This document shows, piece after piece, positions 1 to 64,000 of a DNA stretch of 64,000 nucleotides. The notes under the pieces are model-generated. The model had not been told where the DNA came from. It saw only the letters and a list, made by a program, of their open reading frames with translations, and did no database searches. Origin of the DNA: Candidatus Lambdaproteobacteria bacterium RIFOXYD2_FULL_56_26 (GTDB taxonomy: Bacteria; SAR324; XYD2-FULL-50-16); the NCBI GenBank assembly GCA_001783715.1, contig MFNF01000057.1, forward strand, positions 62,001 through 126,000. The letters run 5' to 3'. The translations under genes were made by a program, and so were the position numbers. Within the stretch, counting starts at the first letter, position 1. Every line of letters starts with the position of its first letter.

Positions 1-226
1 CCAAAAAGTCTGGGTGGGACCCGCTGGCAAAAAGGCGGCAGTTCTCGCAAACCCCGCATTCCTGGCCCAAGTCGCAGTTGATCCTTTGGGCCAATACCCG
101 GGTGACGGTTGACTTGCCCAGCCCCTTGGGGCCCAGGAAGAGGTAGGCTGAAGGCAGGCGGTCCGCCTGGTGGGTGGCCCAAAGTTGCCGGAAAATCTCT
201 TGGTGGCCGACCAGGATTTGGCTCAT
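1..226 (-). CDS. holB: DNA polymerase III delta' subunit, N-terminal part (cut by window edge)
   Basis: The first 75 residues are present; the rest lies left of the window. Delta' is a clamp-loader subunit that helps load the beta sliding clamp for replication. Visible are a P-loop, GPKGLGKST (about residues 32-40), and a zinc-binding cysteine set C51, C57, C60, C63, both typical of the AAA+ clamp-loader family. The start ATG (224-226) overlaps the tmk stop codon as ATGA, so the two are probably translationally coupled, and tmk-holB is a common gene pair. Gamma/tau (dnaX) shares these motifs, but the tmk linkage and the short N-terminus favour holB. Confidence 0.85.
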   Translation of the reverse strand, partial: MSQILVGHQEIFRQLWATHQADRLPSAYLFLGPKGLGKSTVTRVLAQRINCDLGQECGVCENCRLFASGSHPDFL

Positions 227-843
227 GATTCAATCTTTTTTAAGACCTGCTGCAGGACTTCGGCATGGATCACTTCGGTGGGCCGCTGTGCATCAATCAC
301 CCAAAAACGCTCTGGACAGCGGGCGCTCAGGTCTTGGTAAGCTTGGGCCACACGGTCAAAAAAACTTTTTTCCTCCCCTTCCAGCCTGCAGGATTCCCCA
401 CCCTGCTCTTCGTTGCGCCGGTTGATCCTTGCCCTAGCCGCTTCGGGGCTGATTTGGAACAAAAAGGTCAACGCCGGGGTGGCCAATTGGGCCTCTAAGG
501 GCCGGAGCCATTCCAGGTTTAGCCCCCTGCCTCCTCCCTGGTAGGCCAAAGTGGCATCGTGATACCGGTCGCAAAGCACCAGTTTCCCGGACTTGAGGGC
601 CGGGTGGATCACCTCTGCCAGATGTTGGAATCGGTCGGCCATGTAAAGCAGTAGCTCGGATTGGGGACAAAGGGCCTTGTGGCTCGGGTCGAGCAGGAGC
701 GCCCTGATTTTGGCCCCGATCTCGGTGCCTCCTGGCTGTTTGGTCAAGATCGGGTCAAAGCCCCAGGCCTGGAGTGCTTGGGCCAGCAGGTTGATTTGGG
801 TGGTCTTGCCGCAGCCATCGATGCCCTCGAAGGTGATCAACAT
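223..843 (-). CDS. tmk: thymidylate kinase
   Basis: A 206-residue protein, the usual length for bacterial dTMP kinase, which makes dTDP from dTMP and ATP in the cytoplasm. The P-loop GIDGCGKTT is at residues 7-15. The DRYHDATLAYQGGGRGL segment matches the DR(Y/F) motif and thymidine-contacting region, and an Arg-rich lid segment follows around residue 145. It starts immediately after the murA stop and ends overlapping holB by 4 bases, so murA-tmk-holB looks like one minus-strand transcription unit. Confidence 0.95.
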   Translation of the reverse strand: MLITFEGIDGCGKTTQINLLAQALQAWGFDPILTKQPGGTEIGAKIRALLLDPSHKALCPQSELLLYMADRFQHLAEVIHPALKSGKLVLCDRYHDATLAYQGGGRGLNLEWLRPLEAQLATPALTFLFQISPEAARARINRRNEEQGGESCRLEGEEKSFFDRVAQAYQDLSARCPERFWVIDAQRPTEVIHAEVLQQVLKKIES

Positions 844-2124
844 CTAAACCCTTTGGATCTCGGCACCCAAGGCGCCCAACCGTTGGTCGATCGCTTCGTA
901 GCCCCGGTCGATCTGGCCGATGTTGTGGATCTCGCTGGTCCCCTCGGCACACAAGGCGGCGATCAAAAGGGCCATCCCCGCCCGGATGTCGGGGCTGGAG
1001 AGGGTCATGCCCTTGAGTCTCGCCGGACCGACCACCACCGCCCGGTGGGGGTCGCAAAGCACGATCTTCGCCCCCATACGGATCAACTTGTCCACCCAAA
1101 ACAAACGGCTTTCAAAGAGCTTTTCAAAGATCAAAACCGTCCCTTTGCACTGGGTGGCCACCACCGTCATGATGCTGGTCAAGTCCGCCGGAAAACCGGG
1201 CCAGGGGGCATCGTCGATCTTGGGGATTGAATCGTCGATGTCGTTTTGGATGATCATTTTTTGTTTGGCCGGGACCAACAGGTCGTCTTTGCCTTGCTTG
1301 ACAAACTCGACCCCCAACCGGCGGAAGTAGGAACGGATCTGGCCCAGGTGCTCCCACCCGGCATCTTGGATCAGGATCTCGCTTTTTGTCACCGCCGCCA
1401 AACCGATCAGGGAGCCCACCTCGGTGTGGTCCGGCTGGATTCGGTATTCACAGCCACCCAGGTGCGGCACCCCTTCGATGGTCAAAAGGTTGCTGCCCAG
1501 GCCGCCGATTTTGGCCCCCATCAGGTTGAGCATCCGGCAGAGCCCTTGGACGTGAGGCTCACAAGCGGCGTGGTACACCCTTGTGGTGCCCTTGGCCAGG
1601 ACGGCGGCCATGATCAGGTGCTCGGTGGCCATGACGCTGGCCTCATCGAGCAGCAGGTCGGCCCCTTTGAGGCCCTGGTTGACCACTTGGTGGTACCCGG
1701 CCTTACGGCTGAATTTGAGGCCCAGCTGTTCCAGGGCATGGACATGGGTGTCCAGCCTCCGTTTGCCGATCGAATCCCCGCCTGGTTCAAAGATCTTGGC
1801 CTTGCCCATCCGGTAGGCCAAGGGAGCGGCCAAGAGGAAGCTGCCTCGGATCGCCTGGGCCAACTCTTTGGCCGGTTCAAAGCTGAGCAGGTTGGAAGCG
1901 TCAAACTGGTAACTGCTCTCCCCTTTGTAACTGATCGAGACCCCCAATCCCTCCAAAATCTCCTTCATCTTGATGATGTCCCCAATGTGGGGGAGGTTGT
2001 GGATCAAGATGGGCTGGTCGGTCAGCAGCACGGCGGCCAAAACGGGCAGCGCCTCGTTTTTGTTGCCGGAGGGACGGATCGAACCTTTGAGCGGATTGCC
2101 GCCTTTAACGATAAATTTTTCCAT
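844..2124 (-). CDS. murA: UDP-N-acetylglucosamine 1-carboxyvinyltransferase (MurA), Cys-to-Asp variant
   Basis: A 426-residue enzyme of the EPSP synthase-like family. It transfers enolpyruvate from PEP to UDP-GlcNAc, the first committed step of peptidoglycan synthesis. The substrate-binding Lys-Asn pair is in SGNKNEALP (residues 19-27). Conserved GFPADL and DIRAGMAL segments lie further on. The loop that normally reads PGGC reads [10 protein letters not shown], with Asp at residue 117 (codon 1774-1776). This Cys-to-Asp change is known from naturally fosfomycin-insensitive MurA proteins (Mycobacterium, Chlamydia). I chose the ATG at 2122-2124 because family members begin near this MEKFIV sequence; an in-frame upstream start at 2181 would add an unconserved 19-residue leader. 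Confidence 0.95.
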
Positions 2125-2269
2125 GTAGGCAAGAGGGAGGAAGGGGTTTGGCCCCATGGGCCGTGGCGGGCATTGTCCCAAAGGGAGCGGGAAAGGTCAA
2201 ATTTTTTAAGGCCACCGGGCCACTCCTTCACCCCGGCCACCGGGGGAAGGGTTTTTCTGGCCTGAGGAG

Positions 2270-3328
2270 CTAAATCCGCACCCCTACCGGCCTGGGGTTG
2301 GCTTGGCCGGGTTTTTGGCCGAACCGCCCGGCGATTTGGTGGCCACAGCCTTTGCAGTAGCCGCCGGGGCCGAGCTGGTAAGAAAGGAGCTGGAACCAAT
2401 CCCGTTCGATCACCGGTTGTTGGCATTTGGGGCAAAGGGTCCGGCTGCCGGGGGCGTGGTGGACATTGCCGGTGTAAACGTTTTTGAGGCCCACTTCCAG
2501 GCTCAGGTTCCGAGCCTTTTCCAAGGTTTCCAGCCGGGTCGGCGGGTGCTGTGTCATTTTGTAGTCGGGATGGAAGGCGCTGAAGTGGAGCGGCACCTCC
2601 GGCCCCAATTCCTGGCCCACCCATTCGGCCAAAGCCTTCAGCTCCGCTGGGTCGTCGTTCTCCCCTTCGATCAGCAAGGTGGTCACCTCCAGCCAAACCT
2701 GGGTCTTTTGGGCCAGATAAACCAAGGTTTCTTTGACCGGCTCCAAATGGCCTTGGCAGAGGTGGGAGTAAAACCGGGGGCTGAAGCCTTTGAGGTCCAG
2801 ATTGGCGGCATCCACCTGGGCAAAAAACTCAATCGCTGGTTTGGGGTTGATGTAACCAGCGCTGACCACCACCACCTTGATCCCTTCGGCCCGACAGGCC
2901 CGGGCCACCTCTACGGCAAATTCTAGGTAGATGACCGGATCGTTGTAGGTCAAGGCCACCGAGGTGGCCCCCATTTCCTTGGCGGATCGAGCGATTTGTT
3001 CCGGTTCCGCTTGCCGGGCGAAAGCGTCCCAGTCCCTAGTTTTGCTGATGTCCCAGTTTTGGCAGAACTTACAGCCCAGGTTACAACCGATGGTGCCAAA
3101 AGACAGCACTCCCGAGCCGGGGAAAAAATGGAAGAGCGGTTTTTTTTCGATCGGGTCCAGCTGGAAGCCGCTGGCTTTGCCGTAGGAATTGAGGTAGAAC
3201 TTGCCACCCTGGTTTTCCCGGTTTTGGCAAAACCCCTGCGCCCCCGGTTTGACCTTGCAGCCCCTCGGACACAACTCACACAAGACCCCTTGGTTGGGCA
3301 GGGAAGACCAATAACGGGCTGGGAACAT
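2270..3328 (-). CDS. amrS: AmmeMemoRadiSam-type radical SAM enzyme
   Basis: A 352-residue radical SAM protein of the group related to pyruvate formate-lyase activating enzymes. The cluster motif CNLGCKFC (CxxxCxxC) lies around residues 80-87. Upstream is a cysteine-rich CELCPRGC segment, and near the C-terminus are CPKCQQ and CKGCG, the layout of the AmmeMemoRadiSam radical SAM protein. The usual AMMECR1 and MEMO partners are not in this window, so the substrate is unknown. Start: ATG 3326-3328 has a well placed GGAGGT seven bases upstream; the in-frame GTG at 3337 overlaps that ribosome site and is less likely. The gene follows selD on the same strand after about 130 bases. Confidence 0.85.
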   Translation of the reverse strand: MFPARYWSSLPNQGVLCELCPRGCKVKPGAQGFCQNRENQGGKFYLNSYGKASGFQLDPIEKKPLFHFFPGSGVLSFGTIGCNLGCKFCQNWDISKTRDWDAFARQAEPEQIARSAKEMGATSVALTYNDPVIYLEFAVEVARACRAEGIKVVVVSAGYINPKPAIEFFAQVDAANLDLKGFSPRFYSHLCQGHLEPVKETLVYLAQKTQVWLEVTTLLIEGENDDPAELKALAEWVGQELGPEVPLHFSAFHPDYKMTQHPPTRLETLEKARNLSLEVGLKNVYTGNVHHAPGSRTLCPKCQQPVIERDWFQLLSYQLGPGGYCKGCGHQIAGRFGQKPGQANPRPVGVRI

Positions 3329-3457
3329 CACAAGCACCTCCAGAATCTAAGATAGCACATTTTTTTCTGGTCCAAAAAACCAAAAAATAAGCTGCAAATT
3401 CAGTGGATAGATTGGAATAAACCGGGGGAAGTGCGCAAGGGGAAAAAGGGAGAAACC

Positions 3458-4513
3458 TTAAATCACTTCAATCCCTACCGGGCCGGGCTGAAAATGACCC
3501 ACTTGGTCGGCCCAGGCCAAACCTGCGGCCTTGAGGGCGGTGACCAAGGTTGCCGCTTGGGCTTGGGGCAAGGCAAACAACAGTCCACCCGAGGTCTGGG
3601 GGTCAAAGAGCAATTCTGTTTGGGCCTCTGTCAGGCTCTTGTGCAGCTTAAGTTTGTGGTCGAGCAGTTTGCGGTTGTCTTTGTTGCTCCTAGTGGTGAC
3701 CCCTTTTTGGTACATTTCCAAAGCACCGGAAAAAAAAGGCAGACGGCGGTGCTCAAACACCAAGGTCAACCCCGTACCGGCGGCCATTTCCAAGCCGTGG
3801 CCCAGGATGCCAAAGCCGGTCACATCGGTGGCCCCGTGGATCTCAAAGCCCTGGGCCAGAACCTTGGCGGGGCCGTTGAGGGTGGTCAGGGCGGGGATCA
3901 CTTCTTCGAGCAGCCGGGCATACGAAAATTGGTCCCCCCTGGTGGCGTTGAGCAACACCCCCGAGCCCAGGGGCTTGGTCAGCACCAGTGCGTCCCCCTC
4001 CTGGGCGGTGCTGTTGCGCCAAATCTTGGCCGGGTGGACTTGGCCCGTGACCGAGAGGCCAAATTTGGGTTCTTCGTCTTCCACCGAATGGCCGCCCACC
4101 ACTACGGCACCGGCCTCCTTGACCTTGTCGTGGGCCCCTCGCAAGATCTCCCGCAGTACCCCCAGGTCCAGCTTTTTGACCGGAAACATCACCAGATTCA
4201 TCGCCGTCAAAGGTTCGCCGCCCATCGCCCAGATGTCCGAGAGGCTGTTGGCGGCGGCGATTTGGCCAAAGACGTAAGGGTCGTCCACCGCCGGGGTGAT
4301 GAAGTCCACGGTGTTGACCAAGGCAAGGTCCTCAGTCAAAAGATAGACCCCGGCATCGTCGGAAGTCTCGGTCCCGACCAGAAGCCTGGGGTGATCGTTT
4401 AAGCCCAACCCAGCGAGCGCCGCCGACAGACCTGTCGGCCCCAACTTAGCGGCTCAACCGCAAGTTTTGGCGAGGTGGGTCAGTCGTTTTTTTCGTTTGG
4501 GCCAGGAAAACAT
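3458..4513 (-). CDS. selD: selenide, water dikinase, a selenoprotein read through an in-frame UGA
   Basis: SelD makes selenophosphate from selenide and ATP, the selenium donor for Sec-tRNA. Taken without recoding, the frame could start only at a TTG (4444) and would lack the catalytic N-terminus. Reading through the TGA at 4454-4456 restores it: ATG at 4511-4513, then LTHLAKTCG-U-AAKLGP, with U at residue 20 and the essential Lys at 23, as in Sec-containing SelD proteins. A ribosome site (AAGGAA) precedes this ATG by about 6 bases, and the full length of 351 residues fits the family. The rest carries the expected TSDDAG, NTVDF and GGHSVEDEEP segments of the AIR synthase-like ATP fold. Sec incorporation is inferred from conservation and the adjacent hairpin. 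Confidence 0.9.
4422..4439 (-). promoter_or_regulatory. candidate bacterial SECIS hairpin of selD
   Basis: Starting 15 bases after the UGA, the mRNA can form GCCGAC/GUCGGC, six perfect pairs, extendable by an A-U pair. The loop is AGGUCU (or GGUC) and begins 21-22 bases after the UGA. This meets the published bacterial SECIS rules: a short apical loop with a G in its first two bases, 16-37 bases from the UGA. The element lies inside the coding sequence, as expected for bacteria. The role is inferred. Confidence 0.7.
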
Positions 4514-4643
4514 CTTGTTCCTTTGGGGTGAAGTAACCTTGAGGTTTGGAGACTAACACAGCGCCGTAATGGGGGCAATCGACTTGGCGAACCTTTGGTT
4601 TTGGGGTAGGCTGAGAGAAGCTGCAATAAAAAGGAGAGGCAAT

Positions 4644-5585
4644 ATGTCGGTGGCACAAGACCTGGGGTTTGGGGTTTGGCGGATCGAGCTGTTGGACAAA
4701 AAAAGTCCCTACCCGGTCAGTGGATACTTGGTTTTGGACGAAGAAAAATGGGTGGTGGAAACCGGCCCTTCGGCGGCCCACGGCCAGATTGTGGCCGCTT
4801 TGGAAGAAGCGAAGGTTGGCCTAAATGAAATCACCGGGATCCTGGTTACCCATGTGCACCTGGACCACAGCGGCGGAGCGGGGTTGCTCGCCCAGGCCTG
4901 CCCCAACGCCAAGGTTTATGTCCACCCTCGGGGAGCCCGGCACCTAGTGGACCCAAGCAAACTGGAGTCCAGCGCCAGGGCGGTTTATGGGGAGCTGTTT
5001 GATTCCTTGTTTGCGCCGATCCTCCCGATCCCAAAATCCAAGGTCGTAGTGGCGGAGCCGGGCGGTAAAGTGAGGTTGGGCAAAGACCGGGAGCTGCATT
5101 TTTTTGATGCCCCCGGCCATTGTCTGCATCATCTGTTCGCCTGGGACCCCAAAAGCCGGGGGATTTTTTCCGGTGATGCCGCCGGGATGTTTTATGCCCA
5201 TGCCTGGGAACAGTACCATGCGGCCTTGTGCCTGCCTGCCTCCACCCCCACCCAGTTCGACCCCAAGGCCATGGCCCAGACCGCCCAGGAGATGTTGGAC
5301 CTGGACCCCAAACGGATCTATTACACCCATTTTGGGCATACCGAAGAGGCGGCGGAGATGTTAAAAGAGATGTTGTCTTGGTTGCCCCTGTACGGCGAGC
5401 GGGCCGTGGAGCTGTACAAGAAGGAACAAAGCGAGGCCAAGGTGGCCAACTTTATGTACCAGGAGATTTGGAAGGTCGCCCAAGCTCGGGGCATCAAAGA
5501 CGAATCCGCCTTGCCCGGCCTGCATTTTGACTGCAACCTCAACGCCCAAGGGGTCGCCGCTTACGTCAAGTTTTTGGAGCGGTAA
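4644..5585 (+). CDS. MBL-fold metallo-hydrolase
   Basis: A 313-residue metallo-beta-lactamase-fold protein. The metal-binding signature THVHLDHSGG lies near residue 70, with later ligand candidates in FDAPGHCLHH, FSGDAAG and YTHFGH, the order expected for a glyoxalase II-like hydrolase. The substrate cannot be read from sequence. The ATG at 4644 has a strong AAGGAGAGG four bases upstream; an in-frame start at 4569 has none and would add an odd Arg-rich leader. It is transcribed divergently from selD across about 130 bases. Confidence 0.85.
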   Translation: MSVAQDLGFGVWRIELLDKKSPYPVSGYLVLDEEKWVVETGPSAAHGQIVAALEEAKVGLNEITGILVTHVHLDHSGGAGLLAQACPNAKVYVHPRGARHLVDPSKLESSARAVYGELFDSLFAPILPIPKSKVVVAEPGGKVRLGKDRELHFFDAPGHCLHHLFAWDPKSRGIFSGDAAGMFYAHAWEQYHAALCLPASTPTQFDPKAMAQTAQEMLDLDPKRIYYTHFGHTEEAAEMLKEMLSWLPLYGERAVELYKKEQSEAKVANFMYQEIWKVAQARGIKDESALPGLHFDCNLNAQGVAAYVKFLER

Positions 5586-5586
5586 G

Positions 5587-5625
5587 GGGGGTAAGCTGGC
5601 AAACCAAAGGGAGGTGCCTACCCCC
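5587..5625. other. hairpin between convergent genes
   Basis: GGGGGTA (5587-5593) pairs with TACCCCC (5619-5625), and an inner GGCA/TGCC pair lies at 5598-5601 and 5615-5618. It sits just after the MBL gene and covers the proC stop. There is no T-tract, so a two-way terminator role is only a suggestion. Confidence 0.3.
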
Positions 5626-6424
5626 TCCCCAACTCCTCGGAACGGGCTTTGGCGGCTTTGAAGCCTTCGGTCAGGGATTGTTTGATCCCCTTGGCATCAA
5701 AGGTCCTGAGCGCTGCTTCGGTGGTGCCGCCTTTGCTGGTGACCCGCTTTTTGAGTCCCTCGGCCCCTTCTTCGCTTTGCTCCAGCAACAGGGAGGCCCC
5801 CAAGAGGGTTTGGTTGGCCAGCATGGTTGCGTCCCCGGCGGAGAAGCCAAAGGCCTTGGCGGCCTCGGTCATCGCTTCGGCCAGATAAAACAGGTAGGCG
5901 GGGCCGGAGCCGGAGATGGCGGTGGCCGAGTCGATCATCCCTTCATGTTCCACTTCAATTGCCTTGCCCATGCCGCCCAAGATCACTTGGGCAATCGCCT
6001 TGTGGCTGGCGGTCACCTTGGGACTGCCACAAAAGACGGTCATCCCTTGGTGGATGGCGCAAGGGGTGTTGGGCATGGAGCGGATCAACATGGGTTCGGT
6101 GAGGACCTTTTCCATCGCCTTGAGGGTGATCCCCGCCATGATCGAAATTACCAAACTTTGGGCATTGACCTTGGGTTTAAGCCGCTCCATCACGGGCACC
6201 GCATCCTGGGGCTTGATGGCTAAAATCACCAGTTCTTGGGTTTCTTTCACTTCCTCAATGGTTTTGAAGATCCGTACCCCCATGCCTTCAAGCTGGAGGG
6301 TATGTTGGTTCTCCTGCTTTTCAACGATCAAAAGAGACTCCCTGGGGAAGATCTCTTTTTCCAGCAAGGCAGAAACAATGGCCGAACCCATGTTTCCGCA
6401 ACCGACGATCAAGGCAGTTTTCAT
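5618..6424 (-). CDS. proC: pyrroline-5-carboxylate reductase
   Basis: A 268-residue NAD(P)H-dependent reductase making proline from pyrroline-5-carboxylate in the cytoplasm. The Rossmann motif VGCGNMGSA is at residues 7-15. RSMPNTPC (about residues 114-121), SGSGPAYLF and the Thr/Ser-rich VTSKGGTTEAAL segment near residue 230 are family signatures, and the length is typical. It starts 11 bases after the serC stop, in the run prfC-serC-proC; no strong ribosome site is visible, so coupling to serC is plausible. Confidence 0.95.
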   Translation of the reverse strand: MKTALIVGCGNMGSAIVSALLEKEIFPRESLLIVEKQENQHTLQLEGMGVRIFKTIEEVKETQELVILAIKPQDAVPVMERLKPKVNAQSLVISIMAGITLKAMEKVLTEPMLIRSMPNTPCAIHQGMTVFCGSPKVTASHKAIAQVILGGMGKAIEVEHEGMIDSATAISGSGPAYLFYLAEAMTEAAKAFGFSAGDATMLANQTLLGASLLLEQSEEGAEGLKKRVTSKGGTTEAALRTFDAKGIKQSLTEGFKAAKARSEELGRG

Positions 6425-6435
6425 GGCTTTGTTTT

Positions 6436-7539
6436 TTAAAAAGTGGACTGACGATTTTTCCGTTCAAATTCGGCCATAAACTGGGCCAAGGCCTCAATGC
6501 CTTCCATGGGCATGGCGTTGTAAATCGAAGCCCTGGCTCCGCCGACCGCCCGGTGGCCCTTGAGGGCGTACAGACCTTCGGCGAGGGCTTCCTTGACAAA
6601 CCGGTCCAACAGGGTCTCGTTGGGTAGGTTAAAACAGACGTTCATCGAAGACCGGTGGTCCTTGTGGGCTACGGAAGAATAAAAGTCGGATTGGTCCAAG
6701 GCTTGGTACAGCCGTTTGGCCTTGGCCTCGTTGCGCTGTTCGAGCACCCCCACCCCACCTTCGGCCTTGAGCCACTTGAGTACCAGATTCATCACGTAAA
6801 TGGCAAAGGTGTTGATCGTATTGGCCATGCTGTGGTTGTCGGCGTACACCTTAAAGTCCAAGAGCTTGGGGCAGTTCTTGGGGGCGTGGCCGATCAGGTC
6901 CTTGCGCACAAAGGCCACCGCAATCCCGCTGGGGCCAAGGTTCTTCTGGGCTCCGGCGTAGATCATCCCAAACTGGCTGTAGTCCACCTTGCGAGAGAGG
7001 ATCTCGCTGGTCATGTCGGCGACCAAGGGGACCGAACCGGTCTTGGGGAAACGGTGGTACCTGGTCCCGTACAGGGTGTTGTTGCTGGTGATGTGGACAT
7101 AAGAGGCGCTTTGGTCCACCAATTCGGGGGTCAAGGTGGGGATTTCCTTGAACCCACCGGCTTCGGAGGAAAGGACCACTTCGATCTGGCCAAACTTTTC
7201 GGCTTCCTTGCGGGCGATTTGGGCGAAGTTGCCGGTTTCCACATACAACCCCTTTTTGCTGGGCTGGAGCCCCAGCAGGTTGAGCGGCACCGCCGAAAAG
7301 AGCATCTGGGCCCCGCCGTGGATGTAGAGGATCTCGTAGTTTTCCGGCAGCTCGGCCAGCTCCCGCATCAGGACATCCGTCTCGGCCAGGAGGGCCTCAA
7401 AGTCCTTGCCTCGGTGGCTGATTTCGATGACCGAAGCCCCCAGGTGGTTGAAGTCCAAAAACTCTTCCTGAACCTGTTTCATCACCGGCACCGGCAACAT
7501 CGCCGGGCCTGCCCCAAAGTTATAGACCGGTCGTTTCAT
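6436..7539 (-). CDS. serC: phosphoserine aminotransferase
   Basis: A 367-residue PLP-dependent class V aminotransferase that converts 3-phosphohydroxypyruvate and glutamate to phosphoserine in serine synthesis (also used in pyridoxine synthesis in some bacteria). It begins YNFGAGPAMLP as usual. SHRGKDF near residue 43, the PLP-lysine segment YAGAQKNLGPSG near residue 193 and the C-terminal GHRAVGGARASIYNAM are all conserved. It lies between prfC and proC on the same strand with short gaps (26 and 11 bases). Confidence 0.96.
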   Translation of the reverse strand: MKRPVYNFGAGPAMLPVPVMKQVQEEFLDFNHLGASVIEISHRGKDFEALLAETDVLMRELAELPENYEILYIHGGAQMLFSAVPLNLLGLQPSKKGLYVETGNFAQIARKEAEKFGQIEVVLSSEAGGFKEIPTLTPELVDQSASYVHITSNNTLYGTRYHRFPKTGSVPLVADMTSEILSRKVDYSQFGMIYAGAQKNLGPSGIAVAFVRKDLIGHAPKNCPKLLDFKVYADNHSMANTINTFAIYVMNLVLKWLKAEGGVGVLEQRNEAKAKRLYQALDQSDFYSSVAHKDHRSSMNVCFNLPNETLLDRFVKEALAEGLYALKGHRAVGGARASIYNAMPMEGIEALAQFMAEFERKNRQSTF

Positions 7540-7565
7540 CGGAAAACATCCAAGGAAAGGTTAAG

Positions 7566-9161
7566 TTAAACAGGGATATGGTCGGAGTTTTGGTAGAACT
7601 CCAGGCCTTCAAACTTCTTTTTTGCGTATTCCAAGTCCCACTCGGAGCCGCACAAAAAGATCGGCTGGCCGTCCACGTCGGTGGCCACTTGGGTGGTGTA
7701 CCGGGACTCAAACTCCTTGAGCTGCTTGGGGTCCTTGCAATGGTACCACCGAGCCAGTTGGTAGGGAACCGGCTCAAAGAGGCCTTCAACGGCATATTCG
7801 TGCTCCAGCCTGAACTTGATCACCTCAAACTGCAAGACCCCCACTACCCCCAGGACCATCTGGCTGCCGAAGTTGAGCTTAAAGACCTGGGTCGCCCCCT
7901 CTTCGGTCAGTTGTTGCAGCCCTTTTTCCAGCTGCTTGACCTTGAGCGGGTTGGCCAAGCGCACCTTCATAAAATGTTCGGGGCTGAAATGAGGAATCCC
8001 GGTAAAGTGCAGGGATTCCCCTTCGGAGAAGCTGTCGCCGATCTGGAACAGGCCGGTGTCGTAAAGGCCGATGATCTCTCCCGGATAGGCTTCGTCCAAG
8101 GACTCCCGGTCTTGGGCCAAAAAGCCCATCACGTTGGCCAACTTGATCTGCCGCCCCAGCCTTACATGCTGGACCTTCATGCCCTTTTCAAACCGGCCCG
8201 AACAGATCCGCAAAAAGGCGATCCGGTCCCGGTGGCTGGGGTCCATGTTGGCTTGGATCTTAAAGATAAATCCGGTCAACTTGGGTTCCGCCGCCTGGAC
8301 TTCTCGCTCCTGGGCGGGGCGGGAACGGGGGCTGGGGGCGTGGATCAGGAAGGCATCCAAAAACTCCTGGACCCCAAAGCTGTTCATCGCCGAGCCAAAA
8401 AAAACCGGGGTCAGGTGCCCTGAAAGGTAGGCCTCGGGGTCAAACTCGTTGCCTGCCCCTTCCAAAAGTTCCATTTCCTCCCGGAACTGCTTGGCCCAGG
8501 AAGGGTCGGCCAGTTGGTCGATCCGGGGGTCTCCGGGGCCGGTCAACTGTAGGGTTTCAAAGGCCTTTTTTTCCGATCCGGGGGCAAAGATCCGCAAGAC
8601 CTTGGTGGGCCGGTGGTACACCCCCTTAAAGTCCGAACCCATCCCGATCGGCCAAGTGATCGGGCTGCATTGGATGCCCAGGACCCGTTCCACCTCGTCC
8701 ATCAGCTCAAAGGGGCTGCGGCATTGCCGGTCAAATTTGTTCATGAAGGTCATCACCGGGGTCGAGCGCATCCGGCAGACTTCCAACAGTTTTTTGGTTT
8801 GGGTCTCCACCCCTTTGGCCCCGTCGATCAACATCAAGGCCGAGTCCACGGCGGTCAAAACCCGGTAGGTGTCTTCGGAGAAGTCCTGGTGGCCGGGGGT
8901 GTCCAGCAGAGTGATGTTGTGGTCGTTGTACCGGAACGAGAGAACCGAACTGGTCACCGAGATCCCCCGTTGTTTCTCAATCTCCATCCAGTCGCTGGTG
9001 GCGTACCGGCCAGACTTGCGGCTTTTGACCGTCCCGGCCATTTGGATCGCCCCACCAAAGAGCAGGATCTTTTCGGTAATGGTGGTTTTGCCTGCATCCG
9101 GGTGGCTGATGATGGCAAAGGTCCGTTGCTTGGCGATCTTTTGGGCTAATTCCGTCGGCAT
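7566..9161 (-). CDS. prfC: peptide chain release factor 3
   Basis: A 531-residue translational GTPase that recycles RF1/RF2 after peptide release. Visible motifs are SHPDAGKTT (G1), RGISVTSS (G2), DTPGHQDFSEDTYR (G3) and NKFD (G4), followed by the RF3-specific domains. I placed the start at ATG 9159-9161, where the conserved core begins; an upstream in-frame start would add a 31-residue unconserved extension. It is first in the prfC-serC-proC run. A degenerate copy of part of this gene lies upstream at about 9280-9500. Confidence 0.96.
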   Translation of the reverse strand: MPTELAQKIAKQRTFAIISHPDAGKTTITEKILLFGGAIQMAGTVKSRKSGRYATSDWMEIEKQRGISVTSSVLSFRYNDHNITLLDTPGHQDFSEDTYRVLTAVDSALMLIDGAKGVETQTKKLLEVCRMRSTPVMTFMNKFDRQCRSPFELMDEVERVLGIQCSPITWPIGMGSDFKGVYHRPTKVLRIFAPGSEKKAFETLQLTGPGDPRIDQLADPSWAKQFREEMELLEGAGNEFDPEAYLSGHLTPVFFGSAMNSFGVQEFLDAFLIHAPSPRSRPAQEREVQAAEPKLTGFIFKIQANMDPSHRDRIAFLRICSGRFEKGMKVQHVRLGRQIKLANVMGFLAQDRESLDEAYPGEIIGLYDTGLFQIGDSFSEGESLHFTGIPHFSPEHFMKVRLANPLKVKQLEKGLQQLTEEGATQVFKLNFGSQMVLGVVGVLQFEVIKFRLEHEYAVEGLFEPVPYQLARWYHCKDPKQLKEFESRYTTQVATDVDGQPIFLCGSEWDLEYAKKKFEGLEFYQNSDHIPV

Positions 9162-9279
9162 TTTGGATCTGGTCAGAGGGATTGAAAGGACCAATCTAAC
9201 GACTTGAGCCGGATTTGGGTAGGGGGAATTGGTGGAGATGAAGGGATAGGGCAACTACTCCTGGCAGGAGGGGGTGGAT

Positions 9280-9500
9280 GACCAGCTCGCTTCTAAAAGC
9301 TCTATTTCCTCTCCGCACTGTTGGGCCCAGACAGGGGCGGCCAGTTGAAGCGTTTCAAAGGCCTTTTTCTCCAAGCCGGGGGCAAGAATTTGCAACAACT
9401 TGGTGGGCTGTTAATAGACCTCCTTGGAGTCCGACCCCATCCTGATCAGGCTGTGCTGGATGCCCTGGACCGGTTCCACCTCGCCCATCCATCCCAGGAG
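9280..9500 (-). pseudogene. decayed partial copy of prfC
   Basis: This stretch aligns in the same orientation with the middle of prfC (about 8450-8705). For example, 9353-9408 matches 8555-8610 at 47 of 56 bases by hand count, and both copies also share the segment ending near CGTTCCACCTCG/CGGTTCCACCTCG. The remnant has lost about 30 bases (8518-8550 region), contains other small indels and in-frame stops, and keeps no start. It is best read as a relic of a tandem or partial duplication. It fills most of the 350-base gap between prfC and the next gene. Confidence 0.75.
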
Positions 9501-9512
9501 CCAAAAACCTTT

Positions 9513-10658
9513 TTACTTGAACAAACGATTCTTCAGGTAGGGAACGGCCCCCAAGAGATCGATCCACCTCAAGGTGGTCCAAATCCTATACTCGCCTTCG
9601 GTTCCAGTGAGAGTCATGTCTTTTCGGGTTTGACTGGCGATTTCTTCCTTGATTCGCTCCCGTTCCTCCGGCGGCAGGGTGGGATGTTCGGTGTCCATGA
9701 TTTCGTCCGCATGCCGCTTGGCGATTGCCCCGTCGTCAAACAGTTTCCCTTCTAGAAGACTTTCTTTGGGGTGCATCAGGTTGGAATTTTTGGCTTGTCG
9801 GCCTAGCCTTGCCCCAACGCTTCGGTCCATAGGTTGGGGTTGGGGGTAGTCGGTGGTGTCTGCTGCTTTGGGATTTGCCCTTTCCCCAAGGTTGGAGGGT
9901 TTGCTTGCCTGGAAGTTTCCATTGGCTCGGTTAGCGTAAGGAGGGCCAAAGTTTTGGTCTTTTTTTACCCTCCGGGCGGGGTCCAATTCTCGGCCTTTCC
10001 AATTTGGCGCTTCCGCTTCCATTTGTCTGGCCATCCCGGTCAACACTTCTTGCTTGTGTTTGATAGCGTAGGTGTAAAAGTCACAACGACCAACGTGAAA
10101 GGTGAAAGCTTGGCCATCAACCAAAAGCAGGTGTCGGCCACATTTTAATTCCTTGAGGGATTGCAACCGTACCACCCCTGGGGACTGTCTGTTCAACTGG
10201 AAGTCCAAGGAACCGTCATATTCGGACCAGATCGGCCCGGAAAAGTCACTGATCGAAACCCGGCCCTCTTGTGCCTTGCCGTCCAAGACAAAATAAACCG
10301 AACTCAGCGAGGCGAGCGAACCGGTGCCGCCTTCGAGGGCCAATTCCTCGGCAGGTCCCCGGAGGTAGTCCAGGTAATACTTGCCTTGGGCTAAGGGGTG
10401 CAGGCTGAGGCGGCTGAAGGCCCCGACCAGGGTGAAACTGGGTTGGTTGCTGGTAAACAGGAGCCGGTTGGAGGGCTCCAGGTATGGGCTGCCCTGTCGT
10501 TGTAAGACCTGAGTCTCCAAGCCGGACCAAGAAAACTTGGCGACCTTCAGGGACTCTTGTGGCAAAGGTTGAGCGCCATAAAAGACCTGCAAGTCCTTCG
10601 CTCCAGCCGTTCCAAAATTGACCAGAAGCAGGCAAAACCACAAACCAATGGATTTCAT
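9513..10658 (-). CDS. secreted protein of unknown function
   Basis: I do not recognise this 381-residue protein. It has a signal peptide (basic start, then LWFCLLLVNFG and AGA near residue 20). The first half looks like a beta-rich domain up to about residue 200, with two cysteines (about 175 and 194) that could form a disulphide. The second half is polar and low-complexity (Pro, Asn, Lys, Arg), then a charged EERERIKEEIASQTRK helix near residue 345. No enzyme motif is visible. It is transcribed alone, toward the prfC relic and prfC. Confidence 0.7.
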   Translation of the reverse strand: MKSIGLWFCLLLVNFGTAGAKDLQVFYGAQPLPQESLKVAKFSWSGLETQVLQRQGSPYLEPSNRLLFTSNQPSFTLVGAFSRLSLHPLAQGKYYLDYLRGPAEELALEGGTGSLASLSSVYFVLDGKAQEGRVSISDFSGPIWSEYDGSLDFQLNRQSPGVVRLQSLKELKCGRHLLLVDGQAFTFHVGRCDFYTYAIKHKQEVLTGMARQMEAEAPNWKGRELDPARRVKKDQNFGPPYANRANGNFQASKPSNLGERANPKAADTTDYPQPQPMDRSVGARLGRQAKNSNLMHPKESLLEGKLFDDGAIAKRHADEIMDTEHPTLPPEERERIKEEIASQTRKDMTLTGTEGEYRIWTTLRWIDLLGAVPYLKNRLFK

Positions 10659-11060
10659 TGTACCCTAACGACAAGGGGGCATTTTTCCAAGACAGAACCA
10701 ACGGAAACCAGTCTAACCAAAAGAGTTTTGTAGGAGCAAGCGGGATCGCAAGGCGATTTTTTGAGTCAACCGGAACAAAAAAGGTGGGGTAGGGGCAACA
10801 TTTCTAGCCTTTTTTCTCTGGTGTGAGTGGCAACAACCCTGGACGAGGAACCGGAAAAAGATTGGAGGCAGCAGGGAAAGGGAAAAACCTGGGACAAGCA
10901 AAAAGGTAACAGAGCCATAAATGGGTGTTGAGCCTTGGAACCAAAAGCGGGAGTTGACTCCAGCCAGAAGGCCGGGTCCAAAAGGGTCTTTTCATTGGCT
11001 CCGATTCATGGGATGATCGGGGAAATTTAAATTGGCCCTTCATCTCACAAGGAACTTGCC
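10659..11060. other. 402-base intergenic region with a possible REP-like element
   Basis: This lies between divergently transcribed genes, so it should hold promoters for both, but I see no convincing -35/-10 pair. No open frame here looks like a real gene. At 10730-10762 a GTAGGAGC octamer is followed by a small TCGC-AAG-GCGA hairpin and a T run; the same octamer begins a GC-rich hairpin at 62364. Confidence 0.4.
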
Positions 11061-12425
11061 ATGAAACTGCGAAATCTTCTGCCTCTTTTGTTGCTCCTCC
11101 CCCTGGCCCTGGCCGGTTGCGGCGGCGGTTCGCCCAAACCAACCCACGACAGCTTTTTGACCCTGGCCGACCTCAGTGGCCGGACCACCTTGAAGGAAGA
11201 CAGCCCGGATGTTCGGGTGATCACCGTCAAAGCTAAGGCCTTTATCAAGCAAAACGACCTGCGGTCCGCAAGGCAGCAGGCCTTGGAATTGGCTTCCCGG
11301 CAAGCGGTGGACGAAATGGTTCGGGAGCTTTTGACCGCCGAACTGTACAACGAAAACTTCACCAAGATCGACACCTACATGTCCAAAAACATCGACAACT
11401 ATGTGGTGGACCAAGAGGTGATGGAAGAACGCAAGGTCTTTATGGACAAGTTTTTTGGGGTCAACGCCGCCTTTAAGGTGAGCCGCCAAAAAACCCTGGT
11501 GGCCCTGCAAAAGGAACTGAAGATCATCGACAACAGCATGAGCACCTTGGTGACCGTGGTGACCAGCAACAAGGACCTGGACCTTTCCGCCTTCAGCTTT
11601 AAGTTTAAGGACGTGGAAGAAGCGATGATGAACCAGATGCAAACCGACCTCAACCAAAAGGGCTTGAGGGCCATGGACTTCCGCAACGCCGTGACCTCCT
11701 TCAACCTGGATGCCAAGCGCAAGGCCGAATTCGGCAACATCTCCAAAGAACAGTTCATGGCCATCCTGCAAGGCTCCAAGCCCGAAGAAGCCGCCTTGAA
11801 TGCCCAAGTCCAAGGGGCGGAGGACTTCTACAAAACTGGCCTGACCCTGCTCAAGCAACTCTCTCGGGTGGTGGTTGAGGTCAACATCATGAGCATCACC
11901 AAAACCGGCGACAACATGGCCATGAACGTGATGGTCACCGCCAAAAACATTTCCAGCCCCACCGGTGGGGCTTTCGCCAACAGCACCTTGCAGGTCGCCC
12001 GCCGGGGTTCGGATAAAACCGACAACGCCGCCATGTTGGGTGCCTTGATCAAAGATGCCTACGAGCAGATGTCCCAAGAGTTCCTGCCCCAGGTGATCAA
12101 GGAAATGTCGATCGTCGATGCCGCCGGTGGCAAACTGGTGGCCTACGACTTGGTCTTGCAAGGCTTTGACAGCAACGATGCCCGGTCGGTCCGCAATGGC
12201 CTGAAGAAGGAAAATGCCGACAACTTCCGGTACATCGACTACAACAACGAACTGAGCCAGTTGGAACCTCCGATGAACATCATCTACGTTCGCTGGAACG
12301 GCAAGCCCAGCGGCTTGGCCGACAAGGTGATGGAATCCTTGGACGGCGCAGGTTTGAAGTTTTCCGAACCGATCGTCACTCCGACGGTCCGTGACTTGGT
12401 GTTCGTCAAACAAGCAAAAGACTAG
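11061..12425 (+). CDS. lipoprotein of unknown function
   Basis: A 454-residue lipoprotein: a leucine-rich signal peptide ends in the lipobox LALAGC, with Cys20 as the predicted lipidated residue. The mature part opens with a Thr/Ser-rich spacer, then an alpha/beta region with several charged helices (QQALELASRQAVDEMVREL near residue 75). No family motif is recognised. An AAGGAA ribosome site lies upstream. It is followed after 8 bases by a second lipoprotein gene and then a strong terminator, so the pair is probably a two-gene operon. Confidence 0.8.
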   Translation: MKLRNLLPLLLLLPLALAGCGGGSPKPTHDSFLTLADLSGRTTLKEDSPDVRVITVKAKAFIKQNDLRSARQQALELASRQAVDEMVRELLTAELYNENFTKIDTYMSKNIDNYVVDQEVMEERKVFMDKFFGVNAAFKVSRQKTLVALQKELKIIDNSMSTLVTVVTSNKDLDLSAFSFKFKDVEEAMMNQMQTDLNQKGLRAMDFRNAVTSFNLDAKRKAEFGNISKEQFMAILQGSKPEEAALNAQVQGAEDFYKTGLTLLKQLSRVVVEVNIMSITKTGDNMAMNVMVTAKNISSPTGGAFANSTLQVARRGSDKTDNAAMLGALIKDAYEQMSQEFLPQVIKEMSIVDAAGGKLVAYDLVLQGFDSNDARSVRNGLKKENADNFRYIDYNNELSQLEPPMNIIYVRWNGKPSGLADKVMESLDGAGLKFSEPIVTPTVRDLVFVKQAKD

Positions 12426-12433
12426 GAGAAACG

Positions 12434-13300
12434 ATGAAAGCGACCAAAACAAACTGGATCCTGCTGGTAGGCCTGCTCTTTGGGCTGGCCCTTTCCGGCT
12501 GCTCCAGCCTCAAGGATGCCCAAGACCTGTACCGGCAGGGGAACAAAGACAAGGCCCTGGACATTGCCATCGGGTTTTTGGGCAACGGCAAGCCGGAAGT
12601 CCGCATGGAAGCCGCTCAGCTGGTGGGCCAAATCGGTGGTGACCGGGCCGGGAAGGCCTTGTTGCCCCTGATGCGGGACGAAGTGGCCGATGTGGCGGTG
12701 GAAGGGATCAAGGCTCTGGGCAAAACCGGCTATGTTACCGCCGGAGAACCGATGACCGAGTTCACCCCCAAGGCCCAAGGCAAGGTGTTTGACGCTCTGG
12801 CCGGGGCCTTTCGGAACTTGGGCACCGCCGCCATCGTTCCTTTGGTCAAGGCCTTTGACTCGGCCCCGCCTGAAGCCGATTGGAAGGCTTACCGGGCCAT
12901 GTTGATCCAGACCGGACCGGTGGTCAGTACGGCCATCGCCCAGTCCTTCAAGGGCAAAAGCCCCTTGGACAACGAAGAGAAGCTGAACGTCCTGGTCGAG
13001 CTGAGGAGCCCCACCGTCCCGACTTTGTTGGTCGAGATGTTGGGGGACCCCGAGGTGGCCGACATGGTGGTCAAGGGCTTGATCAAGCTGGGCAGCCTGA
13101 GTGTTGACCCCGCCGTGGCCGAGCTGCAGAAGTACCAAGGCAGCGACCAAGGGGCGACCATCAAGGAAAAGCTTTGTTACGCCCTAGGGGAAATCAAGTC
13201 CCGCCGGGCGGTCCCGATTTTGGAGCAAATGGCCAAGGACTCCAACGATTTGGTTCGGGCGGCTGCGGACAGCGCCTTGACCAAAGCGAGGGGTTTTTAA
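12434..13300 (+). CDS. HEAT-repeat lipoprotein
   Basis: A 288-residue predicted lipoprotein with signal peptide and lipobox LALSGC (Cys23). The mature chain is a series of helical repeats of the HEAT / PBS-lyase type: VRMEAAQLVGQIGG near residue 56, VAVEGIKALGKTG near 90, and LCYALGEIKSRRAVPILEQM near 250. Such folds usually bind other proteins. It follows the unknown lipoprotein by 8 bases with AGGAGAAACG before the ATG, and precedes a Rho-independent terminator. A shared envelope role for the pair is inferred from arrangement only. Confidence 0.8.
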   Translation: MKATKTNWILLVGLLFGLALSGCSSLKDAQDLYRQGNKDKALDIAIGFLGNGKPEVRMEAAQLVGQIGGDRAGKALLPLMRDEVADVAVEGIKALGKTGYVTAGEPMTEFTPKAQGKVFDALAGAFRNLGTAAIVPLVKAFDSAPPEADWKAYRAMLIQTGPVVSTAIAQSFKGKSPLDNEEKLNVLVELRSPTVPTLLVEMLGDPEVADMVVKGLIKLGSLSVDPAVAELQKYQGSDQGATIKEKLCYALGEIKSRRAVPILEQMAKDSNDLVRAAADSALTKARGF

Positions 13301-13337
13301 GGTCATTTTCCTTAAAAGCAACAGCGACATAAAAAAG

Positions 13338-13362
13338 AAGGGCCTCAGGGCCCTTTTTTTTT
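13338..13362 (+). terminator. Rho-independent terminator of the lipoprotein pair
   Basis: AAGGGCC (13338-13344), loop TCAG, GGCCCTT (13349-13355), then an uninterrupted T run to 13362. It lies 38 bases after the HEAT-lipoprotein stop. Confidence 0.85.
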
Positions 13363-13499
13363 GCCCGCTTGTCCCGCCTTGGGAGCCGCCGGGTGGAACT
13401 TTCAGGTTCGGTAGTTCCGCAAAACTGTAAAACATGGGAGAATAGAAAGAGAAGCGATTGCCAGCTCATCTGGACCAATCGCAACCAGGGGAGGGCGGA

Positions 13500-13934
13500 A
13501 TGAGAGCCATGGTGGTGGAAGACGATGTTTCCAATCTCAAGTACCTTTGCGCTGCCCTTAAACCTTATGGGGACATCATTGTGGCGACCAACGGCAACGA
13601 GGCTTTGGAGCTGTTCCGCCGTTTCGTGTCCAAAGGCACCCCGGTGGACGTGATCTTTCTGGACATCTTGATGCCCGACCGGGACGGCTTTGAGGTGGAA
13701 AAAGAGATCAGAGGTTGGGAGGAACAGAACCAGATCCCTTATGAACAAAGGGTCAAGGTGATCATGGCCACCGGAGCGGCGGAAACCAACTTTGTGTTAA
13801 AAGGCTTTAAACTGGGTTGCGACCTTTACCTGCCCAAACCCTTCTCCCTCAAACAATTGGCGGGGTTCATGAAGGAATTGGGCTTCCAAAAACTGAAAGA
13901 CTCCAACCTGCCGGAGCCTCCCCTCCCGAGCTAG
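13500..13934 (+). CDS. stand-alone response-regulator receiver protein
   Basis: A 144-residue single-domain receiver. The acidic pocket is EDD (residues 7-9), the phospho-acceptor is Asp55 in VIFLDILMPDRDG, the switch Thr is in MATGAAET (about 91) and the conserved Lys113 is in LPKPF. There is no output domain, so it should act through protein contacts, like CheY-type regulators. No histidine kinase is next to it. The start ATG at 13500 follows a GGGGAGGG site; an upstream in-frame start at 13458 adds an unconserved leader. Its stop overlaps the stop of the convergent ABC ATPase gene. Confidence 0.88.
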   Translation: MRAMVVEDDVSNLKYLCAALKPYGDIIVATNGNEALELFRRFVSKGTPVDVIFLDILMPDRDGFEVEKEIRGWEEQNQIPYEQRVKVIMATGAAETNFVLKGFKLGCDLYLPKPFSLKQLAGFMKELGFQKLKDSNLPEPPLPS

Positions 13935-14986
13935 GCCAGCCGTTTTCCGTCGGGTCCAAAAAAGAGCAGATCCTCTTCCCGCCCGTAAGCGGTGAAGGGG
14001 CTGCCCAGCTGGAGGGGGCGGTCGGGCAGGACCAGCCACAAGGTCTGTTCCCCTGGCAAACTCAGTTCGACATGGGCCTCCCGGCCCAGGTGTTCAAAAA
14101 AACTCAAGGTTCCGGTAAAAGAAACAAGAGGGCCGTTCGGTTTTTCGGCTCCCAGTTTTTCGGGGCGAATTCCCAAGCTGGCCGGGCCTTGGGGTCTGGG
14201 TCGCTCCAAAGTCAGGCTGCCCCAAGGGCCGGAAAACCGGTTGCCTTCCTGGGTCCCGGACAAGACCCCCAAGGGAGGGTGGCCCAAAAACTGGGCAACA
14301 AAAAGGTGGTTGGGGTTTTGGTACAGCTCCAAGGGTTTGCCCAGCTGCAGGATCTTCCCCCCCTGCATCACCGCTAGACGGTCGGCCAGAGTCATGGCTT
14401 CCGCTTGGTCGTGGGTGACGTACAGGCTGGTACGGCCCAGGCGGCGGTGGAGCCGACCGATCTCTTGGCGCATTTGCTCTCGGAGGCGGGCATCCAGGTT
14501 TGAAAGCGGCTCGTCAAACAAAAAGACCTGCGGCTCCCGTACCAAGGCCCTTCCAATTGCCACCCGCTGCCGCTGCCCGCCCGAGAGCTGGCCCGGTTTG
14601 CGGCCCAAAAGCGGCTCCAATTCCAACATGGCGGCCACTTCCAGGACCTTTGCGGCCCGTTCCGTCTTGTTGAGCCCTTGGATCTTGAGCGGGTATTCCA
14701 GGTTGCCCTTGACACTCAGGTGGGGGTACAGGGCGTAGTTTTGGAAAACCATCGCCACCCCTCGTGACTTGGGTTCCAGGTGGGTTACGTCCAGGTTGCC
14801 GATTTCGATTTTCCCGGAGCTGACCTCCTCAAGCCCGGCGATCAGCCGAAGCAAGGTGGTTTTGCCGCAGCCCGAGGGGCCAACAAAGACCAAAAACTCT
14901 CCCGCAAAAACCTCCAGGTCCACCTTTTCCAGGATCGAGGTGTCCCCAAAGGCCTTGTGCACCCCGGTCAGCCGAATCCCGCTCAT
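13931..14986 (-). CDS. ABC transporter ATP-binding protein, sugar-type (MalK/UgpC-like)
   Basis: A 351-residue ATPase of the MalK/UgpC group. Walker A is GPSGCGKTT near residue 37, the signature is LSGGQRQRVAIGRAL near 133, Walker B is VFLFDEPLSNLD near 155, and the switch His is in YVTHDQAEAM. A C-terminal TOBE-like domain includes LGIRPEKL. It starts at ATG 14984-14986, overlapping the ubiX stop as ATGA. No cognate permease or binding protein is adjacent; the only sugar-type permease in the window is the lone gene at 45.3-46.2 kb. Partnering is therefore unknown. Confidence 0.9.
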   Translation of the reverse strand: MSGIRLTGVHKAFGDTSILEKVDLEVFAGEFLVFVGPSGCGKTTLLRLIAGLEEVSSGKIEIGNLDVTHLEPKSRGVAMVFQNYALYPHLSVKGNLEYPLKIQGLNKTERAAKVLEVAAMLELEPLLGRKPGQLSGGQRQRVAIGRALVREPQVFLFDEPLSNLDARLREQMRQEIGRLHRRLGRTSLYVTHDQAEAMTLADRLAVMQGGKILQLGKPLELYQNPNHLFVAQFLGHPPLGVLSGTQEGNRFSGPWGSLTLERPRPQGPASLGIRPEKLGAEKPNGPLVSFTGTLSFFEHLGREAHVELSLPGEQTLWLVLPDRPLQLGSPFTAYGREEDLLFFGPDGKRLA

Positions 14987-15552
14987 GGTTCCCCCCACCG
15001 GGCAAACAACCGGTGCTTGATCCCTAGCAGGTCCAAAACCTTGCCGACCATGTGGTCCACCAAGTCGTCCAGGGTTTGGGGCCGGTGGTAAAAGGCGGGC
15101 ATCGGCGGGGCCAAAATGGCCCCCTGCTCGGCCGCCTGGACCATCAGCCGCAAGTGACCCAGGTGCAGCGGGGTTTCCCTGGGGCAAAGCACCAAGGGGC
15201 GGCGCTCCTTCAAGGTAACGTCTGCGGCTCGGGTCAGCAGGTTGGAGTTTTGGCTGCTGGCAATCATCGAAAGGCTTTTGATCGAACAGGGTAGGACCAC
15301 CATCCCGGCGGTGAGGAAGGACCCCGAAGCGAGCGGGGAGGCGAGGTTTTGGTCGTCATGAACCGCAAAGACCCAGGGGGCAAGGTCGTCCAAGGTTTTC
15401 CCGGTTTCCGTCTTCAAAGTCAGGCTGGCCGCTTGGGTCAGGATCAGGTGGGTCTCGATCTGCTCCATCCCGGCCAGTACCTCCAGCAGCCGGACCCCGT
15501 AAAGAGCCCCGCTGGCCCCCGACAGGGCGACGATCAATCGTTGTTTGTCCAT
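14983..15552 (-). CDS. ubiX: flavin prenyltransferase UbiX
   Basis: A 189-residue flavoprotein of the UbiX/Pad1 family. It prenylates reduced FMN to make the cofactor for UbiD-type decarboxylases, used in ubiquinone synthesis or aromatic acid metabolism. It has the N-terminal LSGASGALYGVRLLE, the VLPCSIKSLSMIASSQNSN segment (about residues 85-103), the LKERRPLVLCPRETPL motif and MPAFYHRP near residue 150. The length is typical. The UbiD partner is not in the window. It overlaps the ABC ATPase by 4 bases, an unusual pairing. Confidence 0.93.
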   Translation of the reverse strand: MDKQRLIVALSGASGALYGVRLLEVLAGMEQIETHLILTQAASLTLKTETGKTLDDLAPWVFAVHDDQNLASPLASGSFLTAGMVVLPCSIKSLSMIASSQNSNLLTRAADVTLKERRPLVLCPRETPLHLGHLRLMVQAAEQGAILAPPMPAFYHRPQTLDDLVDHMVGKVLDLLGIKHRLFARWGEP

Positions 15553-15854
15553 GTTCTGGGTCTTCCTTGGGATTGTGCCGGTTTGGTGCTGGTCCTTAGT
15601 CTAGGGGGCTTTTTCCCCAGGGGGAAGCGAAATCGGAATGGGTTGAGCCGGTTAAGAGATATTACAATAACTTTACAAATTTCCTCCTCCGATCAGGTAA
15701 TGTGGCAGCAACTGGCTTTCCTGAAAAGGGACCCCATGATTTTACCTTTTCTTGACACAAATTGAACCCCAGGGTGCAAAGGGCCGTTTAGGTTTAACTG
15801 TCCTCGCCAAAGGGCAAGGCATTAAAGACCCTCTACACCTATAAAGGAACCACC
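15553..15854. other. 302-base divergent intergenic region upstream of pstS
   Basis: It separates ubiX (minus) from pstS (plus) and holds no gene. It contains the candidate Pho box described separately. A perfect TTGACA at 15752-15757 has only a poor -10 match (TGCAAA) after 17 bases, so its use as a promoter is doubtful. An AAAGGAAC ribosome site precedes pstS. Confidence 0.5.
15661..15701 (+). promoter_or_regulatory. candidate Pho box and -10 element for the pst operon
   Basis: TTACAAT-AACT-TTACAAA gives two direct repeats spaced 11 bases apart (15662 and 15673), the geometry of a PhoB-binding box, in which 7-base repeats are separated by AT-rich 4-mers. GGTAAT (15696-15701, four of six consensus -10 bases) follows at the distance usual for PhoB-activated promoters that lack a -35. 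The repeats differ from the E. coli CTGTCAT consensus, so this rests on geometry and on lying in front of pstS. Confidence 0.4.
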
Positions 15855-16829
15855 ATGATGAAGATGAACATGAAGGCTTTAGCCCTGGGCCTAGGTTTTG
15901 CCCTGGTTGCGCAAGCCCCCTTGTTGGCGGAAACCCAAGTTGACAAGGCCATCCCCGTTTACGCAAAAACCTCCGGTGTGGCCGGGAACCTGAACTCCAT
16001 CGGTTCGGACACCTTGAACAACCTGATGACCTTCTGGGCCGAATTTTTCCGCAAGGCCTACCCGAACGTCAACATCCAGATCGAAGGCAAAGGCAGCTCT
16101 ACCGCTCCTCCGGCCCTGATTTCCGGGACCTCTCAATTGGGGCCGATGAGCCGCAAGATGAAGGACAAAGAGATCGAAGAATTCGAGAAAAAATTCGGCT
16201 ACAAGCCTACCGCCATTGGCGTAGCCCTGGACTCTTTGGCTGTGTACGTCAACAAGGACAACCCGATCGAAAAGCTTTCCTTGGAGCAGGTGGACGCTAT
16301 TTTCTCCGAGACCCGCAAACGGGAGTACCCCAACGACATCAAAACCTGGGGCCAAGTGGGCCTCAAAGGCCAATGGGCCAAGAAGCCGATCAGCCTTTAT
16401 GGCCGGAACTCCGCTTCGGGCACCTACGGTTACTTCAAGGAACACACCTTGGATAAAGGGGACTACAAGGCTTCGGTTAAGGAGCAACCTGGTTCCGCTT
16501 CGGTGGTTCTGGGTGTGACTGAAGAGTTGGGGGCCATTGGTTACTCGGGAATTGGTTACAAAACCTCTGGGGTAAAAGCCCTTGCCTTGTCCCAGAAGGG
16601 TGGGGAATATTATGAGCCCACTTACGACAACGTCTTGGCCGGGAAATACCCCTTGGGCCGGATGCTGTACGTCTATGTCGCCAAGGAACCAAACAAGCCG
16701 ATGGACAAGTTGACCGCCGAATTCCTGAAATTTGTCCTTTCCAAAGAAGGCCAGGAAATCGTGATCAAAGACGGGTACTTGCCTATGACCGCTTCCTTGG
16801 TTAAGCAACAACTCGCCAACGTCCAGTAA
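15855..16829 (+). CDS. pstS: phosphate ABC transporter substrate-binding protein
   Basis: A 324-residue periplasmic protein with a signal peptide (cleavage likely after LLAE or nearby, about residue 25). It captures inorganic phosphate for PstCAB. Family signatures are the SIGSDTL segment near residue 48, the EGKGSSTAPPAL stretch near 77, and GRNSASGTYGYFKEH near 183, which supply phosphate-binding Ser and Arg residues. The gene begins the pst operon and is followed after 13 bases by pstC. Phosphate-starvation control through the upstream Pho box is likely. Confidence 0.94.
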   Translation: MMKMNMKALALGLGFALVAQAPLLAETQVDKAIPVYAKTSGVAGNLNSIGSDTLNNLMTFWAEFFRKAYPNVNIQIEGKGSSTAPPALISGTSQLGPMSRKMKDKEIEEFEKKFGYKPTAIGVALDSLAVYVNKDNPIEKLSLEQVDAIFSETRKREYPNDIKTWGQVGLKGQWAKKPISLYGRNSASGTYGYFKEHTLDKGDYKASVKEQPGSASVVLGVTEELGAIGYSGIGYKTSGVKALALSQKGGEYYEPTYDNVLAGKYPLGRMLYVYVAKEPNKPMDKLTAEFLKFVLSKEGQEIVIKDGYLPMTASLVKQQLANVQ

Positions 16830-16842
16830 CCGTAAGGAAGGC

Positions 16843-19062
16843 ATGGATCAGGCGGTCTTAAAAAGAAACAGAAAAGTCGATTATTGGGCCAAAAAGGTGA
16901 TCTCCTTAGGAGGGGTTGCCATCTTGGTTTGTGTGATCGGGATGTTGGTGATGCTGGTGATGCAAACCGCACCGCTGTTTCTTTCTCCTCACAAAAAGGA
17001 GCTGACCGCCTTTGCCCTGCCCAACGGCAACAATACCCCCGAGGCGGTGGCCTTGGGGGTAGATGAATACTTGGAAACCGGGTACTGGATCGACTCAGTT
17101 GGGACGATCCGGTTCCTGGACCTCCAAAGGGCGGTGGAAACCGACCACCAGAAGCTGTTTTCCGGTCTGGGGATAACCAAAATGCGGACCTATGGTCCCA
17201 ACAGTTTCAGCCTGACCTTCGCCGACGGCTCTGCCGGTTTGGTGGAGGTGACCTTTGCTGCCCATTTTGACGAAAACAGCCAAAGGACCATCGAGCACCA
17301 AACCAAGGTGATTCGCCAAGTCCCTGCGGGCAGCTTTTCCCAATTCCCCCTAGAGGTCCTGATCCGTCCCTTGGAGAACAACGGCATGGCGGCGGTCGCC
17401 TTGCTGCCCGGCAATCGGGTCGAGGTGTGGACCGAGGTGGTGGAGGAAAATTTTCTAGGCACCTCCGAGACCCACTCTTTCAAGACCCAGATCCAGACCG
17501 ACCCCAAGGACTTGGTCACCGCCTTGGCCCTAAACAAAAAAGGGGACCGACTTTATTTGGCCACCCAAAACGGCAAGCTGGTGTTGTGGAACCTCAACAA
17601 TCCCGAGGAACCCGCCTTGATCGACATGCGCACCGCCTTTGCCGATGGCCGGGCCTTGACCAGCTTGGCCCTGGTTTATGGAGATGAATCCTTGGCGGTG
17701 GGCGACGAAAAGGGCCAAGTGACTACTTGGTTTATGGCCCCCGAAGCCAGCGGCAGCCCCCAGAAGCGGCTGACCTTGATCCACCGTTTGAGTAGCCACA
17801 AAACCGAGATCCAAAGTCTGGTCCCCAGCTTACGCAACAAAGCGGTGCTTTCCTTGGCCGCCGGCACGGTGACCTTGGATCACATGACCTCCGAACGGGA
17901 GTTGATCCGTTTCTCCGCACCCTCGCCGATCAAACAATTTGCCTTTTCGACCCGGGGCAACGGGCTTTTGGGGCTGGACCAGGCCAACCGGTTGACCTTG
18001 TGGGCCTTTGATGCGCCCCACCCTGAAGGCAGTTGGATGGTTTATTTTGGCAAGGTCCACTACGAGAGCTACAGCGCCCCGGATTACGTCTGGCAATCTT
18101 CCGCCGGTACCGATGACTTTGAACCCAAGTTCAGCTTGGTTCCCCTGATTTTCGGCAGTCTCAAAGGCACCCTGTACGCCATGTTGTTTGCGGTGCCCAT
18201 GGGGATTTTTGGGGCCATTTACACCAACCAGTTTGCCAGCCGCAGGTTCCAAACCTGGGCCAAGCCTGCGGTAGAGATCACCGCCGCCGTTCCCAGCGTG
18301 ATCATCGGTTTTCTGGCCGCCTTGTGGCTGGCCCCGATCTTGGACCGTTGGCTGTTAGGGTTCTTTTTGTTTCTGGTGATTCTTCCCAGTTTAACGCTGT
18401 TGTTCCTGGTGTACTGGGCCCAGGCGAGGACCAATAAAAAATTGCGGTTGATTGAGCAGTCCAAGGAGCTGTACTTGGCCCTGCCGCTGCTGCTCTCGGC
18501 GGTGTTGCTCTCGGCTTGGTTGCAGCCCCAGGTAGAGCTTTGGTTTTTTGGCGGCGACTTCAAACAGTGGCTTTATGCCTACGTGACCAAGGACTACGAC
18601 CAAAGGAACTCGATCGTAATTTCCTTTGCTTTGGGGTTTATGGTGATCCCCTTTATCTTCACCATGACCGACGATGCCCTTTCGAGTGTGCCCGATTCTT
18701 TGCGGGCCGCTTCGGTGGCCTTGGGGGCCAGTCGTTGGCAGACGACCTGGAAGGTCTTGTTGCCTTCGGCCAGTCCGGGGCTCTTTGCCGGGGTGATCTT
18801 GGGTATGGGCCGGGCGATTGGCGAGACGATGGTGGTGCTGATGGCCACCGGCAACACCCCGATCATCGACATAAGTTTGTTCAACGGGATGCGGACCCTC
18901 TCGGCCAACATTGCGGTGGAAATTCCCGAAGCGCCGGTGGACGGTTCCTTGTACCGGGTCTTGTTCCTGTCGGCATTAATTCTGTTTGGGTTTACCTTTT
19001 TGATCAACAGCATTGCCGAGCTTTTCCGGTACTCCTTGAGGAAAAAGTATGCCGAGTTCTGA
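16843..19062 (+). CDS. pstC: phosphate ABC transporter permease PstC, long form with periplasmic propeller-like region
   Basis: A 739-residue inner-membrane permease, more than twice the usual PstC length. After one N-terminal membrane segment (about residues 18-45) comes a roughly 380-residue extracytoplasmic region with WD40-like repeats (LALNKKGDRLYLATQNGKL, LALVYGDESLAVGDEKGQV). The conventional permease with its membrane segments follows from about residue 436. The EAA-type ATPase-contact loop GASRWQTTWKVLLPSASPG is near residue 628. Long PstC forms are known in some proteobacteria. The end overlaps pstA by 14 bases. Confidence 0.92.
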   Translation: MDQAVLKRNRKVDYWAKKVISLGGVAILVCVIGMLVMLVMQTAPLFLSPHKKELTAFALPNGNNTPEAVALGVDEYLETGYWIDSVGTIRFLDLQRAVETDHQKLFSGLGITKMRTYGPNSFSLTFADGSAGLVEVTFAAHFDENSQRTIEHQTKVIRQVPAGSFSQFPLEVLIRPLENNGMAAVALLPGNRVEVWTEVVEENFLGTSETHSFKTQIQTDPKDLVTALALNKKGDRLYLATQNGKLVLWNLNNPEEPALIDMRTAFADGRALTSLALVYGDESLAVGDEKGQVTTWFMAPEASGSPQKRLTLIHRLSSHKTEIQSLVPSLRNKAVLSLAAGTVTLDHMTSERELIRFSAPSPIKQFAFSTRGNGLLGLDQANRLTLWAFDAPHPEGSWMVYFGKVHYESYSAPDYVWQSSAGTDDFEPKFSLVPLIFGSLKGTLYAMLFAVPMGIFGAIYTNQFASRRFQTWAKPAVEITAAVPSVIIGFLAALWLAPILDRWLLGFFLFLVILPSLTLLFLVYWAQARTNKKLRLIEQSKELYLALPLLLSAVLLSAWLQPQVELWFFGGDFKQWLYAYVTKDYDQRNSIVISFALGFMVIPFIFTMTDDALSSVPDSLRAASVALGASRWQTTWKVLLPSASPGLFAGVILGMGRAIGETMVVLMATGNTPIIDISLFNGMRTLSANIAVEIPEAPVDGSLYRVLFLSALILFGFTFLINSIAELFRYSLRKKYAEF

Positions 19063-20668
19063 ATCCGAAAAAGCCTTTGTCCGGGGGGAGGCCAAAAAAT
19101 TCTGGCGGGAAGGGGAGTACAACGTTTGGTTCTCCACCTTGAGCATCGGCGGGATTTTGCTGATGGCCCTGACCCTTTTGGTGGTAGTGACGATCAACGG
19201 TCTGGGGGCCTTCTGGCCGAGCAAGCTGGCCTTGATTAAACTCAAGGAAGGCACCACTTACTTGGGCGAGATCGAGCAGACCTCCCGGCAACCCAACTCG
19301 AAGGAACAGCGGATCCAAGTCAAGATCGGCAACCGGGATTTGTATTCCCTGGACTTCAAGTGGATCAACCTCGACGAGGTGGAATCGATCACCTACCCCG
19401 AAGAGGTGATAGCCTTGGAGCGGGAGGAGTACGGTAATTTTTACGGCTTCCTCAAAGAGGTTCACAGCCCCGATTTGGCGAGTGGGGCCTCTGGGCTGGA
19501 GGCGATTTGGGGGCTGGGGGACCAAGCCAAAACCAATCTGTCCAAGCTCAGTGCCGAACTCCGGGCCCAGGCCGAAGAGATGGAATCGATCCGCCTCCGG
19601 CGGCTGGACTTGGCCTACAAAAACCCCCAAAGCCCCAGGCTGGCCGGGTTGGACAAAACTTTGGCCGAGATGGGCGTGGTTTTTGAGACCCAAGTGAGTG
19701 CCCAAGAACAGGCGGCGGTGGAATCCCAGGCCCATTATGCCCTGTTTGCCGATGCGGGGGGACGGGAAAAGGAAATCCCCTTGGTCAAGATCCACCGGTT
19801 TTATTACCCCAACCAAATGAGCCTGCCTGCCAAGCTGGGCCATTATGCGGTGCGGATTTACGAGCTGTTTTTCACCGAGCCTAGGGAGTCCAACACCGAA
19901 GGCGGCCTGTTCCCGGCCATTGTGGGCACCGTGATCCTGGTGTTTACCATGAGTTTCGTTTCCTTCCCCTTGGGGGTGGTGGCGGCGGTTTACATGCGGG
20001 AATATGCCCGAAAGGGCGTAATGGTCCAAGCGGTCCGGGTGGCGGTCAACAATCTGGCGGGGATCCCTTCGATCGTATGGGGGATCTTCGGGCTGGCCTT
20101 TTTTATCTACTTTGTCGGCGGCGGGATTGATGCCTTCTTTTTCCCCGAACGCCTGCCGACCCCGACCTTCGGGACCGGCGGGGTGCTTTGGGCCAGCTCC
20201 ACCTTGGGTCTTTTGACCGTGCCGGTGGTGATCGTGGCCACCGAAGAGGCTCTGGGCTCGGTCCCTTCGGAGATCCGCCACGGCTCCTTGGCCCTGGGGG
20301 CAACCCAGTTCCAAACCTTGATGCGGGTGGTCTTGCCCATGTCCAGCCCTCGGATCATGACCGGCTTTATCCTGGCCATGAGTCGGGCGGCCGGGGAAGT
20401 GGCCCCCCTGATGATCACCGGGGTGGTCAAGCTGGCCCCCTCTCTGCCCATTGACCTTCATGCGCCCTTTTTTCACCTGGAGCGAAAATTTATGCACCTG
20501 GGGTTTCACATCTACGATGTGGGCTTCCAGTCTCCGAACGTCGAAGCGGCAAAACCGATGGTCTTTGTGACCACGTTGCTGCTGTTGGGAGTGGTGCTTT
20601 TGATGACTTCCTTTTCCATTTTCCTACGCAATCGGATGAAAAAGCGTTTCACCGGAAGAACCTTCTGA
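19049..20668 (+). CDS. pstA: phosphate ABC transporter permease PstA, long form
   Basis: A 539-residue permease, longer than the usual 280-300 residues. One membrane segment lies at about residues 28-52. A charged periplasmic region of about 220 residues follows (including coiled-coil-like [18 protein letters not shown]), then the PstA core from about residue 280. The EAA-type loop is [19 protein letters not shown] near residue 414. It overlaps pstC by 14 bases and ends 4 bases before pstB. Matching insertions in PstC and PstA suggest that the two periplasmic regions act together. Confidence 0.92.
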
Positions 20669-20672
20669 GACC

Positions 20673-21452
<780 letters not shown>

Positions 21453-21463
21453 ACAGGAAAGCC

Positions 21464-22147
21464 ATGACCATCCATCTACAAAAGGAAATTGAAAAACTGA
21501 AGACCATGATCCTCTCGATGAGTGCGAGGGTGGAGAAAAACTTCCACGACATCGCCGAAGCGGTGGTGAAGGTGGACGTGGAGACCGCCCAACGGATCAT
21601 CCGGGAGGAAAAGGAGATCAACTCCATCGAGCTTGAGGTCGAAGAGGAATGCCTCAAGTGCTTGGCCTTGTACCAACCGGTGGCGGTTGACCTGCGGCTG
21701 ATCGTGGCGATTTTGAAAATCAACAACGAGCTGGAGCGGATCAACGACTTTTCGGTCAACGCCGCCGAGCGGGTGTTGGACCTTTCGGGTCTAGCCATGG
21801 AAAGTAGCCCCTTCGACATCCGAGGCATGGCCGACAAGGTAGGCCGGATGTTGTCGATGAGCTTGGATGCCTTGATCAACATGGACCCCCAAATGGCTGT
21901 GGAGGTTTGCAACCTGGATGACCAAGTGGACGAAATCAACAAAACCATCTTCCAGCAGGTGATTGCCCAGCTCAAGGCAGGCTCCCCACAGGTGGAAATG
22001 CTGCTGCTGTTTTCTTCCATCTCCCGGTACCTGGAGCGGATCGCCGACTTGGCCAGCAACATTGCCGAGGATGTGGTCTATTTGGTGGAAGGAGAGATTG
22101 TGCGGCACCAAAACCTGGAAGGCTACGACTTCCACAAGGGCCGGTAG
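21464..22147 (+). CDS. phoU: phosphate transport system regulatory protein PhoU
   Basis: A 227-residue helical protein made of two PhoU repeats. The metal-binding E/DxxxD-type segments appear as NELERINDFSVNAAER (about residues 87-102) and SRYLERIADLASNIAEDV (about 186-203). PhoU links PstSCAB transport state to repression of the phosphate two-component system. As the last gene of pstSCAB-phoU, its position is canonical. No phoB/phoR pair is in the window. Confidence 0.95.
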   Translation: MTIHLQKEIEKLKTMILSMSARVEKNFHDIAEAVVKVDVETAQRIIREEKEINSIELEVEEECLKCLALYQPVAVDLRLIVAILKINNELERINDFSVNAAERVLDLSGLAMESSPFDIRGMADKVGRMLSMSLDALINMDPQMAVEVCNLDDQVDEINKTIFQQVIAQLKAGSPQVEMLLLFSSISRYLERIADLASNIAEDVVYLVEGEIVRHQNLEGYDFHKGR

Positions 22148-22198
22148 GTTTGGTGGCCTAGGGTCGAGGCGGCCAAGCCGTCACCGACCTGGAGCCAT

Positions 22199-23221
22199 TC
22201 AAAAGGCTTTGCCCAGGCTCAGCCGGGTCAGCTTGCCTTCGAGGCTCCGGTCGGCCTCGGAGATGTCCATGCTGTAGATCTGGTTTTGTATCTCATAGGT
22301 GAAGGTGAACCCTTCGGGGTACAGCCAACTGGCCCGCAGGCTGGAAATCTGGGTGCTCCGGGCCACCACTCCTTGGCTGACAATCGCCGGTAGGCTGGTC
22401 AGTTTGTTCTCTACCCCAAAGACAATCTGGTTGGCTTGCAATTCCAGTTGGGTCTGGCTGATCGCTTCCGAAGCATGGTAAACATAGGAGCCGGTGGCGC
22501 TGTCGGTGACTTTGGCGTAATCGGAGCTGCCCCTGTCCACTTCGGCCCGGATCCTCCAGGTGTCTCCAAATTCAATTCCAACCCCACCCATCTGCCGATT
22601 CCAGGAAAAGGGAGCAAACCCGGAGTGGGATTCCTTGACCGTTTCCAGACCCAGCCCGGCGTACAGGTGCCCCAAGATTTGTAGCCCCAGGGAGGCTCCC
22701 TGGATGTTCCGGGTTACCGTGGCGGTATCGGTTTGTTTGAGTTGGTCGTTTCCGTACCTGGCACCCATCGAAAGAGGCCCCAGCAGAATCGCCAAGTCCA
22801 GCCGCCCTTCGTTGTATTCCTGCCCCCGAGTGGCTCCGGCGCTCAAGCCCCCGCAGTTGAAGATTCCGTCCAATTGGCCGCAAAAGGAACCGCCGCTGAT
22901 CCAATAGAGGCTGGATTTTTTGGACAAGCTGTGGGCCTTGAGGTAAAAGGGACCCAAGGCGAGGCCCAAAAAAGCCCCTTGGCCTTTGGTGGACCAATTG
23001 ATCTGGTCGTCCCCGGCGTTACCGCCGCCGTTGTACCGGATCAGGCCCACATTTCCGGTTTGTTTGGGGTCCGGGTCGCCGCTTTTGTCGAGCAGGCTGA
23101 ACCCGGCGGCCGCCGAGATTTCCAGAGGGACCGAAGGGTCCAAAGGGGCCAGGGCAGTTTGGGCGAACAGGGGGCTGAGGGGAAGACAGATTCCCAAAAG
23201 GAATAACAAGGGGGAGCGCAT
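22199..23221 (-). CDS. probable outer-membrane beta-barrel protein, unknown function
   Basis: A 340-residue protein with a signal peptide (LLFLLGICLPLSPLFAQ). The mature part has many alternating polar/hydrophobic, Gly- and aromatic-rich strands (GSYVYHASEAISQTQLELQ, LRASWLYPEGFTFTYEI) and ends in Phe, as outer-membrane barrels usually do. Two cysteines (SFCGQLDGIFNCGG, about 112 and 121) could form a disulphide in a loop. I cannot assign a family. It is convergent with phoU and follows the FliG-like gene on the same strand after a gap of about 140 bases. Confidence 0.65.
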   Translation of the reverse strand: MRSPLLFLLGICLPLSPLFAQTALAPLDPSVPLEISAAAGFSLLDKSGDPDPKQTGNVGLIRYNGGGNAGDDQINWSTKGQGAFLGLALGPFYLKAHSLSKKSSLYWISGGSFCGQLDGIFNCGGLSAGATRGQEYNEGRLDLAILLGPLSMGARYGNDQLKQTDTATVTRNIQGASLGLQILGHLYAGLGLETVKESHSGFAPFSWNRQMGGVGIEFGDTWRIRAEVDRGSSDYAKVTDSATGSYVYHASEAISQTQLELQANQIVFGVENKLTSLPAIVSQGVVARSTQISSLRASWLYPEGFTFTYEIQNQIYSMDISEADRSLEGKLTRLSLGKAF

Positions 23222-23358
23222 GGCCCTCCAAAAAGAATGATCTTAAAAGGTCTTTCTAGTACTATGCAAAGAAAATGCTCAAGTCCGGGGTCGGTCACAC
23301 AACCAAGTTGGAATAAAAAGATTTTACAAGTTTGGGCCACCCTTGGGGGAAGGGCGAA

Positions 23359-25152
23359 TTACTTCAGGTCCACCAACGCCTGGGCCAGGAGGGCACGGGC
23401 CTTGTGTCGCTGCCGCTGTTCCGGTTCGGGGCCCCGGAGTCCCTTGATCAGGGAGGAACGGGGTTCTTTGGAGATGCTCAACAGGATCGGCTCTTGGAGC
23501 GCTTTGTCGAGCCCCCAGAGCCCCTGGGCTAAAAGCTTGGGGTCGATGGGCCGCAACAGGGCGCTGAGCCTTGCCAGGTCGGTCTGGGGCAGCTGTACCA
23601 AGGCGGCAAAGGCAGCCCGGGCGGTTTGGCCCAGTTTGGAATCCTTTTCCTCCAGCTGGGCCAAAAAGGCCTCCCGGTCCAAGGGAGAGAGAGGCTCCAG
23701 CTGGTCCAGCAGTTCGCCCAAAAGGGTGGGGTCCACCACAGCCCGTTCTTTTTTCAGCCGCCGTTCCAACCCTTGGGCGATTTGGTGGAGCAGTTCCTGG
23801 GTGATCTGCCGGGTCTTTTGTTGTTCCTGGCTCAAGCCCAACGGGTCCTTGAGTCGTTTGGCCAGACCGGCCCCATCACCGGGCCATTGGCGGAGTACCA
23901 AGGCTTGGATCATCGGGTTCTCCCCGGCGATCAGACGGTAGATTTCGGTTTCCGAACAGTCCAAAAGGAAGGACAAGGCCGCCGCTTCGTCTTTTTTGCT
24001 GGCCCTCGGCGGTGCCGGTGGGGCGGGAGGCTGGGGAGCCGCCGGGCTGGGCTGGGAGGCCGCCGCTTCTTGTTTCAGTTCCTTGAGCTTTTTGAGGAAA
24101 AACCCTTGGTGCAGTTCCATCAGGAGCTGGCCTTCCTCTTCGGCAGTAAAGCTTTGCCCCTGAGCTTCGGCCAGCAATTCCCGGAACCGCTTGGGGCCCA
24201 GGGCACCGGCAAAGGCGGCTTCGCTACGTTGGGGGCCAAACAGGCCCATCAGCTTGACCAGCCCACGGGGACCCCGGTCCAAGGCCAACTGGCGGGCCCA
24301 GTCCGGCTGGACCTTGAGCAGTTCGCAGAGGTCGGTTTTGATGGATTCCTGGTCTTGCCCCTGTCCTTTGGTTTCCTTGAACAGTCCCTTAAATTCCTTC
24401 AGTTCCGTAAAGTCCAGCTCCCCGTCCACCGGGATCTGGTTGAGCTTCTCCAGGTTTTTGGCCGGATCTTTGGATTTTTTCCCCAAGAGCCAAGCCAGAA
24501 TCAAGCCGCCCAAGCCGAGCACCGCCAGGACCCAGATCCACCCCACCGCTCCCTTGACCTGGGCCCGGCCCTCTTGGCCCTGGATCAGGTCCGGCGAACC
24601 GGGGGCAGGTTCGGGTGAGGGCAGAACCACTGCAGTTTGGGGAACCTCAGCGGGTTGTTCCAGGTCGCCGGTGGCATCGGTACCGAGGGTTGGGGTTTGG
24701 GTCGTAGGTTCTGGGGTCGGCGGCAAGGCCGCTGGGGCACCGGGGGCAACCAGTTGCAGCCATTCCCCTTGGGGGGGCTGGCCCAAGACCTGGGCCAGGG
24801 TGCCACGGAGTTCCGCCTCTTGGGGCACCGTCAGCGGGCTGAGGGTTAAGGTCAGTTTGAGGCCCACCGTCTGGAAACCTTGGGCACCCAACTGCCCGGC
24901 CAAGCTGGGGGTCACCCGGCCATCCTTGAGTTTGACCGCCCCTTTGGTGAAGGTTTTGCCTGGGGGCTTAAACTGCCCTTGTGCGGTCAGCTCCAGTTGG
25001 GGAGGGGTTTGGGGCTCCAGGTGCAGTTTTTTTAAGGCCCCCAAGGTAACCTTGAGCAGCCTTTCCCGTTCCAAGGTCGGCGAGGAATAGGGAGCAGCCC
25101 AAACCCACAGGGGCCAGAGGCAGGCCAAGAGACAAAGAGCCTTCAAACGCAT
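23359..25152 (-). CDS. membrane-anchored protein with FliG-like C-terminal domain
   Basis: A 597-residue protein in four parts: signal peptide (1-19); an extracytoplasmic region (20-200) ending in a Pro/Thr-rich stretch; one membrane helix at about 203-224 (WIWVLAVLGLGGLILAWLLG); and a cytoplasmic part that, after a Pro/Ala linker near 375-390, resembles FliG middle and C-terminal domains. ENPMIQALVLRQWP matches the EHPQT(I/L)ALIL region, and LLDQLEPLSPLDREAFLAQL, LRPIDPKLLAQGLWGLDK and ILLSISKEPRSSLIKGL follow in FliG order. FliG itself is soluble and has no signal peptide, so this is an unusual arrangement. No flagellar gene is nearby. The FliG relation is by eye; the function is unknown. 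Confidence 0.7.
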   Translation of the reverse strand: MRLKALCLLACLWPLWVWAAPYSSPTLERERLLKVTLGALKKLHLEPQTPPQLELTAQGQFKPPGKTFTKGAVKLKDGRVTPSLAGQLGAQGFQTVGLKLTLTLSPLTVPQEAELRGTLAQVLGQPPQGEWLQLVAPGAPAALPPTPEPTTQTPTLGTDATGDLEQPAEVPQTAVVLPSPEPAPGSPDLIQGQEGRAQVKGAVGWIWVLAVLGLGGLILAWLLGKKSKDPAKNLEKLNQIPVDGELDFTELKEFKGLFKETKGQGQDQESIKTDLCELLKVQPDWARQLALDRGPRGLVKLMGLFGPQRSEAAFAGALGPKRFRELLAEAQGQSFTAEEEGQLLMELHQGFFLKKLKELKQEAAASQPSPAAPQPPAPPAPPRASKKDEAAALSFLLDCSETEIYRLIAGENPMIQALVLRQWPGDGAGLAKRLKDPLGLSQEQQKTRQITQELLHQIAQGLERRLKKERAVVDPTLLGELLDQLEPLSPLDREAFLAQLEEKDSKLGQTARAAFAALVQLPQTDLARLSALLRPIDPKLLAQGLWGLDKALQEPILLSISKEPRSSLIKGLRGPEPEQRQRHKARALLAQALVDLK

Positions 25153-25407
25153 GAATCCTTACCAAGAGCTAGAGAATTTGGGGCAGTATAGGTAAATTTC
25201 CCGCTTCGGGAAAGGGCAAAAAAGGGGAACGGATACGGATTGTTACAATTGTTTACCAGCCGTTGAAGATCGGCCCTGGGATTTGCCCTAAATTGGGTCA
25301 AAAGAGCGAACCAAGTCAGGACGGGCTTGCCAAAGGGCCACCAACCCGCCAAAATAAAACCGTTCGAGTGTTCGATAGAAAACTCTAACCTATTGACGGT
25401 AAAAGGG

Positions 25408-26019
25408 ATGAATGATTTAAGGCGGATCAAGGGAGACCGGACCAAAAAGAAGATCATGTCTGCGGCCACCAAACTGATGGATGACAAAGGGATCAAGGGC
25501 TTGAGTACCCGAAACATCGCCCGAGGGGCCGGGCTGAGTCAGTCGAGCCTGTATCACCACTTTGAGGACCTGGATGCTATTTTGTTTGAGGTGATGGTCC
25601 AAAAGATCCGCAAGATGCTCTCCCTTTCCGCCCAACCCCATTGCAACTCCTTGCCCGGCTACTTTGAGGCGCTGTTTTTGCGGCTCCAGGAAACCTTGGA
25701 GCAGGACCATGCCGCCAAGGGGTACTTTACCATCTTTGAACGGGCGATGTTTGACCCCCAGTTTCACAGCCGGTTGATCAAACTTTCCGAAGCGATCCAA
25801 GCGGAATTTCTCGACCAGATTGAGGAGATTTTGGGCAAAAAGGTGGAACGAAGCACCTTGGAGTTGATCGGTTTTTCCATGTCCATCCTGCGGGAAGGAT
25901 ACCTAGCTTACATGCACATGCACAAAGGGCAGTCCCCTTATGAAAATCCAGTGGCACTGGCTCGGACCCTTTTTACCAAAATGGGCGTTTGGATGGAGAC
26001 TTTAACGAATGAAGCTTAA
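25408..26019 (+). CDS. TetR-family transcriptional regulator
   Basis: A 203-residue regulator. The N-terminal helix-turn-helix is typical of TetR: GIKGLSTRNIARGAGLSQSSLYHHFEDLDAILFEVM at about residues 31-66 (given only as positions and family pattern: GxSTRxIAxxAGxSxSxLYxHFxxxxxL). The C-terminal half is the variable ligand/dimer domain. I chose ATG 25408 because the next start upstream (25327) adds an unconserved leader. Its 3' end overlaps the downstream outer-membrane efflux gene by 11 bases, so it is co-transcribed with and probably autoregulates the efflux operon. Confidence 0.9.
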   Translation: MNDLRRIKGDRTKKKIMSAATKLMDDKGIKGLSTRNIARGAGLSQSSLYHHFEDLDAILFEVMVQKIRKMLSLSAQPHCNSLPGYFEALFLRLQETLEQDHAAKGYFTIFERAMFDPQFHSRLIKLSEAIQAEFLDQIEEILGKKVERSTLELIGFSMSILREGYLAYMHMHKGQSPYENPVALARTLFTKMGVWMETLTNEA

Positions 26020-27568
26020 AGTTTGGGCCTTGGGCCTTGCCTTGTTGGGCTTTGTGCCTTCGCTGTCTGCCCAAGGCAAGTTGGACCCGGAGATCCTCAA
26101 GGAACTGCAAGTGGTCCACAAGGACGGCAAGGATGTCTTTTTGGTCAGCCTCCGTTCCATCCTCAAACTGGCCGCCCAACGGGCACCCCAATTGGAGGTG
26201 ATCCAAAACTCGGTCTCCGCCGCCAGGGGCAACTCCGAAGCGGCCTTGGAGATGGAGCCGATCCAATGGACCAACAAGGTGACCCAAAGCCGCTCGGTCA
26301 GCAACTACAGCTTCCCGACCGGCGGCAGTTCCGCCACTTACCTGACCCTGTTGGGGACCAACCAGGAAGTGGTCAGCAGCGGGCTCAAACAAAAAACCAA
26401 ATTGGGGATCAGCTACGGCCTGACCTACCAAAAGACCACCTCCCTGCCCCAGTTGGCGACCATCGCCAGCGCCGGGGAGGCGGTGGGCACCTACACCGAT
26501 CTGGTGGACAAGGTGCAGGCTGATGCCTTGATTGCCGAGGTGAACATCCCCCTGTTCCAGGACTTTGGGGAGGTCAACGAGGTAGTTGGGCAGAAGGCGG
26601 AAATCGCTTACCAGACCACCTTTTGGCAAGGGAAAAAACAACGGGAACAACTGCTCGGGCAGGTGGCTTCGGTCTATTGGGATTTGGTGCTGGTCCATGA
26701 AAATCTGGTGGCTTTGCAACATGCCTTGGATCTGGCCCAGTCGTTCCACAAGGAAAACCTGACCCGCTTTGAATTGGGCGCTTTGGACCCCACCGAGGTG
26801 AAGCTTTCGGAGACCCAACTGGTGTTGGCCAAAAAAAATCTTTTTTCCGAACAGGTCCGAAAAAAGGAGATCGAAGACCAGATTCGGCTGGTCTTGGGGC
26901 TGACCGAGTTGGTGGTGGAGTATGAGCCGACCGAAAAGCTGGAGCCCAAGCCGGTGGCCAAGGACCCGGCGGCGATGCTGGAAAAGGCGCTGGCCGCCGA
27001 TGCGGACTTGGCTCTGCTCAAAGAACAGATTCGGGCCAACCGGCTGGACCTGATTTCCGCCCAAAACGGAACCGCCACCAACCTGGACTTGAATCTGCAA
27101 TACCAGCTCAACAGTTTCTCCCTGGCCCAAAGCCCCAGCCGCTCCGGTTTCTCGGACCCCGGGCTGGCCGGTTATCAGGTGGGGCTGACCTGGAGCGTTC
27201 CCTTGTTTGACCGGCGGCCCCAGGAAAAGTTGGGCCAAGCCCAGCTGGAACAAGAATCGCTTCGGCTGGAATACCAAAACGCCAAGGACCAACTGGAACT
27301 GGCCCTTACAAAAACCTTAAGAAACCTGGAGTTGGCCAAACAGTCCATCGACCTCAGTCGGCAGGGACAAGAACTCAACCGGCAGCTGCTCGAAAAGGAG
27401 CGGTTGCGGTTCAAGTTGGGCCAGACCACTACCTACCGGGTGGGGCAGGTGCAACAGGACCTTTTGAACGCCGAACTCTCCTTCACTGCCGCCAAGGTTG
27501 CCTACGAAAAAACCTATCTGGCCTTGCTGTTTTTAACCGATGAATTTGATTCTACCTATGGACTTTAA
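26009..27568 (+). CDS. TolC-family outer-membrane efflux protein
   Basis: A 519-residue protein with a signal peptide (LGLALLGFVPSLSAQ). Two OEP-type halves rich in long heptad helices, such as RLDLISAQNGTATNLDLNLQ near residue 350 and QLELALTKTLRNLELAKQSI near 430, fit a TolC-type channel-tunnel. It would be the outer-membrane exit for the RND pump. It overlaps the TetR gene by 11 bases upstream and the adaptor gene downstream. Confidence 0.88.
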   Translation: MKLKVWALGLALLGFVPSLSAQGKLDPEILKELQVVHKDGKDVFLVSLRSILKLAAQRAPQLEVIQNSVSAARGNSEAALEMEPIQWTNKVTQSRSVSNYSFPTGGSSATYLTLLGTNQEVVSSGLKQKTKLGISYGLTYQKTTSLPQLATIASAGEAVGTYTDLVDKVQADALIAEVNIPLFQDFGEVNEVVGQKAEIAYQTTFWQGKKQREQLLGQVASVYWDLVLVHENLVALQHALDLAQSFHKENLTRFELGALDPTEVKLSETQLVLAKKNLFSEQVRKKEIEDQIRLVLGLTELVVEYEPTEKLEPKPVAKDPAAMLEKALAADADLALLKEQIRANRLDLISAQNGTATNLDLNLQYQLNSFSLAQSPSRSGFSDPGLAGYQVGLTWSVPLFDRRPQEKLGQAQLEQESLRLEYQNAKDQLELALTKTLRNLELAKQSIDLSRQGQELNRQLLEKERLRFKLGQTTTYRVGQVQQDLLNAELSFTAAKVAYEKTYLALLFLTDEFDSTYGL

Positions 27569-28598
27569 ACTTGCCCTGGCCGCAACGGGCCTCCTGTGCT
27601 TTTTTTCGGCCCCCGGCTTTGCCCAAGGGCAGGCGGGGAAACGTTTGACCAATGTGGAGGTCTTGGAGCTGACCGCCCAACCGCTGAGTGCCTCCGCCAG
27701 CTACATGGGCCACCTGGAGCCGACCCAGCGGGTGATGATCGGCAGCGAAGTGGCCGGGGCGCTGGAGGTGCTGGACCTCGAAGAGGGGCAAGCGGTGAAG
27801 CCGGGGCAGGTGATGGGCAAGATCGATACCTCCAGGCTTTCGCTCAACTACAAGCTGGCCCTTTCCAGCTATGATCTGGCCAAAGACGAATTTGACCGGG
27901 AGAAAAAGTTGTTTGCCAAGCAGCTTTCCAACCAAGCCAAGCTTTCCCAGTTCAAAAACAAGATGGAAATGGCCTTTTTCCAGATGCGCCTCGCCCAGGT
28001 GGACCTGGAAAAATCCCAGGTGACCGCTCCCTTTGCCGGGGTGGTTTCCAAAAAATTGGCCCATGCCGGGGAGTACCTCGCCAAGGGGGCACCGCTCTTA
28101 GAGCTGATCGACCTCAGCTCGGTCAAGGCCCGTATCCAAGTGCCGGAACGGGAGATTGCCTTTGTCTCTTTGGGCAAGTCGGTCTCGGTAACCTTGGACT
28201 CCTTCCCGGACCGGGAGTTTGTGGGCAAGGTCAGCGCCTTGTCGATGGAAGCGGACCAAAAAAGCCGCAGCTTCCGGGTTGAGGTGGTGGTGGAAAACGG
28301 CAAAGGGGAACTGCTTTCGGGCATGTTGGCCCGGGTCAGGATGGTCACCCAAAACCTGACCAACCAATTGATCCTGCCTCGAGACGCAATCTTGGAAGAC
28401 GAAAAGGGCTCTTATGTCTTTGTCCTCTCCGGGGATCAGGCGAGCAAGCGGCCGGTCACTTTGGGCCTGGGCCTGGGGGCGAATGTCCAGGTGACCAAGG
28501 GTCTCTCTTTTGGGGAAAAGGTGGTGGTGGTCGGCCAACAAATGGTGACCCACCAGGAACGAGTTTCGGTCGTAAAATCCAGCCAACAATCTCTTTGA
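27558..28598 (+). CDS. RND efflux periplasmic adaptor (membrane fusion protein)
   Basis: A 346-residue adaptor with a signal peptide (MDFKLALAATGLLCF to FAQG). The biotinyl-lipoyl halves are recognisable: RVMIGSEVAGALEVLDLEEG with GQAVKPGQVMGKID, and VTAPFAGVVSKKLAHAGEYL after a helical hairpin. A beta-barrel and membrane-proximal domain follow. It links the RND pump to the TolC-like channel. ATG 27558 gives the cleaner signal peptide and an 11-base overlap with the previous gene; ATG 27540 is also possible. No clear ribosome site is seen for either, so coupling is likely. Confidence 0.9.
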   Translation: MDFKLALAATGLLCFFSAPGFAQGQAGKRLTNVEVLELTAQPLSASASYMGHLEPTQRVMIGSEVAGALEVLDLEEGQAVKPGQVMGKIDTSRLSLNYKLALSSYDLAKDEFDREKKLFAKQLSNQAKLSQFKNKMEMAFFQMRLAQVDLEKSQVTAPFAGVVSKKLAHAGEYLAKGAPLLELIDLSSVKARIQVPEREIAFVSLGKSVSVTLDSFPDREFVGKVSALSMEADQKSRSFRVEVVVENGKGELLSGMLARVRMVTQNLTNQLILPRDAILEDEKGSYVFVLSGDQASKRPVTLGLGLGANVQVTKGLSFGEKVVVVGQQMVTHQERVSVVKSSQQSL

Positions 28599-28607
28599 AT
28601 CATCGCC

Positions 28608-31600
28608 ATGAGTCATACGCCCCTGCGGTTTAAACTGAGCGACTTGGCCATTGCCAACCCCGCCGCTACCTACATCCTGGCCTTGATTTTGGTGTTTGCC
28701 GGCTTTTTTGCCTACCGGGCAATGCCCCGAGAGTCGGCACCGGACATCCAGATCCCGATTTTGATCGTCACCATCCCCTACCCCGGTTCCTCCCCCGAGG
28801 ACGTGGAAGCCTTGATCATCCACAAGGTGGAGCCGGAGCTGCAAGGGATCCAGAACCTCAAAACGATGAGCAGCACCTCGACCGAAGGGGCGGGGATCAT
28901 CACCTTGGAATTCTTTTTGGGCACCAACATCACCGAAGCCCGCAACAAGGTCAGGGAGGCCCTGGACCTCGCCAAGCCCGAGCTGCCCGAGGATGCCAAA
29001 GACCCGATCATCGGGGAGATCAACCTCTCGGAAACCCCGATCATGATCGTCAACCTTTCGGGGCACTATGACTTGTTCCAGCTCAAAAACATCGCCGAAG
29101 ACCTCAAGGAGGAGATCGAGGCGATCCCCGGCGTGCTCGAAGTCAAACGGGCTGGGGGATTGGAGCGGGAAGTCAAGGTGGAGGTGGATGAGGACAAACT
29201 GAACTACTACAACCTCGACCTCAACCAGGTGAGCAACGCCATTTCCCAGGAAAACGCCACCATCCCCGCCGGAGATGTGGTCTTGGGCAGCATGAAATAC
29301 ATGATCCGGGTCCCCGGCGAGATCAGCGGTCCCGCCGAGATCAGGGACATGGTGGTCGCCGCTCCCAACCAAGTGCCGATTTTTGTGAAGGACTTGGCCC
29401 AGGTGAACTTTGGGTTTGAGGAGGTCAACACTCGATCCCGGCTCTACGGCCTCGATTCGGTTTCTTTGAGCGTCTCCAAGCGGAGCGGGGAAAACCTGAT
29501 CGCCATTGCCGACAAGGTTTATAAACTCGCCCAGGCAACGGAGAACAAATACGACGGCAACCTCAAGGTCTCGATCCTCAACGACCAGTCCAAACGGATC
29601 AAGAGCATGGTCTCGGACCTGGAGAACAACATCTACACCGGGATGATCTTTGTGGTGGGGATCCTGATGTTGGTCATGGGCCTGTCTTCGGCCCTGTTCA
29701 TCGGCAGCGCCATTCCCCTGTCGATGTTGATCAGCTTCATCATCATGGACCAGTTCCACATCACCCTCAACTTTGTGGTGCTCTTCAGTTTGATCCTGGC
29801 CTTGGGGATGTTGGTGGACAACGGAATCGTGGTGGTGGAGAACATCTACCGACACCTGGAAACCGGCTTAAGCCCCAGAGAAGCGTCCAGCGTGGGTGTA
29901 GGGGAAGTGGCGATTCCGGTGATCAGCTCGACCGTCACCACGGTGGCCGCCTTTTTGCCCTTGTTGTTTATGCCGGGGATTGCCGGGGAGTTTATGGGCT
30001 ACCTGCCCAAGACCCTGATCATCACCTTGGGGGCCTCACTGTTTGTGGGGCTTTTTTTGAGCCCGGTTTTGTGTTCTACCTTGCTCAAGCCCCACAAGGT
30101 CCCCATGGTCAAGGACGAAATCGCACTGGCCGAGAAAAGCCGGTTTTTGCGGTTCTACCGACAGAGCTTGGTATGGGCCTTGGAGCGAAGGTGGAAGGTC
30201 ATGGCCATTGTAATGGCCGCTTGGTTCGGGTTGATGATCCTCTATTTTGCTTGGGTGTTCCCCAAAAAAGGGGTGGAGTTTTTCCCGGACACCGAGCCGA
30301 CCTCCATCACTTTGGAGATCGAAGCCCCCTTCGGCACCACTTTGGACACCTCCGACCAGATCGTCCAAAAGGTGGAGCAGAGCTTGGAAAAATACCATGA
30401 CCACACCGATGCCATCGTGGCCAACGTAGGCCAGCGGCAAGGCAGCGGCGGCGGGGCGGGGGCGAAGGAAACCCACAACAGCCACATCACCTTGTCCTTC
30501 CCCGGTTGGGAAGAACGGACCCTCGCTCCCCACGTGATCATTGAAGAGCTCCGCAAGAGTTTGGACCAATTTTCCGGGGCCTTTTTTCGGGTCACCAAAC
30601 CCAGCTCCGGCCCACCGACCGGAAAGCCGGTCAACCTGGAGCTTTCGGGGTCTGACCCCTTGACCCTGAAGGAGCTGTCGGTGCAGATCCAAGGGGCGAT
30701 CAAGGACCTGCCGGGGTTGGTGAACCTGCAAGACAACATGTCGGCGACCCGCTCGGAAGTGCAGGTTCGGTTGGACCGGGAGAAAATCGCCCTCTTGGGC
30801 CTCTCGACCCGGGCGGTAGCCAACCTGCTCCGCACCGCCTTCAACGGCAGGGAGGTCTCCACCTGGAGGGTCGGCAAGGACGAATACAATATAGTCGTGC
30901 GCCTGGACCCTCGGTTTCGGGCGAACATCGGGGATGTCAGCGGCCTTTACATCAAAACCCCGGACGGACGTTCGGTGGCCTTGAGCGAGTTGGCAGAGAT
31001 CAAAACCACCGCCGCCAAAGGCTCGATCCGGCACATCAACTCCAAGACCGTGATCACCATCAGCGGGGATGCAGAGGGCTTCCCCGGACCGGTGGTTTTA
31101 AAAAAGGTACAGGACCAACTCAAGGACTTCCCGTTGCCCAGCGGCTACAAGATGGAATACACCGGGGAGAACGAAAGCCGAAACGAGATGCAGGCCTACC
31201 TGGGGAAAAGTTTTTTCATCGCCATTTTCCTGATCTTCCTGGTGCTGGTGACCCAGTTCAACTCGTTGCTCCTGCCCTTTATCATCTTGAGTTCGGTCTT
31301 TTTGTCGCTGATCGGGGTGTTTTTGGGTTGGATCATCCACCAAAGCCCGATCAGCATCATGATGGGCGGCATCGGGATCATCAGTCTGGCCGGGGTGGTG
31401 GTCAACAACGCCATTGTGTTGATCGACTACATCAACCAGCTTAAATTGCAGGGCAAATCCACCCGGGACGCTCTGGTGCTGGCGGGGATGTTGCGGATGA
31501 GGCCGGTGATGATGACGGCGATCACCACCATCTTGGGCTTGGTGCCAATCGTCATGGGCATGGACATCAACTTTTACCGGTCTAACATCATCGCCTTTGG

Positions 31601-32012
31601 CTCCGAATCCTCCGAGATGTGGCGACCCATGGCCTTGTCTGTGGTTTACGGCCTGGGCATGGCCACCTTGCTGACCTTGATCGTAGTGCCGGTGATCTAT
31701 TCGTTGATGGATACCTTGACCCAAAAGACCGGTACAGTGGTCGGACGGATGGGGCAACGGATGCAAGGGCCGCTGGGCCGGTTGACCGCCAAGGCCCCTA
31801 AGTTGGATGTCTTGGAATGGTTGGGCCTCCAGATGGACAAGCTGGCTGCTCTTTGGCAAAAACGGCAGTCCACAAAAAAGGTAAAAGCGCCAAAACCCCC
31901 CCAAGCTCCCCGGAAGCCGGAAGACCCCAAATCCCCGGAATCCAAGCCTCCAGGGGCGGGCACCGGGCCAGCCAAAAAGGCCAAGCTGCCCGAGGGGTTG
32001 AAAGAGAAATAA
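28608..32012 (+). CDS. RND-family efflux transporter, inner-membrane pump (AcrB/HAE1-like)
   Basis: An 1134-residue proton-driven exporter. The AcrB-type fold is clear: TM1 near residues 17-36, porter domain with PGSSPEDVEALI and TSTEGAGIITLEF, and the proton-relay helix GMLVDNGIVVVENIYRHLE near residue 405. A second porter half follows, then the second six-helix bundle. The cytoplasmic C-terminus carries an extra tail of about 50 residues rich in Lys and Pro. Pump class (drug versus lipid or metal) cannot be told. It is last in the tetR-tolC-adaptor-pump operon, followed at once by a strong terminator. Confidence 0.93.
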   Translation: MSHTPLRFKLSDLAIANPAATYILALILVFAGFFAYRAMPRESAPDIQIPILIVTIPYPGSSPEDVEALIIHKVEPELQGIQNLKTMSSTSTEGAGIITLEFFLGTNITEARNKVREALDLAKPELPEDAKDPIIGEINLSETPIMIVNLSGHYDLFQLKNIAEDLKEEIEAIPGVLEVKRAGGLEREVKVEVDEDKLNYYNLDLNQVSNAISQENATIPAGDVVLGSMKYMIRVPGEISGPAEIRDMVVAAPNQVPIFVKDLAQVNFGFEEVNTRSRLYGLDSVSLSVSKRSGENLIAIADKVYKLAQATENKYDGNLKVSILNDQSKRIKSMVSDLENNIYTGMIFVVGILMLVMGLSSALFIGSAIPLSMLISFIIMDQFHITLNFVVLFSLILALGMLVDNGIVVVENIYRHLETGLSPREASSVGVGEVAIPVISSTVTTVAAFLPLLFMPGIAGEFMGYLPKTLIITLGASLFVGLFLSPVLCSTLLKPHKVPMVKDEIALAEKSRFLRFYRQSLVWALERRWKVMAIVMAAWFGLMILYFAWVFPKKGVEFFPDTEPTSITLEIEAPFGTTLDTSDQIVQKVEQSLEKYHDHTDAIVANVGQRQGSGGGAGAKETHNSHITLSFPGWEERTLAPHVIIEELRKSLDQFSGAFFRVTKPSSGPPTGKPVNLELSGSDPLTLKELSVQIQGAIKDLPGLVNLQDNMSATRSEVQVRLDREKIALLGLSTRAVANLLRTAFNGREVSTWRVGKDEYNIVVRLDPRFRANIGDVSGLYIKTPDGRSVALSELAEIKTTAAKGSIRHINSKTVITISGDAEGFPGPVVLKKVQDQLKDFPLPSGYKMEYTGENESRNEMQAYLGKSFFIAIFLIFLVLVTQFNSLLLPFIILSSVFLSLIGVFLGWIIHQSPISIMMGGIGIISLAGVVVNNAIVLIDYINQLKLQGKSTRDALVLAGMLRMRPVMMTAITTILGLVPIVMGMDINFYRSNIIAFGSESSEMWRPMALSVVYGLGMATLLTLIVVPVIYSLMDTLTQKTGTVVGRMGQRMQGPLGRLTAKAPKLDVLEWLGLQMDKLAALWQKRQSTKKVKAPKPPQAPRKPEDPKSPESKPPGAGTGPAKKAKLPEGLKEK

Positions 32013-32013
32013 C

Positions 32014-32056
32014 AAAAACCGGCACCGGAAATTTTAAAACCGGTGCCGGTTTTTTT
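32014..32056 (+). terminator. Rho-independent terminator after the efflux operon
   Basis: ACCGGCACCGG (ending 32028) pairs with CCGGTGCCGGT (starting 32040) across an 11-base AT loop, followed by a T run to 32056. The stem starts within a few bases of the pump stop codon. Confidence 0.9.
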
Positions 32057-32247
32057 GCTCTCTTTGGAAGCCCCCCGGTCAAATCGCCCTTTGTCCGGTT
32101 TATTGCCGCCTCCCCAAGAAGTTTGTCCGGCAAGGTTCGGCACCAAATAAGCTGTTTTTTTTTGGACGGTAGAATGTCCCTTTGATGCCCTGTTCTTGGA
32201 ACTCAGATTTCAGGTAGGGTGGGGAAACTTTTTAAAGGGAGAGGAAA

Positions 32248-33129
32248 ATGGGTGAGAGTGCACCAAAGAAATTTAACGAATTGCAAGTTGGAGAGAAAGA
32301 TCCCTCAGGTCAGGTCATAACAAGGATATGGGCTGCCACTAGTTCATATGTCATTTGGGAAACAACTACCTCAAGTGTATCCTACCAATGTGGTGCAACG
32401 CCAGCGGTCAACGCATTTGTTGTTGGATACCTTGTCAAAAGTAACCGGATTGACCGTCTTTGTAATTCGGGTGTCAAAAAAAAGTACCATGTCAACAATC
32501 AATTGGCCATGGCTTTGGCATCTGGTTTGGACGGACATGAGGAACAAGCATTCAAAGCTTTGGATGATTTGGAAAGGCAAATCCGAAACTACCTGGAAAC
32601 CAGCGGCAGAACCCATTACTTGGTCACCAGCACGATCCTCTTGGTTTTGACCGGAATGGTTTGGGTGGTTTCCCTCAGCCTCTCTTCCTTTTCGGACCTG
32701 CAATTTTTTCAGGCCGGGCAATCCTTTGAGAATTACCAAATCCAAATCAAGATGGTCCTCCTGGGAGGTTTGGGTGGATGGCTTTCTTTACTCCAAGGAT
32801 ACAGGAGCTTGGATACCCAAGGGGAAGATAGCTTTGTGGTCAATTTTGCCCTGGCTTCCGCAAGAATTTTGACCGCTATGATTTGTGGGCTGGTTTCTTA
32901 TTGGATGATTGAGGCAGATTTGTTCTTGGGCATCATCCAAAAGTCCCCCGCCGGGTACAACGTAATCGCCGTGCTGGCGGGCTTCAGCGAACGGATGGTG
33001 CCCAACCTTTTGAACCGGTTGGGGCAAAAGGTGGAGGGTTCGGAGAAACCGGGACCAAATGAAACTGACTCCCTTGCCAACAATCCCGCCCCTGAGGCAC
33101 AACCTTCTGAGGAAAACAAACCAACCTGA
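32248..33129 (+). CDS. membrane protein of unknown function, lower-GC gene
   Basis: A 293-residue protein I do not recognise. The N-terminal 115 residues are soluble, with a short strand-rich part and a helix (HEEQAFKALDDLERQIRNYL). Three membrane segments follow at about residues 124-147, 167-185 and 205-226, then a conserved-looking AGFSERMVPNLLNRLGQ and an acidic, Pro-rich tail. AGFSER(x)VP endings occur in several uncharacterised small membrane proteins. The first two-thirds of the gene is visibly poorer in G and C than its neighbours and uses more ATT, AAT and CAA codons, which suggests recent acquisition. AGGGAGAGG precedes the ATG. It lies alone after a terminator. Confidence 0.7.
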   Translation: MGESAPKKFNELQVGEKDPSGQVITRIWAATSSYVIWETTTSSVSYQCGATPAVNAFVVGYLVKSNRIDRLCNSGVKKKYHVNNQLAMALASGLDGHEEQAFKALDDLERQIRNYLETSGRTHYLVTSTILLVLTGMVWVVSLSLSSFSDLQFFQAGQSFENYQIQIKMVLLGGLGGWLSLLQGYRSLDTQGEDSFVVNFALASARILTAMICGLVSYWMIEADLFLGIIQKSPAGYNVIAVLAGFSERMVPNLLNRLGQKVEGSEKPGPNETDSLANNPAPEAQPSEENKPT

Positions 33130-33144
33130 TCCCTCAAACCCTAA

Positions 33145-34266
33145 ATGTCCGAAGCCCCCTTTTTGATCCGCAACGCCTTTCACCCTGCGATGATCCAAGC
33201 CCAGGCACGAAGGCTGAAGGCCGCTTGGGGGGGCTTTCGGGCCCAAGAGTTTGAAGACCAGATTCTCCCTTTTTTGGCTCCCTTGGGGTTCAAGGAAAGG
33301 GGGAATTTGGTCTTGGCGGGGCTCTTGGAATTTATGCCTCCCTACTTCCCCGATGCCCAACAGGTCCTTCTAAAAGCCCTCCCACCCAAGCTGGAGGGGA
33401 CGGAGTCCATCGGATACGATGGATTTATCTGCTGGCCGTTGGGGGAATTTGTGGCGGTCCGGGGGTTGGATTTTTTTGAAGAATCTATGGAGGTTTTGTA
33501 CCATCTGACCCAATGTTTTTCCGCCGAAGCGGCGATCCGTCCCTTCTTGGTTCGTCACCAACAAAAGACCCTGGACCGGCTTAAAACCTGGGCTTTGGAC
33601 CCCAACCCCCATGTCCGCAGATTGGTCAGTGAAGGGACCCGACCCAGACTTCCTTGGGCACCGGCTTTGCCGCAATTCAAAAAAGATCCCACCCCGGTTT
33701 TCCCGCTTTTGGAGCGGTTAAAAAACGATCCCGAACTGTATGTCCGTCGTTCGGTAGCCAACCACCTCAACGATGTGACCAAGGACAATCCCGCTCTGGC
33801 TCTGGGTTTGCTGGAGTCCTGGGGGAAGAAAAAGAGCAGGGAAATCGGTTGGATCACTCGGCATGCGCTGCGCAGTTTGGCCAAAAAAGGAGACCCTCGG
33901 GCGCTCTCGCTTTTGGGTTTCGAGACGAAACCAGAGGTGGTCATAGAAGGCTTTGAAATAAGGCCTCTACGGGTGAAGGTCGGAGAACGGCTCAACTTTT
34001 CCTGCCAACTCATTTCAAAGGCCCAAAGAAAACAGCACTTGATGATAGATTTTGTGGTGCATTTCCAAAAAGCCGATGCTAGCCTCAGGGCAAAGGTGTT
34101 CAAGCTGACCGCCAAGACCCTGGCTCCCGGAGCGAGGTTGGAGGTTTCAAAATCGATGGTAATGAAACCCTTGAGCACCCGCAGACTCTATCTGGGTCTG
34201 CATCGCCTAAGCATTCAAGTAGGCGGTTCGGTCATCAAGACCCTGGATTTTTGGATCGAGGCCTGA
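33145..34266 (+). CDS. alkC: DNA alkylation repair protein, AlkC-like
   Basis: A 373-residue HEAT-like-repeat protein. Bacterial AlkC/AlkD proteins are glycosylases removing N3/N7-alkylated bases without base flipping. HVRRLVSEGTRPRLPWAP (about residues 153-170) is the AlkC signature, and VRRSVANHLNDVTKDNP and WITRHALRSLAKKGDP are further HEAT-type repeats. After about residue 272 comes a beta-rich segment consistent with the Ig-like C-terminal domain described for AlkC. It starts 16 bases after the preceding gene and overlaps the next (TGATG), so it is coupled to the TfoX/H1-like gene. Confidence 0.85.
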   Translation: MSEAPFLIRNAFHPAMIQAQARRLKAAWGGFRAQEFEDQILPFLAPLGFKERGNLVLAGLLEFMPPYFPDAQQVLLKALPPKLEGTESIGYDGFICWPLGEFVAVRGLDFFEESMEVLYHLTQCFSAEAAIRPFLVRHQQKTLDRLKTWALDPNPHVRRLVSEGTRPRLPWAPALPQFKKDPTPVFPLLERLKNDPELYVRRSVANHLNDVTKDNPALALGLLESWGKKKSREIGWITRHALRSLAKKGDPRALSLLGFETKPEVVIEGFEIRPLRVKVGERLNFSCQLISKAQRKQHLMIDFVVHFQKADASLRAKVFKLTAKTLAPGARLEVSKSMVMKPLSTRRLYLGLHRLSIQVGGSVIKTLDFWIEA

Positions 34267-35027
34267 TGAGCATCAGTGACGACTTTTTGCACTACGTTCT
34301 GGACCAACTCGAAGGAGTCCCCGGATTGAGGTTCAAAAAGATGTTTGGCGGTGCCGGGCTTTACTCGGGAGAATTGATCTTCGCCGTCATCGGCGGGGAC
34401 CAACTTTTTTTCCGGGCCGATAAACAAAATCTAGGTGCATTTCTGGAGCGAGGCATGGGGCCTTTTTCCCCAAATCTCAAAAAACCGGAAATGAAAATGC
34501 CGTACTACGAAGTGCCCCCGGAGATCTTGGAACAGCCGCCGCTGCTTCGAGTCTGGGCCAGTGCGGCTGTTGACGCTACTGTTCGCATGGCTGCCCTTAA
34601 AAGGAAAAAAGAGGCGGTTAAAAAACCCAATTCCCTGGTAAAGAAGATGGTAACACCTAAGGCAAAACCTGCTCCCAAAGCCAAAGCTGCTGCTGCAAAA
34701 CCTGCTGCTAAGGCTGCTGCTAAACCCGCTGCCAAGGCTGCTCCTAAAAAAGCCGCTGCCGCCAAGCCCGCTGCCAAAGCTGCTCCTAAAAAAGCTGCTG
34801 CCGCCAAGCCCGCTGCCAAAGCTGCTCCTAAAAAAGCTGCTGCCGCCAAGCCTGCTGCCAAAGCTGCTCCTAAAAAAGCCGCTGCCGCCAAGCCCGCTGT
34901 CAAAGCTGCTCCTAAAAAAGCCGCTGCCGCCAAGCCTGCCGCCAAAGCTGCTCCTAAGGCCGCTGCCGCAAAAGCAGCTCCCAAAGCCGCTGCGCCCAAA
35001 GCTGGAGCCAAGGCGCCAAAAAAATAG
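34266..35027 (+). CDS. TfoX N-terminal-domain protein with histone H1-like repeat tail
   Basis: A 253-residue two-part protein. Residues 1-105 match the TfoX N-terminal domain: KKMFGGAGLYSGELIFAVI, then FFRAD and PYYEVPPEIL. TfoX relatives are linked to competence control, but many stand-alone domains have unknown roles. From about residue 115 the chain is almost entirely Lys, Ala and Pro, with five tandem 14-residue units of the type KAAPKKAAAAKPAA. This resembles bacterial histone H1-like DNA-binding tails. The start ATG (34266) overlaps the alkC stop by one base. A nucleoid- or DNA-binding role is inferred from the tail and neighbour. Confidence 0.8.
   Translation: MSISDDFLHYVLDQLEGVPGLRFKKMFGGAGLYSGELIFAVIGGDQLFFRADKQNLGAFLERGMGPFSPNLKKPEMKMPYYEVPPEILEQPPLLRVWASAAVDATVRMAALKRKKEAVKKPNSLVKKMVTPKAKPAPKAKAAAAKPAAKAAAKPAAKAAPKKAAAAKPAAKAAPKKAAAAKPAAKAAPKKAAAAKPAAKAAPKKAAAAKPAVKAAPKKAAAAKPAAKAAPKAAAAKAAPKAAAPKAGAKAPKK
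34734..34943 (+). repeat. five tandem 42-base coding repeats
   Basis: Units begin at 34734, 34776, 34818, 34860 and 34902, each coding a 14-residue Lys/Ala/Pro block. They differ mainly at third positions; the fourth unit has Val for the last Ala. Degenerate, shorter units flank the array. Array length is likely to vary by slippage or recombination. Confidence 0.9.
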
Positions 35028-35058
35028 GTCGCCGATAGGGTGGTTCTCCCCTGTTTTT

Positions 35059-35084
35059 TCGGGACCGGCGGTTGTCCCGATTTT
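35059..35084 (+). terminator. probable terminator after the alkC operon
   Basis: TCGGGAC (35059-35065), an 8-base loop, GTCCCGA (35074-35080), then only TTTT. The stem is good and the T-tract short. It lies 32 bases after the TfoX/H1-like stop. Confidence 0.6.
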
Positions 35085-35326
35085 GGCCTATTTTGACCGA
35101 AACGGTTCTGGAAACGGTTGATCGGTTGTGGCAAGATCAGGGTGTGATTACAAGCACCCTTACATGCTTGTCCCTTCCGATCCCGGTTCTCCGGGATTTG
35201 GGCCGGGTCGGACTTCAGCCCCCTCTGGGTCCGACCTTTGGCACCTTTGCTGGTCAAATCCATTTCCTTTTGTTATCCTTAAAACCAGCTGCCCTAAAAC
35301 GATAACCCCTTTTCTTCGGCGGTCTC

Positions 35327-35590
35327 ATGAGAAAAACTCTCTTGGTCCCCTCGGTCACGTTCCTTTTTGGGGTGGCCGATACCTATGGCCAAAGTCGGCT
35401 GCAGGCGGTGGCGGAATACAACCGCCAATTCGACCCCATGTTCGAGCTGTATTGGGCCGGAGGAATTGTCCTGGGCATTGCTGCTCTGGTGGTGGTTTAC
35501 CAACTGATCAAACGGGCCACCCGCAAAAAACAGGACTCCCAAAAGGACAACTTGGCCGCACCACGCAAAGATTTTAACGATTTCCTTTAA
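35327..35590 (+). CDS. small single-pass membrane protein of unknown function
   Basis: An 87-residue protein. The N-terminus may be a signal peptide or weak membrane segment (TLLVPSVTFLFGVADTYGQ). A clear membrane helix follows at about residues 43-61 (WAGGIVLGIAALVVVYQLI), then a basic and polar tail (KRATRKKQDSQKDN). No family is recognised. It ends 14 bases before the ABC-F gene and may be co-transcribed with it. Confidence 0.55.
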   Translation: MRKTLLVPSVTFLFGVADTYGQSRLQAVAEYNRQFDPMFELYWAGGIVLGIAALVVVYQLIKRATRKKQDSQKDNLAAPRKDFNDFL

Positions 35591-35604
35591 GGCCCCCTTA
35601 CTTT

Positions 35605-37398
35605 ATGTCGCTCCTGGTTTCTTGCAAGGACATTGAAAAGGCCTTTGGTGCCGAACCTTTGTTCTACGGAATTTCTCTAGGCATCCATGAGGGCGAGAAG
35701 TTGGGCCTGATCGGGGCCAACGGATCGGGTAAGTCCACCTTGCTCAAACTACTCAGCGGCGAAGAAGAGCCGGACCAAGGGGAAGTGGTGTTCCGCCGGG
35801 GGCTGAAAGTCTCCCGTCTGGCCCAGGCCGAGGCCTTCGGGGTCCAGGCGACGGTAGGCCAAGTGCTAGAACAGGCGGCAGCCAAGCTGCACCTGGACCC
35901 GGAGCACACCGCCCTCAAGGTGGAAGACTGGATTGCCCAGGCAGGGTTTACCGGTAGGGACCAATTGGTGTCTTCCCTTTCGGGGGGCTATGCAAAACGG
36001 CTGTCCATCGCCAAGGTGCTGATCCAGGAACCGGAATTGTTGCTGCTCGACGAGCCGACCAACCACCTGGACCTGGAAGGGATTTTGTGGCTGGAAAAGC
36101 TGCTGGCCCAAGCGGAATTTGCTTTTGTGTTGATCAGTCACGACCGGCAATTGCTGGAACGGGTGCCCAAAAAAATGATTGAGGTTGGCAGCCACTACCC
36201 GGAAGGCTACCTTGCGGTCCCCGGCCATTGGTCGGATTTTTTGGCGGCCAAGGAGAAATTTTTGGAGGACCAATTGCGGTTGCAATCGGTGCTTTCCAAC
36301 AAGCTTCGCCGGGAAAACGAGTGGCTTTCTCGGGGGCCCAAGGCCAGGGGGACCAAGGCTAGGGGCAGGATTGACGCAGCTGCAGACCTGGATGCCGAAC
36401 TGAGGATGATCAAAAACCTCAACCGGCCCAAGGCCAAATTGGGGCTGGATTTTGTGGCCACTGGGCGGCAGACCCGCCGGCTTTTGGAGGCCTACAACCT
36501 GGGCCTGAAAATGGGTGAACGGACCCTGTTCCAAGGGCTCAACCTCAAGCTGACCAACGGCAGCAGGTTGGGGCTGTTGGGCCGCAACGGCTCGGGAAAA
36601 ACCAGCTTGTTGCGGTTGCTGCAAAGCCAGCTGGCTCCGACCCAAGGCACCCTCAAGACCGCCGAGGACTTGAAGATCGAAGTCTTTGACCAGCACCGCC
36701 TGACCCTCGACCCCAGTTGGCCGCTCAAAAATGCCTTGAGCCAGACCGGCGAATCGGTGGTTTACCAAGGCAAGGAAGTGCACATCGTCACTTGGGCCAA
36801 GCGGTTTTTGTTTTCCCCCAGCCAACTGGAGTTGCCCATCGGAACCCTTTCGGGGGGAGAACAGGCGAGGGTGCAAATCGCTCGGTTGATGTTGAGCCCC
36901 GCCGACCTGTTGCTTTTGGACGAGCCGACCAACGATCTGGACATCCCGGCTTTGGAGGTTTTGGAAGAAAGCCTGATGGAGTTCCAAGGGGCGATTGTTT
37001 TGGTCACCCATGACCGAGCCCTGCTCAGCCGGGTGGCCACTGGGATCTTGGGGTTGGGTCCCTTGGAGCCCCAGTTGTACGCCAGTTTCGACCAGTGGCA
37101 GGCCGCCCAAACTGAACCCAAGACCCTGGCCCCAACGGCGGCCCCCAACCCCAAGGCTGCCCCCAAGCCCAAAGGCGGCTTGAGCTACAACGAACAAAAA
37201 GAGCTGCGCACCCTGGAAGCCAAGGTCGAAAAAGCCGAGGCGGAGTTGGCGGAAATGGAAGCCCAAATGACCCGCCCCGAAATGGCCCAAGACCACCAGG
37301 GGTTGGAGGCAAACTGGAAAAAAATCCAGTCCCAAAAAAACAAGGTCGAAGCCCTCTATGCCCGCTGGCATGAGCTGGAAAGCAAAGCCGGAGGATAA
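35605..37398 (+). CDS. uup: ABC-F family ATPase, Uup-like
   Basis: A 597-residue soluble protein with two ABC ATPase domains and no membrane part. Walker A motifs are GANGSGKST (about residue 37) and GRNGSGKTS (about 329). Signatures are LSGGYAKRLSIAKVL and LSGGEQARVQIARLM, and Walker B motifs are LLLLDEPTNHLD and LLLLDEPTNDLD. The linker WLSRGPKARGTKARGRI is the Uup-type P-site region, and the last 85 residues form a charged coiled coil as in Uup. ABC-F proteins act on ribosomes; Uup is linked to ribosome function and tolerance of transposon precise excision. Confidence 0.88.
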   Translation: MSLLVSCKDIEKAFGAEPLFYGISLGIHEGEKLGLIGANGSGKSTLLKLLSGEEEPDQGEVVFRRGLKVSRLAQAEAFGVQATVGQVLEQAAAKLHLDPEHTALKVEDWIAQAGFTGRDQLVSSLSGGYAKRLSIAKVLIQEPELLLLDEPTNHLDLEGILWLEKLLAQAEFAFVLISHDRQLLERVPKKMIEVGSHYPEGYLAVPGHWSDFLAAKEKFLEDQLRLQSVLSNKLRRENEWLSRGPKARGTKARGRIDAAADLDAELRMIKNLNRPKAKLGLDFVATGRQTRRLLEAYNLGLKMGERTLFQGLNLKLTNGSRLGLLGRNGSGKTSLLRLLQSQLAPTQGTLKTAEDLKIEVFDQHRLTLDPSWPLKNALSQTGESVVYQGKEVHIVTWAKRFLFSPSQLELPIGTLSGGEQARVQIARLMLSPADLLLLDEPTNDLDIPALEVLEESLMEFQGAIVLVTHDRALLSRVATGILGLGPLEPQLYASFDQWQAAQTEPKTLAPTAAPNPKAAPKPKGGLSYNEQKELRTLEAKVEKAEAELAEMEAQMTRPEMAQDHQGLEANWKKIQSQKNKVEALYARWHELESKAGG

Positions 37399-37519
37399 TG
37401 GCCCGGGAAATATTTTGCTTTTTCTTCATTCCCCGCTAGGTTGAGGTTGACCTTTTCCTTCTCTTGGTTTTATCTCAAGTCTTCGGTTCTCTGTTACACC
37501 TATATATGCTGCCTTCTCT

Positions 37520-40090
37520 ATGAGCACTGTCGTCATCGTCGAGTCTCCCACCAAAGCCAAGACCATCAAGGAATTTCTCCCCAAAGGTTATTTGGTCGTG
37601 GCCAGCATGGGGCACATCCGTGACCTCCCCCAGTCCGCCGCCGAGATCCCCGAGAAGTACAAAAAGGAAAAGTGGTCTCAATTGGGGGTCAACGTGGACA
37701 AGGAGTTTGAGCCCTTGTACGTGGTGCCCAAAGAAAAGAAAAAGGTGATCAAGGAGATCAAGGACCTTTTAGCCAAAGCCGACGAGTTGATTCTCGCTAC
37801 TGACGAGGACCGGGAGGGAGAATCGATCAGCTGGCACCTGCTCGACGAATTAAAGCCCAAGGTCCCGGTCAAGCGGATGGTCTTCCACGAGATCACCAAA
37901 GAAGCGATCACCGAAGCGCTCAAAAACTGCCGGGACATCAAGTTCCCGCTGGTCCGGGCGCAAGAGACGAGGCGGATTTTGGACCGGTTGGTGGGCTACA
38001 CCTTGAGCCCCTTGTTGTGGAAAAAAGTGGCCACCGGGCTTTCTGCGGGCCGGGTGCAGTCGGTAGCGGTCCGGGTTTTGGTGGTCAAAGAGCGGGAGCG
38101 CCGTGCTTTTCAGAAGGCCAGCTACTGGGACTTGGCGGCCCAGTTGGAAAAGGACAAGGTCGTTTTTGATGCCAAGCTCAACCAGGTGAAGGGACAAAAA
38201 ATTGCCCAGGGCTCGGACTTTGACGAAGCGACCGGGAAGCTAAAAAAAGGGAAAAAGGTCCTGCTGCTGGACGAGAAGTCTGCCCGGACCTTGGAGAACG
38301 ACCTATTGGGCCAGCCTTTTGTGCTCAGTTCCATTGAAGAAAAACCTTCGACCCAAAAGCCGGCTGCCCCTTTTATCACCTCGACCTTACAACAGGAGGC
38401 GAACCGCAAGTTGCGCCTGAGCCCCCGCCAAGCGATGCAGGTGGCCCAGGCATTGTACGAACGGGGCTTTATCACCTACATGAGGACCGACTCGACTACC
38501 CTTTCGGAGCAGGCGATTACGGCGGCCCGCAAGTGTGTTGAGGCGATGTACGGCAAGTCCTACCTGCCCAAGGACGCAAGGCTGTACAAAACCCAATCCA
38601 AAGGAGCCCAAGAGGCCCACGAAGCAATCCGGCCCGCCGGTTCGACCTTTGTGGTCCCCGCCAAAACGGGGCTCAAGGGAGTGGAGTTGGCGCTGTACGA
38701 ATTGATCTGGAAGCGGACCGTGGCCAGCCAGATGAAGGATGCAGAGCAGGTGCACATCACCGCCTTGTTTGACGTGGGCCCGGCTCAGTTCCGGTCTTCG
38801 GGCAAACGGATTGAATTCCCCGGTTTCTTCCGGGCCTATGTCGAAGGCAGCGATGACCCGACCCAGGCCTTGGAGGACAAGGAGATCCTGCTGCCAGCCT
38901 TGAAGGTGGGCGACAAGGTGGCGCAAAAAATGGTGGAAGCCAAGGGACACGAAACCAAGCCCCCAGCCAGATATACCGAGGCTTCGTTGGTCAAAAAATT
39001 GGAAACCGAAGGGATCGGTCGGCCTTCCACTTACGCCACCATCATCGACACCATCCAAAACCGTGGTTACGTTGAGATCGTCAGCCACACCTTGGTACCG
39101 ACCTACACCGCCTTTGCGGTGGTCCAACTGTTGGAGAACCACTTCCCCGACTTGGTGGACCCCGGCTTTACCGCCCAGATGGAACAAAACCTGGACGAAA
39201 TCGCCTTGGGAGAGAAGGAATGGCTTCCCTACATGAAGAGCTTTTATGGCGGGAAAAAGGGGTTGGCCCAGCGGGCCAGCGAAAAGACCGAGCAGATTGG
39301 TCCTGGTGAATACCGGAGTCTCCAGTTCCCGGACCTCAATGCCAAAATCTGTATCGGTCGTTTTGGTCCCTACCTGGAGTCCGGCGAGGGAGAGGAACAC
39401 CGGACCGCCTCGATCCCCAAGGAGATCACCCCGGCCGAGTTGGACCAGGAACAGGTGGACCTGATCTTGATGCAGCAAAACAAAGGGCATGAGGAACTGG
39501 GCATCCACCCGACGACCTTTGAACCGATCTATCTCTTTAACGGGGCTTATGGCCCTTATGTGCAGCTAGGGGATGCCGAGGAAGGCAAGCCCAAGCCCAA
39601 ACGGGTGACCTTGCCCAAGGGTATGACCGAAGAGGAAGTGGACATGCCTGCGGCATTGAAGCTACTTTCTTTGCCTCGCAACCTGGGGCCGCATCCCGAA
39701 ACCGGAGCGGCGATCAAGGCGGGGATCAGCCGGTTTGGCAGTTATGTAGTCCACGAAGACCCGGACAACAAGGACTTCCGCACCCTGCCCAAGGAGGTCA
39801 GCGTGCTGGATGTCACCTTGGAACAGGCGCTGGAGCTGTTTGCCCAAGAAAAAAGAGGGCGGCGCAAGAAGTCGGAAGCGCTCCGGGAAATTGGCCCCCA
39901 TCCTGCGGACGGGAAGCCAGTGGCGATCTTCTCCGGTCCTTATGGAGCTTATGTGAAGTACGGTACCCTCAATGCCTCGATCCCCAAGGACGAGCCGATG
40001 GAGACCCTGACCTTGGAGCGGGCTTTGGAGCTTTTGGAGGCCAAGTCTGCTTCCAAGCCAAAGCGAGGGGCAACCCGGCGACGGCGGTAG
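37520..40090 (+). CDS. topA: DNA topoisomerase I, zinc-finger-less type
   Basis: An 856-residue type IA topoisomerase that relaxes negative supercoils. The Toprim domain has VESPTKAKTI and ATDEDREGE, the catalytic Tyr320 is in FITYMRTDST, and ARYTEASLVKKLETEGIGRPSTYA is near residue 490 (noted by position). Instead of the CxxC zinc ribbons of E. coli TopA, the C-terminus has about four repeats containing GRFGPYLE, GAYGPYVQ, SRFGSYVV and GPYGAYVK, known as Toprim C-terminal repeats. It ends in an Arg/Lys-rich tail. A gap of about 120 bases separates it from the ABC-F gene. Confidence 0.96.
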   Translation: MSTVVIVESPTKAKTIKEFLPKGYLVVASMGHIRDLPQSAAEIPEKYKKEKWSQLGVNVDKEFEPLYVVPKEKKKVIKEIKDLLAKADELILATDEDREGESISWHLLDELKPKVPVKRMVFHEITKEAITEALKNCRDIKFPLVRAQETRRILDRLVGYTLSPLLWKKVATGLSAGRVQSVAVRVLVVKERERRAFQKASYWDLAAQLEKDKVVFDAKLNQVKGQKIAQGSDFDEATGKLKKGKKVLLLDEKSARTLENDLLGQPFVLSSIEEKPSTQKPAAPFITSTLQQEANRKLRLSPRQAMQVAQALYERGFITYMRTDSTTLSEQAITAARKCVEAMYGKSYLPKDARLYKTQSKGAQEAHEAIRPAGSTFVVPAKTGLKGVELALYELIWKRTVASQMKDAEQVHITALFDVGPAQFRSSGKRIEFPGFFRAYVEGSDDPTQALEDKEILLPALKVGDKVAQKMVEAKGHETKPPARYTEASLVKKLETEGIGRPSTYATIIDTIQNRGYVEIVSHTLVPTYTAFAVVQLLENHFPDLVDPGFTAQMEQNLDEIALGEKEWLPYMKSFYGGKKGLAQRASEKTEQIGPGEYRSLQFPDLNAKICIGRFGPYLESGEGEEHRTASIPKEITPAELDQEQVDLILMQQNKGHEELGIHPTTFEPIYLFNGAYGPYVQLGDAEEGKPKPKRVTLPKGMTEEEVDMPAALKLLSLPRNLGPHPETGAAIKAGISRFGSYVVHEDPDNKDFRTLPKEVSVLDVTLEQALELFAQEKRGRRKKSEALREIGPHPADGKPVAIFSGPYGAYVKYGTLNASIPKDEPMETLTLERALELLEAKSASKPKRGATRRRR

Positions 40091-40144
40091 CAGCGGATGG
40101 GGTCGTTTCGGTTGGGTCGTTCATCCACAAACCAGGGGTAGCCT

Positions 40145-41308
40145 GTGGGAATGTTGAGTTTAAAAGACTTTTTGAAGGACTATCGTCCAAAAGGTCATTT
40201 GGACAAGCTGTCCTTTGGGCACTACTTTTACCAGGAACGACTCCACCGGTTGGACTTGATTTCCAACGAGATGTTGGGGGTTTCGGTCCGAGTGGGGCAG
40301 AAGAACTATATGTTGGGGGACGTTTCGGAAAAGGGTTTTTCCTACGCCCAGGAAGTGCCGAAGATCCACAACATGACCCAAGCCAAGATCAGGCGGAAGA
40401 TCAATGAAGTGGCCGAGAAAAACCAAGGCCGCATCTTTCCCTTTTCCCTCTTTTTTTTAGGTGACTCCATCACCCCGGCCTTGGACACCAAGGGACGGGT
40501 GGTCAACCACCAGCTTTTTGTGGGGCTCAGTCACCAGGAGATCGAGCGGGAGATCGGCTCGGTGCTCTACAAAAAAGGGGTCAAACGAGGCCAGGACCCC
40601 AACCAGCATTACGACAAAATGGAAGCGATGTTGCGTCGGGCCTTCAAGATTGGCCACCGGCGCAAGTGGGACCGGGTCTCTCTGGTGGCCATGAATGTGG
40701 CCTTCTTGAACCTGATCGGCGAAATCGGCGCTCCCCCCGAGCAGTTTGAACGGCTGATCGACGACTATCCGGGCCGGATCCTGTTCGTGAAGTATGGGGT
40801 CTCTTTGGAAGACGAGACCGATGCCTTGCAGCTCTTTTCTTTCGCCAAGTACCGGGATGCCAACTTCCTGATCCGAGAGAGGGAAAAACGGGCGGAGAGG
40901 ATCTTGGCCAAACAGGCCTTTTTTACCCTGCTCAACCAACAGTACGATGCCCGGGCTTTTTTGGAAAAGGTTTGGAACAAGGCGCTCAGTTACTACGAGC
41001 TGACCCAACGGATCCCCTTCCCCCACCCCACCAACCGGGAAGATTCGGAACACTTCACCGCCCAACTCAAGGCCGCTTCCGGGCAGATCGAGCGGGTGGC
41101 GGACAACGACTACCGGGGGGACCCGGAGCCCAACGAATTTGAACTCTTTTTGTCCGAAGCGTTGTACTGGAATTTGATCGACAAGGACAAAAAGTACCTT
41201 GACCGCTCCCTGATCGTGGCCGAACTGCAGGGCATCATGGCCAGCTGTTTTATGGAAGCGATGGCGGAGGTGGGCTGGAAGGAAAACGAAACCGCCCCGG
41301 AAAAATAA
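40145..41308 (+). CDS. protein of unknown function (387 residues)
   Basis: I do not recognise this cytoplasmic-looking protein: no signal peptide, no membrane segment, many charged residues. Features include an N-terminal LKDFLKDYRPKGHLDKLSFG, a KIRRKINEVAEKNQGR helix, a His/Arg-rich HRRKWDRVSLVAMN near residue 175, and a REREKRAERILAK helix near 248. It may start at GTG 40145, where AGGGG lies 7 bases upstream, or at ATG 40151. It follows topA by about 55 bases with no visible terminator, so they may share a transcript. Confidence 0.7.
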   Translation: MGMLSLKDFLKDYRPKGHLDKLSFGHYFYQERLHRLDLISNEMLGVSVRVGQKNYMLGDVSEKGFSYAQEVPKIHNMTQAKIRRKINEVAEKNQGRIFPFSLFFLGDSITPALDTKGRVVNHQLFVGLSHQEIEREIGSVLYKKGVKRGQDPNQHYDKMEAMLRRAFKIGHRRKWDRVSLVAMNVAFLNLIGEIGAPPEQFERLIDDYPGRILFVKYGVSLEDETDALQLFSFAKYRDANFLIREREKRAERILAKQAFFTLLNQQYDARAFLEKVWNKALSYYELTQRIPFPHPTNREDSEHFTAQLKAASGQIERVADNDYRGDPEPNEFELFLSEALYWNLIDKDKKYLDRSLIVAELQGIMASCFMEAMAEVGWKENETAPEK

Positions 41309-41398
41309 GAATCCAAGGGCGGTTTGGAGAAGCTTGGAAAAACGGTTCGCCGGGAAAGAGTTTGCGAAAAAGAGGCTCCAAAAAGAACCTCCTTCTTG

Positions 41399-41809
41399 CT
41401 ACCGGACCCCTTTGGCCACCAAGTGGCTGGAGTACTTGGCATCAACCCCTTGGATGTGGTTGACCAACCAGTCGGTCAAAAACTTCATCACGTCCACACC
41501 AATCATGAAGTTGGAACTGCCGGTAAACTGTTTGTGCAGGTCCACCACTTTGGCCACAAAGGCTTGGTGTTCTTTTTTGTGGGCTTCAGTGTCCGGGTAG
41601 CTGTGCTCGGCGAAGAGTTTTTCTTCGTAAGAAAAATGCTGGGCGGTGTATTTCAAAAGCCCATCAAAGATGTCACCCAAAACGGCACGAGAGTCGCCGC
41701 TGGACATTGCATCTTGGAGGCGGTTGATCATGTTGATCAATACCTTATGCTGTTCGTCAATGGATGGAATCTTAACGCTGAGGTTGTCGTTCCAGTTTAA
41801 CAGCGCCAT
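41399..41809 (-). CDS. bacteriohemerythrin
   Basis: A 136-residue single-domain hemerythrin with all expected di-iron ligands: His21, His58, Glu62 (HFSYEE), His77, His81 (HKKEH), His118 and Asp123 (HIQGVD). Such proteins bind O2 reversibly and are used in oxygen delivery, storage or sensing. CAGGAGAGC lies just upstream of the ATG. The 5' leader contains an inverted repeat, GGCAAG (41845-41850) with CTTGCC (41864-41869), of unknown role. It stands alone, convergent with the unknown gene and divergent from trpD. Confidence 0.92.
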   Translation of the reverse strand: MALLNWNDNLSVKIPSIDEQHKVLINMINRLQDAMSSGDSRAVLGDIFDGLLKYTAQHFSYEEKLFAEHSYPDTEAHKKEHQAFVAKVVDLHKQFTGSSNFMIGVDVMKFLTDWLVNHIQGVDAKYSSHLVAKGVR

Positions 41810-42025
41810 CTTTGCTCTCCTGCAAGGTTTCCCTGTTTTTTGGGGGCAAGGCTCGCCGTGCGGCTTGCCAATGAGTTGACCTTCTGTCTATCAAAGTGAG
41901 ACCAAAATTACAATTTTTTTTTGCAGCCCCGGTCAGGGGATATTCTCTTTCGTCTTGGTGCCCAGAAAAGAAACGGAATTCACCAAGGCAAAAACCAGAT
42001 TTTTCACTCTCTGCTCTGCCGTTCC

Positions 42026-43042
42026 ATGGAACCTAAAAACCTACTGGAAAAAATTCTGAGCCACATCAGCTTGAGCGAGGTGGAGGCCAGTTACCTGATG
42101 CACCAGATCATGGAAGGCCAATTGGTGCCGACGGTGGTCGCTGCCTTTTTGGTGGCCCTGCGGGCCAAGGGCGAGTCGGCCGGGGAGATTGCCGCCTTTG
42201 CCAAGGTGATGCGGGAAAAGGCGACTCCGGTCCTGGCCCAAGGGGGCCAAATCATCGACACCTGCGGTACCGGCGGGGATGGTTCGGGGTCTTACAACAT
42301 CTCCACCACGGCGGCACTGTTGCTGGCCGGGGGGGGCTACAAGGTGGCCAAACACGGCAACCGGTCCATGACCTCCCGTTCGGGCAGTGCCGACCTGCTC
42401 GAAGCCTTGGGGATCAGGATCGACCTTGGCCCCGAACAGGTCGCCGCTTGTATCGACCACTGCGGGTTTGGGTTCCTGTTTGCCCCCAGTCTGCACAGCT
42501 CGATGAAAAACGTGGGGCCGATCCGCAAGGAATTGCAGGTCCGTACGGTCTTCAACCTGCTGGGCCCCCTGACCAACCCGGCCAGGGCCAATGTCCAGAT
42601 CATCGGCCTTTACGATGCCAACCGAGTACTGCAAATGGCCGAGGTGTTGCGGTTGATGGGCACCCAAACCGCCTACGTGGTCGCCGGGCTGGACGGCTTG
42701 GATGAGGTTTCGATCCAGGCGGACACGAGGGTGGCCAGGCTCAAGGACGGGGAAATCGCCGAGTTCGACTTTGACCCGGAAAACTTCGGTTACCCCAAGG
42801 CCAGCCTGGAGGAGATCCGTGGCGGCGGCCCCGATGAAAATGCCCAGATCACTTTGGGGCTTTTGAGCGGCAACATCCAAGGACCCAAAAAGGACATCCT
42901 GGCCCTCAATGCCGGGTTTGCCATCAGCGCCGCCGATGGAGTGGGCCTCAAGGAAGGGTTCCACAAGGCCGAAGAACTGATTGCCTCCCAACGGGGAAAA
43001 GTGGCCATTGAGATGTTGAGAACCTACACCCATTCCCTGTAA
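42026..43042 (+). CDS. trpD: anthranilate phosphoribosyltransferase
   Basis: A 338-residue enzyme joining anthranilate to PRPP, the second step of tryptophan synthesis. DTCGTGGDGSGSYNIST (about residues 75-91) and KHGNRSMTSRSGSADLLEALG are the PRPP and anthranilate sites. LLGPLTNPA and GLDGLDE are also conserved. The start ATG 42026 fits the family N-terminus; an in-frame start at 41921 adds an unconserved leader. It opens the trpD-trpC-trpF run; trpE, trpG, trpB and trpA are not here. Confidence 0.95.
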   Translation: MEPKNLLEKILSHISLSEVEASYLMHQIMEGQLVPTVVAAFLVALRAKGESAGEIAAFAKVMREKATPVLAQGGQIIDTCGTGGDGSGSYNISTTAALLLAGGGYKVAKHGNRSMTSRSGSADLLEALGIRIDLGPEQVAACIDHCGFGFLFAPSLHSSMKNVGPIRKELQVRTVFNLLGPLTNPARANVQIIGLYDANRVLQMAEVLRLMGTQTAYVVAGLDGLDEVSIQADTRVARLKDGEIAEFDFDPENFGYPKASLEEIRGGGPDENAQITLGLLSGNIQGPKKDILALNAGFAISAADGVGLKEGFHKAEELIASQRGKVAIEMLRTYTHSL

Positions 43043-43051
43043 CCCAAGACC

Positions 43052-43831
43052 ATGAGTATTTTAGGCAAGATCAACCAGGACAAAAAAAAGGAAGTGGAAG
43101 CCCACCTGGGCTGGGTGACCGAAGACCTGCTCGAACCCAGGGAACGGGACTTGCGTCGGCCCAAGGATTTTTTGGGGGCGATCCAAAGGCCGGGGCTGAG
43201 TGTCATTGCGGAGGTCAAAAAGGCTTCCCCTTCCAAAGGATTGATCCGGCCCGATTTTAACCCGGTGGCCATTGCCTTGGCCTATGCCCAGAACCAGGCG
43301 GCTTGCCTGAGCGTCTTGACCGAACGGTCCTACTTTGGCGGTCGGCCCGAAGATCTGGTGGCGATCCGTAAAGTGGTCGGGTTGCCGATCCTGCGCAAAG
43401 ACTTTATCATAGACCCAAGGCAGATCAGGGAATCCTACGAAATGGGGGCGGATGCCATTTTGCTGATCGTTGCCAGCCTCACCGACGGGGACTTGGGGTA
43501 TTTTTATTCCCTGGCCAAGGCGTTTGGCCTGACCGTTCTGGTGGAGGTCCACGATGAAAAGGAATTGGAGCGAGCCTTAAAGCTGGAGGCAGAATTGATC
43601 GGGGTGAACAATCGCAGTTTGGTGACCTTTGAAACCCACCTGGAGAACAGCTTGCGGCTCAAACCGATGATCCCCGAGACCGTCACGGCGGTGAGCGAAT
43701 CGGGCATCCAAACCAAGAAGGATGCCCAGCTGCTGATGGCCCACGGCTTTGCCGGGATCCTGGTGGGGGAAAGCTTGTTGCGCCAGCCGGACCCGGGGAT
43801 GGCCCTGAAGTATTTGGCCGGAGGCCTGTGA
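43052..43831 (+). CDS. trpC: indole-3-glycerol phosphate synthase
   Basis: A 259-residue TIM-barrel enzyme closing the indole ring of CdRP. VIAEVKKASPSKGLIR (about residues 50-65), LTERSYFGG, LRKDFIIDPRQI, GVNNRSLVTFE and AVSESGI give the catalytic Lys and Glu residues in the standard order. It starts 9 bases after trpD and ends overlapping trpF by 4 bases (GTGA). Confidence 0.96.
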   Translation: MSILGKINQDKKKEVEAHLGWVTEDLLEPRERDLRRPKDFLGAIQRPGLSVIAEVKKASPSKGLIRPDFNPVAIALAYAQNQAACLSVLTERSYFGGRPEDLVAIRKVVGLPILRKDFIIDPRQIRESYEMGADAILLIVASLTDGDLGYFYSLAKAFGLTVLVEVHDEKELERALKLEAELIGVNNRSLVTFETHLENSLRLKPMIPETVTAVSESGIQTKKDAQLLMAHGFAGILVGESLLRQPDPGMALKYLAGGL

Positions 43832-44454
43832 ATCCGGTAAGGCTCAAGGTCTGCGGCATCACAGACCCGGACCAGGGGAGGGTCATTGCCTTGATGGGGG
43901 CTGATGCCCTGGGGTTTATCTTGGCCCCTCGGTCCCCAAGGTACGTCGCTCCCGAAGAACTGCCCCGCCTCTTGGCTGGGCTGCCGCCGTTGGTCAAGAC
44001 GGTGGGGGTCTTTGTGGACCGGCCCAAGCAAGAGGTGTTGGAAATCGCCAAAACCTACGGCCTGGACTTGGTGCAACTCCACGGGCAAGAGAGCCCCGCC
44101 GACTGCCGCTGGTTGACCCAAAGGGGGCAAGCCTGGATCAAAGCGATTCGGGTGGGCGGGGCCCAGGACCTGGAAGGGCTGGAGGGCTACGGACCGGGGC
44201 CCTTTTTGTTGGACACCAAAAACGACAAGGCCCAGGGCGGCACCGGAGAAACCTTTGACTGGTCGCTGGCCAGGGCCTTTTGTCGGAACCGTTTGGTGCT
44301 TTTGGCCGGAGGGCTGAAGCCCGGCAACCTCCAAGCGGCAGTCCAAACCGTACGGCCCTACGGGGTGGACCTCAACTCGGGCTTGGAAACGGCACCAGGG
44401 GTTAAGGACCTGGAGCAAGTGGCCCAGGCGATCAAAATTCTGAGGAACCGATGA
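43828..44454 (+). CDS. trpF: phosphoribosylanthranilate isomerase
   Basis: A 208-residue TIM-barrel enzyme acting just before TrpC. The catalytic Cys is in LKVCGIT (residues 6-12), and LVQLHGQES, LLDTKNDKAQGGTGETFDW and GGLKPGN with the phosphate-site GVDLNSGLE follow, as in the family. Start GTG 43828 overlaps the trpC stop, and its end overlaps the next small gene as ATGA, so translation is chained. Confidence 0.95.
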   Translation: MNPVRLKVCGITDPDQGRVIALMGADALGFILAPRSPRYVAPEELPRLLAGLPPLVKTVGVFVDRPKQEVLEIAKTYGLDLVQLHGQESPADCRWLTQRGQAWIKAIRVGGAQDLEGLEGYGPGPFLLDTKNDKAQGGTGETFDWSLARAFCRNRLVLLAGGLKPGNLQAAVQTVRPYGVDLNSGLETAPGVKDLEQVAQAIKILRNR

Positions 44455-44702
44455 TCAGTCTTACCCTCAAGTTCCTGCTTTTGACCTTCGGTTTTTACCT
44501 TTTGATCCGGCTGGCCAAACGGGCGTTGCGCCGGTGGTTGCAAGGCCTTTTGGGCGGGGAGCCGCAAAAGACCTCCCTGGGGGCCGAACTTTTGCCTTGC
44601 TCCCACTGCGGGGCCTTTGTGGACCCCAAATTGGGCCTGCACAAAAAGGGAAAATTTTATTGCAGCCAGGACTGCGCCCAACAGGGGCCTGCGGTCCCTT
44701 AG
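44451..44702 (+). CDS. small membrane-anchored zinc-ribbon-like protein (PP0621-like)
   Basis: An 83-residue protein with an N-terminal membrane segment (LTLKFLLLTFGFYLLIRLA), a basic patch, then a putative metal-binding set CSHCGAF...YCSQDC. This layout matches small PP0621-type proteins of unknown function. It overlaps the trpF stop by 4 bases, so it is translated with the trp run; this is probably a positional rather than metabolic link. Confidence 0.65.
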   Translation: MISLTLKFLLLTFGFYLLIRLAKRALRRWLQGLLGGEPQKTSLGAELLPCSHCGAFVDPKLGLHKKGKFYCSQDCAQQGPAVP

Positions 44703-44732
44703 GGGCTTGAAGCGCCTTTGGAGGTTTATTCC

Positions 44733-45227
44733 CTAAAAGTTGAAGCCTTCGCCGGTCCTGGGTTGATCCACGGCGGCGGCGTTGTGTTGTTTCATCAGGT
44801 CGGCGGGCCATAGGGATTGGACAAAAACCAAGATTGAGGTGATGTCGTTCTCGGTCAGCTTTTCCCCAAAACCCTTCATCGTTGAATTCTGATCCAAAGA
44901 GCCTTTGGCGACAGAGTCGTACAACTGGCGGTTGGTCCGGTACCAAGCGGCTCCCGCTTCGTTGAGGGCCGGGGCAACATAGCTGCCGTCCGGCTGTTTT
45001 CCCCCTTGGGGGTTGGCGGCATCTTGGCCTTGGGCCTTGTCGCCGTGGCATTTGGCGCAATTTTCGGCGTACAGGCCGGCCCCACGTTCAATCATCCGTC
45101 CCCGGTTGTTGCTGCGCATCTTGGAAGCGGGAATGCCGATCATCGTAACCGCCAGTCCCAGAGCGATCACGACGCTCCATTGGGCGATCCGGCGGTACCG
45201 TTTTTCATGTTCTTCTTTGGGGTTCAA
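44733..45227 (-). CDS. membrane-anchored cytochrome c
   Basis: A 164-residue protein with one N-terminal membrane anchor (about residues 16-33) and a periplasmic class I cytochrome c domain. The heme site is CAKCH (Cys57, Cys60, His61), and the likely axial Met is in TMKGF (about 117). It could carry electrons in respiration. The start is probably TTG 45227, preceded at ideal distance by AGGAGG; an in-frame start at 45326 gives a longer N-terminus without a good ribosome site. It lies alone between convergent trp genes and the orphan permease. Confidence 0.85.
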   Translation of the reverse strand: MNPKEEHEKRYRRIAQWSVVIALGLAVTMIGIPASKMRSNNRGRMIERGAGLYAENCAKCHGDKAQGQDAANPQGGKQPDGSYVAPALNEAGAAWYRTNRQLYDSVAKGSLDQNSTMKGFGEKLTENDITSILVFVQSLWPADLMKQHNAAAVDQPRTGEGFNF

Positions 45228-45342
45228 GGGCCTCCTCCTGAGAATTGGGTTTTGATCCGGCCAGGATAGGGAAAGTTGAATAAACTTGCAACCAGACAAA
45301 AAACCTCCCTTTTTTGGATTGACCAAAGACGGGCGGGTCGGT

Positions 45343-46215
45343 TCATCCCTTGACCGCCCCTTGGGTGAGCCCGGCGATGATCTGTTTTTGGAAAACCAAA
45401 AAGGCCAAGACTACCGGCAAACTGGCGATCATCGAGCCAGCCATCAGGTGGGCTGTGTCCACCCCCGAATGGGAGGCCCGATAAAAGGCGATGCCCAAGG
45501 GCAGGGTGCGCATTTGGTCGGAACTGGTGAGGATCAAGGGATGGACATAAGAGTTCCAGCTGACCAAAAGGCTGTGTATCGCCACCACCGAAAGAGCTGG
45601 ACGGCACAAGGGCAGGATCAGGGTAAAAAAGATCCGTAGGTCCGAAGCCCCTTCGAGTCTGGCCGCCTCCTCCAGTTCTTTGGGCAGACTGAGCATGTAT
45701 TGGCGGAGCAAAAAGATCCCGAAGGTCTCGGCCACCATGGGCAGGATCAGGGCCAAGTAGCCGTCGTAAAGCCCCAGCGCCTGGACCAGAACAAAGGTGG
45801 GGACCATCAGGACGGCAGCGGGGATCATCAATTTTACCAGCACCAAAAACACCAACAGCCCTTGGCCCCGGAACTGCCGCCGGGCCAGAGCGTAGGCGGC
45901 CATAGAATCAAAGATCAGGTTTGAAAGGGTCACCCAAAGGCTGACCCAAACCGAGTTGAAGAAATACCGGCCAAAGTTGCCTTGGGTCCAGACCTCCTGG
46001 TAATTCCTCAAGGTCACACTGCTCCAGTCCGGCCAGAGATTGGACAAGGAAAGCTGCGCCTGTGGCCCCAGGAAGCTGGTGACCGCCATCAAGGTCAAGG
46101 GTACCAGGGTCAGCAGCGCCAAGCCCATCAACACAAAGTGCAGGGGCCAGCGGCGGGGAGAAAAGGGCTTGGGGTTCAACTGGCTCTTGGGGTTGTAATA
46201 TGCGATAATTCGCAT
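45343..46215 (-). CDS. sugar-type ABC transporter permease (MalG-like), orphan
   Basis: A 290-residue inner-membrane permease of the carbohydrate (CUT1, MalG) type with about six membrane segments. The EAA loop ELEEAARLEGASDLRIFFTLILP near residue 192 contacts the ATPase. MalG-type permeases work with a MalF-type partner, a binding protein and a MalK-type ATPase, none of which is next to it; the only MalK-like ATPase here is 30 kb away at 14 kb. I chose ATG 46213-46215; a start at 46275 is possible. Confidence 0.85.
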   Translation of the reverse strand: MRIIAYYNPKSQLNPKPFSPRRWPLHFVLMGLALLTLVPLTLMAVTSFLGPQAQLSLSNLWPDWSSVTLRNYQEVWTQGNFGRYFFNSVWVSLWVTLSNLIFDSMAAYALARRQFRGQGLLVFLVLVKLMIPAAVLMVPTFVLVQALGLYDGYLALILPMVAETFGIFLLRQYMLSLPKELEEAARLEGASDLRIFFTLILPLCRPALSVVAIHSLLVSWNSYVHPLILTSSDQMRTLPLGIAFYRASHSGVDTAHLMAGSMIASLPVVLAFLVFQKQIIAGLTQGAVKG

Positions 46216-46546
46216 AATAAAATCTTCCAGTTCCGCTCTTGGTGAATTGCAAAACCTAACCCATTCCTGTAACAATTCTTAGCCAAGTTCAACCCCAATG
46301 GTGAATCCTTGTTTGATTTCCTCCGCAAGGTTTTTTGTGCCGGTACTAAGGTCTTTGGTACCAGTATGGGGAGAAAGACTGGGCCGCCTCTGCCAGATTG
46401 CGTCTTAAGGTTACGAAGTTGGAGCTCGGAAATTGCGGTTTTAAAAAAAGATTGACCTATCTGGTGGGTTATTCTAGCAATCCCGAGATTACTTTAGTTC
46501 ACGCCAAACCGTCCGGCATTGAGGGCGGTAGCTGTACAAAAAGGCA
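46216..46546. other. 331-base divergent region upstream of nqrA
   Basis: No gene is seen. TTGACC (46453-46458) followed after 16 bases by TAGCAA (46475-46480) is a weak candidate promoter for the nqr operon. A GGTAC...GTACC inverted repeat occurs near 46341-46361. The leader before nqrA includes AAAAGGCA close to the ATG. Confidence 0.35.
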
Positions 46547-47890
46547 ATGATAACAATAAAAAAAGGCTTGGACCTGCCCATCAACGGCAAGCCAGCACAA
46601 AAAATCACCCAAGCTCACCCCGTCACCCAGGTTGCCTTGGTTGGGCCCGATTACAACGGCATGATGCCAACCATGGCGGTCGCCGTAGGGGACCGAGTTA
46701 AATTGGGCCAGGAAGTCTTCCGGGACAAAAAGAACCCTGGGGTCATTTACACCGCCCCTGGTGCCGGAACGGTCAAAGAGATCAACCGTGGGGACAAGCG
46801 GGTATTGCAAAGTCTGGTGATCGAGCTGGACGGCAATGAAGCGGTGTCCTTCGAGACCTGTCCCTTGGCCGACTTCGACCGGTTGAGCGCCGAACAGATT
46901 CGGACCAACCTGGTGGCCTCGGGGCTTTGGACCGCCTTTCGGACTAGGCCCTTTTCCAAGGTCCCCCATGTAGGTTCCAGCCCGTCCTCCATTTTTGTCA
47001 CCGCCATGGACACCGACCCCTTCCGGGTGGACCCGGCAGTGGTGTTGGCCGAACATTCCGAAGCCTTCAACGCCGGGCTCAACCTCCTGTGCAAGCTGAC
47101 CGAAGGCCGAGTGTATCTGTGCAAGGAGACGGATTCCAACATCCCCAGCGGGCACAACAAAAAGATTTTTTTGGCCGAATTCGCCGGTCCTCACCCGGCG
47201 GGGCTCGCAGGCACGCACATCCATTTCCTGGACCCGGTCCATGCCCACAAAACGGTCTGGTCGATCAATTTCCAGGACGTGGTCGCCTTCGCCAAGCTCT
47301 TTGAAACCGGGAAACTGTTTGTGGAACGGGTGGTGGCTTTGGGCGGCGCTCCGGTGATCATGCCCCGGCTGCTCAAAACCAGACTGGGCGCAAATCTGAA
47401 CGAACTGACCGAAGGGGAGTTGCGCAAGGGCAACAACCGGGTCGTTTCCGGTTCCGTGTTCTGGGGCCGCAACGCAGTTGCACCCTTCAATTTCCTGGGC
47501 CGGTACCACCAGAACCTTTCGATCCTGGCCGAAGGTACGGAGCGGGACTTCTTGGGCTGGCTCAAACCGGGGATGGACAAGTTTTCCATCAAACGGGTGT
47601 TCCAATCTGCCCTTAACCCCAGGGCGACCTTCGACTTCACCACCAGCACCGGCGGCTCCAAGCGGGCCATGGTCCCGATCGGGGCCTTTAACGCCGTGAT
47701 GCCCCTCGACATCCAACCGGTCCACCTGCTTCGCAACCTGATCATGGGCGATACCGACACCGCCCAGCTTTTGGGTGCCCTGGAGCTGGACGAAGAGGAC
47801 TTGGGCCTTTGCACCTTTGTTTGTACCGGTAAGTACGAATACGGTACCATCCTTCGCAAGAACCTGACCCTTATCGAGAAGGAAGGCTAG
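46547..47890 (+). CDS. nqrA: Na+-translocating NADH:quinone reductase subunit A
   Basis: A 447-residue subunit of Na+-NQR, the respiratory complex that oxidises NADH, reduces ubiquinone and pumps Na+. NqrA is the peripheral cytoplasmic subunit linked to quinone binding. [12 protein letters not shown] at the N-terminus, [18 protein letters not shown] and [19 protein letters not shown] are family landmarks, and the length is typical. It heads the nqrABCDEF-apbE-nqrM operon, and its stop touches the nqrB start. Confidence 0.96.
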
Positions 47891-49099
47891 ATGAAACCCC
47901 TACGCAGCCTTTTAGACAAGCTTCACCCCCTGTTTGTACATGGTGGTAAGCTGGAGAAATTTTACGCCCTCTACGAGATGGCGGACACCTTCTTGTTTAC
48001 CCCTGGGGAGACCACCAAAGGCGGGACCCAGGTTCGGGACGCAATGGACCTCAAGCGGATGATGATCACCGTGGTGATTGCCCTGCAACCGGTTCTGATC
48101 TGGACGGCCTACAACACCGGCTACCAAGCCAACAAGGTGATCGCCGATTTGGCCCTGACGACCCCTGAGGGTTGGCGGGCCGGATTGATCAATTACCTGG
48201 GGATCGGTTTTAATCCCAACAGCATTTTCGCCTGTATCGTTCATGGGTTGCTTTATTTCCTGCCGATCTTCCTGGTGGTGCAGATCGTCGGTGGTTTCTG
48301 GGAAGGGCTTTTTGCTTCGGTCCGGGGCCATGAGATCAACGAAGGATTTTTGGTCACCGGGATGTTGTTCCCCTTGATCCTGCCCCCGACCATGCCCTTG
48401 TGGCAGGTGGCCTTGGGGATCAGTTTCGGGGTGGTGATGGGCAAAGAGGTTTTTGGCGGTACCGGCAAGAACTTTCTCAACCCGGCTCTGGCCGGACGGG
48501 CCTTCCTGTTTTTTGCCTACCCGGCCAGCATTTCTGGAGATTCGGTCTGGGTGGCGGTGGACGGTTACTCCGGTGCTACCGCTTTGAGCCTTGCCGCCTC
48601 CAAGGGCATGGCCGGGGTGGAACAAACCATGACCTGGATGGACGCTTTTATTGGCCGGATTCCCGGTTCGATGGGCGAAACCTCGGCCTTGGCCTGTTTG
48701 ATTGGAGCGGCCATTTTGATCGCTACCGGGGTCGGCAGTTGGCGGATCATGCTCTCGGTTCTGCTGGGCGCTTTGGTGACCAGCACCGTCTTATACGCCA
48801 TCGGTTCAAGCACCAACCCCATGTTTTCGCTGACCCCCGGCTGGCATATCGTGTTGGGTGGCTTTGCCTTCGGTCTGGTCTTTATGGCCACCGATCCGGT
48901 CTCGGCGGCGATGACCGAAAAAGGGCAATGGGTCTATGGAGCCTTGATCGGCTTTATGGTGATCCTGGTTCGGGTGATCAACCCGGCCTTCCCTGAAGGC
49001 ATGATGCTGGCGATTCTTTTTGGCAACGTCTGTGCGCCTTTGATCGATTATTACGTGGTCAAGGCAAACATCCTGCGGAGGAAGGCAAGGAATGTTTGA
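47891..49099 (+). CDS. nqrB: Na+-translocating NADH:quinone reductase subunit B
   Basis: A 402-residue membrane subunit with about ten hydrophobic segments. The covalent FMN site is SGATAL with Thr230, which ApbE flavinylates through a phosphoester link. [20 protein letters not shown] and FMATDPVSA are also conserved. NqrB forms part of the sodium path and binds riboflavin in characterised enzymes. It directly abuts nqrA and overlaps nqrC by 8 bases. Confidence 0.96.
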
Positions 49100-49862
49100 T
49101 AAGGATTCAACAAAAGGAACCATTACCGTAGCGCTGGTTTCCTGCATCGTCGCTTCGGTCTTGGTTTGTTGGGCTACCGTCTCGCTGAGGCCGGCCCAAG
49201 AGGCCAACAAGGCCAAGGACAACAAAAAGAACATTCTCCAGGCCGCAGGGATCTACCAGCCGGGGATGGATGTGGAAGAAGCGTTCAAACAGGTGGAACC
49301 TCGGATGGTGGACTTGGCCAACGGGGTTTTTGTGGACGTGGACACCAAAAACTTTGATGCCAAAAAGGCCGCCAAGGACCCGGCTACTTCGGTAGCCATT
49401 CCCTTGTCCAAGGACATTGCCAAGATCAGGACCAAGGCCAACCAGACCGTGGTTTACCTGATCAAAAAAGATGGACAGCTGGACAGCATCATCCTGCCCA
49501 TCTATGGCAAGGGGCTTTGGTCCACCATGTACGCCTACATGGCGCTGGCCGGAGACGGGACTACGGTCAAAGGGCTGGCGTTTTACGACCACGGCGAGAC
49601 CCCCGGACTGGGTGGCGAGGTGGACAATGCTCGCTGGAAAGCCCTCTGGCCCGGCAAAATGATCTACGACAAGGCCAGCAACCTGATGATCACCGTCATC
49701 AAAGGGCCGGTTGACCCCAACAGTCCCGATGCCAAGCACATGGTGGACGGACTCTCCGGGGCGACCTTGACCACCCGTGGGGTGGACAATTTGATCCGTT
49801 ATTGGATGAGCAACGAGGGTTACGCCCCGTTTCTCAAACACCTAAAAGAACAGGGGGCCTAG
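49092..49862 (+). CDS. nqrC: Na+-translocating NADH:quinone reductase subunit C
   Basis: A 256-residue subunit with one N-terminal membrane anchor (about residues 11-33) and a periplasmic FMN domain. The second covalent FMN site is SGATLTTRG (Thr225 or Thr227), again an ApbE target. [15 protein letters not shown] and [10 protein letters not shown] are typical. It overlaps nqrB by 8 bases and ends 2 bases before nqrD. Confidence 0.96.
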
Positions 49863-49864
49863 TC

Positions 49865-50494
49865 ATGTCCACGATGAGCAACAAAAGCATCTTTTTAAGG
49901 CCTCTGGCGGCAGACAACCCGGTTTTGATCCAGGTCTTGGGGATCTGTTCCTCCCTGGCGGTGACCAGCAAAATGGAAACTGCCGTGGTGATGACCTTGG
50001 CGTTGATCTTTACTACCACCTTGTCGAACGCCGGGATCTCCGCCTTGCGGAACTACATTCCCAACAGCATTCGGATCATCGTCCAAATGGTGGTCATCGC
50101 CAGTTTGGTGATTGTGGTGGACCAAGTGCTGAAGGCCTACGCCTTTTCGATCAGCAAGCAGCTGTCGGTGTTCGTAGGTTTGATCATCACCAACTGTATT
50201 CTCATGGGCCGAGCCGAGGCCTTTGCCATGAAGTACCCGGTCATCCCCAGCGCCATCGATGGCTTTGGGAACGCTGCCGGGTACGGAATCGTCTTGGTTT
50301 CCGCCGCTTTTGTGCGGGAGCTCATCGGTTCGGGTAAACTTTGGGGCCACAACATTTTGACTCCGATCACCGAAGGCGGCTGGTACCAAACCAACGGTTT
50401 CCTGCTTTTGCCTCCTTCGGGCTTTTTCTTCATCGCTTTTTTTATCTGGGCTTTAAAAACCTGGAAGAAAGAGCTGGTTGACCACAACGGCTAA
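49865..50494 (+). CDS. nqrD: Na+-translocating NADH:quinone reductase subunit D
   Basis: A 209-residue integral membrane subunit with about six helices. NqrD and NqrE are inverted-topology homologues, and their cysteines hold an intramembrane iron-sulfur centre; the relevant cysteine regions are GICSSLAVT near residue 29 and [12 protein letters not shown] near 112. Start ATG 49865 lies just after the nqrC stop and fits the family N-terminus better than an in-frame start at 49802. Confidence 0.96.
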
Positions 50495-50521
50495 ACCCAA
50501 GACCTCAGGACGGGAATATCC

Positions 50522-51133
50522 ATGTTGGAACATTATCTTAGCCTTTTGATCAAATCGATCTTTATCGAAAACATGGCCCTGGCGTTTTTCTTGGGCATGT
50601 GTACCTTTTTGGCGGTTTCCAAAAAAGTGGAAACTGCCTTGGGTCTCGGGGTGTCGGTCACGGCGGTACAGGTTTTGACCGTACCGGTAAACAACCTGCT
50701 TTACCAACATGTCCTCAAGGAAGGAGCGTTGGCCTGGGCGGGGCTGCCGGAAGTGGACTTGAGCTTCTTGGGCTTTATCTCCTACATCGGGGTGATTGCG
50801 GCGATCGTACAGATCCTTGAGATGACCTTGGACAAATATGTGCCCTCGCTTTACAACGCCTTGGGAATCTTCCTGCCCCTGATCACGGTGAACTGCGCCA
50901 TTATGGCCGGTTCGCTGTTTATGGTGGAACGGGATTACGACTTTGGTGAGTCGGTAGTTTACGGCTTCGGCTCCGGCTTTGGTTGGGCCTTGGCGATTGT
51001 AGTGATGGCCGGGGTTCGGGAAAAGCTGAAGTACTCGGATGTTCCCGATGGGCTCAAGGGCATCGGGATCACCTCCATTACCGCCGGACTGATGGCCATG
51101 GCCTTTATGTGTTTTTCCGGGATTCAGCTGTAA
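50522..51133 (+). CDS. nqrE: Na+-translocating NADH:quinone reductase subunit E
   Basis: A 203-residue membrane subunit, partner of NqrD around the intramembrane iron-sulfur centre (Cys in [14 protein letters not shown] near residue 26 and in [12 protein letters not shown] near 120). It has about six membrane helices. It starts 27 bases after nqrD and lies 66 bases before nqrF. Confidence 0.96.
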
Positions 51134-51199
51134 CCACCGACCCCTCTTTAGTTAATCCAACGGCTCCTGCACAAGGGGCCGCTCGAACCTAACGGCATT

Positions 51200-52420
51200 A
51201 TGAGTCTTATCCTTCTAGGCGTGTTTATGTTCACCGTGGTGGTTTTAAGCCTCGTGGTGGTCATCCTCGCTGCCAAGTCCAAGCTGGTCGCCGAAGGCGA
51301 CGTGCAAATCGAGGTCAATGGACCTGACCATGTAGTTGTTGTCTCCCCCGGCCAAAAGCTGTTGGGGGCATTGGCGGAAAAAAAGATCTTTTTGTCCAGC
51401 GCCTGCGGCGGCGGCGGTACCTGCGGCCAGTGCCGGGTGCACGTCAGTGAAGGTGGCGGAGACATTTTGCCTACCGAACTCTCCCTGATCACCAAAAAGG
51501 AAGCTCGGGCGGGTGCTAGGTTGGCCTGCCAAGTGGCGGTCAAACGGGACATGAAAATTGAGGTGCCCCACGAGATGTTGGGGGTCAAAAAGTGGCAGTG
51601 CAAGGTGCGCAGCAACCACAACGTGGCCACCTTCATCAAGGAATTGGTCTTGGAGCTGCCCGAAGGTGAACATGTGGACTTCCGGGCCGGTGGGTACATC
51701 CAGATCGAATGCCCCCCCCATGAAGCGGACTTCAAAAACTTCGCCATCGAACCGGAATACCGGTCCGACTGGGACAAGTTCAACATTTGGCAGTACAAGT
51801 CGGTGGTGACCGAAGAGGTGATCCGGGCCTACTCCATGGCCAGCTATCCCCTGGAGAAAGGCATCATCATGCTCAACGTGCGGATCGCTACCCCGCCGCC
51901 CAAGACCACCCTGCCTCCCGGCAAGATGTCTTCTTACATCTTTAACCTCAAGCCGGGGGACCAGGTGGTGATCTCCGGTCCTTACGGCGAGTTTTTTGCC
52001 AAAGAGACCCAAAATGAGATGGTCTTCATCGGTGGTGGTGCCGGGATGGCTCCGATGCGGAGCCACATCTTTGACCAACTCCGCAGGCTCAACAGCAAAC
52101 GGAAGATGAGCTTTTGGTACGGAGCCAGGAGCCTCAAGGAGTTGTTCTACGAAGAGGACTACAACACCTTGGCCAAGGAACACCCCAACTTTACTTGGAA
52201 TATCGCTTTGTCCGACCCTTTGCCCGAGGACAACTGGACCGGGCTCAAGGGCTTCATCCACAACGTGCTCTTTGAGCAATACCTCAAAAATCATCCAGCT
52301 CCAGAGGATTGCGAGTATTACCTCTGCGGTCCGCCGATGATGATCAAGGCGGTGATCGACATGTTGCACCACTTGGGTGTCGAGGATGACAACATCCTGC
52401 TCGATGACTTTGGTGGTTAG
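51200..52420 (+). CDS. nqrF: Na+-translocating NADH:quinone reductase subunit F
   Basis: A 406-residue NADH-oxidising subunit. One N-terminal membrane helix (about residues 4-25) precedes a ferredoxin-like domain with [2Fe-2S] cysteines 69, 75, 78 and 110 ([10 protein letters not shown] plus LACQ). The FAD domain has RAYSMASYP, and the NADH domain has [12 protein letters not shown] and [12 protein letters not shown]. It passes electrons from NADH through FAD and the cluster to NqrD/E. Its end overlaps the proposed apbE start, and a terminator-like hairpin follows 7 bases after the stop. Confidence 0.97.
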
Positions 52421-53459
52421 TCTCAAGAGGCCCCTGTTTTGGGGCCTTTTTTGCTTGGCCCTCCTGAGTGGCTGCATCAAAGGAGAAGTCCAGCCAGTGG
52501 CCCTTTCGGGGGAAACCATGGGGGCGGGTTACCATGTCAAGTACCTGCCTGTTGAAGGTGCACCGGAACCCGGGGAGGTGCAAAGGCTGATTGAGCTTCT
52601 TTTGAGCAGCTTGGACTCCAAGATGTCCACCTACAAGGAAGGCACCGAGCTGGCCGAGTTCAACCGGCAAACCAGCACCAAACCTTTTGCAGTTAGCCCC
52701 GAAACCTTGGAGGTCCTTTCCGAAGCGATTTGGATCGGCAAACGTTCCGGCGGGGCGCTGGACGTAACGGTGCTGCCGTTGGTGGAGCTTTGGGGATTTG
52801 GGAAAAACAAGGGCCAAGACACCTCCACTTTGCCGACCTCAGAGCAAATCAAGGCCGCCCAAGCCAAACTGGGACTGGATCAGCTGGTCCTGGACCCCAA
52901 GGGTTTGACCTTGACCAAAAAAAATCCGGCTCTCCAGATCGACTTCTCTGCCATTGCCCCCGGCTTTGCTGCCGACCAGATTGCCGAACTGCTCGACCTG
53001 TTTGAGCTGAAAAATCACATGGTTGAAGTCGGCGGAGAGGTCCGGGCCGAAGGCACCAGGGGAAACGGGGAGCCTTGGCGGATCGGGATCGAACAGCCCC
53101 TGGCCGAGGCGGGGAAGATCGAGTTGGTGGTGGAGCTGAAAAACCAGTCTTTGGCCACCAGCGGGGATTACCGGAATTATTATGAAAAGGACGGGAAACG
53201 TTATTCCCACACCTTGGACCCCAAAACTGGACGGCCCATCGACCACAAGCTGGCCAGCGTCAGCGTGGTGACCCCCAGCTGCATGTCCGCCGACGGCTGG
53301 GCGACCGCCCTCAACGTGTTGGGTGAGGAACAAGGTTTTGCCCTGGCCCAAAAGGAAGGTCTGGCGGCCTTTTTTATCTACCGGGATGGGGAAGGCTTCA
53401 AAACCAAGGCGACCCCGGCCTTTTTGGCCCTGCAAAAGGGACCTCAGCCCAAACCTTAG
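52404..53459 (+). CDS. apbE: FMN transferase ApbE (flavin attachment to NqrB/NqrC), lipoprotein
   Basis: A 351-residue periplasmic lipoprotein: basic start, hydrophobic core and lipobox LLSGC. ApbE transfers FMN from FAD to the SGAT threonines of NqrB and Nqr[13 protein letters not shown] near the mature start, [55 protein letters not shown] and [11 protein letters not shown] are family signatures, the last with metal and FAD contacts. Its start is uncertain: ATG 52404 (overlapping nqrF) gives a good signal peptide, and ATG 52377 or 52389 are possible. The signal-peptide codons coincide with a terminator-like hairpin. Confidence 0.93.
52428..52452 (+). terminator. terminator-like hairpin inside the 5' coding part of apbE
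   Basis: AGGCCCC (52428-52434), loop TGTTTT, GGGGCCT (52441-52447), then TTTTT. By sequence it is a standard Rho-independent terminator 7 bases after nqrF, yet it also encodes residues [10 protein letters not shown] of the ApbE signal peptide. It may reduce apbE-nqrM expression relative to nqrABCDEF. Confidence 0.65.
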
Positions 53460-53524
53460 CAGCCGAGATTACGGCAAAAAAAGGCAATCCAAGATAGAAT
53501 CGGGGGAAACCTCAGGAGAGAAAC

Positions 53525-53764
53525 ATGGTGCAATTGGCGGCAACGATAGTGGTTTTTGGCCTGGCCATCTTGGGCATGTCGGTCGGGGTAATCCTGATGG
53601 GCAAGAGCATGAAGGGCAGCTGCGGGGGGATTTCCTGCGGGGTGGACGAAGGCAAGATCAGCGGCTGTAACTTTTGCGCCAATCCCGAAGAAGAGAAGCA
53701 GGCCTGTGAACGGCGCAAGGCCAGAATGGCAGCAGCCGCCGAAGCGGAAGGCGAAGAAGCCTAG
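53525..53764 (+). CDS. nqrM: Na+-NQR maturation factor NqrM
   Basis: A 79-residue protein with one N-terminal membrane helix (about residues 5-25) and a conserved KSMKGSCGGISC motif followed by further cysteines (33, 38, 48, 51, 61), then a charged tail. This is the layout of NqrM, needed to deliver iron to the NqrD/NqrE centre. It sits after apbE at the end of the nqr operon, its usual place. CAGGAGAG precedes the ATG. Its stop overlaps the stop of the convergent gene at the sequence CTAG. Confidence 0.9.
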   Translation: MVQLAATIVVFGLAILGMSVGVILMGKSMKGSCGGISCGVDEGKISGCNFCANPEEEKQACERRKARMAAAAEAEGEEA

Positions 53765-54327
53765 CTTTGCAGCCAATGGTTGAGCTTGTCCCAAAAGCTC
53801 AGGTGCAGGTCCGAACGGGTGGATAGGAGCCGTTTTTCGTTTCCGTCCACCGCCAGCCAAGCGCTTTGCAGCTTGAGGGTAGCGGAGGGGGCGAAGTTCG
53901 ACTTTTGACCGGTGACCTGGGAAACCAAGCCCTTAAAATCGATTTCTTGCAAGACGGCTCCTGTAGGTTTGGGTTGAGAACATGCAAATTCAATGGCCTT
54001 GAGCAATTCCGCTGGTTCTTCCCCCAGGTCCAGCCGACCAAAGGAGCCTTCCACCGACAAGGCCAATTCCTGGGCCTCCAGATTTCCCGAAAGCAAGATC
54101 AAGGGGACCGGCGGACGTTGGTTTAAAGTCTCCAACAGGTCTTGGGCCAAGGCTTGGTCGTACCCTTCGATGCACCAGACCAGGGCATCAAAGCTCTGGG
54201 CTTCCAACAGTTCCTTGACCTTGAGCCTGCCTCGGGCTTCAAAGGTCGCAAAGCCGTAGTCACGCATCCGTTCGAGCAGGTCGGCAGGAAAGTCTAGGGC
54301 TGAAATCAACAACAGTTTCAGGTTCAT
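53761..54327 (-). CDS. degenerate receiver-like protein of unknown function
   Basis: A 188-residue protein. The first 110 residues have the alternating strand/helix pattern of a receiver (LKLLLISALDFPADLLERM, FDALVWCIEGYDQAL, VPLILLSGN), but the acidic pocket and the phospho-acceptor Asp are not evident, so it would be a pseudo-receiver at most. The last 65 residues contain FAPSATLKLQSAWLAVDG and a Trp-rich end. No family is certain. It is convergent with nqrM. Confidence 0.6.
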   Translation of the reverse strand: MNLKLLLISALDFPADLLERMRDYGFATFEARGRLKVKELLEAQSFDALVWCIEGYDQALAQDLLETLNQRPPVPLILLSGNLEAQELALSVEGSFGRLDLGEEPAELLKAIEFACSQPKPTGAVLQEIDFKGLVSQVTGQKSNFAPSATLKLQSAWLAVDGNEKRLLSTRSDLHLSFWDKLNHWLQS

Positions 54328-54338
54328 CTGGGAACTTC

Positions 54339-54390
54339 GGTTTACAGGTTCTCTGGGCTGTTCTAACAGATGCAGGGGCTCCTGTAAACC
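54339..54390. repeat. nested inverted repeat between divergent genes
   Basis: GGTTTACAGG (54339-54348) and CCTGTAAACC (54381-54390) are perfect 10-base inverted arms. Between them lies a second palindrome, CTGTT-CT-AACAG (54358-54369). It lies 11 bases upstream of the receiver-like gene (minus) and 86 bases before the pseudouridine synthase gene (plus). It could be an operator, an RNA structure or a small mobile-element relic. Confidence 0.6.
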
Positions 54391-54476
54391 AAGGCCTTGG
54401 TCTTGCCGGACAAAACTCCGGGGGCCGCCGATTTGTTGGCCAATAAACCGATTAAAGCAAGGACCAAGCCAGGGTT

Positions 54477-55445
54477 ATGCAACAGTTCCGTTATGTCCGG
54501 CACCAAAAGAAGATAGAGTCGATCCTGGAGTTCCTGTGCCGCCGTTTCCCCTACCAGGACGGCCCCGGATGGACCCAGGCGATCGAATCGGGAGTGATCA
54601 CCTTAGACGGCCAGCCCACTCGACCCCAGGCCCGGCTGGAAAACGGCCAGACCATCGGCTACGAACGGGAACGGGCCTCGGAGCCCCCCATTGACCGGAG
54701 CTTCCGCATCCTCTACCAAGACCCCTCCTTGTTGGTGGTCGAAAAAAACGGCAACATCCCCATTGTGGAGTCCGGGCGGTACTACAAAAACACCTTGATC
54801 GAGGTGCTCAAAGAGGAATTGGGTTTCGAGAAACTCTTCCAGGTCCACCGGTTGGACAAGGAGACCTCCGGGGTGCTGGTGGTCGCCAAGTCGGCCTCCG
54901 TGGCGACGGTCTTGGGCGACCAGTTTGCCGCCGGGTCGCCACACAAGATCTACCAAGCGGTCCTGGTCGGGGAAATGGCTACGGAAGAGGTGTTCGTGGA
55001 CCAGCCGATCGGCAAGGTGAAACCCCTGGACGAAGGAACCGTGCGGGTTAGGCAGGTCATTGATCCCCAAGGCAAACCCAGCCAAAGCCGTTTTCGACGG
55101 ATCAAGGCCCAAGGAGGCTTGAGTTTGGTGGAAGTGGAATTGATGACCGGAAGGACCCACCAGATCAGGGTTCATGCCGAGTGGCTCGGGCTGCCGGTTT
55201 TGGGGGACAAGCTTTATGGGCAAAAGGACGAGCGGTTTTTGGCGCTCTACAAGGGCGAAGCGGAGCCGGAGTTTCCTCCCTTTGGGAGGATCGACCGGCA
55301 GCTTCTCCATGCCAGTCGCCTGAACTTCAACCATCCCGTGACCGGGGAGCCAGTGGCCTTTGAAAGCCCCTGTGCCCCCTTTTTTGCCCCTTACCCGGCG
55401 GTGGCCCCGCTGTTTGCGGCGGAAGAAAACCCTACAGAGGCTTGA
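54477..55445 (+). CDS. RluA-family pseudouridine synthase
   Basis: A 322-residue enzyme that isomerises uridine to pseudouridine in rRNA or tRNA. The catalytic Asp127 is in VHRLDKETSGVLVVAKS, the RluA-type motif II. GRTHQIRVHAEWLGLPVLGDKLYG near residue 224 is motif III (cited by position). A short N-terminal S4-like region covers about residues 10-65 (WTQAIESGVITLDGQP). The specific target cannot be told. It overlaps the convergent small membrane-protein gene by 14 bases. Confidence 0.93.
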   Translation: MQQFRYVRHQKKIESILEFLCRRFPYQDGPGWTQAIESGVITLDGQPTRPQARLENGQTIGYERERASEPPIDRSFRILYQDPSLLVVEKNGNIPIVESGRYYKNTLIEVLKEELGFEKLFQVHRLDKETSGVLVVAKSASVATVLGDQFAAGSPHKIYQAVLVGEMATEEVFVDQPIGKVKPLDEGTVRVRQVIDPQGKPSQSRFRRIKAQGGLSLVEVELMTGRTHQIRVHAEWLGLPVLGDKLYGQKDERFLALYKGEAEPEFPPFGRIDRQLLHASRLNFNHPVTGEPVAFESPCAPFFAPYPAVAPLFAAEENPTEA

Positions 55446-55644
55446 GCATCAACAGTTCCCAGCCAAAGGCAAACAGGGCCAAGCCGGGGATGATGTAATA
55501 AAACCGAAGTTTGTCGGGACGTTTGGGGGCCAGGGCCAAGCGGTACAGGTTGCGCAGGTCGATGCCTACCATCACAAGGCCGGCCACCAAGAGCAATTGG
55601 GGCAGCCCCGCAATGGCGGCGAGGGTCGGTAAAAGATTGTCCAT
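55432..55644 (-). CDS. small membrane protein of unknown function
   Basis: A 70-residue protein with two hydrophobic segments (about residues 6-26 and 51-68) separated by a basic loop (RLALAPKRPDKLRFYY). No family is recognised. The coding ends overlap rluA-family gene ends tail to tail. It could be genuine, since both helices and loop charges make sense, but no independent evidence is visible. Confidence 0.45.
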   Translation of the reverse strand: MDNLLPTLAAIAGLPQLLLVAGLVMVGIDLRNLYRLALAPKRPDKLRFYYIIPGLALFAFGWELLMLKPL

Positions 55645-55867
55645 CGGTGTTTTTTGGGGGGGTTAAGGGTCAACCAGGGCAGGTTAAGGCCTAAAGTGGA
55701 GTTTGGCAATCCTTTGCCTTCACCTTTCCCTTCTCCTTGGAGTGGCCCGATTCTTGTACCGCAAACCCCAGGCGGGAGCCCCTGGCCAGACCCCCGACCC
55801 GAAAAAAACGTTGGCCGAAGGCCCCCAGCGGCGGTGCCGACCTCCATGGAGTTGAGGAGCAAAAGAC

Positions 55868-56461
55868 ATGAGAATGCTGTTTTTGGTTTGGTTCTTGGCG
55901 TTGACCCTGCCCTTTTGTGCCTGGGCCAAGGAACATGAACAGGTTTATTTTGCCGTAGGGCAGAACCTCAAAACCTACCCCTTCAACCAGATCGACCCCA
56001 ACTATGGGGCGGTCAAACCGGCTTACGGCTGGCGGGTGGACTACCTGCGGGAGCTGAGCCCCAATTTCTGGGGCGGACTGGGATACAGCCGCTTCCGGGG
56101 GACCGGAAGAGAGACCGAAGCCAACGGCGAGTACCATGACCTCTTGGCCGAATACTTTGCCGGGGACCGGGAAAAAATGGCGGTCAAGGGACCGTTCTGG
56201 GAAAAACTGTTTTTCAGGGTCGGCGGCAGGGCGGGGTACTACCGCTGGATGGTCCAGCCCAAACTGGGCGGACGGATGACCGAGCTGCGCAACGGGCCGA
56301 TCTATTATTCCTCCGGCTGGACCTTTGCCCCCTATGCGGCCATCGGCCTGGGCCAGCTGGGCAGTCTGGAGTATGCCTACCGGCTCCACCTTTCGGGGGG
56401 CGCAGACACCAGCTACATGAACAACTACCTTTTTGCCTACGTTTACGCCCTCTACTTCTAA
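55868..56461 (+). CDS. probable outer-membrane beta-barrel protein, unknown function
   Basis: A 197-residue protein with a signal peptide (MLFLVWFLALTLPFCAWA). The mature part is rich in Gly and aromatic residues with strand-like alternation (WGGLGYSRFRGTG, FFRVGGRAGYYRWMV, YAAIGLGQLGSLEYAYRL) and ends in YALYF, an outer-membrane-type C-terminal Phe. Its size fits an 8-stranded barrel. No specific family is recognised. GGAGTTGAGGAG lies upstream of the ATG. Confidence 0.65.
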   Translation: MRMLFLVWFLALTLPFCAWAKEHEQVYFAVGQNLKTYPFNQIDPNYGAVKPAYGWRVDYLRELSPNFWGGLGYSRFRGTGRETEANGEYHDLLAEYFAGDREKMAVKGPFWEKLFFRVGGRAGYYRWMVQPKLGGRMTELRNGPIYYSSGWTFAPYAAIGLGQLGSLEYAYRLHLSGGADTSYMNNYLFAYVYALYF

Positions 56462-56517
56462 GCGGCGCTCAACAGGGAAGGGCGGCAGGTCCAGAGTCCT
56501 GCCCCGACCTCCCCAGT

Positions 56518-58227
56518 CTATTTGCCCAACGCCAAGCCCTTGCCCCTGGGGTCGGAAACCCCGACCCATTGGCCCCCCTCAAAAGCGATGCTGTCCGCCC
56601 GGCCCCAATAACCCCGGACCTCCACTTGGTACCCTTTGTCCCTTAGCGTCTGGGCGGTTTTGGGGTCAAAGCTCGGCTCCACTTCCAACTGGTCGGGCAG
56701 CCACTGGTGGTGGATTCTGGGGGCGGTGACCGCCTGCTCTAGGCCCATTTTGTGGTCCAAGACGTTTTGGATCACCTCCACCACGGTGGTGATGATCTTG
56801 GAGCCGCCGGGGCTGCCGGTGACCAAAATAGGTTTTTGGTCTTTACGGACGATGGTCGGGGACATGGAGCTGAGCATCCGCTTTTTGGGGGCAATTGAGT
56901 TCGCCACACCGCCGATCAGGCCATAGGCGTTGGGTGAGCCCGGCTTGGCGGAAAAATCGTCCATTTCGTTGTTGAGCAACACCCCGGTCCCTTCGACCAC
57001 GATCCCCGAACCAAAACTGAAGTTGAGGGTGTAGGTATTGGAGACCGCCATGCCGCTGCCGTCAACGATCGAGAAGTGGGTGGTGTTCTCCCCGTAATGT
57101 CCGGGGATACGAATGGGGGCAATTTTTTCTGCCGAGGTGGGGCTTTTGAGGTTGATCCCACGGGCTTCCTGGTCGGCCAGCCGTTTGGAGATCAGCTTGT
57201 CCACCGGCACCTTCACAAAGTCCGCATCACCCATGTAAAAAGCCCGGTCCGCATAAACCCGCTTCATTGCCTCGGCCAGCAGGTGCACCGTTTGGGGACG
57301 GTTCTGGCCCATCTGGGCAAAATTGTACCTTTCATAAAGGTTGAGCAGCTGGATCACGTGGACCCCGCCGGAACTGGGCGGCGGCATGGAGAGGACCTCG
57401 TAGCCCCGATACTGGCCGATCAGGGGCTTGCGTAAGGCTGGTTGGTAGGCCTGGAGGTCCACCTCGGTGATCAGCCCCCGGTTGAGCGCCATTTGGTCGG
57501 CGATCCTCTTGGCCACCTCCCCTTGGTAAAACCCCTTGCGCCCCTCGGTCGCGATTTTTTTCAGGGTCTGGGCCAAGTCCTTTTGGACAAACCGCTCCCC
57601 TACCTTGTAGGGCGAACCATCGGCCTTAAAAAAGATTTGTTTGGTGCTCGGCCAAGCCTTGAGGTGTTCGGCTTGTTCGTCCACCGAATCCACAAAGTCT
57701 TGGGTGACCACAAAGCCCTCAGCAGCCAAGCGAATCGCCGGGGCCAGAGCCTCTGCGGTTGAAATGGTGCCAAACTTGTGCAGGGCCAACAGCAGCCCGG
57801 CCACCGTGCCCGGAACCCCGGAGGACAAATGGCTGAACCGGATCTTTTGGTCGTCCACCGCTCCGGTTTCGTCCAAAAACATGTCGGTAGTGGCTGCCAA
57901 AGGGGCTCGTTCCCGGTAGTCCAGGGCGAAGGTTCGGTCCTTGGACAGAGCCATCAACATAAACCCGCCTCCTCCCAGGTTGCCCGCCTTGGGGTAGGTG
58001 ACCGCCATGACAAAGCCCATGACCACGGCGGCATCTACGGCGTTGCCTCCTTTTTCCAGGACCAAAAAGGCCTCTTTGACCGCCAAAGGCTCAGCCCCGA
58101 CCACCATCATCTTTTTCCCCTTGGCCACCGAAGCGGGCCCCAAGGGCTGGACCGTAGGCGGGGAAAGCTCTTGGGCAAAGCCCAGTCCAGACCAAAGCAG
58201 GGCAAGCAATAAGGAGACAAACTTCAT
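56518..58227 (-). CDS. ggt: gamma-glutamyltransferase
   Basis: A 569-residue periplasmic N-terminal-nucleophile hydrolase that cleaves gamma-glutamyl bonds, as in glutathione, and self-cleaves into two subunits. It has a signal peptide (SLLLALLWSGLGFAQ). GGNAVDAAVVMGF, YRERAPL and SGVPGTVAGLL mark the large subunit. The autocleavage site is GENTTHFSIVDG (nucleophile Thr near residue 380), and NNEMDDFS, SSMSPTIV and GSPGGSKIITTV mark the small subunit. I chose ATG 58225-58227 at the start of the signal peptide; an upstream in-frame start at 58284 would spoil it. Confidence 0.95.
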   Translation of the reverse strand: MKFVSLLLALLWSGLGFAQELSPPTVQPLGPASVAKGKKMMVVGAEPLAVKEAFLVLEKGGNAVDAAVVMGFVMAVTYPKAGNLGGGGFMLMALSKDRTFALDYRERAPLAATTDMFLDETGAVDDQKIRFSHLSSGVPGTVAGLLLALHKFGTISTAEALAPAIRLAAEGFVVTQDFVDSVDEQAEHLKAWPSTKQIFFKADGSPYKVGERFVQKDLAQTLKKIATEGRKGFYQGEVAKRIADQMALNRGLITEVDLQAYQPALRKPLIGQYRGYEVLSMPPPSSGGVHVIQLLNLYERYNFAQMGQNRPQTVHLLAEAMKRVYADRAFYMGDADFVKVPVDKLISKRLADQEARGINLKSPTSAEKIAPIRIPGHYGENTTHFSIVDGSGMAVSNTYTLNFSFGSGIVVEGTGVLLNNEMDDFSAKPGSPNAYGLIGGVANSIAPKKRMLSSMSPTIVRKDQKPILVTGSPGGSKIITTVVEVIQNVLDHKMGLEQAVTAPRIHHQWLPDQLEVEPSFDPKTAQTLRDKGYQVEVRGYWGRADSIAFEGGQWVGVSDPRGKGLALGK

Positions 58228-58360
58228 TCCGGTTCCAGATTGAGGGGTAAGTCTCTTGGTAACACAGGGTCCAAAGCCCTTCAAGCAGCTTTACAAGCGC
58301 AAGGAGCCCAGCTAGGCTGGATCGACCTTGGCCCCTTGTTTTGTTTTTCCTTAGAGCCTG

Positions 58361-59563
58361 ATGCCCGAACCTTTGTATCTTTCCAAATTAGGGTTGGTCT
58401 CTCCGTTGGGGCAGGACCTGGATTGCGTTTACCGCCGTTTGACCGAGGGGGAGCCGGGGCTGGTGCAAAGCGCTCCGTTGCTCGGCAAGCCTCCGGTGCC
58501 GGTGGGAGCGGTTTTGGGTCCGCTGGCCCCCTGGCCCCCACAGACCGAGCCCAGGTACCGCAGCCGGAACAACCAACTGCTCCTCCAGGCCTACCGGCAG
58601 CTGGAAGACTGGGTGCAAGGGCGGCTCCAGGCGCTGGGGCCCGAGCGGGTTGGGGTGGTGATCGGCACCAGTACCTCCGGAGTGCTGGAAACCGAAGGAG
58701 CGCTCAAGGCCAAGGTGGCCCAAGGCGAGTGGCCGTTGGAGTACGATTACCGGACCCAAGAGATCGGCAATGGGCCGGAGTTTTTGCAGCAACTTTGTGG
58801 AGCCCAAGGACCGGCTTATGGGGTTTCCACCGCCTGTACCTCTTCGGCCAAAGCCCTGGGCTCGGCGGTGGGGCTGATCCGGGCGGGCTTGTGCGACGGG
58901 GTTTTGGTGGGCGGGGTGGACAGCTTGTGCGGCCTGACCCTCAACGGCTTTGCCACCCTAGCAGCACTCTCGGCCGAACCCGCCCGGCCCTTTGAGGCGG
59001 ACCGCCAAGGGCTGAACATCGGCGAGGGGGCCGCCTTGTTTTGGCTGGGCCGAGAGCCGGCACCAGTGGAGCTGTTGGCGGTTGGCGAGTCTTCCGATGC
59101 CCACCACATGTCGGCCCCGGACCCGACGGGCCAAGGGGCGGTGGCGGCCATGCGGGCGGCCTTGGCCCAGGCGGGTCTCTCCCCCCAGCAGATTGATTAC
59201 CTCAACCTGCACGGCACCGCCACCCCGCTCAACGATGCGATGGAGGCCAAGGCGGTGGCCGAGGTCTTTGGTTTTGGCCCCAAGCTCAGTAGCACCAAAC
59301 CCCTGACCGGGCACCTGCTGGGTGCTGCCGGAGCGATGGAGGCGGCGGTTTTGTGGTTGGTCCTCACCTTGGGCGGCATTGCGCCCAAGCTCCCGGCCCA
59401 AACCTTGGTCGGCCCCCCCGATCCCCGCTTGGCACCGCTGAACTTTGCCCAACCGGAGGACCGTTTGGCACCGGGCCGGGACCTTTTTTTGATGTCCAAC
59501 AACTTCGCCTTTGGGGGCAGCAACTGTTCGGTCATTTTGGGGCGGAGGGCCGGATGGAACTGA
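58361..59563 (+). CDS. beta-ketoacyl-ACP synthase (FabF/ApeO-like)
   Basis: A 400-residue condensing enzyme of the thiolase fold. The catalytic Cys159 is in STACTSSAKALG, His284 in LHGTATPLND and His318 in TGHLLGAAGA; the C-terminal NNFAFGGSN loop is conserved. It elongates acyl-ACP with malonyl-ACP. Coupling to a hotdog dehydratase and a ketoreductase, with 10- and 4-base overlaps, matches the ketosynthase-dehydratase-reductase order at the end of aryl-polyene clusters rather than primary fatty acid operons. No acyl carrier protein or other cluster gene is present. Confidence 0.9.
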   Translation: MPEPLYLSKLGLVSPLGQDLDCVYRRLTEGEPGLVQSAPLLGKPPVPVGAVLGPLAPWPPQTEPRYRSRNNQLLLQAYRQLEDWVQGRLQALGPERVGVVIGTSTSGVLETEGALKAKVAQGEWPLEYDYRTQEIGNGPEFLQQLCGAQGPAYGVSTACTSSAKALGSAVGLIRAGLCDGVLVGGVDSLCGLTLNGFATLAALSAEPARPFEADRQGLNIGEGAALFWLGREPAPVELLAVGESSDAHHMSAPDPTGQGAVAAMRAALAQAGLSPQQIDYLNLHGTATPLNDAMEAKAVAEVFGFGPKLSSTKPLTGHLLGAAGAMEAAVLWLVLTLGGIAPKLPAQTLVGPPDPRLAPLNFAQPEDRLAPGRDLFLMSNNFAFGGSNCSVILGRRAGWN

Positions 59564-59973
59564 GCGAATATTTGCCCCACCGGCCCCCGATGTTGCTGCT
59601 CGACCGACTTCTGGAGGTTTCGGCCCCTGGGGCCACCGCCGGGCTCAAGGTGCCCCAAGAGGGGCTGTTCCACCTGGAAGGAAAAGTCCCGTCTTACCTG
59701 GGACTGGAATATTTGGCCCAAACTGCAGCGCTGCACGCCGGGTGGCTGGCTGCAGAGGCCCACCAACCGGCGAGGCTTGGCAAGTTGATTGCGGTCCGCT
59801 CCTTGGAGTTGAGGCGGCCCTTCTTTTTGCCCCAAGATGGTTTGCTGGCCCAGGTTTGGTTGGAAGGAGAACAAGGGGCGACAAGGCTGTACCGGGGAAC
59901 GGTGCGCCGAGAAGGAGAAACCGAGCCGGTTGTTTTAGGCACCTTAACCGTACTTTTGGAGGCCCCCCCATGA
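59554..59973 (+). CDS. hotdog-fold 3-hydroxyacyl-ACP dehydratase (ApeP/FabZ-like)
   Basis: A 139-residue hotdog-fold protein. It begins ELSEYLPHRPPMLLLDRLLE, where PHRPPMLL is the FabZ/ApeP-type active-site segment containing the catalytic His. A later GLEYLAQTAALHAG resembles the helix carrying the acidic residue (Glu) of this fold. It should dehydrate 3-hydroxyacyl-ACP. It overlaps the ketosynthase gene by 10 bases and the reductase gene by 4 (ATGA). Start ATG 59554 fits the family; earlier in-frame starts run through ketosynthase codons. Confidence 0.82.
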   Translation: MELSEYLPHRPPMLLLDRLLEVSAPGATAGLKVPQEGLFHLEGKVPSYLGLEYLAQTAALHAGWLAAEAHQPARLGKLIAVRSLELRRPFFLPQDGLLAQVWLEGEQGATRLYRGTVRREGETEPVVLGTLTVLLEAPP

Positions 59974-60695
59974 CTACCAACCCCACCGCCCTCGTCACCG
60001 GAGCCAGCGGCGACCTGGGCCAAGCCATTGCTCGCAGACTGGCGGCCCAAGGGTTTGACCTGCTGCTCCATTACCACCAAAACCGGGTCGGGGCGGTGGC
60101 CTTGGCCGAGGAATTGGAAAAAAACGGCACCAAGGTGCGGTTGTTGTGCTTGGACTTGAGCGACGGCCCGGCTACACAAAAGGCGTTGGAGGAAGATTTG
60201 GAGCGGTTTGGAGCCCCCTGGGCGGTGGTGCACAACGCCGGGATCGTAAGGGACTCCTCTTTCCCGGCCATGGCGGCCCAGGACTGGGAGCAGGTGATCG
60301 GGACCAACCTCAACAGCTTTTATTACTTGCTCCAACCTTTGGTGTTGCCGATGGTCAAGCTCCGCTCTGGGGGCCGGATCCTGGTGGTATCTTCCTTGGC
60401 CGGAATCCGGGGCCACCAGGGGCAAACCAACTATGCGGCCAGCAAGGCGGGCTTGATCGCCGCCGCCAAGTCCTTGAGCCTGGAATTGGCCAGCCGGAAG
60501 ATCACGGTCAACTGCATTGCCCCAGGGTTGATCGAGTCCAAAATGACCCAGGGGTTAGAAGCATTGATTCCCCAAATCCCTCTGGGCCGCATGGGCACCG
60601 CCGAGGAAGTGGCCAATCTGGCCGGATTTTTGTGCAGCCCAGGGGCTGGCTACATCACCGGGCAGGTGATCCAGATCGACGGGGGCTTGGGCTGA
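59970..60695 (+). CDS. 3-oxoacyl-ACP reductase (FabG/ApeQ-like SDR)
   Basis: A 241-residue short-chain dehydrogenase. TGASGDLGQAIA (NADPH site, about residues 10-21), HNAGIVRDSSF, the catalytic Ser in VVSSLAGIRG, and Tyr-Lys in NYAASKAGL are in order. It reduces 3-oxoacyl-ACP and would act with the two preceding genes. The ATG at 59970 overlaps the dehydratase stop, and TTTTGGAGG lies upstream. Confidence 0.92.
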   Translation: MTTNPTALVTGASGDLGQAIARRLAAQGFDLLLHYHQNRVGAVALAEELEKNGTKVRLLCLDLSDGPATQKALEEDLERFGAPWAVVHNAGIVRDSSFPAMAAQDWEQVIGTNLNSFYYLLQPLVLPMVKLRSGGRILVVSSLAGIRGHQGQTNYAASKAGLIAAAKSLSLELASRKITVNCIAPGLIESKMTQGLEALIPQIPLGRMGTAEEVANLAGFLCSPGAGYITGQVIQIDGGLG

Positions 60696-60745
60696 GGTTT
60701 TTTTGGGAGGGCGGCACAAGGCCACCCCGGAGGAACGTAGGTTTT

Positions 60746-62290
60746 TTAAACCTTAAACCGGTCCATTATCTGGATCAGCCCTTGGGCATGACCTTGGATG
60801 CCCGAGCGTAGGGCCAGGACTTGATTGCTACATTCGCCAAGCTTCTGGCAAAGATCCCCGATCTCGTCGGAGATACTGAGCATTTGGGTGATCCCTTCGG
60901 CGGTTTCCCCCACCGCCAGGGCTTGGTGGTCGGTCTTTTGAACCACTCCGGCCAAGGCCTGGGCCACCTGCTCGGCATTTTTTTCGATGTTTGAGAAGAT
61001 TTCCATCATCCCTTCCACCGACTTTTGCCCCGAGTTGAGCTGGGTCGAGCTGGCCTCGATCAACTGGCCGATCTTCTGGGTTGCCAGATTGGACTGCTCG
61101 GCCAGACTCCTGACCTCGCCCGCCACCACCGCAAAGCCCTTGCCGAACTCTCCGGCCTTGGCGGCCTCAATGGCGGCGTTGAGGGAAAGCAGGTTGGTTT
61201 TGCTGGTGATCCCCTGCATCTCGCCCATGATGGCAAAAACCGCCCGGCTGCCTTTGTTGATCTCTTGGATGATGGCGATCATTTCTCCCACCGCCCGGAT
61301 GCCTTGGATGGTGCCTTGTTTGTTGGTTTCGGCAAAGGCGGCGGTTTCTTGGACGGTTTTTTGGACCGATTGGATCGAAAGGTTCAGCTCCCCGGCTTTT
61401 TCCGCCAGGGACTGGAGGATTTCATCCTGGGCCTTGGATTCTTTGTTGATCTCCCCAATGGTGCTGGAGGTAGTGTCCAGGGCCGAGACCATTTCTTCGA
61501 GCTGGGCGGCAATCTCATGGCTGGACTTTTGGGATTCCCCGACCATGCTGCCCAGGTTGCCCACAAAACGGTTGAACGAGGAGCCCAGTTCGCCGAATTC
61601 ATCGTTGCTGAGCACCGGCAGCCGTTTGGTCAGGTCGCCGCCGCCGTTGGCCATGCCTTGCAGCATCGACAACAGGCCTTGTACCGGCACCAAGATTCCT
61701 TTTTGGATCAACAGGGAAATCAGCACCCCGGCCACCAGGGTCAAGGCCCCTACCGCCAGCGCCACTTTGGTCAAGGCCCCCAGGATGGTGGCATCGCTCG
61801 CTTCCCTAGAGATAGTCAGGTCCATGACCCCTAAAACCTCTCCCACCTTGGCATTGCCGTGGCAGCCCAGGCAAGCTTCGGTAGCCGCAAAGGGCTTGAG
61901 GATCCGCACCAGGTGTTCCCCGTTTTTGGTTTCGATCAAACTGGGGCGACCACTGGCAAAGACGGCCAAGATTTCCGGGTCGGCGGTGTAGGTTTCCTTG
62001 GAGCCGGAAAAGGCGATCACTGCTTTGGACTTGGCGACGTTCAGACTTTTGACCCCTATAATCTCTCGGGCCTTCTCCAAGGCTTGGGCGTTCATCTCGG
62101 CAGAGCCGAAGTTCATGCTGGTGACCAAGGTTTGGAAGGCAGATTCGGAGAACATCCGTAAGGTCTCTTGGGCCTGCATCTCGGCGATTTTGTTGGCGGT
62201 CAGGTACAAGGTTGCCAAGCCTGCCACCCCAAAGGAGATCAAGCCGACCACTACCGCCACTACCGCCTTAACCTTTAATGTAACCTTCAT
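60746..62290 (-). CDS. methyl-accepting chemotaxis protein with periplasmic c-type heme motif
   Basis: A 514-residue chemoreceptor. Membrane segments lie at about residues 8-30 and 172-195, with a periplasmic sensor between. The sensor holds EACLGCHGNAK (Cys140, Cys143, His144), a CxxCH covalent-heme site, in a region like DUF3365/heme-PAS sensors. A HAMP domain follows (about 196-250), then the signalling domain with the hairpin tip ITSKTNLLSLNAAIEAAKAG near residue 365. The ligand is probably redox state or a gas such as O2 or NO, inferred from the heme motif. No other chemotaxis genes are in the window. Confidence 0.93.
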   Translation of the reverse strand: MKVTLKVKAVVAVVVGLISFGVAGLATLYLTANKIAEMQAQETLRMFSESAFQTLVTSMNFGSAEMNAQALEKAREIIGVKSLNVAKSKAVIAFSGSKETYTADPEILAVFASGRPSLIETKNGEHLVRILKPFAATEACLGCHGNAKVGEVLGVMDLTISREASDATILGALTKVALAVGALTLVAGVLISLLIQKGILVPVQGLLSMLQGMANGGGDLTKRLPVLSNDEFGELGSSFNRFVGNLGSMVGESQKSSHEIAAQLEEMVSALDTTSSTIGEINKESKAQDEILQSLAEKAGELNLSIQSVQKTVQETAAFAETNKQGTIQGIRAVGEMIAIIQEINKGSRAVFAIMGEMQGITSKTNLLSLNAAIEAAKAGEFGKGFAVVAGEVRSLAEQSNLATQKIGQLIEASSTQLNSGQKSVEGMMEIFSNIEKNAEQVAQALAGVVQKTDHQALAVGETAEGITQMLSISDEIGDLCQKLGECSNQVLALRSGIQGHAQGLIQIMDRFKV

Positions 62291-62363
62291 GAACTTGGCC
62301 TCGGGGTCTATTGTCCAAAATGTCGAGAAAGAGTAGTATGAACCAACAGGGCAAGTGGAAGTG

Positions 62364-62398
62364 GTAGGAGCCCCGCTTGGTGGGGAGGCCCCGGAATC
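62364..62398. repeat. possible REP-like hairpin element
   Basis: GTAGGAGC is followed by the hairpin CCCC-GCTTGGT-GGGG (62371-62385) and a further GGCCCCGG stretch. GTAG at the foot of a GC-rich hairpin is typical of RAYT-associated REP elements, and the same octamer occurs at 10730. Two loose copies are weak evidence. Confidence 0.35.
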
Positions 62399-62442
62399 GC
62401 AGAAACCCTTAGGTCAAAAACCCGATAAAATCGTTTGATTCA

Positions 62443-63252
62443 GTGGACACATACCAAAAAGATCTTCATTTAGGCAAGTTGTTATCCCCGATGGGACAAG
62501 TCTTGGTCGCCTATTCGGGAGGGGTGGATTCCAGTTTTTTGCTCAAACGGGCGGTCATGGAGTTGGGGCCTGGAGCCAAGGGCGTGATCGTCAAGAGCGA
62601 GTCCCTGCCTACCCAGGACTGGCTTGCCGCCAAGGCCAGGGCGGCCCGTTGGGGGGCCGAGTTGTTGGAATTGGAGGTCCGGGAATTGAGCCACCCCGAG
62701 CTGGCGCAAAACGACCAAAATCGCTGTTACCACTGCAAGACCTTGAGTTATGCCGAGATCTTGGCCTTGGGCCAAACCCTGGGCATCCCTTTGGTTCTGG
62801 ACGGCACCAACGCCGACGACCTGAAGGACTACCGGCCCGGACGCAAGGCGGCCCAGGAAAAAGGGGTGATCAGCCCCTTGGCCCAGGTGGGGCTGACCAA
62901 AAACGAGATCCGCCACCTTTCCAGAACATTGGGGCTTGAAACCTGGGACCATCCCTCTTCCCCCTGCCTGAACAGCCGGGTGCCTTACGGACAGCCGATC
63001 ACCGGAGAAAAATTGCTCCGCATCGAAGCCGCCGAGGCCTACCTCAAGTCCTTGGGCTTTTTGGAACTGCGGGTCCGCCACCATGAGGGCCTCGCCCGAA
63101 TCGAGGTGCCCCAAAAAGACCTGGGCCGGGCCTTGGGCCTCGCCCAAGAGATTGAAAGCAAGTTAAAAACTCTGGGCTTCACCTGGGTGACATTGGACCT
63201 GGGTGGCCTCCGTTCGGGCAGCCTGAATTTGGGGATCGGAATTGGAACTTGA
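62443..63252 (+). CDS. larE: LarE-like sulfur transferase for nickel-pincer cofactor synthesis
   Basis: A 269-residue PP-loop enzyme that inserts sulfur into the nickel-pincer nucleotide precursor. The ATP loop is AYSGGVDSS (about residues 23-31). NRCYHCK gives Cys95 and Cys98, and SPCLNSRVPYG gives Cys175, equivalent to the sacrificial Cys176 of the Lactobacillus enzyme. Three cysteines rather than one match the group reported to hold a [4Fe-4S] cluster and use it to supply sulfur. The start is GTG 62443; no strong ribosome site is seen. It overlaps larB by 11 bases. Confidence 0.9.
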   Translation: MDTYQKDLHLGKLLSPMGQVLVAYSGGVDSSFLLKRAVMELGPGAKGVIVKSESLPTQDWLAAKARAARWGAELLELEVRELSHPELAQNDQNRCYHCKTLSYAEILALGQTLGIPLVLDGTNADDLKDYRPGRKAAQEKGVISPLAQVGLTKNEIRHLSRTLGLETWDHPSSPCLNSRVPYGQPITGEKLLRIEAAEAYLKSLGFLELRVRHHEGLARIEVPQKDLGRALGLAQEIESKLKTLGFTWVTLDLGGLRSGSLNLGIGIGT

Positions 63253-64000
63253 ACGAATTTTGGAAGACTTTAGGGCCGGTCGGCTGGACCTGCCTTCGAC
63301 CTTGGCGAGGTTAAAGGGGATCGAAGAGCTGGGTTTTGCCCGGCTGGACCTGAGCCGAGAAGCGAGGACCGGCTTTGCCGAAGTGGTTTATGGAGCCGGA
63401 AAAACGGCGGGCCAACTCGAAGGGATCCTCAACAGCTTCAAACGGCGGGGCGAACGGCTTTTGGTCACCAGGATCGGGGAGGAGCGGGCCAAAGGTTTGG
63501 TCAAACTCTTCCCGGACCTGGAACACAACCCTGGGGCAAGGCTTCTTGTCGGCCCCTGGGGGCCGGTGCCGCAGCCTTTGGGCAGCTTGGCGGTGCTTTG
63601 CGCCGGAACGGCGGACATCCCGGTGGCCGAAGAGGTGGCGGCGGTGGCCGAGTTTTTGGGGGTGCAGGTACGGCGGTTTTACGACCTGGGGGTCGCCGGA
63701 GCCCACCGGCTGTTCAGCCGTTTTGAAGAGATCCAAGCGGCTCAGGTGCTGGTGGTGGTCGCCGGAATGGACGGGGCGCTGCCCTCGTTGGTAGGAGGGT
63801 TGGTCCGCCGTCCGATCGTGGCGGTGCCGACTTCGGTGGGCTACGGAGCGGGGTTTGAGGGGCTGGCCCCGTTGCTGACCATGCTCAATTCCTGTGCTGC
63901 CGGGGTCAGTGTGGTCAACATCGACAACGGGTTTGGGGCGGCCATGACCGCTGCCAAGATCCTGCTTTTGGTCAAGGACAGCACCCCGGCGGGGTCTAAA
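63242..64000 (+). CDS. larB: LarB-like nicotinate adenine dinucleotide carboxylase, 3' end outside window
   Basis: The first 253 codons are present; the frame runs off the window. LarB carboxylates and hydrolyses nicotinic acid adenine dinucleotide, the first step toward the nickel-pincer cofactor. The PurE-like C-terminal half is clear: AGTADIPVAEEVAAV, FYDLGVAGAHRLF, VVAGMDGALPSLVGGLV, AVPTSVGYGAG, TMLNSCAAGVSVVNIDNGFG. The start is probably TTG 63242, overlapping larE by 11 bases; the ORF opens just after a stop at 63224. larC and the nickel enzyme are presumably further right. Confidence 0.9.
   Translation, partial: MELERILEDFRAGRLDLPSTLARLKGIEELGFARLDLSREARTGFAEVVYGAGKTAGQLEGILNSFKRRGERLLVTRIGEERAKGLVKLFPDLEHNPGARLLVGPWGPVPQPLGSLAVLCAGTADIPVAEEVAAVAEFLGVQVRRFYDLGVAGAHRLFSRFEEIQAAQVLVVVAGMDGALPSLVGGLVRRPIVAVPTSVGYGAGFEGLAPLLTMLNSCAAGVSVVNIDNGFGAAMTAAKILLLVKDSTPAGSK

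Follow-up and report, generated by a model that had tools for sequence, protein, structure and literature searches.

A selD gene of a SAR324-clade bacterium very probably encodes a selenocysteine-containing selenophosphate synthetase

Introduction

The selD gene of a SAR324-clade bacterium contains an in-frame TGA, which raises the question of whether this codon ends the reading frame or is decoded as selenocysteine (Sec). We analyzed 64,000 nucleotides of contig MFNF01000057.1 (positions 62,001 to 126,000) from Candidatus Lambdaproteobacteria bacterium RIFOXYD2_FULL_56_26, hereafter the window, together with the rest of the genome and the genomes of relatives. Only one prokaryotic selenoprotein family is more widespread than Sec-containing SelD (Sec-SelD/SPS2) (PMC13188914). 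In an early survey every bacterial selenoproteome contained FdhA or SelD, and SelD as the sole selenoprotein, together with ybbB, is also on record (PMC1794560). A Global Ocean Sampling survey, which is based on environmental reads and does not name SAR324 in its text, placed SelW-like (CxxU), SelD and PrdB (UxxC) proteins among the most abundant selenoprotein families (PMC2398784). Two SAR324 single-cell genomes have been listed as 'orphan SelD' (PMC5029168).

Results

The TGA codon lies at the catalytic position of an intact selD

The gene encoding selenophosphate synthetase (selenide, water dikinase) occupies positions 3458-4513 on the minus strand of the window. When TGA is translated as Sec (U), the frame is open over 351 residues and then ends at a TAA. 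The TGA (4456-4454) is codon 20, in the context MFSWPKRKKRLTHLAKTCG-U-AAKLGP (TCG-U-AAK). A first-pass annotation, made from the sequence without database searches, had assigned this TGA to the SelD active site with the right coordinates, leaving out only the strand. The start is an ATG at 4513-4511, near the starts of relatives L019 and L020, and a putative ribosome binding site (AAGGAA, 4518-4523, minus strand), inferred from the sequence, is located 4 nt 5' of it, in agreement with the start and ribosome site proposed at first pass. A standard six-frame ORF list, the output of a Sec-unaware caller, contains only a 328-aa ORF (3458-4444, minus strand) that begins at TTG 4444 and is missing Sec20 and Lys23. 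This truncation had been anticipated as well.

The family identity of the product was clear. SelD residues 10-319 matched positions 1-310 of the 311-position TIGR00476 profile with 366 bits (E 1.3e-109), a full-length match that passes the curated cut-off of 125, and a domain search found both AIRS and AIRS_C. In an alignment to solved SelDs, the product aligned with the Aquifex-type SelD 2yye from residue 10 across the Cys/Sec site (E 6.5e-60). U20-A-A-K23 paired with C-A-A-K of 2yye and C-G-C-K of 3u0o, and the conserved Lys is three residues past the catalytic position encoded by TGA. The alignment of the N-terminus suggested at first pass therefore places the TGA opposite the Cys in the GCAAK and GCGCK of the solved proteins, and class relatives have a TGA there. 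Identity to full-length SelDs of the same class ranged from 43 to 73%. An overlapping 111-aa minus-strand ORF (4446-4781) had no match in the family search and was set aside. A divergently oriented gene of the metallo-beta-lactamase fold (Lactamase_B, ODP family; 4644-5585, plus strand) has its start some 130 bp away from that of selD.

A covarying stem-loop follows the TGA throughout the class

A bacterial SECIS, identified by folding and covariation, is located at 4422-4439 on the minus strand. The hairpin, GCCGACA-GGTC-TGTCGGC, begins at the 15th base past the TGA and has a 7-bp stem, and its loop (GGUC in the RNA) lies 21 nt past the TGA. This is the perfect 6-7 bp hairpin with an early loop G that had been described 15 bases downstream. 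The published bSECIS model asks for an apical loop of 3-9 nt, an upper stem of 4-16 bp, a G in the first two loop positions, a distance of 16-37 nt from the UGA and a minimum free energy at or below -7.5 kcal/mol (PMC13188914). The selD hairpin falls within all of these limits (loop of 4 nt starting G-G, stem of 7 bp, spacing of 21 nt, and -12.3 kcal/mol for the isolated stem-loop). An equally good hairpin occurred in 7.4% of synonymous recodings of the selD segment and at 1.7% of the window's coding positions, and folding energy by itself was uninformative (z -0.6 for the 46-nt fold). The hairpin of a single gene is weak evidence, no rarer than a few per cent alone, and comparison with relatives therefore had to decide.

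We used the SelD protein as the query of a six-frame search of 57 other genomes. It yielded 41 full-length SelDs, distributed over 40 genomes of the studied class (SAR324), and every one had exactly one in-frame TGA; at all 29 loci read as DNA the TGA was at the homologous codon. No Cys-form SelD was found in the class. Seven of its genomes had no match, and the remaining matches were fragments apart from one broken copy. The genome under study contains a single SelD copy and no second, Cys-form SelD.

Covariation was measured in 25 distinct SAR324-clade sequences aligned on the loop. These include L049-L051, from the named genome collection; L023, with the loop GGATTT instead of GGTC, was excluded from the counts and L034 lies outside the set. 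Stem pairing was retained in 87% of cells, with changes on both sides at all 8 pairs and the inner six paired in 92-100% of the sequences. Changes on both sides were found in 37 cells, compared with 11.4 in shuffles, and the covariation score was 0.606 (shuffles, 0.217 +/- 0.032; none of 500 as high). When the partners were slid by 1-3 columns, the score was at most 0.152. The covarying stem of the relatives encloses a loop starting GG. Taken together, an in-frame TGA at the catalytic codon of a selD that is intact in all other respects, conserved throughout the class along with covarying stems, lies well beyond chance. One of the loci, L049 (PAHQ01000061.1), is titled Verrucomicrobiales bacterium NAT181, while its SelD is nested among SAR324 SelDs; this probably reflects a wrong label, a mixed MAG or a gene transfer.

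A SECIS covariance model built from selD sequences of the class found the selD site with E 4.3e-5 and the next best match in the genome with E 2, although it is not a sensitive detector, since it missed the SelW-like and PrdB-like elements described below, which have 5-nt loops. None of its genome matches at E 2-10 had a TGA within a convincing coding frame. No Rfam family matched anywhere in the window.

The distance between TGA and SECIS loop varies within the class

The loop begins, or is centred, at +21 in the genome under study and in four others of its family, and also in G034 (locus L030), which belongs to another family. The other class members read (among selD loci L018-L051) have the loop at +17, as do SelDs from Bacillota and further phyla; of the 33 distinct SAR324-clade rows in the protein tree, 27 show this position. 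This tree requires at least two register changes, on well-supported branches, which points to more than one 4-nt move of the SECIS core. On balance we lean slightly towards a core that shifted 4 nt relative to the protein at least two separate times in the class, keeping its pairing and a loop that starts with GG and is mostly GGUC. The move in G034 is likely independent of that in the studied clade, but this is not proven because G034 is on a rather long branch. If such shifts did occur, a SECIS could be re-created in a new register through few, often synonymous, changes.

The genome contains a complete selenium machinery

The assembly is a draft of 3.08 Mb in 68 contigs and is about 97% complete. 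The first-pass annotation had expected selA, selB and selC to be present, and all were found: selA at C1:376396-377643 (476 bits, cut-off 267.9), selB on contig C21 (279 bits against a cut-off of 242), whose product has the beta-barrel and a winged-helix domain of SelB, and the tRNA-Sec gene selC at C65:56272-56366 (61 bits, cut-off 47), with the anticodon TCA (UCA). Together with selD, these make the Sec-decoding trait complete in one genome. We also identified mnmH/selU (ybbB) at C65:34744-35628 (TIGR03167, 294.8 bits, cut-off 219.75); together with selD, this gene gives the genome the selenouridine trait as well. Across 52 genomes of the class, selD and selA were both present in 43, both absent in 5 and discordant in 4 (Fisher p 1.6e-4, not corrected for relatedness), and most of the genomes that lack one or both genes are incomplete. 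Neither SelD nor SelA had a match in G010, a small genome from the same order (1.5 Mb, 89% complete), in which the selenium trait may have been lost.

At least two further genes have in-frame TGA codons and SECIS elements

Further hidden selenoproteins had been predicted at first pass, and targeted family searches revealed two more such genes, each carrying a SECIS with a GGUC loop. As the product of targeted searches and not of a complete-genome scan, these two are a lower bound on the rest of the selenoproteome. One (L094, P0003) encodes a SelW-like protein of 78 aa, MKMNLTIEYCGVU..., on the minus strand of contig C46, with its TGA at 58222-58220 in a CxxU (CGVU) motif. It matched TIGR02174 with 56 bits (cut-off 34), and its SECIS is GGCCGTT-GGTCT-AGCGGCT, with the loop at +21. 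The gene is directly 3' of a gene that resembles, by eye, a ClC-type chloride channel with CBS domains. The other (L095, P0002; C42:34948-35742, plus strand) encodes a PrdB/GrdB-like protein of 264 aa, with its TGA at 35452 in a UxxC (UGTC) motif. It scored 110 bits against the PrdB model (E 9e-32), below the equivalog cut-off of 300, and is therefore labelled 'PrdB-like' only; the family search gave no stop for this gene because the TGA is just outside the Pfam match. Its SECIS is ATCAGAC-GGTCG-GTCTGAT, with the loop at +17. GGUC thus begins the loops of all three SECIS elements found in the genome.

No in-frame TGA was found at or beside the match in four molybdopterin oxidoreductases, 11 AhpC-TSA members and one AhpD/CMD gene, and hence no Sec-FdhA or Sec-peroxiredoxin was seen among them. 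A window-wide codon-usage scan for other genes with in-frame TGA gave no further convincing candidate; the best one, at 28596, was the stop of one gene just 5' of the start of the next.

Discussion

We observed directly the gene, its TGA codon, the conserved hairpin, the complete set of machinery genes and the other selenoprotein genes. On this sequence evidence we are nearly certain that the selD of this SAR324-clade bacterium encodes the selenoprotein form of selenophosphate synthetase, with Sec inserted at UGA20 by means of the downstream stem-loop and an activity that would supply SelA and MnmH/SelU. In the bacterial pathway, SelB carrying Sec-tRNA(Sec) binds the SECIS, and the product of SelD serves SelA and MnmH. 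By analogy with this pathway, we infer SelB binding, Sec insertion, catalysis and the flux to both products. At UGA20, SelB with Sec-tRNA(Sec) would bind the stem-loop just downstream, with its GGUC apical loop, and selenocysteine would be inserted in place of termination. Sec20 and Lys23 in the N-terminal segment would then handle selenide, and the enzyme would convert selenide and ATP into selenophosphate. One part of the selenophosphate would go to SelA, whose Sec-tRNA would be used for further SelD and for at least two more selenoproteins, and another part to MnmH/SelU for 2-selenouridine in tRNA. SelD, as a selenoprotein, would thus be required to make more of itself, a circularity typical of Sec-SelD.

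We considered three ways in which the TGA could be something other than a Sec codon. The codon might truly be TGC or TGT, which are one base away, and SelD a Cys form; a draft assembly in 68 contigs could contain such an error. The first-pass annotation had named this as a possible refutation, but 40 other class genomes have the same single in-frame TGA, which rules out a sequencing error. The 41 full-length SelDs come from 40 separate assemblies and the TGA is accompanied by a covarying hairpin, while the genome itself contains the full Sec machinery, leaving an assembly error extremely improbable. Slightly less remote, yet still very improbable, is a pseudogene or a start 3' of the TGA, at the TTG (4444) that opens the 328-aa frame, so that SelD would lack the catalytic segment at its N-terminus. 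Residues 10-23 are conserved with the solved SelDs and the class relatives, and the shortened form would miss both the catalytic Cys/Sec and the Lys. Reassignment of TGA to a standard amino acid such as Trp has nothing in its favor beyond the in-frame TGA itself. It is refuted by ordinary stop usage, since of the 47 window genes that were modelled, 13 end in TGA. The UCA-anticodon tRNA that was found is tRNA-Sec, and Cys occupies the site in more distant homologues; we give this reading virtually no chance.

A fourth proposal is compatible with Sec insertion at UGA20 and adds a regulatory role to it. When selenium is low, the UGA would terminate translation, making selD a selenium-responsive switch on its own supply. 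Sec-SelD requires selenophosphate for its own synthesis, and the genome has a single SelD copy. However, every Sec-SelD implies such a loop with no extra element needed, and we regard a dedicated switch as very unlikely.

Reading selD as a Sec-encoding gene has practical consequences. In this lineage, a gene caller that ignores Sec would get selD and at least two more genes wrong, and the GGUC loop shared by the three SECIS elements is a simple lead to the remaining selenoproteome. The understanding of selenocysteine decoding is unchanged by the finding. Two points may be new in a small way: the 4-nt shift of the SECIS register, and the class-wide pairing of SelA with SelD, against the 'orphan SelD' listing.

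Sec-SelD has long been described and SelW-like, SelD and PrdB proteins are common in the sea, so the present case belongs to a known kind. Compared with bacterial Sec-SelD/SPS2, the gene has the same family model, Sec position, in-frame UGA with SECIS and partner genes, and there is no difference of substance. The Escherichia coli fdhF gene, the type example for the bacterial SECIS and proven to encode a selenoprotein, shares the GGUC core, which lies at +18 in the fdhF segment that we checked and at +21 in selD. The fdhF stem carries a bulged U, whereas the selD stem is a perfect 7-bp helix without it. The 'orphan SelD' genomes (PMC5029168) are of the same lineage and share SelD. Unlike in that listing, SelD accompanies SelA throughout the class, and the genome studied here adds SelB, tRNA-Sec, SelU and other selenoproteins. 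The class-wide pattern shows that the selenocysteine trait is general among SAR324-clade bacteria, and it suggests that incompleteness of the single-cell genomes may lie behind the 'orphan SelD' calls. As in the selenoproteomes of the Global Ocean Sampling survey, all three kinds of protein, SelW-like, SelD and PrdB-like, are present in this genome.
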